This document shows, one piece after another, positions 1-28,372 of a stretch of 28,372 nucleotides of DNA; position 1 is the stretch's first letter, and each line of letters begins with the position of its first letter. This stretch comes from a virus. Position numbers and translations under genes: made by a program. The notes below the pieces were generated by a model, which saw only the letters and a program-made list of their open reading frames with translations, had not been told where the DNA came from and searched no databases. The stretch spans positions 1 to 28,372 of the IMG/VR virus record IMGVR_UViG_3300025771_003806; one strand, given 5' to 3'.

Positions 1-405
1 AGCGTATTTGTCGGAGTCACCGATGGAGTATTTGTCGGCGTATTTGTCGGCGTTAAAGTTGGAGTTACTGACTGAGTTGGAGTATTAGTCGGCGTATTTG
101 TAGGTGTTACCGATGGAGTATTTGTCGGCGTATTTGTCGGAGTTAAAGTTGGAGTTACTGACTGAGTTGGAGTCGTAGTTGGAGTCGTAGTTGGTGAAGT
201 ACCTGGAGTTGACGTAAATGTCGGTGTTGGTGTATTAGTTGGTGTTGCAGTTGGCGAAATAACTGGAGTTAATGTAGGTGTTTGAGTTACCGAAGGTGTT
301 GGTGTTGGTGTAACATCAATAGTCGGTGTTATAGTAATCGTAGGTGTAACTGTTGGAGTAACACTTTGTGTTGGTGTAATAGATGGTGTAGGTGTTGGTG
401 TTACG
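1..405 (-). repeat. Degenerate T-P-x coding repeat with a 90-bp tandem unit
   Basis: The plus strand carries many copies of short units such as ggagtatttgtcggcgt, which read on the minus strand as Thr-Pro-Thr-Asn-Thr-Pro. A longer unit starting cgatggagta at 21 recurs at 111 and matches over about 63 bases with one change (21-83 against 111-173), so the period is 90 bases. Towards base 405 the units become more diverged ([12 protein letters not shown]). The array lies inside an open reading frame and keeps it. Confidence 0.85.
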
Positions 406-956
406 TTTTGGAAGTTACAAATAAATCTTCTAGGTGGTCTCGTACTAATTCCCGTAGCACCACTAATAGCGAAATTAGTATTCGTACATGTTTCATCTAA
501 AAGTGAATAAACTGTTGATGCACTTAAAGAAGTCGTTCCTGTTGTAGAACCACTTAAAATAGGTATTGAAGGTGTAAAGACTACATCACTACCCGATGTA
601 ACACCTAAAGTATTTGTGAAATTTACAGTAATATCTTCTGACGCAGCACCGTCAGCAACAACAGTATAAGTTGCTATAGTACTACCTTCAGTCACATTGA
701 CAGTGATTACATATCCTATGTAGGCAACAACGTTTTGAGTAACAAGCAAGTCATTACAACCATCTTGAGTATTAATAACTGAAAGAGTATACTCAGTACC
801 AAAAGTAGAACCAGGTAGTGTTACTACCACACCTGCAATCATTTGGTCCCTCGTTTGATTAACCTTTATAGGTGTTCCTGATGTTGAACCTGAATATATA
901 TCAAAAGGACCTATTGCATTAGAATCTAATGTAAGTCTTACTATAAATTGCGCCAT
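1..956 (-). CDS. Pro/Thr-repeat tail or surface protein, partial (C-terminus off left edge)
   Basis: The ATG is at 956-954 and the frame stays open to base 1, giving 318 complete codons without a stop, so the C-terminus is missing. Residues 1-180 or so look like a beta-rich globular domain (starts [14 protein letters not shown]) ending near [12 protein letters not shown]. From about base 405 to the edge the protein becomes a Thr/Pro repeat of the type [15 protein letters not shown], with a 90-base (30-residue) higher-order tandem unit. Such stretches act as extended, often glycosylated, stalks or linkers in other proteins. It is the last gene visible of the tail module, behind a 72-base gap holding an inverted repeat and a TATTTAT element. 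I infer an accessory fibre or virion-surface protein; no catalytic domain is visible. The open frame is certain, the role is not. Confidence 0.8.
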
Positions 957-970
957 CTACTTTTTTAATA

Positions 971-977
971 ATAAATA
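971..977 (-). promoter_or_regulatory. TATTTAT element, candidate promoter part
   Basis: TATTTAT on the coding strand, 14 bases before the ATG of the Pro/Thr-repeat gene. The same heptamer occurs in four other gaps of the window (15953, 18323, 22836, 27276). It resembles the AT-rich T4-type late promoter but in reversed sense, so its role is inferred only from position and recurrence. Confidence 0.3.
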
Positions 978-987
978 CTTTGACAAA

Positions 988-1010
988 TTAAAATATCCGT
1001 GATATTTTAA
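988..1010. promoter_or_regulatory. Perfect 10-bp inverted repeat with 3-base loop
   Basis: TTAAAATATC and GATATTTTAA are exact reverse complements around a 3-base centre. The site lies 18 bases beyond the stop codon of the 73-aa gene and upstream of the Pro/Thr-repeat gene. The stem is nearly all A:T with no long U tract, so it could be a weak terminator, a transcript-end hairpin or a protein binding site. Confidence 0.4.
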
Positions 1011-1028
1011 GAGTTTTCTTATTTATGT

Positions 1029-1250
1029 TTACTGACAGGGCAAGATTTCAAAATATTCGCAGTTGTTACTATCTATGATTTTCAACATTACGGAGGGCGC
1101 ACCATTAAAAAATGGTGATAAAGTAAAATCACCTGTAGGTGATGCATCTGTTGTTAGGAAGGTACAATTATTACCATTTCCATCACAAACATACAATGTG
1201 TAAGGTGCAGCCGCACCACTAATTGAATTTATTGTAATTTTAGATGCCAT
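1029..1250 (-). CDS. Small single-domain SprB-repeat-like structural protein
   Basis: A 73-aa protein with no signal peptide or membrane segment. Its pattern follows one SprB-type beta-sandwich repeat: an N-terminal strand (KITINSISG), an AAPYTLYV segment matching the usual G.PPYTY motif, an aspartate/asparagine turn (CDGNGNNC), and a closing strand with DSNNC that matches the T.D..GC end of SprB repeats. Its ATG at 1250 shares one base with the stop of the preceding SprB-repeat gene (TAATG), so the two are probably translated together. It looks like a detached single copy of the domain repeated in the gene before it. I infer a small tail-tip or decoration protein. Confidence 0.7.
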   Translation of the reverse strand: MASKITINSISGAAAPYTLYVCDGNGNNCTFLTTDASPTGDFTLSPFFNGAPSVMLKIIDSNNCEYFEILPCQ

Positions 1251-3559
1251 TATGTAACGCAGTTTACATCATAAGTTATCTGTAATTTAATTGATATTCG
1301 TGCACCTTTTAAAGGGTCACTATCACCATCACAGTCTGATTTTATTATAATTGTATTATTTAATAAATCTATAGTAACACTTCCAACTTCTGATATTCCA
1401 TTTAAAATACCTTCAACGGTACTTATCCACAGATTATCCGTTGGAACCGAATTTAATGTCGTCGCAGTGTAAAATGGTACTGTATCACCACTTATCCAAC
1501 CTGTTGACCCTGTAATCGAAACGTCTGCACTAAAAATTGCAGTATCCAATACACAGTTGGTTCTTCCCGATGTAACATCCAAAAATCCTTCATTAAGCAT
1601 TTTCTTCATACTTCTTTTAGTGTTTGATGTTGTTTCAAATAATTGATTACACACACCAACAACACTATAAGTTGTTACGGTTTCTCGGTCACAAACTATC
1701 GTTACACTTTTTTTCTTAGCACAGCCATCACTATCCGTTACTGTGACATCGTAAGTGTCTCCTGATAAATTTGTTATGGTAGAACCAGTTTCCCCATTAC
1801 TCCATAAATATGTGAATGGTGGATTTCCTTTAGTAACTACAACTTCTGCAGAACCATCATTACCCAATACACAATCGGTACCAAATAATGAAAAATTAAT
1901 ACCAGATGAAACCGGTATACTTATCGTTTTACTGACAGAACAATTAGCATCATCTGTAACCGTAAGAGTATAAACACCAGGTGAAAGATTGTTAAATGTA
2001 AATGCACTAAGGCTAGTATCTATAATTTGTTGACCATTACTTAAAACATAATCTAAAGGTGAGGTATATCCAGTACTTACAGTCGCTTTAACAATACCAT
2101 TGTTACTACCACATGTTGAACCTGTTACACTCGTACTAACAGTGAATTTATCGGTAGAACTTATTGTTTTTGTTGTTGTATAAAGACAACTACTACCAGT
2201 ACCTGAAATTGAAATCAAATACGTATCGTTGGCTAAGTTTGAAAATGTTGCACTTTGTGAAGTTGTGGTTGTTGTATTAAAAACACCTGTAGTCTGTCCC
2301 GATATTGAATAGACATAATTATTAGATAATGTACCAGATATAATTATGTTTATAGAACCGTTATTACTACTACAATTCGAATTCGTAACATTTATACTCA
2401 CCACATCAAAACCACCAGGTGCCACTATGTTAGAACCAAATAATCCTTTACATAAATCATAATCAGTAACATGTAACTCATAATACCCCGCAGTTAATCC
2501 TGTTAAAGTATATGTTCTTGAATTACTATATTCAACTTGACCTGTACTCCCCGAATAATAAAAAGGAAGTGTACCACCTGTTATTGTAAAAGTTAATGAC
2601 CCATCTGAAGTAAAACAACTTGGTGTTGAGGCAGTAACCGAACCCAACCCTAATTGTGGTGTTAATGTTATTGTATAACTTTTAGTTACCACACACCCTA
2701 AAGAATCTGTAACCGTAACCGAATAAGTACCAGGTGTCAATCCTGTAATACTATCAGTTGTATTACCATTGTTCCATAAGTATGTGTATGGTCCAACACC
2801 TGTTTCACCAGTAACTGTTAACTTACCCTGATTTTGAACACAGAATGAACTTTCAACCACCCAAAAACCAAAATCTAATTCTGTCGACGCAGAAACTAAT
2901 ACAGTTTCAGTGTGTGCAGTAGCACCTCCTGAATCTGAAATTTTAGCGTGATATAACCCACTTGGTAAATTTAATATTTGATATGGAAATGACCCAGCAA
3001 TTTCACCTCTATAAAAAGTATCACCACTATATATCTGAATGTCGTAAGGTGCTGAAGTTGAAGAGCCACTCACCCAAAACGAACCATTATTATTTCCACA
3101 TGTTGTTCCTATAACATCATATATTTCACCACAGAAACAATCAGAAATAATAACATTCAGTAAAAGTTCTTCGTTATCAGGAGCAGTACTATCATTAATT
3201 TGCCATACATACGTTCCACCTGTCAATCCTGTAAAAACAAATGGTCCATTACTCGCAGCACCTGAATATGCCGGAATACCAGGATACACATTAAAGATTG
3301 AATATGGTTGAACAGCACCATTAGGTTGGATACTAACCGCACCATTACCAACATTTTCACAAACGCCAGTTACCGAAAACGTCGCATCTAATGCACCACA
3401 AGTAACAGTACACGCATTAGTACTAACAGAAATACCCGAATAAGAATATGCGGTATCCAAACAGATATCAAAACCCGCATTATAACCCGTCTGTAATACA
3501 CCACAACAATCGGTATATCCCCACGTAGTTCCTGTAGTAACACCTGAAAAACAAGCCAT
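1250..3559 (-). CDS. Large SprB-repeat tail protein, candidate adhesin
   Basis: 769 aa counted from the ATG at 3559, which forms a TAATG overlap with the stop of the preceding gene; an in-frame TTG nine bases upstream is less likely. The centre is a chain of about seven Ig-like repeats. Two are canonical SprB repeats: about residues 255-289 (PYTYLWNNGNTTDSITGL, then TYSVTVTDSLGC) and 577-613 (PFTYLWSNGETGSTITNL, then YDVTVTDSDGC). The others, near 85-125, 168-210, 325-370, 405-458 and 495-540, keep the Y.l.V.D..C ending. The N-terminus is Cys-rich (YTDCCG, ACTVTC). About residues 645-769 form a separate module also found at the end of the neighbouring 982-aa wedge protein. SprB repeats are known from the gliding adhesin of flavobacteria. 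I infer a tail-fibre or receptor-binding role. No signal peptide is seen, as expected for a virion protein assembled in the cytoplasm. Confidence 0.8.
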   Translation of the reverse strand: MACFSGVTTGTTWGYTDCCGVLQTGYNAGFDICLDTAYSYSGISVSTNACTVTCGALDATFSVTGVCENVGNGAVSIQPNGAVQPYSIFNVYPGIPAYSGAASNGPFVFTGLTGGTYVWQINDSTAPDNEELLLNVIISDCFCGEIYDVIGTTCGNNNGSFWVSGSSTSAPYDIQIYSGDTFYRGEIAGSFPYQILNLPSGLYHAKISDSGGATAHTETVLVSASTELDFGFWVVESSFCVQNQGKLTVTGETGVGPYTYLWNNGNTTDSITGLTPGTYSVTVTDSLGCVVTKSYTITLTPQLGLGSVTASTPSCFTSDGSLTFTITGGTLPFYYSGSTGQVEYSNSRTYTLTGLTAGYYELHVTDYDLCKGLFGSNIVAPGGFDVVSINVTNSNCSSNNGSINIIISGTLSNNYVYSISGQTTGVFNTTTTTSQSATFSNLANDTYLISISGTGSSCLYTTTKTISSTDKFTVSTSVTGSTCGSNNGIVKATVSTGYTSPLDYVLSNGQQIIDTSLSAFTFNNLSPGVYTLTVTDDANCSVSKTISIPVSSGINFSLFGTDCVLGNDGSAEVVVTKGNPPFTYLWSNGETGSTITNLSGDTYDVTVTDSDGCAKKKSVTIVCDRETVTTYSVVGVCNQLFETTSNTKRSMKKMLNEGFLDVTSGRTNCVLDTAIFSADVSITGSTGWISGDTVPFYTATTLNSVPTDNLWISTVEGILNGISEVGSVTIDLLNNTIIIKSDCDGDSDPLKGARISIKLQITYDVNCVT

Positions 3560-6507
3560 TATTGACAACTAATCGTTATATCTATCCCCACGTTTAAGTA
3601 AAGACGTTTATTCGTGAAATCATCGTAACACGATGAGTTCGCTATAATAATAGTATTACCATTTATAAAATAGTTAAGACCATCTTGGTATAAGTATTCT
3701 AACTTTTCATCTAAAGCGTTAATCCAATCAGAATTTGTTGGTACATCATTACCCCCATACCCTGTATAGAATTTTTCTTGTACCAATATATCACTATCCA
3801 ATCTCAAATCCACATACCACTGACTCGTGATTGTATTCATATTACAAACAGTATACGCTGATGATATTTGAGCAACCACATCTGTTAACATTTGTTGGAA
3901 ATTACCCGCAGTTGTTGTTGAAGAACTTTCCAACCACGGATATACACTACAAGTTATTGTTTGGTCTATACAATCGTAACCCAATATCTGTCCATTGAAC
4001 TCACAAGGAACACAACTAACAGGAATTATCTCACAACCCCTCTGTCTTCTCCATCTTACTTTCTGTCTGTGGAAGGCTGAGTTCTCCATCTTTTGTCCAC
4101 CCATCCAAATCGTAGATGCCGGCAATACCTGTTCTACCAATCTCATCCAATAATCACCAATACCCAATGTATAATCAATCATCTTTTGATAAGTGTACTT
4201 ATTAGATGGTATATTTACCGTTGCTTCAGAATTTAAGTAGTTCTCATACAATCTTTGTAGTTGTGGGTATCCACCACCCTTACCATCACTTATAGTTTGA
4301 CGGTTTCTTACATTAATCATATTGTGATAGAAACTTTGAGCAAACTCAAAGAACGTTTTTTCCTTTGGTTTGGGGTCAATAACTGTCCAATCCACCCCAT
4401 TTGGGTATGGATTAGTTAATCCTGAATTAGGAATAGGGTAATCGTACTTTCTTGACATGTCCCACACATCATACAATAGACCCTGACCCATATTCATATA
4501 TAAATCTATGTTTTTGGCATTTAAAACCAACCTCTCATCACTCACACGGTAGTAAGTATTGAAACCTGCGGTCGTATTTTTTCTTAAATGTTGGTCTTTA
4601 GACCAAGATTTTTGATTATCGTACTCTCTAGTGAGTTCATAACCCATATTAAGATAGGGGAACTCTCTAAATGTATCAAAATATTGTTGACCATAAGTAA
4701 ATGGTTGTAAAACAGTCTGAGAATCGGGGTTTGAACCTGTATATTTAGTTGCATTTACCTGATTCACCTCAGGTGACCTGTGATATTCAGTACTTCTATA
4801 CCAACCTGCACCCAATTCAAAAGGAACATTAGCAGGACTTACAGGATATCCGTTAGAATCAACAGGAAAATCAGGTCTTGTTAGGTTTGTTATCCTAACA
4901 ACCGAATCTGTAGTAAATCCTGTATAAACAGTACCTCTAATTTTAAATGTGTTTGTTGAATCTAACGTTGGTGTCTCATCATTATACGTACCACCTGAAA
5001 TTTGAAGGTATTTTTGATTAAATTGGTCCATGTTTATTGGACCATCAGCTAAATAAACTATCTCATTAAATTCAACCAACGCTTCAGGAGCACCAATAGA
5101 CCTCATTACCCATTGGACAGCCTTAGCGGTACCTTTTGATTTGAATAGGTAGGCAGAATTTAAAATTAAATTTCTATAAAATTGAGAATTAAGTTCATTA
5201 GGTGTTTTGTCTCTTGTTTGACCAGGGTATATGGATTGATTCTTTGTCCCAAATACAGATTCTAAGAAATTATCATTTGTAATTGGTGATATATCAGTAT
5301 TCCAACCTAATGTTAGTGCTAAATTGTATAATAATTGTGAAGGTATATCATCTTTTGGTACATAATTTACTGAAGTAATATATCCTAAAGCATCAATGAA
5401 TTTTTTTGTTTCATCAAAACTTCTTCCGTATAATTGTAAAACTTTTTCAACTTTTTGGTCTTCAGTATCAAATTCATGAAACGCACCCGTTGTTAAAAAA
5501 CGACTAATTAAATTAGTTTTATAATCGTCTAAGTCTTCGGCAATATTATTTAAGTTGTTAAGATAGTTTTCAAACTTATTAGTTCTAATATCTAAATTCC
5601 ATAATCCATCTAAAGCCCACGTCACTAATCTATCAAGTATCTGATATCTTCCATCATCGTCAGAAACAGGTACCTGAAATTTAGCAGTATATTTTGGTGT
5701 AACTAACCTATTCAATAAGAAATCTTCAACTTCATCAAATGGGTCTTGAAATGCCTTTTCAGTTTCAAACTTACTTGGTTTAATAACAATACTATCGGTC
5801 GTTGAAGAAGCACCTGAAAATGGATTACCTTCAACAACAAAGGTAACGGTACCCGCTGATAATTTTGTTGATGGTGTATAATCATAAACCAAATACTCAG
5901 TCTCCATGTCATTAACATAGATAGCATATTTACCATATTGTGTGGTTAAATTTCTTAGCGGACTAACCTCTAATGGTCTTACTGAAATATTTCTCGTCGC
6001 ATTTACAGAATAATCAATATCAAAAGGATTTTTAAAACGACTAACATCAACAGTAAAGGTTGTTAAATTTTCTTGTAAATCGTAACTAATATTATTTGCA
6101 GTATTTGCCGTACTATAATTGTAATAAGTACTATCAACTTGAATGGCCGCAGGAAAATAGTTAATTATCTTTGTAACTGACGCACTAAACCTTTTTTGTA
6201 GTGAACCGTATAATGTAAAATTAGTAACTTGACTAATATCGTAATTCGGATAAACTCTATAGTTTTTAGCTGCGATTACTCTGGACTCTAATAATCCATT
6301 TACATTTAAATCATCTAAACTTATTGGTGATGAGAATACTCCTGTGTTGAAACTTCTATTAACTTTTTCAACAACGGAAGTGGTAAATTCAAAATTACCT
6401 TGCGTAAGACCTCCCCCATCGACAGTTTGTAATCCTACAATGTCGTCAGAAAAAGTTCCACTACCATTACCAGGAGCAGGAGGATATCTGTACTTATTAC
6501 TCGCCAT
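3559..6507 (-). CDS. Baseplate wedge protein, gpI/gp7-like
   Basis: 982 aa, close to the 1032 aa of T4 gp7. Residues about 350-480 have the signature of P2-type tail protein I: LLYNLALTLGWN (392-403), then FYRNLILNSAYLFKSKGTA (443-461) and VQWVMRSIGAP (464-474), matching the usual LA..LGWD and KGT..a....l...G motifs. In contractile tails the gpI/gp7 protein joins two gpJ/gp6 subunits in the wedge, and a gp6-like gene is present in the same module. The N-terminal 340 residues are beta-rich and unrecognised. A Cys cluster (C825, C832, C835, C846, C853) precedes a C-terminal module of about 114 residues shared with the next gene. It starts with ATG at 6507, one base overlapping the preceding stop, and its own stop overlaps the next ATG. 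The wedge role is an inference from motif, size and context. Confidence 0.7.
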   Translation of the reverse strand: MASNKYRYPPAPGNGSGTFSDDIVGLQTVDGGGLTQGNFEFTTSVVEKVNRSFNTGVFSSPISLDDLNVNGLLESRVIAAKNYRVYPNYDISQVTNFTLYGSLQKRFSASVTKIINYFPAAIQVDSTYYNYSTANTANNISYDLQENLTTFTVDVSRFKNPFDIDYSVNATRNISVRPLEVSPLRNLTTQYGKYAIYVNDMETEYLVYDYTPSTKLSAGTVTFVVEGNPFSGASSTTDSIVIKPSKFETEKAFQDPFDEVEDFLLNRLVTPKYTAKFQVPVSDDDGRYQILDRLVTWALDGLWNLDIRTNKFENYLNNLNNIAEDLDDYKTNLISRFLTTGAFHEFDTEDQKVEKVLQLYGRSFDETKKFIDALGYITSVNYVPKDDIPSQLLYNLALTLGWNTDISPITNDNFLESVFGTKNQSIYPGQTRDKTPNELNSQFYRNLILNSAYLFKSKGTAKAVQWVMRSIGAPEALVEFNEIVYLADGPINMDQFNQKYLQISGGTYNDETPTLDSTNTFKIRGTVYTGFTTDSVVRITNLTRPDFPVDSNGYPVSPANVPFELGAGWYRSTEYHRSPEVNQVNATKYTGSNPDSQTVLQPFTYGQQYFDTFREFPYLNMGYELTREYDNQKSWSKDQHLRKNTTAGFNTYYRVSDERLVLNAKNIDLYMNMGQGLLYDVWDMSRKYDYPIPNSGLTNPYPNGVDWTVIDPKPKEKTFFEFAQSFYHNMINVRNRQTISDGKGGGYPQLQRLYENYLNSEATVNIPSNKYTYQKMIDYTLGIGDYWMRLVEQVLPASTIWMGGQKMENSAFHRQKVRWRRQRGCEIIPVSCVPCEFNGQILGYDCIDQTITCSVYPWLESSSTTTAGNFQQMLTDVVAQISSAYTVCNMNTITSQWYVDLRLDSDILVQEKFYTGYGGNDVPTNSDWINALDEKLEYLYQDGLNYFINGNTIIIANSSCYDDFTNKRLYLNVGIDITISCQ

Positions 6508-7415
6508 TAATTAACTACGTTTGAGAAGTTTTTACTAAAATCAATATTATCACCTCTATCCTGACGTACCTCAAATAATAAGTTGTTAAACTCATCTCTA
6601 ACCTCAAACAAGTTGTATTGTTTGTAAATGTTGTTTTGAGTGTCGTAAATTGTGTAAATACCGTCTTCAATACTCTTAGTCTGATTACCGTAAAGAGCAA
6701 TACCCAGAGTGTCGAGGTCGTAGTTTGCTACTTGTATGTCAATACTCATTGGATTGAAGAATGTATTTGTCATTATAATGTTTTGGTTCGGCTGACCTAT
6801 GTATGGTGTTGCAGATGGTTTGTTTGTCGGAGCACTTGTTGGTGATACCGTACAGAATATCAAATCACTACCACTATCAACATATCTATAACGGATAGCC
6901 TTTTGTGAGGTGTTAACTAGGTTAGTAACTACAGGTTCACAGAAAAACGAAGATGTTATAATTCTATAGAAATTAGGAATTTTTGTACCGTCTTGATTTA
7001 AATATTCGATTCTAAAACCAACAAGACCCTGATTTGTGAATCTATTTCTATATTGTGACGGAACATTATTTAAATCAATGATAATACCTTTTACGTTAGG
7101 AAGTGAAGATAAAACACCACAATCTGTTATTGTAGTTCTAATTTCTGCCGGTCTAATATAAAGTGTATATACACCTAATTTATTAAACTCCGTTGCCGGT
7201 AATTTGAGATTATACAAACCACCTAAGATTTCGATACCTGAATTTCCACCAGTTTGGTTATTGTGAAAATAAGGTGTTAAAATGCTGGCTGTGTCTAACT
7301 TTTTTAAAGTAAAATTTTCTGTTACGTCTCTTGATGGAGTATAATTAAGAATTATCTCTACATCTTCAGGAGACATGTCTGCTGGTCTTGTTGTTCCGTA
7401 TGTTCCTAACGCCAT
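6507..7415 (-). CDS. Tail structural protein of unknown fold, with a short Pro/Thr linker
   Basis: 302 aa, cytoplasmic, no membrane segment. I do not recognise the family. The N-terminal 200 residues are beta-rich (LGVYTLYIRPAEIRTT, KGIIIDLNNVP, GLVGFRIEYLNQDG). A short linker VSPTSAPTNKPSATPY (about 193-208) recalls the Pro/Thr repeats of the left-edge protein. The C-terminus is mixed, with YDTQNNIYKQYNLFEVRDEF. The ATG at 7415 lies one base after the stop of the preceding gene and its stop forms TAATG with the wedge gene, so it is translated in series with baseplate components. A virion structural role, perhaps a wedge or fibre-attachment part, is inferred from location alone. Confidence 0.65.
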   Translation of the reverse strand: MALGTYGTTRPADMSPEDVEIILNYTPSRDVTENFTLKKLDTASILTPYFHNNQTGGNSGIEILGGLYNLKLPATEFNKLGVYTLYIRPAEIRTTITDCGVLSSLPNVKGIIIDLNNVPSQYRNRFTNQGLVGFRIEYLNQDGTKIPNFYRIITSSFFCEPVVTNLVNTSQKAIRYRYVDSGSDLIFCTVSPTSAPTNKPSATPYIGQPNQNIIMTNTFFNPMSIDIQVANYDLDTLGIALYGNQTKSIEDGIYTIYDTQNNIYKQYNLFEVRDEFNNLLFEVRQDRGDNIDFSKNFSNVVN

Positions 7416-7416
7416 T

Positions 7417-8490
7417 TTATTGTTCGTTTATGTTGTAGAAACCATATCCATAACGGACAAGGTCTCCGATGTTATCGACTTCTGACAGTCTCTGTAATCC
7501 TTCGAATGCCGAATTCTTACCTCTCTCAATAAATATTTGTGATTGTATTTCTGGCTGCATCGCTATGTCTAATAAATTTTCTTCTTTTGTTAAACTCACG
7601 GCAACCAAGTCATTTGATGTGAATCCTGATGATTCTACTATGAATAATGTCCTCCCATTAGGGTAATCATAATATACTATACCGTTAATTGTATATGATG
7701 TATAAGCATCACCTATAGTTAATACTCTACCATATTCCTGACCATCTTTAAATATGGTTACAGTCGGGTCATACGGTGGATTTCCATAAACTTTTAAGTC
7801 AGTTAATTTTGATTTAGTAAATCCTGTAACTATGTATGGTACGGTAACATAATTTGAACTTACCTGTTTTGACACAGTGTTCTCAGCATCACCACTAAAA
7901 ATAAAATTGTACGATGATAAAGTACCTGACCAATTACCTCCTTGGGATACAAAATTTACCGTACCCTCAGGATTATCCACAGTTACACCTGTCATAGGTA
8001 TAGATATTGGTTTTGTAATTGTTGTAGTACCCCACGGATTTGTTTGTATAAGTTTGATATCATAATCACCTATAATCTGTTGGTAATTGTGAGTAATACT
8101 CGATAGTGTCATGTTCTCAACATTAGTACCATCACCCCAATCAACCCGATATGTTGAAAATTGATTTACACCAATAAATTCATCAGAAGTATTATATAAA
8201 GTAATATTATATTTGTTGGCGGTAGTTGCTGAATATAAGAAGTTGGTGATTACGTTGTATTGTAACATAAGACCGTCAAAAGGAGAATAGTATCCCATAT
8301 CATTAAATGTCTCAGTAAACACAACAGGTATCGTTAAACCTGTTAATAAACTACTACCACCCGTACCACCACTTAGAATTTCAGACATACCTAAGTACAC
8401 CCCAAAAGTATTACCACTAAGAGTTTCATTTACAATATCACTACTTAAAACTTCGGGTGATATTCTGATATATTGTGTATCTGTATTCAT
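7417..8490 (-). CDS. Tail structural protein with a PKD-like domain
   Basis: 357 aa. Residues about 108-166 look like a PKD/Ig-like domain: YRVDWGDGTNVEN (114-126) contains the characteristic WGDGT, followed by SITHNYQ (131-137) matching the usual H.Y, and GDYDIKLIQTNPWGTTTI (141-158) matching the G.Y.V.L.v.n..G closing strands. PKD domains are protein or sugar binding beta-sandwiches common in surface proteins. The regions before and after are Gly/Ser/Thr rich and unrecognised. The ATG at 8490 overlaps the preceding stop as TAATG. I infer a fibre or baseplate-peripheral protein. The PKD call rests on motif reading alone. Confidence 0.65.
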   Translation of the reverse strand: MNTDTQYIRISPEVLSSDIVNETLSGNTFGVYLGMSEILSGGTGGSSLLTGLTIPVVFTETFNDMGYYSPFDGLMLQYNVITNFLYSATTANKYNITLYNTSDEFIGVNQFSTYRVDWGDGTNVENMTLSSITHNYQQIIGDYDIKLIQTNPWGTTTITKPISIPMTGVTVDNPEGTVNFVSQGGNWSGTLSSYNFIFSGDAENTVSKQVSSNYVTVPYIVTGFTKSKLTDLKVYGNPPYDPTVTIFKDGQEYGRVLTIGDAYTSYTINGIVYYDYPNGRTLFIVESSGFTSNDLVAVSLTKEENLLDIAMQPEIQSQIFIERGKNSAFEGLQRLSEVDNIGDLVRYGYGFYNINEQ

Positions 8491-9317
8491 TATGATGGGT
8501 TTACATATTCATACCATTTTATTGGGTCACTCTCAGTACCAACTCTTGTTAAATTTCCTTGTTCGTCTTCTGAGTACATACTATATTCATAGTTATCATA
8601 ATCTAAGATACATTTATAGTAGAATTTATAATCCTTATTAAATGTATATTTTTGAGTTAATTCTCCTTGACATTGATTCATCATTCTTACAAATTCTCCA
8701 GTCTTAGCATTAAAAAACTTAGCACTCATATAGAACTCACGAATATCCAAATAGTCGGTATTTTTTAACCAATAAATAAAAAACCCTTCTTTGTCACCAA
8801 TATAGTCTAATTGATATTCTGGTTTTTTTATCTCTATATCATTCTGTACTGTTGTAAGTGATAAATCAACCGTTTGAGTCTTACCTTGTTGTACTGGTAT
8901 TATAACTGTAAAATATATTTTTTGATTTTCTGACGATTTATTATCATAAAAATCCAATTTGAAAAAGCTATTAGTAAAAGAATTCGCATAATAATAAACT
9001 TCATCATTGTTAAATCCCGCACCCGAATATGAATTAGTCCATTCATCACAACTAGTCGTTGCCGTGAGTCTTATACTATTATCGAAAAAGTAAAAATTGT
9101 AATTGATGTCTGTCCTTGTTTGATTTTCATCCCAAAAAGAATGTGGAAATCTTGTAACCTCAAAATCCTGAGCAGGGTTAATTACTTCATTAATTGCATA
9201 TTCTTCATATTCAACAAAACCCTGTTCCTTACCTAAATTATCAAAATCTAACTGTATCGGAATGTTAAGTTGTTGGGTATTTGGCGATATTGTAATACGA
9301 TAATTATTCACAGTCAT
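8490..9317 (-). CDS. Tail structural protein of unknown function
   Basis: 275 aa from the ATG at 9317; a TTG three bases further upstream would add one Met-equivalent residue and is less likely. The gene begins inside the last 14 bases of the preceding gene and ends with a TAATG overlap onto the next. The protein is rich in aromatic residues and Asn/Asp (INYNFYFFDNS, VYYYANSFTNSFFKLDFYD), with a strand pair IYFTVIIPVQQGKTQTVDLS near 150. There is no signal peptide, transmembrane helix or catalytic motif. Its setting among baseplate genes suggests a virion part, but I do not recognise the family. Confidence 0.6.
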   Translation of the reverse strand: MTVNNYRITISPNTQQLNIPIQLDFDNLGKEQGFVEYEEYAINEVINPAQDFEVTRFPHSFWDENQTRTDINYNFYFFDNSIRLTATTSCDEWTNSYSGAGFNNDEVYYYANSFTNSFFKLDFYDNKSSENQKIYFTVIIPVQQGKTQTVDLSLTTVQNDIEIKKPEYQLDYIGDKEGFFIYWLKNTDYLDIREFYMSAKFFNAKTGEFVRMMNQCQGELTQKYTFNKDYKFYYKCILDYDNYEYSMYSEDEQGNLTRVGTESDPIKWYEYVNPS

Positions 9318-11031
9318 CAACTATTGGTAGATTTATTGTTTGATAATAAATACCCTCAGTGTTTCTTAGTATTGGTGTTTGTAAGAAAAGAATATTTTTA
9401 AATGGATAATGTGAATTATTAATAAAAGGATTATCAACACCAATACCATCTCCATCTGTAAAACCGTAAGGATAAAGGTCTCTCCACCTCCATTGGTTAT
9501 CATTTTGTGAGTAATATGAATATTCAGGCACATTATCAATTTCATTCTTATTTCCTGTCTCAATATAATCAGAAAAAGCCCTTATAGGAACCTGATAGTG
9601 TGGTCGATAAGCATAACCTGAAGGATTGTCAACTGAACTATTATTTTGGAAAATCTCGGGGTTAAAACTATATTTGTGATACAATGGTGATAATATAATC
9701 TCTTTTTGTTCATAATCATTCCATTCACAAATGTCACCCTTTAAAACATGTCCTTCAGTTAATGTTTGATTGTAGTAAAATGTAAAACTATCTTTTACAT
9801 AAGAAGCGACGGGTATGTTATCTTTGTTGTCTAACGAATCGTGATTCCACCAATCGTCTTGAGTTATACTATCAAAATTAAATTCCCAACCAATGTCAAT
9901 AGCAGTATTATCGTTTTGTGAATATGGTTTATTAAACCAACCCATATAACCTTTATTTAAAATAGTCACAAATAAATCTGTAACAGGTTTTGAGTTGTTA
10001 TCTTTTAGTCCTGTAATGTCAATATCTTTATCAAATGAAAAAGTAAAAACTTGATTACCCTGTTTGTAAGATATTCTTTGTACCCTGTTTGGTGTCAACC
10101 CACTATACTCTAATTTTCTTCGTGTTGTAAAGGCAGTATTTTCAAAACCACCTTTAACTAAATCAGCTTCATCACCACTTGTTAATAATTTATGTAACCT
10201 GATATAATATTTTGATGTGGTCTCACCCGTATTATTTATATCTATAATTCTCTTTAACGTACCTGTAGTATTGTCTTGAAAATTACCACTCCCATACCCA
10301 ATATTATAAATTGAGAATACTCTTCTTTCTGAATCGTAATATTCATCACCTAATGAAAATACCGAAAAAGTATCTTTACCATTAACCGTAAAACTTAATT
10401 TAACATATTCACCAATACTTAAATTATGGTCCATTGAACAATAAAAAGTTATCATTGGTTTACCATTAAAAAACGTATTTTGTATAATAAATGGTATCCC
10501 TTCAGATACTTCTTTAGCACCAACAGTAGTACCAAACCTTGAACTTGTATAACTTATTTTTTGTTTCGTATCACTACTAAACGGATATGATATATAAATG
10601 TTCCAATTATAAGTTGACGAACTTTTAGGTATAAAAGTAGTATGTCCTGATATTCCTTGCTCCCTAACAAAGGTAAACTCTTTATATTGTGGGTATCCTC
10701 TCCAAACTTCATCTTCAGGTATTCCTTTAGCGTCATTTATAGTTTTTTCAGGATTTAAATAATATAAGTCATTTTTAAAAGGGTTATATGTAGTTTTACC
10801 ACTAACACTATTATTTATAATATTTGTTATTTTACCCGCAATTCTAAAGATATTACTTTGTTGTCTTTCCTCGTCAAATCTTTGAGCTAAATTCAAGAGT
10901 ACTGTTCGGTCACCTTGAGTATAATTCTGCTGAGTTGATTTAAAAGGAACTTGGATAAATAATTCTTTATCTGAATTACCTTTAAACCTTTTAGAACCTG
11001 GAATATATATTATTTCGTTTTGATTACCCAT
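9304..11031 (-). CDS. Large tail structural protein of unknown function
   Basis: 575 aa with no family I recognise. It begins MGNQNEIIYIPGSKRFKGN and is dominated by Asn, Tyr, Asp and Ser with many short strands. Examples are GKPMITFYCSMDHNLSIGEY near 190-210 and VFTFSFDKDIDITGL near 330. A Trp-rich stretch (DIGWEFNFDSITQDDWWNHD) falls near 375-395 and another (NDNQWRWRDLYPYGF) near 520. No membrane segment or enzyme motif is visible. The ATG at 11031 shares a base with the stop of the 1635-aa gene (TAATG), and its own end overlaps the next gene by 14 bases. The coupling and composition fit a baseplate or fibre component. Confidence 0.65.
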   Translation of the reverse strand: MGNQNEIIYIPGSKRFKGNSDKELFIQVPFKSTQQNYTQGDRTVLLNLAQRFDEERQQSNIFRIAGKITNIINNSVSGKTTYNPFKNDLYYLNPEKTINDAKGIPEDEVWRGYPQYKEFTFVREQGISGHTTFIPKSSSTYNWNIYISYPFSSDTKQKISYTSSRFGTTVGAKEVSEGIPFIIQNTFFNGKPMITFYCSMDHNLSIGEYVKLSFTVNGKDTFSVFSLGDEYYDSERRVFSIYNIGYGSGNFQDNTTGTLKRIIDINNTGETTSKYYIRLHKLLTSGDEADLVKGGFENTAFTTRRKLEYSGLTPNRVQRISYKQGNQVFTFSFDKDIDITGLKDNNSKPVTDLFVTILNKGYMGWFNKPYSQNDNTAIDIGWEFNFDSITQDDWWNHDSLDNKDNIPVASYVKDSFTFYYNQTLTEGHVLKGDICEWNDYEQKEIILSPLYHKYSFNPEIFQNNSSVDNPSGYAYRPHYQVPIRAFSDYIETGNKNEIDNVPEYSYYSQNDNQWRWRDLYPYGFTDGDGIGVDNPFINNSHYPFKNILFLQTPILRNTEGIYYQTINLPIVDDCE

Positions 11032-14000
11032 TATATCATATATTTTGTAATGAATCGGTTCATGGCACTTTTACCTTTTCTTAATCCAAAGTAAAAATGG
11101 AATGGTGCCCCCACTAAAAATCTGTTTGATTGACCAGTAGGGTATGATGTTATTAATTTACCACTACTATTAAGATTGTATATGTAACCTAAATTATCAC
11201 CATTATTTGGTTTAAAATATAAATCATTACTATCAAAATCTAATGTTTGATATTTTTTAGATAATAACCTACCGTTTGAGTTTGAGCCATCTGTAGCATT
11301 AACACCAGCCCTTCTTGTAGTATCCCAATTATTATACTCGGTACCAAATATAGATTCTTTAGCCGGTATAATATCTTCATTTACTTGAGACCATCTATAG
11401 AAAGGAACTTCTTGTGTATTAGGGTATCCAAAATTTGTATATTCTGTTTTACCAGGAGTTAGTAAATTTCGTAACTCAGTACTACCGGTAAAGAATATAC
11501 CAAACAGTGGTGCTTCATCACCCTTACTATTAATTTTTACCTGACTAACAAAAATTCTATCATCGGTATAAACTTCACTAGAACCTAAAAAAGGAGTTAT
11601 ACCAAACTCACTGTTTATACTCCACATCTGAGCCATATCACCATCAATCCTGTCACCGTCTCTACTGAAATAGCTGTTGATAGATGAGTCTTTAGCATTA
11701 AAAAGGTTACTTAAAAATCCACTATTGGTTATACGAGATATTACAAAAATATTTAAAATATCACCCGTATCTTGATACGATGTTGATTTTAATGAATCCA
11801 CTAAATATCCTTCAAAATTAGGGTCAAAACATATTTGTTTTGTGAATTGGTCTCTAGGACCTAAATCCATAATAGTTGTTGGGTACCAAATATTATATTC
11901 ATTAGTTGCACCAAATGGAAGAAAACCATATAAGTTACGTAATCCAACGTACTCAGGTTGACCAATAAATTTATCTTGAGTTATTAAATATTTAGTACTT
12001 TTATAGTAGAAATTGTTCGTTTGATTATTGAAATATATAGGACCCGCACCTGAAGATTTTTCACCATCAGGGTTTGTGACAAAACTTTCAGGACTTCCAC
12101 AATATGTATACCTCTTTACTTCATTATCACTATTAAAAATGGCACCCTTGTTAAATGTTGGCATATACAATGTACCATTAACCCAGTTGTTTTGGAACAT
12201 GTGAGCAAAGGCTCCTTGACAAGCGGCATACATTATTCTATATCTCGCCTGCCATTCAATGAATAAGTTAGCATCTTCAATAAGCGTAACTATTGGAGTA
12301 TTAACTAATATATAACATCCTCCAACGACTTTTTCTTGTCTTGTAATTAAAGTTTTATTTTTTTCTTTATTTATGGTAAGATTTGTACCATATCCTTCAT
12401 AGGCACCAGTAACTACCATACCACCACAAGATAATGAACTTATCACACTATCATATGGTGTGGAACCTGAAAAATCAACACTTTCAGTACCTTTGTAATT
12501 CTGATTTGATTCAAAGTTAGGACTAACAACAGTACCTCCTTCATCATTTAATGTGTAAATCGCAAATTTTTGATTTTGATGTAAAGGGAATGATGATTGG
12601 TAATGATTTTCAACTTGGTCCGATGTTGGTAACCTATCACTTCTAAATACTATACGACTACTGTTGTTAATAGAAATACCATTATTACCAATGTTACCAT
12701 TATAGTTATTACCATAATTATAAGCATTATTTGTGTTAAACACCCTATTACCGTTATAATATACAGGACTAAAGAATCTTCCATCATCGGGGAAAACACC
12801 GGAATTCTTAAAAATTGATAATAATCCAGCACCATCATATCTGAATTGTCCATTAATGGTATTATCAGAAGCGTTTTCACTTTTAATACCACCCCATGTC
12901 GATGTCGGGGTATCACTATATTTTCTTGGTGTGTGTGGAGAATCATTTGGTGCAGCATAAAAATCTTTTTTACTTTCATCCATAGATGAATACCTACATA
13001 ATTCTAAACTTGTAAATGCTGTGAAATTGTTAGTGTCGGCAGTAAAAGTGTATGAAGGATGAAATAATACAGTATTATTGGTATTATTACTAATATTATG
13101 AGACTCAGGTGATTTATAATCATAATATGTATTAACTTTATTAATATCCGTTTCTTGTATCGGAATATTAAGTAAGTAATTACCTTCAACTGTAATGTTA
13201 CCGAATTTTAACCCAAACAACTGTGATAAATCATATTCAATATTTTGTCTCTTAGTGTATGGGTCTACACCTCTTGTTAAAAATATTATCTCATAACTTG
13301 CACTATCTTTAAGCTTATCAACAGGTTTTACAGAACCAAAACCGCTATTACTTTGAGAAACAATAAGTCCATTTTTATAAAAATATTGTTGTGTGTAATT
13401 AATAATATAATTATTTATTACTGAATGTTTTCTATCATTAGATGGTATATTATTTAATATTGTACGATATTCAGATACGGTACCTCCTGTGATTATCTGA
13501 AAATATTCAACCCCTGATTTAAAATTGTAATATTTTTCATTTTCATCAGATAATATTTTTAGTGTTGTGGTTTTTTTGGTACCATCTGGTAATATATTAT
13601 CAATAGTAGCAGTAACTAAATTATTTTTATCATATTTTGTTGTACCTGTAACTGAAGTGTTACCATATTGGTTTTCTGTTGCACCCGTAGTATTAGGGTC
13701 GTTAATTGATTCAATATCACTAAAAGTCAATATAGTACCCACACCTAAAGTTGATAGGGTATTAGAATCACAAAATAAAACCATTACATTATCATATAAT
13801 GGGTCTTCTGAATAATCAGCTGTATTAGTGCCAGGTTTATTATTTTTTACTGTAGTTTTAATTATATTTGCTTCCTTATTAGTTGCACCAGCAACTCCAT
13901 TTTGATAGTCAAACGCTTCTTTAACAAAATATCTTGACCTTTGATTTAATAAATTAATTTTTTGAGCTAAAGTAGGTCCAGTAGTATATCCTAACTTTTT

Positions 14001-15938
14001 AATACCTTCTTTATAAAATGGAACTCTTTGTAAATTACCACTTTCATTACCTGCCAATATCCATTTCATATTGTTATTAAACTCTTCATCTTGGTTAGTA
14101 AATGTGTTATAAAACCCTCTATCATTTATATTTGCTAAAAGTGATTGGTTAGCACCGACAGGACTAGATTTTGGAGCATCAATAGTTTGTGGGTCACACG
14201 GACAACTCTCACAATCAGGATAAGATATCATTGGTAGAGTTAGTTTTTGTTGTTTTACATATGAAATTTTTGGTTTAGATGAATCTAAACTAAAGGTGTT
14301 AATAAGCCATATAAATAAATTAATAACTAATGCTATGATACCGTAAATCATATAGACTATATGCATCACTAAAATTAAAGGTATAAAAATTACCTTTAAT
14401 AATAACATCAATAAATCAAAGAAAAAAAGATTTCCTGAATTTTGTTCACCGTCATTCACTGGAAATCTATTAACACTAGATTTACATATACTATCATCAA
14501 TATTTTTAATACCTATATGTTTTAAGTCCCCTAATCCATATTTAAAACGGTCAATGTGTGAAGAAACTGTATATACTTTATTATAATTAAACTCATAAAA
14601 ACGGTCCTTACAATCAATAGCCTCTTGTATCATCTTACGTCCATATATTGTAATACCACCATTTAGGTCAGTATCCGCATAATCCTTCCAATCAAGTGAA
14701 AAGGCATATGATTTATTGGAATCAATACCTGGGTCTTTTGGGTTGTTAGTCTTGACATATTCTCTAACATTTGGCACTAAGTAATTTGCTCTTTGAAATT
14801 CGTTTTGTAACCCACCTTCATTTTGATATTCAATTTTAAATCTATATTTACCTTTTGTTGGAATACCAATAGATGGGTCGCTAGATAAAACTTGTTCTCC
14901 GAATTCGTTGGTCACCACATAATCTAAATTCATTGGGACTTCAACTAACCACGTACCATCTGAATCAATAATATTACCACCATTTTCTAACTTATATTCT
15001 TCTAATATTGGATAAAACTCATTGTTATCTTCTTTATAACTGTCTATTGTATGTCTAATGGCTAATATTTTACCAGGTGAAGTTACCATTTCACATAATT
15101 TACCCGTACTTCGTTTTGGTGCACAATTTTCTTTTATACCATCTTCATCCGTATTAGAAAATAATGAACCCATGAAAATTGCATGTGGTTTTATATCAAC
15201 ACCGTAGTCTCTTAAGTCAAAATCAACACGACTAATACCTATCGTACATAAGTCTTCTTGACCCCAAAAAGAAGCAACATCAACATCTTTCACCGCATTT
15301 ATAATTTGTGGGAGTGTTTCTAAGTCTGTTGAAGCTCTGAACTGTTGACCCGCTACTTGACCATCTGTGGCTAAACCCATTCTAATTAAATCTGAAGGTC
15401 TCAATGAGAAACAACCCATATCAGACAAATCAAGGTCCATAACGACCTTTTGAATTCCTAAAGGAACACCAATAATCATAAAGTCACCAGACTCATTTGT
15501 TTTTACCGTATATTTGTAATATTTTTCATATACTTCTAAAACTTCTTGTCTTGTTAGAATATCATCTTCAGTTGGAAATGTTCCCGTTGGTGTATGTCCA
15601 CCATAACTTTGTTCATACGGTAAAAGATTGTATCTATATCCATCTTCATTTTTTTGACCTATGTTTTTATACGGATACAGTGTGGAAATAATCGGGTCAT
15701 TCTCATCTACACTATCTAAAGGTACAAAAACAGAAACCTTAGCATTAGGTAACCCGTAACCACCGTTTGTGATTACACGACCAACTACAACACCATAGTC
15801 TGCACAAAATCTAGTATAAACATCTTCTTGTCTTAACTTTAAAGATAATATCTCAAGAAAATCAAAATCTTGTGAAACTTCTACTTTAATATTTTTGTCA
15901 ACACCTGGTTGTGTTCGTATTCTGTATGACTTGGGCAT
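11031..15938 (-). CDS. Giant virion protein with carboxypeptidase-regulatory-like domain and internal hydrophobic segment
   Basis: 1635 aa, the largest gene here. Residues about 50-73 (VVVGRVITNGGYGLPNAKV and on) and 144-169 (NESGDFMIIGVPLGIQKVVM) match the start and end of a carboxypeptidase-regulatory-like beta-sandwich, apparently split by a 70-residue insertion. Residues 504-549 form an almost uncharged run (LFFFDLLMLLLKVIFIP, then LVMHIVYMIYGIIALVI and LFIWLI), long enough for two membrane helices, followed by a Cys motif DCESCPCD (575-582). The remaining 1000 residues are Asn/Tyr/Gly rich and unrecognised, except for a Cys/aromatic section WQARYRIMYAACQGAF. The gene follows gp6 after a 72-base gap with a palindrome. 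A baseplate, fibre or membrane-contact role is inferred; tape measure is possible but the position and beta content argue against it. Confidence 0.7.
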   Translation of the reverse strand: MPKSYRIRTQPGVDKNIKVEVSQDFDFLEILSLKLRQEDVYTRFCADYGVVVGRVITNGGYGLPNAKVSVFVPLDSVDENDPIISTLYPYKNIGQKNEDGYRYNLLPYEQSYGGHTPTGTFPTEDDILTRQEVLEVYEKYYKYTVKTNESGDFMIIGVPLGIQKVVMDLDLSDMGCFSLRPSDLIRMGLATDGQVAGQQFRASTDLETLPQIINAVKDVDVASFWGQEDLCTIGISRVDFDLRDYGVDIKPHAIFMGSLFSNTDEDGIKENCAPKRSTGKLCEMVTSPGKILAIRHTIDSYKEDNNEFYPILEEYKLENGGNIIDSDGTWLVEVPMNLDYVVTNEFGEQVLSSDPSIGIPTKGKYRFKIEYQNEGGLQNEFQRANYLVPNVREYVKTNNPKDPGIDSNKSYAFSLDWKDYADTDLNGGITIYGRKMIQEAIDCKDRFYEFNYNKVYTVSSHIDRFKYGLGDLKHIGIKNIDDSICKSSVNRFPVNDGEQNSGNLFFFDLLMLLLKVIFIPLILVMHIVYMIYGIIALVINLFIWLINTFSLDSSKPKISYVKQQKLTLPMISYPDCESCPCDPQTIDAPKSSPVGANQSLLANINDRGFYNTFTNQDEEFNNNMKWILAGNESGNLQRVPFYKEGIKKLGYTTGPTLAQKINLLNQRSRYFVKEAFDYQNGVAGATNKEANIIKTTVKNNKPGTNTADYSEDPLYDNVMVLFCDSNTLSTLGVGTILTFSDIESINDPNTTGATENQYGNTSVTGTTKYDKNNLVTATIDNILPDGTKKTTTLKILSDENEKYYNFKSGVEYFQIITGGTVSEYRTILNNIPSNDRKHSVINNYIINYTQQYFYKNGLIVSQSNSGFGSVKPVDKLKDSASYEIIFLTRGVDPYTKRQNIEYDLSQLFGLKFGNITVEGNYLLNIPIQETDINKVNTYYDYKSPESHNISNNTNNTVLFHPSYTFTADTNNFTAFTSLELCRYSSMDESKKDFYAAPNDSPHTPRKYSDTPTSTWGGIKSENASDNTINGQFRYDGAGLLSIFKNSGVFPDDGRFFSPVYYNGNRVFNTNNAYNYGNNYNGNIGNNGISINNSSRIVFRSDRLPTSDQVENHYQSSFPLHQNQKFAIYTLNDEGGTVVSPNFESNQNYKGTESVDFSGSTPYDSVISSLSCGGMVVTGAYEGYGTNLTINKEKNKTLITRQEKVVGGCYILVNTPIVTLIEDANLFIEWQARYRIMYAACQGAFAHMFQNNWVNGTLYMPTFNKGAIFNSDNEVKRYTYCGSPESFVTNPDGEKSSGAGPIYFNNQTNNFYYKSTKYLITQDKFIGQPEYVGLRNLYGFLPFGATNEYNIWYPTTIMDLGPRDQFTKQICFDPNFEGYLVDSLKSTSYQDTGDILNIFVISRITNSGFLSNLFNAKDSSINSYFSRDGDRIDGDMAQMWSINSEFGITPFLGSSEVYTDDRIFVSQVKINSKGDEAPLFGIFFTGSTELRNLLTPGKTEYTNFGYPNTQEVPFYRWSQVNEDIIPAKESIFGTEYNNWDTTRRAGVNATDGSNSNGRLLSKKYQTLDFDSNDLYFKPNNGDNLGYIYNLNSSGKLITSYPTGQSNRFLVGAPFHFYFGLRKGKSAMNRFITKYMI

Positions 15939-15950
15939 ATGCGACTTTTA

Positions 15951-15966
15951 AGATAAATATTTATCT
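15951..15966. promoter_or_regulatory. Perfect 16-bp palindrome containing ATAAATA/TATTTAT
   Basis: agataaatatttatct equals its own reverse complement. On the coding strand it puts both GATAAATA, close to the T4 late promoter TATAAATA, and TATTTAT just before the 1635-aa gene. TATTTAT ends 14 bases before the ATG, the same spacing as at 971-977. It is a candidate late promoter or binding site within the 72-base gap after gp6. Confidence 0.4.
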
Positions 15967-16010
15967 ATCCAATTTTAAAAATAAAAGTTGTTTCGTGTAT
16001 GTAAACTATC

Positions 16011-17849
16011 TTATGAGAAAGAAACACCCTTTAAGTCCTTAACTCTAACAGTAATGTCTTTATTCGGGAATCTAACCTGATAAATTTGATTAGGTTGAGC
16101 AAAAATAGTATCGTCAATCAATTCAATTTGTTTTGTTGCCGAGTTAGAATATCTTTGTGATGTTTGTGATGACGAGTAATCCCCACCCGTCCTATTAAAG
16201 ATACTAATATCTGATAATGAGATAACACCTGAAACGTCTTGTACTATTCTTCTAACTTCTGATACATTTAAATTTTGACCTAATTCTCGGTTCAATGAAC
16301 TCATATATTGTGAAAGTTGATTTACAATTTCTGTAATTACTTGACCCTGATTTTGTGTTGACTCAAATACAACAGATAAATCAAACGCTAAATCAATAAC
16401 TTGAGCACTTGTAATTTCAACATAGTCATTTATCATTCTATAGTTTGATAAATAAGTCGCCACATTATTTCTTAATGTATTAGACAACACTTCGGTTAAT
16501 TGACCATCAGCATCGTAAGCCAACATTTGAACAACTATTTTATTATTGTTTTCAGTAATCCCTACTTTAGCAGGTGCCCCGAATTTACCAGGCATTGTTG
16601 CAATCAATGTTTGATAATCATTTACCGTAACTGCTCTTTTTTGTGATGAGAAGTTAAAACCAACCATGTTTCTTACTTCTTCAGTTGTTGGTTGATTAGC
16701 ACCACCAATAGCTGCGGTAACATTATTCACAGTTAATGAATTACTAACTGTTTGGTTAACACTGTCTGAAGGTCCATTTACTGAGAAGTTAATAGTACCT
16801 AATTGATTAATAGCATTAACACCAATATTTGATGATGTACCACCACCAATTCTATATTGAATGAACAATGTAGTATTTGGTGTAACTGTAAGACCTAAAC
16901 CAATATTATTTTGGTAATCTTGAATTCTCATCGGAATACCTGTTTGTGAGAATTGTGCTAATTGTTGGTCAGGAGTTGTTGTACCACCACCAAAAGTCAT
17001 CTTTAAGAAACCTTCAGGTGTATATTCTGAAATAAATCTATTATCTGTTTCTAACCACTTACCAACTTTAACACCAGCAGAATCTGCAGGTTTTGTTGGG
17101 TCCTCAATAAACACTCTTGACTCAGCTAATGCATCAACCTCATACCATTTATTAGGTGAACTTATAAATTCTGAATATGTTGGTGTGGCTTGATAATTTG
17201 TCCCATCCTTTTGTATTACTGAAGTTATACCTAAAACATTTCTTTCAGGTAAAAATATTTCATAAAAAGGAATAACATCACTTGGATTGATAACCTGTTT
17301 AAAAACTTTTGTTATACCATTAACGACAGTTTCTCTTTTTGTTATGGTGTAGTTAATTAGTTTATTATTGGAATCAAAATTAGGAATTTTGATTCTATTT
17401 GGAAACCCACTATTATTATATGGTGAGGCAAAATCAATGTCATAAACATTTTCAAATGTTTGTCCTCCACCAACAACTTGAGAACCCGCTCTTAGAATAC
17501 CCAAATATCTTGCATCTTCTTTATCACCAAATGCTGGTACAGTGATTGAAAAATCTACCATAGAAACTGAAGGTCTGTAACCAGGTATTTTTAATCCGTA
17601 TGTTCTTGCAATGTTATAAACAGATGAACGCTGTTGTGCATATTGTAATACAGTCTCTTGGATACTACGGTCAATGTGGTAATGTAAGTTATCACCAATG
17701 GCTGCGTTAAGGTCTAAGAATACAGAAAATACTGAAGCATCATTGAAATTATCAATAAGTTCAGGATAGTATTGTCTAGTGTAATTTATGAGGTCCTGTC
17801 TTAAACCTTCAAAATCTCTTTCAGTATAAGATATTTTTTTATTTGCCAT
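16011..17849 (-). CDS. Baseplate wedge protein gp6-like (Baseplate_J family)
   Basis: 612 aa, against 660 in T4 gp6. The N-terminus ISYTERDFEGLRQDLINYTR followed by YPELIDNFNDASVFSVFLDLNAAIGDNLHYHIDR is the characteristic start of gp6/gpJ-type proteins. The later segment KRAVTVNDYQTLIATMPGKFGAPAKV (about residues 408-433) matches the conserved gp6 core. The C-terminal part (about 470-560) has the alternating helix-strand pattern of the family. In T4, gp6 forms the ring that holds wedges together in the contractile-tail baseplate. The preceding gene encodes gp25, its usual partner, with only six bases between them. Family confidence is high. Confidence 0.92.
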   Translation of the reverse strand: MANKKISYTERDFEGLRQDLINYTRQYYPELIDNFNDASVFSVFLDLNAAIGDNLHYHIDRSIQETVLQYAQQRSSVYNIARTYGLKIPGYRPSVSMVDFSITVPAFGDKEDARYLGILRAGSQVVGGGQTFENVYDIDFASPYNNSGFPNRIKIPNFDSNNKLINYTITKRETVVNGITKVFKQVINPSDVIPFYEIFLPERNVLGITSVIQKDGTNYQATPTYSEFISSPNKWYEVDALAESRVFIEDPTKPADSAGVKVGKWLETDNRFISEYTPEGFLKMTFGGGTTTPDQQLAQFSQTGIPMRIQDYQNNIGLGLTVTPNTTLFIQYRIGGGTSSNIGVNAINQLGTINFSVNGPSDSVNQTVSNSLTVNNVTAAIGGANQPTTEEVRNMVGFNFSSQKRAVTVNDYQTLIATMPGKFGAPAKVGITENNNKIVVQMLAYDADGQLTEVLSNTLRNNVATYLSNYRMINDYVEITSAQVIDLAFDLSVVFESTQNQGQVITEIVNQLSQYMSSLNRELGQNLNVSEVRRIVQDVSGVISLSDISIFNRTGGDYSSSQTSQRYSNSATKQIELIDDTIFAQPNQIYQVRFPNKDITVRVKDLKGVSFS

Positions 17850-17855
17850 ATACTA

Positions 17856-18317
17856 TTAAATATTGATAATTATAAAATCTTTTGACTCAAATGCCTTATC
17901 ATCAACACTGTAATCAATTCTTAATTTTGCTGTGTATTCTTCAGTCCCTTTTCCAGGTATTCTATAAACCGCACCACCAATCTTCTCATAATTCAACTCA
18001 CCTTGTGCCTCTAAATCGTCAATATATGGTGTTAAGGTGATGTCTTTTATTGTCAAATTTGGAATGAATTTATCTACCGCCTCTCTGATATCTGCCTTAA
18101 TGGCTTCAAATGTTGGTCCATCCATTGGTTCGAATATAAATTCATATATCCTCGTACCAAAGTCAGGTAGGTAGTATCTAGTACCCTTTTTAGTAAGAAT
18201 TAAATGTAAAAGGTCCGTCCTTATCTCTTCAACACTACTCTGTGAAAGAGATAAATACTTTCCTTGTAAACTATCCCTAAAAGGGAAATTAACACCGTAT
18301 GTAAAACCATCTGCCAT
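17856..18317 (-). CDS. Baseplate wedge subunit gp25-like (GPW_gp25 family)
   Basis: 153 aa, slightly longer than T4 gp25 (132 aa). Residues about 25-70 contain VEEIRTDLLHLILTKKGTR followed by YYLPDFGTRIYEFIFEPMD, the conserved gp25/gpW core with the LPdfG..i.e..fE motif. The C-terminus is a strand-rich tail ending KDFIIINI. gp25 seeds sheath assembly and binds gp6 in the baseplate of contractile tails, which shows that this phage is a myovirus. Lysozyme activity sometimes attached to this family name should not be assumed. This is the first gene of the tail module, 31 bases beyond the terminator that closes the ribonucleotide reductase genes. Confidence 0.92.
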   Translation of the reverse strand: MADGFTYGVNFPFRDSLQGKYLSLSQSSVEEIRTDLLHLILTKKGTRYYLPDFGTRIYEFIFEPMDGPTFEAIKADIREAVDKFIPNLTIKDITLTPYIDDLEAQGELNYEKIGGAVYRIPGKGTEEYTAKLRIDYSVDDKAFESKDFIIINI

Positions 18318-18322
18318 TATAC

Positions 18323-18329
18323 ATAAATA
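18323..18329 (-). promoter_or_regulatory. TATTTAT element before gp25
   Basis: TATTTAT on the coding strand lies five bases before the gp25 ATG, in the short gap between the nrdA terminator and the tail module. A fresh promoter is expected here because the terminator separates the modules. A TATAAT also occurs at 18344-18349 without a good upstream partner. Confidence 0.3.
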
Positions 18330-18348
18330 TATTAGTCTAATAAATTAT

Positions 18349-18375
18349 AAAAAAAAGAGGACCGAAGTCCTCTTT
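18349..18375 (-). terminator. Rho-independent terminator after nrdA, C(UUCG)G loop
   Basis: On the minus strand AAAGAGGAC-TTCG-GTCCTCTTT forms a perfect 9-bp stem with the very stable C(UUCG)G tetraloop, followed by an uninterrupted T run that starts in the stem base. It lies 28 bases after the nrdA stop codon. No comparable T run follows on the plus strand, so it acts on the leftward transcript. Confidence 0.92.
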
Positions 18376-18402
18376 ATTATTATAAGTTGTTATTTTTAAC
18401 AA

Positions 18403-20109
18403 TTATCCTTCACACGCAACACACTGAAGGTCGTTCAATCCCAATTTCTTTCTTGCGAAAGCTTGAGCCGAATTCATTGAGTGTTGATAGTATAATGTCT
18501 TAACTCCCAACTGCCATGCGTCGATTAGAAGTTTGTTAACATCCTTAGTTGGCATGTCAGGTGAAATCATTAAGTTCAACGACTGTGCTTGGTCGATGTA
18601 ATCTTGACGAACCGCAGCCATATTGATAATTGATGCTTGGTTAATTTCAGAAAAAGTTCTAAACACATCTTTTTGTTCGTCAGTTAAGAAATCCAAATGT
18701 TGAACTGAACCGTCAGCCTTCTTAATACTGTTCCAAACCTCTTTAGTGTCTTTACCTAATTCAACCAATAGATTTTTAAGTATTGGATTTTTAATAGTCA
18801 CCTTCATTTTAGCAACATCCTTCACATAACAATTAGACCAAATTGGTTCGATTGATTGTGATACTTGACCTAAGATAAAGGCAGATGATGTTGTTGGTGC
18901 AATAGCATTCAATGTAACATTTCTTCTACCGTACCCAATCAAAGTTTCAGGTTCACCAAACATTTTAGCCAATTCTTCTGACGCTTTGTATGATTTATTT
19001 TTAATAAGTTTAAACACCTCAACGTTTAATCTTGCCGTTTCTCTTGTATCAAAAGCCAATCCTTTTGATTGAAGTAGTGAGTGCCAACCCAATACACCTA
19101 AACCTAATGCTCTTTGTCTTTTAGCAAAATTGTATGCCTTTTCTAAATAAAAGAATGCTCTTTTACCTTCAATGGTACCATTGTCACGAATGTCTTCAAT
19201 CTTTGTTAAGAATTCAGTAACAACAGCATCTAAGAACATTGTCATAGTCTCAACCGCATCTGTGTCTTTCCACTCATCATAATAAAGTACATTCATAGAT
19301 GAAAGAACACAAACAAATGATTCTTCTTCTGAGTTATGAAGAGCAATTTCAGAACAAAGATTTGAATTATAAATCTTCATACCTTTGTCTTTATAAACCT
19401 CAGGCGCCTTATTGTTCATGGTATCATGGAACATAATGTATGGATACCCAATCTCACCACGTCTCTGAATTACCTTAGCCCATGTCGCTCTCTTTTCTTC
19501 GTCACCTTCAATCATTTCTTTCATGAATTGGTCAGTAACAGTAACCGCGTGTGTCAAATCTTGGATAGGTGCTCCTTCAGTACCAATCTCAAGGAATTCC
19601 ATAATATCAGGATGTTCTACAGGAAGATATGGTGAAAATCTACCTCTACGTGTTGAACCTTGGGAAATGTTATCTACAACACTTTCAAACAAATTCATGA
19701 AGTGTACTGAACCAGGTGCGTGTCCGTTGTCGGTAATCTCAGCACCTCTTCCACGAATGTTTCCGAAGTATCCTGAAGTACCACCACCCATCTTACTCAT
19801 TTCTCCAACTTCCGCTTGTGTATATAAGATAGACTCAATATTATCACCAATATTAGAACCAAAACAACTTACAGGTAAACCCCTCTTTTTTCCAAAGTTT
19901 GCCCAAACAGGTGATGATAGTGAATACCATCCTTTACCCATATAGTCGTAAAATTTATCGGCAAACCCTTCAATACCTAATAGTTTTTCTGCATGGTCTG
20001 CAATAGTTCTAATTCTATCCAAAGGTTGTTCACCTTCACTTAAATACCCTCTACGGAGAAACGTGATTGATTCATCGTTAATCCAATCGAAATCTTTTCT
20101 ATTATTCAT
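18403..20109 (-). CDS. nrdA: Class I ribonucleotide reductase large subunit, without ATP-cone
   Basis: 568 aa; bacterial NrdA is usually 750 aa or more. It reduces ribonucleoside diphosphates for phage DNA synthesis. Catalytic features are intact: C82 (LPVSCFG) and C267 (SFVCVLSS) as the redox pair, N250-C252-E254 in NLCSEI as the radical site, Y540-Y541 in KTLYYQH as the radical-transfer tyrosines, and C563/C566 in the C-terminal tail CVACEG for re-reduction. The GGGTSGYFGNIRGRG motif (108-122) is also typical. The sequence starts directly at the catalytic region with no ATP-cone; that domain sits on NrdB instead. The gene follows nrdB by 20 bases and is closed by a strong terminator. The start has an A-rich leader and no Shine-Dalgarno. 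All motifs argue for an active enzyme. Confidence 0.95.
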   Translation of the reverse strand: MNNRKDFDWINDESITFLRRGYLSEGEQPLDRIRTIADHAEKLLGIEGFADKFYDYMGKGWYSLSSPVWANFGKKRGLPVSCFGSNIGDNIESILYTQAEVGEMSKMGGGTSGYFGNIRGRGAEITDNGHAPGSVHFMNLFESVVDNISQGSTRRGRFSPYLPVEHPDIMEFLEIGTEGAPIQDLTHAVTVTDQFMKEMIEGDEEKRATWAKVIQRRGEIGYPYIMFHDTMNNKAPEVYKDKGMKIYNSNLCSEIALHNSEEESFVCVLSSMNVLYYDEWKDTDAVETMTMFLDAVVTEFLTKIEDIRDNGTIEGKRAFFYLEKAYNFAKRQRALGLGVLGWHSLLQSKGLAFDTRETARLNVEVFKLIKNKSYKASEELAKMFGEPETLIGYGRRNVTLNAIAPTTSSAFILGQVSQSIEPIWSNCYVKDVAKMKVTIKNPILKNLLVELGKDTKEVWNSIKKADGSVQHLDFLTDEQKDVFRTFSEINQASIINMAAVRQDYIDQAQSLNLMISPDMPTKDVNKLLIDAWQLGVKTLYYQHSMNSAQAFARKKLGLNDLQCVACEG

Positions 20110-20129
20110 TTTTTATTTTTAATTTTTTG

Positions 20130-21410
20130 TTAAAACAAGTCGTTATGTGTAATTGACTTACTTTTCTTACTGTAATTGATACTTCTCTTATTGAAGAAAT
20201 CTGTATGTTTTGTTGTTAGAATCTCATCATCAAACCATTCAGTAGTTTCTAATAGTTTTTCATCAACATGGAAAATACTGTCAATACCTATAGAGTTTAA
20301 TGATAGATTAAAACGGTGTTTAATAAACTCTATTGTTTGTGATTTAGTTAAGAAATCTAAATCTCCCTCTTCAAAAATCCAATCAACAATATCTGACTCA
20401 GCACTAAACGCTTCCATAGTCGCATCAATCAAATCTTCAACTAATTCAGGTGTCCACCATGATGGGTTTTCTTTTTTAATTAGGTTAACTAAATCAAATC
20501 CAAACTCAGCGTGAATGTTTTCTTCTTTTGAAGTTGCTTCAACCGCATTACTCATACCTTTCAACATGTTTTTGTGTTTGTTAAATGACATAATAACAAG
20601 GAATTGTGAGAACAATGAAACGTTTTCTACAAACATTGAGAATAATACTACCGACTCAAAGTAATCTCTGTTTTCAACTGACTTTGAGTGAATAATTGAT
20701 TTTTCTAAATACTTGATTCTTTTTCTGATTGCAGGAACTTGTAGTAGACTTTCGAACTCACTATTCAATCCTAATACTTGAATTAAGTTAGAATAAGCGT
20801 CTGCGTGTCTTACTTCAGACTCAGCGAATGTTGCTCCAACATTACCAATTTCAGGTTTTGGCATTCTCTTATAAATGTCACCCCAAAATGTTTTTACCGC
20901 AATTTCAATTTGTGAAATAGCCAACATTGCTCTTTGTACTGCCGTTCTTTCTGCATCTGATAAGTGTACTTTAAAGTCCTGAATATCTGATGTGAAGTTA
21001 AACTCAGTGTGTACCCAATATGAGTGTCTAATAGCATCTACATATTCTACCAACTCAGGGTATTCATAAGGTTTCAAATTTAATCTTTTAGAGAAGATGT
21101 CAGGTCTATGTTTAGAACGATAAATAATGTACTCTCTAGCAACATCATTTAGACCGTTATCCATCAACTTATTCTCAACCATCTCATGGATTTCATCAAC
21201 ATGAGGTACTCTATCTTTGTCCTCTCTGAATAAACTTTTTCTGGCAATTCTTGCAATTTTTTCAGCCATTTCATGGTCAACCTTATCAATACTGTTCATT
21301 GCTTTGGTTACCGCATTTTTAATTTTTTCTTCTTCAAATAAAACTTTTTCCCCACTTCGTTTAATTACGAAACGAGCATCTTTTTCTTCTAAATTTACGA
21401 GGTTATCCAT
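20130..21410 (-). CDS. nrdB: Ribonucleotide reductase small subunit with N-terminal ATP-cone
   Basis: 426 aa. Residues about 12-104 are an ATP-cone (FVIKRSGEKVLFEEEKIKNAV at the start, VPHVDEIHEMVENKLMDNG and REYIIYRSKHR at the end), the domain that senses ATP/dATP. The rest is a ferritin-like radical subunit. Probable metal ligands are E169, E199, H202 (SEVRHADAY), E262, E297 and H300 (EENIH), and Y206 sits where the stable tyrosyl radical is found in E. coli NrdB (Y122). An ATP-cone on NrdB is a known alternative to one on NrdA and works by changing the oligomeric state of the small subunit. It lies between the helicase gene (14-base gap) and nrdA (20-base gap), in one transcript. Confidence 0.94.
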   Translation of the reverse strand: MDNLVNLEEKDARFVIKRSGEKVLFEEEKIKNAVTKAMNSIDKVDHEMAEKIARIARKSLFREDKDRVPHVDEIHEMVENKLMDNGLNDVAREYIIYRSKHRPDIFSKRLNLKPYEYPELVEYVDAIRHSYWVHTEFNFTSDIQDFKVHLSDAERTAVQRAMLAISQIEIAVKTFWGDIYKRMPKPEIGNVGATFAESEVRHADAYSNLIQVLGLNSEFESLLQVPAIRKRIKYLEKSIIHSKSVENRDYFESVVLFSMFVENVSLFSQFLVIMSFNKHKNMLKGMSNAVEATSKEENIHAEFGFDLVNLIKKENPSWWTPELVEDLIDATMEAFSAESDIVDWIFEEGDLDFLTKSQTIEFIKHRFNLSLNSIGIDSIFHVDEKLLETTEWFDDEILTTKHTDFFNKRSINYSKKSKSITHNDLF

Positions 21411-21424
21411 ATTCTTTTCTTTAA

Positions 21425-22801
21425 TTATAGTTGATTTTGTTGCTTACGTTTGTCAAGCAACTCTTTGATTCTCAGTCTATTTTTCTCTTCCTTCTGTTCT
21501 TCTAAACCTAAGAAAGTCACACTTTGTTCAGTATCGATTTCAAGTAATTCATTATCGAACTTACAATTTTCAAATACAATACCATCTTTACCGATACGTG
21601 ATTTTGTGATTGCGATTGTGGCTAAATTCATCTCTTTTTGTTGTAGAGACTTAGCTACAGATATGATTACGTGACCAACTTGTGCTTTCTTAATAGAACC
21701 ACCCATTTGGTCTGTTGTTACCACATCTGAAGATATTGATGAACGGTTACCTTGAGTTGCTGTCCAACCAGCCAAATCCAATTCATGACACATCGCTTCA
21801 AAACCTCTCATTACTGAACCTTCACTCTTCCATTCATCACCTAAGTTCTTATCTGGCATGATACAATCGATGTAATCTAATACCACCATATCGATTTTAT
21901 TACCCTCAGCAATCATCTTTCTGATTTGATTTTTTACCTGATTCATTGTCAAAGTATCTGAAGGTAATTTTTTCAAGGTTAACTTGTTTGGTGTTGTATC
22001 CTGAATTGATTTTACTTTGTCTAACACCTCATCTTTGTGTAAAGACAAATTGTCAGGGGCAATACCTGTCCAAAGTGTGAAATGTTTTCTCTGAATAATT
22101 TTTGGGTTGTCCTCAAAAAATATTTGTAAAACGTTGTAACCTAAGTTAAATCCGTGGTTTGCAATCTTGGTTAATACTGTAGTTTTACCTACACCTGTCG
22201 GTGCTAATATTACTCCAATTTCACCTTTAGCTAAACCACCCTTTAGACAGTTATCAATACCAGGTATTCCAATCGGAATTGGATGTCTAAAATCATCCTG
22301 AAGTACTTGGTCCAAATTAGAGAAAACGTCATCAATACCTTGATTTAATTCACCCACTTGTAGTGCTTCCCTAACCATCTCTTCAAGTTTGTCATAACTC
22401 TCAAAATCACCCTTATCGATAATTTTTTGAGCTTTACCCATAACCTTCTGTAATTCTTGTTGTTTACAGAACTTTAGTGACTTTTCTTGTACAAACTGAT
22501 GACCCTGAAAAGGTGCGTCTTTTACCTGTGACAACATGTCCAGAACCATTTTCTGAGCCATAGGTGAAGAAATTTCACTCTTAGTGAGTTGTTCTAATGT
22601 TTCAAAAGTAGGAGCGTGTTCATACTTAACATAATACTCCTTGACCATTTGCATTATCAAACGAAAGTATTGATTGTCGAAGTACTTTGGGTCTAGAACA
22701 TCTACGATTGAATTAGCAAAATCCTTATATAAGATGATATTATTTAATAGTTGTATTTGAAATGTGTTTCCTAGGTATCCAAAATTCTTTTCGTCTGACA
22801 T
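21425..22801 (-). CDS. DnaB-family replicative helicase, T4 gp41-like
   Basis: 458 aa, close to T4 gp41 (475 aa). The RecA-type core begins near residue 175 (GIPGIDNCLKGGLAKGEIGV). Walker A is APTGVGKTT (200-208), Walker B is MVVLDY (305-310), followed by a glutamine-containing motif WTATQGNRSS (346-355) and a basic ITKSRIGKDG segment (398-407) typical of the arginine-finger/DNA-loop region. The N-terminal 160 residues are helical, matching the ring-forming domain. It unwinds the fork 5'-3' on the lagging strand and would work with a primase, which is not in this window. The leader carries a TATTTAT element 34 bases before the ATG. Confidence 0.93.
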   Translation of the reverse strand: MSDEKNFGYLGNTFQIQLLNNIILYKDFANSIVDVLDPKYFDNQYFRLIMQMVKEYYVKYEHAPTFETLEQLTKSEISSPMAQKMVLDMLSQVKDAPFQGHQFVQEKSLKFCKQQELQKVMGKAQKIIDKGDFESYDKLEEMVREALQVGELNQGIDDVFSNLDQVLQDDFRHPIPIGIPGIDNCLKGGLAKGEIGVILAPTGVGKTTVLTKIANHGFNLGYNVLQIFFEDNPKIIQRKHFTLWTGIAPDNLSLHKDEVLDKVKSIQDTTPNKLTLKKLPSDTLTMNQVKNQIRKMIAEGNKIDMVVLDYIDCIMPDKNLGDEWKSEGSVMRGFEAMCHELDLAGWTATQGNRSSISSDVVTTDQMGGSIKKAQVGHVIISVAKSLQQKEMNLATIAITKSRIGKDGIVFENCKFDNELLEIDTEQSVTFLGLEEQKEEKNRLRIKELLDKRKQQNQL

Positions 22802-22835
22802 AATTTCTAATGAAGTTTAGTTTGTGTGAGTTTTA

Positions 22836-22842
22836 ATAAATA
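22836..22842 (-). promoter_or_regulatory. TATTTAT element before the helicase gene
   Basis: TATTTAT on the coding strand directly after the stop of the 150-aa gene and 34 bases before the helicase ATG, in a 44-base gap. It is one of five copies seen in intergenic gaps. The longer distance weakens a promoter reading here. Confidence 0.22.
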
Positions 22843-22845
22843 TGG

Positions 22846-23298
22846 TTAATTTAACGAATATCCCATATATTCATGAGTTAAATTTTCAGTTGAAAAAATG
22901 TCAGTCAACATACGAAGTATATTTTTTAGTCTTGGGCGTATGTCAACGGTATATCTTACCTTCGGAGGGTATACTTTAGCATCCCAACAAGACTGACAAA
23001 TTGTCTCATCTCCAATCTTAATTGTCATGTAAAAGTTCTCAGGACCGTCAGTATTTGAGGTGTTCAAAATCTCTTCATCAACTACAATTTGCTCGTAATT
23101 TTCGAGTAAGTAATAACATGATTTGTTTGTCAAATCTTTCTTAACATCGTCAATAATGTCATGAATAGTTTCAATCAAATCTAAACTTTTACGAGCGTCA
23201 GGATTATACCCTCTGACGTTGAAGTAACGTTGTACTACGATGTTCTCATTTAACTTCAATAAGAACTCAAGCTTTACTACATCATTCTGTTCTTTCAT
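22846..23298 (-). CDS. Conserved-looking protein of unknown function in the replication cluster
   Basis: 150 aa, not recognised. It has a beta-rich N-terminus (VVKLEFLLKLNENIVVQRYFNV), a helical section (SLDLIETIHDIIDDVKKDL) and a single CxxC at ETICQSCWDA (about residues 98-107), followed by a basic strand YTVDIRPRLKNILRMLTDIF. One CxxC alone is too little for a standard zinc finger but could join a partner site or act in redox. The gene sits four bases after the 5' nuclease gene and upstream of the helicase, so it is co-transcribed with replication proteins. In T4 the comparable neighbourhood holds small replication and repair accessory proteins such as helicase loaders, but no sequence match supports such a call here. 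Confidence 0.7.
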   Translation of the reverse strand: MKEQNDVVKLEFLLKLNENIVVQRYFNVRGYNPDARKSLDLIETIHDIIDDVKKDLTNKSCYYLLENYEQIVVDEEILNTSNTDGPENFYMTIKIGDETICQSCWDAKVYPPKVRYTVDIRPRLKNILRMLTDIFSTENLTHEYMGYSLN

Positions 23299-23302
23299 AA
23301 TT

Positions 23303-24310
23303 TTAATTTTTGTTTTTAAATCTTCTTTTTTCTTTTCTTGTGAGTTTCATAAAAGGTTGTAGGAATTCAACCCAAGCGTTGTCTTTTTTTGGTAGGTATT
23401 TGAAAAGTCCATCTTCCATCATGTACTTTATTAGGTTTTTGTACCCCCTACCTTCAGGGTCCAAGTCTTCTCGATAGTATAATTCTATTTCTTCTTTTCC
23501 ATCTTCAGTTATTAAAGGGTTTGACAAATCTACAATTTTCTTGTTAATATCTAAAATTTGTTTTCCAAAAGTACCATTCTTTGTTGTTCCTTCAATTAGG
23601 TTAATTAAAGTTTTGTTTTTCTTTTCTTCTTTAACTAACTCCTCAGCTCGGTTTAAAATATTGTCAATAGAAGTGGGACTGTCAACTATCTCAGGAAAAA
23701 ATTTCAAAACAGTTTTTTCACCCATTCTTAAAATACCATCAATATTATCTGATTTGTCACCAGTAATAACTTTAAGTGTTACCACATTTTCAGGAATAAC
23801 CTCTATGGTACCAAATTTAACCTTATCACCTCTTTTGATGTATTCTTTCTTAAGTGGTGAATAAATTTGTACTTTATCTGAAATTAGTTGTGTTAAATCT
23901 TTATCTGATGAAAATATAGTTTTGTTTTCATCTTCAGATATTTTACAATAATATGAAATTGAATCATCTGATTCACAACCATCAAGTGTGACTTGACGTA
24001 TGAACATTTCTTCCAAATACAGACGCACACGAGACTTCTGGTGATAGAACGACTGTTTCTTTATCTCATTCATCGTCTCACGTCTATTGTCCTTGTATTG
24101 AGGATATAGAGCACGTCTTTGGGTGGCATTGTTATTACCATCCCAAAAGACAATTACCTTATCGTAATTATGCTCCTCTAAAAACTTTTTGAGTACGTTG
24201 ATGAAGTGGAATATTCCACCTATATGATTACCTTCATGGTAGTAATCTCTTACACCGTGAAAACCAATCTTAAATAAGTTATCTCCATCAACTAATAACG
24301 TTTTTGTCAC
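23303..24310 (-). CDS. 5'-3' exonuclease / flap endonuclease, T4 RNase H-like
   Basis: 335 aa; T4 RNase H is 305 aa. It removes RNA primers and flaps on the lagging strand. Acidic residues of the PIN/FEN active site are in place: D8 and D10 (LLVDGDNLF), D57 (FWDGN), E113, D115 and D116 (DGCESDDSISYY), D136 and D138 (SSDKDLTQL), D185 and D188 (TGDKSDNIDGI). The last is followed by a helix-hairpin-helix-like GILRMGEKT. The basic C-terminus (TRKEKRRFKNKN) may bind DNA or SSB. The start is GTG at 24310: the DGD motif is only seven residues downstream and no ATG is available upstream before the uvsX stop. The gene follows uvsX by ten bases. Confidence 0.92.
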   Translation of the reverse strand: MTKTLLVDGDNLFKIGFHGVRDYYHEGNHIGGIFHFINVLKKFLEEHNYDKVIVFWDGNNNATQRRALYPQYKDNRRETMNEIKKQSFYHQKSRVRLYLEEMFIRQVTLDGCESDDSISYYCKISEDENKTIFSSDKDLTQLISDKVQIYSPLKKEYIKRGDKVKFGTIEVIPENVVTLKVITGDKSDNIDGILRMGEKTVLKFFPEIVDSPTSIDNILNRAEELVKEEKKNKTLINLIEGTTKNGTFGKQILDINKKIVDLSNPLITEDGKEEIELYYREDLDPEGRGYKNLIKYMMEDGLFKYLPKKDNAWVEFLQPFMKLTRKEKRRFKNKN

Positions 24311-24320
24311 TTTTGTTTTA

Positions 24321-25325
24321 TTAAGAGTCCAACGTTTCTTCTTCTAACCTAAAATCACCACCTGTACCAATGATGTCTTTCCAATATTCTGATTGTTCTG
24401 ATTTGTAAGATTCAATCGATTTCTTTTCTTCTGCAGGGTCTTTACCTGCTAAGAATCCGTGTGCTGTAACAAGAATTTTTCCGTCTTCATACCCCAAACC
24501 ATTAATGTGGTTTTTCATAACAGAAACTTTTGTTCTTGTTGCAAACTTAACTTTTCTTTTGTCTTTGACTGCGGAAATTTTAGTTGTTCCCGCACCTTTC
24601 TGATTACCAAACAAAAATACCAAAGAGGAGTTTAACCAAATCGCCTCACCACCTTTAGCCTTAATTTTTGGTTGACCAAACGGATTGTCAGGTAACTCAA
24701 CCCAAGGTTGGTTAACAATTACCAAAGAGTTTTCATGTTTTGATTCAGATTTTCTTGAACCTGATATTCTTTGGTTGATACCCATACCAATCTTATCCGC
24801 CAACACTGCTGCGTTGTGTTGTTTACCACCTTTACCTTCATAAGTCATCTTACAAGGTACAGAACCTACAGAGTCCCACAAGAATAGTAAATCATATTCT
24901 AATTCACCCTTTTCTTGAGCATCCAACAATTCGTTGATGTAATCTGTAATTTGTTCAATATATTCAAAGTTGTTATTGAATAGGAAAAATCCATCCCAAT
25001 CCAATTCACCCGTTTCTTCATCGACAACTTCTTCACATTCAAAACCCATAAGTTTTGCGTGTTCAAAAGACCATTTCTGTTCAGTAATAATAAAAACAGG
25101 AAGAACATCTTTCTTCTGAGCATCAACCGCAGTTTTAACTAACGCTGTTGTTTTACCCGTGTCAGAGTGTCCTAAAAACATATTCAAATGTCCCATTGCA
25201 GGACCAGGAACACCTACTGCATCCAAAAAATCTTTACCCAAATCAAAAAACCTCTGAGGTTTAAATTTGGCAGAAGTTGAAAACTTCTTTTTAATACTAC
25301 CGAAATCTTTTTTCTTAATTGCCAT
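24321..25325 (-). CDS. uvsX: UvsX/RecA-family recombinase
   Basis: 334 aa, shorter than T4 UvsX (391 aa). Walker A is GHSDTGKTT (52-60), the catalytic glutamate lies in TEQK (81-84), and Walker B is LLFLWDSVGS (146-155). A section VIVNQPWVELP near 205 matches the RecA L1/motif region, and IKAKGGEAIWLNSSLVF follows as in phage recombinases. It promotes strand exchange in recombination-dependent replication and repair on SSB-coated DNA. It follows the gp32-like gene, separated by 56 bases containing a strong hairpin, and precedes the 5' nuclease gene. The C-terminus is acidic (GGDFRLEEETLDS), common in RecA proteins. The leader is A/T only, without Shine-Dalgarno. Confidence 0.93.
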   Translation of the reverse strand: MAIKKKDFGSIKKKFSTSAKFKPQRFFDLGKDFLDAVGVPGPAMGHLNMFLGHSDTGKTTALVKTAVDAQKKDVLPVFIITEQKWSFEHAKLMGFECEEVVDEETGELDWDGFFLFNNNFEYIEQITDYINELLDAQEKGELEYDLLFLWDSVGSVPCKMTYEGKGGKQHNAAVLADKIGMGINQRISGSRKSESKHENSLVIVNQPWVELPDNPFGQPKIKAKGGEAIWLNSSLVFLFGNQKGAGTTKISAVKDKRKVKFATRTKVSVMKNHINGLGYEDGKILVTAHGFLAGKDPAEEKKSIESYKSEQSEYWKDIIGTGGDFRLEEETLDS

Positions 25326-25342
25326 AATTTTTAAATAATAAA

Positions 25343-25369
25343 GATGGTGCAGACATTGCCTGCACCATC
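25343..25369 (-). terminator. Hairpin between the gp32-like gene and uvsX, possible attenuator
   Basis: GATGGTGCAG and CTGCACCATC form a perfect 10-bp stem around a 7-base loop, 12 bases after the SSB stop and 17 bases before the uvsX ATG. The minus-strand flank is TTTATTATTT, a broken U tract. This fits a partial terminator or an RNA-end stabiliser that would give more SSB than UvsX. Both roles are inferred from structure. Confidence 0.6.
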
Positions 25370-25381
25370 ATGTTTGTATTT

Positions 25382-26236
25382 TTAGAATGGTAGGTCCTCG
25401 TCAACCTCCATACTGTCTTGTGGGTCTTGTGTTCTCTCTTGAGTTCTTGCCCCACCCATTGTCATTTCTGAAGTTTCGCTATCACCGTAAACGTATTTCT
25501 TAGCTTCACTGTCCCATACAGGTGTTTCTCCACGAGCCACTGCCTCTAAATATTCTACAGGTTTTTGTGAATAAACATCAGCCCAAGTCAATTCGTCTTC
25601 TAACCACTCTTTAACTTGTGATACATCATCATGAAGTGGAGTTGGGTCATCATACATAATTGTTTGAGTAATAGTATACTCTTTACCCGCAGGAGTCTTA
25701 GCCTTTGTTAATTCGATGATAAGGTCACGACCATTAGTTGCGTCAGTAATATCACCCTTTTGTCTCCAAATTGGAATGATTTTGTCCAAGATACCTTCTT
25801 GTTTGTAGTTGTCCTTAAATCTCCAAAACTTAACACCATCTTCTTCACGGTCTCTGTCGATTACCTTTACGATGTAAAACTTACGAGAACGGTACTGACG
25901 TGCCAATTCTTTATCTGAAGCTTTACCTGTTGAAATCAACTCTTCATAAACCTCATTCAACGGTGAACGCTCACCATCGTTTTTTCCTGGGTCATAAAGT
26001 TTCATCCACTGACCATTAACTTGTAGTTCATGGTACCATACTTCTTTGAATGGTGAAGAACCATCAGTAGTTGGAAGAATTCTAACTCTTCTTTGACCTG
26101 TTTTTTCATTTTTCTGAAGAATAGTAGTGAAATACTTCTTCATTCTCTCATCTTGTGACATTCCTGTCCCACCACCCATTGATGTGGTGTTTTTCTCGTA
26201 CTGTGCCAATACGGCATCTAAACTTGAATTGCTCAT
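25382..26236 (-). CDS. Single-strand DNA binding protein, T4 gp32-like, with SSB-like acidic tip
   Basis: 284 aa, near T4 gp32 (301 aa). The N-terminal part has the gp32-type leader (MSNSSLDAVLAQYEKN), then an OB-fold region with RRVRILPTTDGSSPFKEVWYHEL (49-71) followed by WMKLYDPGKNDGERSPLNEV, which aligns with the gp32 zinc loop. However, the protein has no cysteine at all, so the zinc site is lost. The next block RKFYIVKVIDRDREEDGVKFWRF matches gp32 core strands. The tail is Ser/Thr/Gln-rich and acidic, ending MEVDEDLPF, very like the DDDIPF tip of bacterial SSB. It covers single strands and recruits replication proteins. It lies first in the replication transcript, behind a candidate promoter, as expected for a protein needed in large amounts. 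Confidence 0.88.
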   Translation of the reverse strand: MSNSSLDAVLAQYEKNTTSMGGGTGMSQDERMKKYFTTILQKNEKTGQRRVRILPTTDGSSPFKEVWYHELQVNGQWMKLYDPGKNDGERSPLNEVYEELISTGKASDKELARQYRSRKFYIVKVIDRDREEDGVKFWRFKDNYKQEGILDKIIPIWRQKGDITDATNGRDLIIELTKAKTPAGKEYTITQTIMYDDPTPLHDDVSQVKEWLEDELTWADVYSQKPVEYLEAVARGETPVWDSEAKKYVYGDSETSEMTMGGARTQERTQDPQDSMEVDEDLPF

Positions 26237-26282
26237 TTTTGTTTTTTTTAAATTAATAGTTTATCTCTTTTATCGTCTATTA

Positions 26283-26310
26283 ATAATAATCAAACTCGCT
26301 AATAAGTCAA
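26283..26310 (-). promoter_or_regulatory. Candidate sigma70-like promoter for the replication genes
   Basis: On the minus strand TTGACT (26310-26305) and TATTAT (26288-26283) are spaced by 16 bases, each one mismatch from the -35 and -10 consensus of sigma70. It sits just after the preceding terminator and about 47 bases before the SSB ATG. Bacteroidota use a different consensus (TTTG/TAnnTTTG), of which only the upstream TTTG overlaps here, so recognition by such a host is uncertain. Confidence 0.4.
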
Positions 26311-26322
26311 ACGGTTGTAAAC

Positions 26323-26349
26323 AAAAAAAGACCACCGAAGTGGTCTTTT
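26323..26349 (-). terminator. Rho-independent terminator, C(UUCG)G loop
   Basis: AAAAGACCAC-TTCG-GTGGTCTTTT on the minus strand forms a 10-bp stem with a C(UUCG)G tetraloop and continues into seven T in total. It lies 20 bases after the stop of the 218-aa gene and separates it from the SSB gene. The loop and layout match the terminator after nrdA. Confidence 0.92.
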
Positions 26350-26369
26350 CAAAAAATATTTTTTTCAAA

Positions 26370-27026
26370 TTAGAACTTATTATCGTCTTGTTCGAATTTG
26401 TTAAATGTATCTCTAATTTCATTAGGTGAATAGTTCTCAACTTCGTCTGAAGTTAAAATATACTCATTTTTTCCTGTTGCTTCAAATTCATCTTGCTTAT
26501 CCATAAAGAAATCACTTAATTTTTGATTGTAAGGATAACTATCTAAACTTCTTAGTTGTAATTTTTCCTCAGGACTTTTTTGTCTATACTTTTCAATCTT
26601 ATTCTCAATAGAGTTAATTTTATCAAAAATTGAATCCATAGCACCTAACTTACTTTCCAAATCAGAAAGTTTTTCAAACATAGTATTCATGAATTCATCT
26701 TGTTTTGATTGAATATCTTTTTGTGAAGTAACCAAATCAGTAATGTCTAATTCCTCAGTACCACTTTCTTCAGTCGGTTCAGAATCTGTAACATCCGTTT
26801 GGACATCACCTTCAGTATCGTCAACTACTTCCACATCTGGGTCTGATGAAACATCAACAGGTTCTGGTATAGTCTCAGCTTCAGTTTCTCCACCCATATC
26901 CGTTGCAGGAGCTTCAGGTGTTGCCGTAGGGTCTTCACCACCAGCAGTATCAAATTGTTCAGCAATATAATTGTTTATCTTATTATACTGTTCAATTTCT
27001 TTTAAAAGTCTATTGTTTTTATTCAT
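26370..27026 (-). CDS. Acidic coiled-coil protein of unknown function
   Basis: 218 aa in three parts. A short helical N-terminus (MNKNNRLLKEIEQYNKINNY) is followed by a strongly acidic, low-complexity stretch at about 28-95 (runs of Glu, Asp, Thr, Pro, Val). A coiled-coil-like segment at about 97-150 (FMNTMFEKLSDLESKLGAMD, then IFDKINSIENKIEKYRQ) is next, and the C-terminal 60 residues end YSPNEIRDTFNKFEQDDNKF. No enzyme motif is visible. Acidic, helical, oligomerising proteins of this size include phage scaffold or head-core proteins, but nothing specific supports that. It is 11 bases from the 74-aa gene and ends just before a terminator, so it belongs with the structural genes upstream. Confidence 0.7.
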   Translation of the reverse strand: MNKNNRLLKEIEQYNKINNYIAEQFDTAGGEDPTATPEAPATDMGGETEAETIPEPVDVSSDPDVEVVDDTEGDVQTDVTDSEPTEESGTEELDITDLVTSQKDIQSKQDEFMNTMFEKLSDLESKLGAMDSIFDKINSIENKIEKYRQKSPEEKLQLRSLDSYPYNQKLSDFFMDKQDEFEATGKNEYILTSDEVENYSPNEIRDTFNKFEQDDNKF

Positions 27027-27037
27027 AGTATTTTTTT

Positions 27038-27262
27038 TTAACCATTCAAAAGTGTTTTCACACCACTTGGCGTTTCAACTCTAAGAGTTCTATTAAGTTT
27101 CATTGTGTTGTCCACTCTTTCAATTAGACCATCTTTCATTCTAACTGTATAACAATCTCCCGTGTCTAAATCACACACTTCCTTATAACCATTACCTGCA
27201 TCACGCTCAGTTATTCGTGTGTCTTTTCTTAGATAGTTATCTAAAAGATTTTTAATATCCAT
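27038..27262 (-). CDS. Small protein of unknown function
   Basis: 74 aa from the ATG at 27262. An in-frame TTG at 27289 would add nine residues (reading MVIFINKKV), but it overlaps the TATTTAT element and is less likely. The sequence is compact and strand-rich: a helix DIKNLLDNYLRK, then YKEVCDLDTGDCYTVRMKDG with two cysteines six residues apart, and a closing strand RVETPSGVKTLL. It lies between the right-edge structural gene and the acidic coiled-coil gene, 11 bases from the latter. I see no known motif. Confidence 0.6.
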   Translation of the reverse strand: MDIKNLLDNYLRKDTRITERDAGNGYKEVCDLDTGDCYTVRMKDGLIERVDNTMKLNRTLRVETPSGVKTLLNG

Positions 27263-27275
27263 AACTTTTTTATTA

Positions 27276-27282
27276 ATAAATA
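27276..27282 (-). promoter_or_regulatory. TATTTAT element before the 74-aa gene
   Basis: TATTTAT on the coding strand, 13 bases before the ATG at 27262, close to the 14-base spacing at 971 and 15953. It falls in the 43-base gap after the right-edge structural gene. Confidence 0.3.
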
Positions 27283-27305
27283 TAACCAAAAGTTAATTTT
27301 TCTTA

Positions 27306-28372
27306 TTATGCCAATATTTTTATGACCGCACTTAACATTTTTTCTTTGATTTCATCAAAGTCTTCTTGTTTTATTGTACCATTACTTATATTAGTATCCA
27401 CTATCTGTTTTATTTCAGTTGCTGTTTTACCAACACCTGAATTTGAGTTCCACGTTGTTAGATAAATGTAAGTTAACGCAGTTGCCAACTTCTCATCATC
27501 ATTCACAATAGTGGTCAATATACCAACAAGATTGTTTATTAATGTATTATAAGCATTGTTATATTCAATAAAGAACTTAATTGCGTTTTCTTTATTTTCA
27601 AATGAAAACAGAGGTGCGTTAATTTCACCACCACCAGTAGTTGCCTTAACACAAACTTGACCGTTAGTGAATCCTGTTAAATTTTGATACCTTAAATTAT
27701 TTGATAAAACCACATTTATATTATTATTGGTACAATCAAACGAACCTAAATTACCTTTGTTTGCAATATAACCAACCCCTAAACAATATGACCTTAAATT
27801 TCTACTATATCTAGTAATACTGTTTAAATATGTAATAACATCATTTACAGGAATTCTTGTATCTTCAAAATCAACAAAAGTTAAAGTAGGATAATTAGTT
27901 GCACCCTGACACGCAGATTCATCACCAGGCGTTAAAGGATTTGTTGATGTTGAATTATTGGTTTGATTAGTTGCGTTTTGAGCCTCTTGTTGTGTTTGTT
28001 TTTTACGGTAGACTGTTTCATACTTCTTAAGAAGATTTTTATTTACACTCATAACCAACTTATCAATAGATGGGAATGAGAATATAGGTTGTCTCATACC
28101 CTCAAAACTGGTTTCAAATCCATTAACATTTATATCATGACTTACATTCGTTATAAAGTATGGACCATAGAACATCGGTACGTGTCTAAGGTTGAAATAC
28201 ATTGTTGGTTGTATCATCATATTACCCATAGATGATACACTACAAGTGTAACTTCTTGTTCTATAAACATTATATAATGATGTCGTCTGTTGAGCAACTT
28301 TATCCCCCGAAGCCTGATTGGCCATATCACTTAATACCTGAAAACTTTCCGAAGTATTTTTATATTGGTTTT
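27306..28372 (-). CDS. Virion structural protein, baseplate-hub-like, partial (N-terminus off right edge)
   Basis: The frame ends at 27306 and stays open to the right edge, with 354 residues visible. An ATG at 28325 is in frame, but the codons before it (ending SFQVLSD) are also coding-like and no start signal precedes it, so the real start is outside the window. About residues 40-80 of the visible part read MGNMMIQPTMYFNLRHVPMF, then GPYFITNVSHDINVNGFET and FEGMRQP. This G..iqPt..F.L..iP.F.G.Y.I..V.H.i pattern recalls late-control/hub proteins of contractile tails. The following 230 residues include a Gln/Thr/Asn linker and a helical C-terminus (FDEIKEKMLSAVIKILA). The hub call is an inference; a virion protein is more certain. 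Confidence 0.65.
   Translation of the reverse strand, partial: NQYKNTSESFQVLSDMANQASGDKVAQQTTSLYNVYRTRSYTCSVSSMGNMMIQPTMYFNLRHVPMFYGPYFITNVSHDINVNGFETSFEGMRQPIFSFPSIDKLVMSVNKNLLKKYETVYRKKQTQQEAQNATNQTNNSTSTNPLTPGDESACQGATNYPTLTFVDFEDTRIPVNDVITYLNSITRYSRNLRSYCLGVGYIANKGNLGSFDCTNNNINVVLSNNLRYQNLTGFTNGQVCVKATTGGGEINAPLFSFENKENAIKFFIEYNNAYNTLINNLVGILTTIVNDDEKLATALTYIYLTTWNSNSGVGKTATEIKQIVDTNISNGTIKQEDFDEIKEKMLSAVIKILA

Follow-up and report, generated by a model that had tools for sequence, protein, structure and literature searches.

What does a protein built of SprB-type repeats, the repeats of a gliding adhesin, do in a virus? The question is raised by a 769-aa protein encoded on IMGVR_UViG_3300025771_003806, a virus contig of 28,372 bases with 33% GC, whose whole record is the stretch of DNA analysed here (the window). 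According to PHROGs, the window carries gp6-like and gp25-like baseplate wedge genes and both ribonucleotide reductase subunits, and it also encodes a DnaB-like helicase, a UvsX-like recombinase and a single-strand-binding protein, a gene content that indicates a T4-like myovirus. The window is a fragment of a T4-like jumbo phage lineage whose relatives reach 318 kb: an IMG/VR scan with the 769-aa protein gave 27 loci, on contigs up to this length, with a gene order identical to that of the window wherever it could be read. The 318-kb relative (L016/G001) contains terminase, portal, maturation protease and capsid genes. The reading that we favour, and hold to be rather probable, is that the protein is a baseplate-attached tail arm of Bacteroidota jumbo myoviruses, a rod of fixed length made of seven SprB-type Ig-like domains and anchored via a duplicated docking domain. 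What was observed directly is that the protein contains SprB-type repeats whose number and order are fixed, that its gene keeps a conserved neighbourhood, and that its C-terminal domain has a counterpart in the protein encoded upstream.

Seven SprB-type units without the features of a gliding adhesin

The ORF runs from an ATG at 3559 to a stop at 1250-1252, and its start overlaps the stop of the upstream gene (TAATG). A Pfam-A search detected PF13573 (SprB) in the protein with a total of 56.7 bits over three stretches, found in the window search at 1787-1873 (40 bits), 2759-2842 (29.4 bits) and 2537-2635 (23.4 bits); the curated cut-off of this family is 28 bits, so the first two pass alone and 2537-2635 lies below it. 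The same profile gave no matches in 14 control genomes. The protein was divided into seven units of 74 to 86 aa, followed by a C-terminal domain:

1250-3559, minus strand: candidate tail-arm gene with seven SprB-type units, 769 aa (PF13573, E = 1.8e-15; modelled as seven beta-sandwich domains and a C-terminal domain)
3383-3559, minus strand: Cys-rich N-terminal segment, residues 1-59, present only in part of the family (alignment)
3137-3382, minus strand: unit 1, residues 60-141, diverged (19.5 bits, reached by 0 of 999 shuffles)
2876-3130, minus strand: unit 2, residues 144-228, diverged (39.6 bits, 0 of 999)
2645-2866, minus strand: unit 3, residues 232-305, near-consensus, PYTYLWNNGNTTDSITGL...TVTDSLGC (Pfam stretch 2759-2842)
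2411-2644, minus strand: unit 4, residues 306-383 (38.6 bits; Pfam stretch 2537-2635)
2153-2410, minus strand: unit 5, residues 384-469, diverged (23.0 bits)
1904-2152, minus strand: unit 6, residues 470-552 (47.5 bits)
1682-1903, minus strand: unit 7, residues 553-626, near-consensus, PFTYLWSNGETGSTITNL...TVTDSDGC (Pfam stretch 1787-1873, 40 bits)
1253-1681, minus strand: alpha/beta domain at the C-terminus, residues 627-769, with a proposed role in docking (aligned by hhalign with the C-terminal end of G982, the protein encoded upstream)

In a leave-one-out analysis, a profile made of any six units scored the seventh above all 999 shuffles (19.5-51.5 bits versus at most 14.2 bits). The original prediction had recognized SprB-type repeats here, two near the consensus and about five diverged, and it is borne out on both counts, the two motifs it quoted being those of units 3 and 7. 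In one group of the family the first unit begins at residue 60-68, and in another it begins at residue 6-11.

The AlphaFold2 model of the protein (mean pLDDT 77.6) is a chain of beta-sandwich domains ending in the alpha/beta C-terminal domain, with an uncertain domain-to-domain geometry (pTM 0.34). Among solved structures, the best matches of the array are segments of the Aureispira grappling-hook protein GhpA (PDB 9flp, 9fly, 9flw), in agreement with the proposal that the fold is like that of host adhesins. GhpA is a Bacteroidota surface protein and, like the arm, consists of tandem beta-sandwich units; it differs in being cellular and thousands of residues long, with 15-17% identity to the arm. 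Low global TM-scores (here 0.16-0.18) are to be expected when the chains compared consist of domains with flexible links. In UniProt, A0A6J5LD72, a 714-aa protein of an uncultured Caudovirales phage named 'SprB repeat', gave a full-length structural match with 33% identity, and it is likely a member of the arm family already present in databases under an automatic name. A search of open-access literature found no paper on SprB repeats in phage virions or on A0A6J5LD72.

The repeats had also been linked to SprB itself and to gliding, and this part of the prediction found no support. SprB of Flavobacterium johnsoniae is a 6,497-aa adhesin (PMC9870892) with a type B sorting domain and a partner, SprF (PMC9143113), and the PF13573 repeats are all that the arm protein has in common with it. 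The arm protein is only 769 aa long, with seven units, in a virus tail context. By inspection, no N-terminal Sec signal peptide is visible, MACFSGVTTGTTWGYTDCCG having neither a basic start nor a hydrophobic core. The type B sorting domain of the type IX secretion system (T9SS), TIGR04131, is absent, the only sorting-domain match being TIGR04183, below cut-off and inside a repeat, and there is no PorP-like sprF next to the gene, whose neighbours are baseplate-region and fibre-type genes. A gliding adhesin was rejected on the lack of visible secretion signals, the gene context and the number of units. PF13573 is a generic repeat of many Bacteroidota surface proteins, and an SprB match in a virus does not imply gliding. 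That the arm binds glycans or interacts with host SprB, as had been suggested, is speculation. In a further reading, the arm would engage the surface ligands or partners of the host's SprB-type adhesins, and virions would attach to the moving adhesins or compete with them and be carried over the cell by the gliding machinery, which we consider very improbable.

The absence of secretion signals also bears on whether the protein could act in superinfection or adhesion, being made during infection and displayed on the surface of the infected cell by the type IX system of the host. Huge phage LR756502.1 does appear to encode an SprB protein in which a type B sorting domain accompanies an apparent signal peptide; however, the window protein has neither signal and carries a structural C-terminal domain instead, so that we give this explanation hardly any weight. 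The LR756502.1 protein (L192:9325-14337, from a 642-kb uncultured phage) is 1,670 aa long, with 14 SprB stretches and a PKD domain, and looks like a true T9SS cargo; a neighbour of its gene resembles RnpA by eye.

An array of fixed number and order

Exactly seven units precede the C-terminal domain in 63 of the 64 distinct copies that include it, and six were detected in the remaining one; a few of these ORFs are truncated at a contig end behind the array. The Bacteroidota proteins recovered with the same profile contain 3 to 44 units, counts that are lower bounds for those ORFs truncated at a locus end. Between phages, units of one position are 37-57% identical, while those of different positions are 24% identical, even within one protein. 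In a tree that included cellular units, five of the seven positions formed exact clades and a sixth clade held all but one sequence; units 3 and 7 were sisters, and position 6 was unresolved. Since units group by position across phages, the array was built before the lineage diversified.

A captured host gene had been one of the origins put forward for this protein. Two units are near-consensus, and cellular relatives reach 27-36% identity in their best segment, as would be expected from a recently acquired fragment of a host sprB. The grouping of the units by position argues against such an event, as does the C-terminal domain, for which the search of cellular proteins in the Bacteroidota loci gave nothing above chance; both point to an old, phage-specific array. 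Recent capture is in our view the least probable of the explanations, and, judged by the relationships among unit sequences, the array was not captured recently and is not expanding as a repeat.

The pattern of conservation is also relevant to a second possibility, that the arm is a receptor-binding adhesin whose Ig-like units bind glycans on the host surface. Receptor-binding regions usually vary fastest. In this family the array is fixed in number and order, and unit 3, the most conserved of the seven, keeps a mean identity of 57% between phages, distant ones included. Variation sits in extensions outside the array: copies span about 680 to more than 3,300 aa through N- or C-terminal extensions beyond the array and the C-terminal domain, and these can carry DUF285, leucine-rich repeats (LRR), VWA domains or Thr/Pro-rich runs, although the window's own protein ends at the C-terminal domain. 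Ig-like repeats are nevertheless common in phage surface proteins, where they have been implicated in binding (PMC6949934), and the fold resembles that of Bacteroidota surface adhesins. We regard a receptor-binding adhesin of this kind as rather unlikely, and host-range variation should be sought in the extensions and in the neighbouring genes rather than in the array.

The closest precedent is the tail-associated array of crAssphage, which consists of eight BACON domains forming position-specific clades (PMC6949934). In both cases tandem Ig-like domains, otherwise found in Bacteroidota surface proteins, adjoin tail genes and are stable in number and order, with five of seven positions as exact clades here. 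The arm differs by its seven SprB units in place of eight BACON domains, by its occurrence in jumbo T4-like myoviruses and not in crAss-like phages, and by a C-terminal domain common to the upstream baseplate-region protein. A Pfam search of the arm protein up to E = 0.1 gave no BACON (PF13004) match. The arm would be a second case, beside that of crAssphage, of a fixed-length phage tail array derived from a Bacteroidota surface-protein domain. Several large relatives encode additional SprB-repeat proteins at sites other than the tail locus, G006 (L169) for instance at around 67-69 kb and at around 7.7 kb.

A C-terminal domain shared with the adjacent baseplate-region protein

The conserved neighbourhood of the arm gene comprises the following features:

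3559-6507, minus strand: G982, conserved 982-aa baseplate-region protein (directly upstream in 72 of 73 readable relatives)
3562-3921, minus strand: C-terminal domain as it recurs at residues 863-982 of G982 (hhalign, profile search, models)
5068-5346, minus strand: stretch of G982, at about residues 388-480, that weakly resembles the P2 gpI motif (Tail_P2_I at E = 0.21, short of the cut-off)
16011-17849, minus strand: gp6-like baseplate wedge subunit (phrog_219, E = 2e-20)
17856-18317, minus strand: gp25-like baseplate wedge subunit (phrog_261, E = 4.9e-16)

A seven-unit gene with the C-terminal domain lies directly after G982 in 72 of 73 loci and is the second gene in the last one; these are the loci with a complete next gene, some of them obtained in searches with the repeat protein, and a number of contigs are counted twice. 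When only the loci found with G982 are considered, the arm gene is directly next in about 51 of 52, and the non-matching loci were all cut by a contig end. The arm-gene start overlaps the G982 stop (TAATG) in 50 of 72. Assignment of the gene to the tail region, which had been proposed from context, is thus supported by a linkage to baseplate genes kept across relatives. The arm would be a conserved tail part of a widespread and little-studied group of jumbo phages; the IMG/VR scan with G982 matched at least 597 stretches (at least 580 relatives). Flavobacterium phage immuto and Microcystis phage Mel-JY01 both encode a homologue of G982 downstream of gp25 and gp6, the order also seen in the window.

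The C-terminal domain and its copy in G982 are additions to what had been proposed for this locus. Using hhalign, we aligned arm residues 627-769 with G982 residues 863-982 (E = 1.6e-9, probability 96%), and five other regions of G982, taken as controls, gave probabilities of at most 0.5%. A C-terminal profile built from the repeat-protein side alone recovers G982 with E-values down to 1.9e-12, and AlphaFold models made separately for the two proteins agree in the order of elements in this domain (helix-strand-strand-helix-three strands). Eight large relatives (138-318 kb) contain the domain in the arm gene and in G982 only, with two copies per record; in this count one copy was split into two matches, and the profile includes one G982 row. 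No relatives of the domain were found among the solved structures searched. On the evidence of these alignments and models, the C-terminal domains of the arm and G982 are homologous, and homology alone is no proof of physical docking.

These data can be set against the possibility that the gene encodes another part of the virion, such as a neck whisker, collar fibre or decoration protein, and lies in a tail operon by chance. Sequence-profile searches of the PDB with the arm protein indeed matched only a neck-whisker protein, gp24, and two decoration proteins, each of them weakly. However, the arm is linked through its C-terminal domain and its overlapping start to a gene of the baseplate cluster, and head genes occupy a separate region in the large relatives. 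Such an assignment is in our opinion improbable.

The fixed count and order of the units, the coupled baseplate-region gene and the shared terminal domain fit a baseplate-anchored structural arm, in which recognition would lie with the variable modules or with the proteins encoded next to it. We infer that this arm is present in the virion, where it would dock, act as a spacer and take part in host binding. The seven-domain rod would be assembled into the virion as a tail fibre arm at the baseplate, and its C-terminal domain would anchor it there, either by pairing with the C-terminal domain of G982 or by sharing its docking surface. The length of the arm would determine how far from the cell surface the baseplate is held, and contact with the host may be made by domains of the array, by the variable modules outside it or by the adjacent small and Thr/Pro-rich proteins. 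Known tail fibres are usually trimeric. The count of seven and the putative docking domain common to two adjacent tail genes lead to testable predictions on how the length of such arms is set and how they are anchored.

G982 itself may be related to gpI of phage P2. An hhalign comparison with gpI gave E = 0.0013 with a probability of 19%, the match being confined to the region of the gpI-like motif; it relied on nine gpI sequences from phage records, as the IMG/VR scan had given only near-identical P2 prophages. The likeness to the motif is suggestive, and firm membership of G982 in the gpI family was rejected because the Tail_P2_I and hhalign matches are weak and the fold search is without a match (none at E <= 0.001, from a poor AlphaFold model with a mean pLDDT of 45). 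The gene after I is annotated as a tail fibre in P2 and in five other annotated phages with J-I genes. The G982-arm pair is similar to the P2 pair of baseplate wedge gpI and tail fibre gpH in that a fibre-type gene directly follows a baseplate gene, behind gp25- and gp6-like genes. In contrast, the P2-type order W-J-I-H lacks the extra genes that lie here between gp6 and G982, and the arm is made of Ig repeats and is not a P2 fibre. From 3559 to 11031, the window encodes five consecutive conserved proteins (982, 302, 357, 276 and 575 aa) without a significant PHROGs family.

Phage host and neighbouring genes

Several lines of evidence, none of them proof, indicate that the host of this lineage is probably a member of the Bacteroidota. 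All of the best 80 GTDB loci matching the repeat protein carry Bacteroidota titles, from many groups. A Shine-Dalgarno signal is absent at the starts of the phage family (3.3% versus 2.7% in shuffles), and Bacteroidota loci likewise show no excess (5.9% versus 5.3%); P2 starts differ from both in this respect, the P2 count comprising four genes only. Among relatives of the gp6 gene whose host is known, the best (26%) come from a Flavobacterium phage and a Microcystis phage. A match to ribosomal protein bS21 was detected in five of ten large relatives, the other five being without one, and in the 318-kb L016/G001 bS21 is encoded between protease and portal, on the strand opposite to theirs. The same layout has been described in 293-331 kb myoviruses of freshwater Bacteroidetes, which have a GC content of 31-33.7% and predicted Bacteroidetes hosts (PMC9723584). 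As in those phages, the bS21 gene of L016 is on the other strand from the terminase, portal, protease and capsid genes; here the layout is known from this relative, whereas the window ends short of that region.

Ribonucleotide reductase was uninformative as to the host, since its nearest phage relatives, at 64% identity, infect Gram-positive bacteria. NrdA (18403-20109) is about 64% identical to proteins of Sporosarcina and Staphylococcus phages, unlike the tail genes, and a horizontal transfer is possible. In the NrdB-like subunit (20130-21410), residues 14-101 match the start of the NrdD family (phrog_487) and have the look of an ATP-cone. ATP-cones on NrdB occur in some Bacteroidota.

Two further genes lie downstream of the arm gene:

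1029-1250, minus strand: 73-aa single-domain protein, a minimal SprB-like unit (profile-profile comparison with the repeat units: probability 91.5%, E = 8.5e-7)
3-956, minus strand: Thr/Pro-rich stalk protein, running off the window (translation)

Proteins of the 73-aa single-unit type occur in one or two tandem copies after the arm gene in many relatives, and a similar Thr/Pro-rich gene lies within a few genes downstream of it, also in many. The Thr/Pro-rich stalk protein is probably part of the same fibre cluster. Its N-terminus was considered as a further repeat unit and rejected, the match being in register but weak (E = 0.026).

The Bacteroidota promoter TAnnTTTG is not enriched (7 versus 8.6 expected). 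Another motif, (G/C)TATTTAT, is strongly enriched upstream of genes in the window and its relatives (94 versus 16 expected for TATTTAT) and is possibly a phage promoter; one copy in the window is at 978 on the minus strand, about 20 bases before the Thr/Pro-rich gene.
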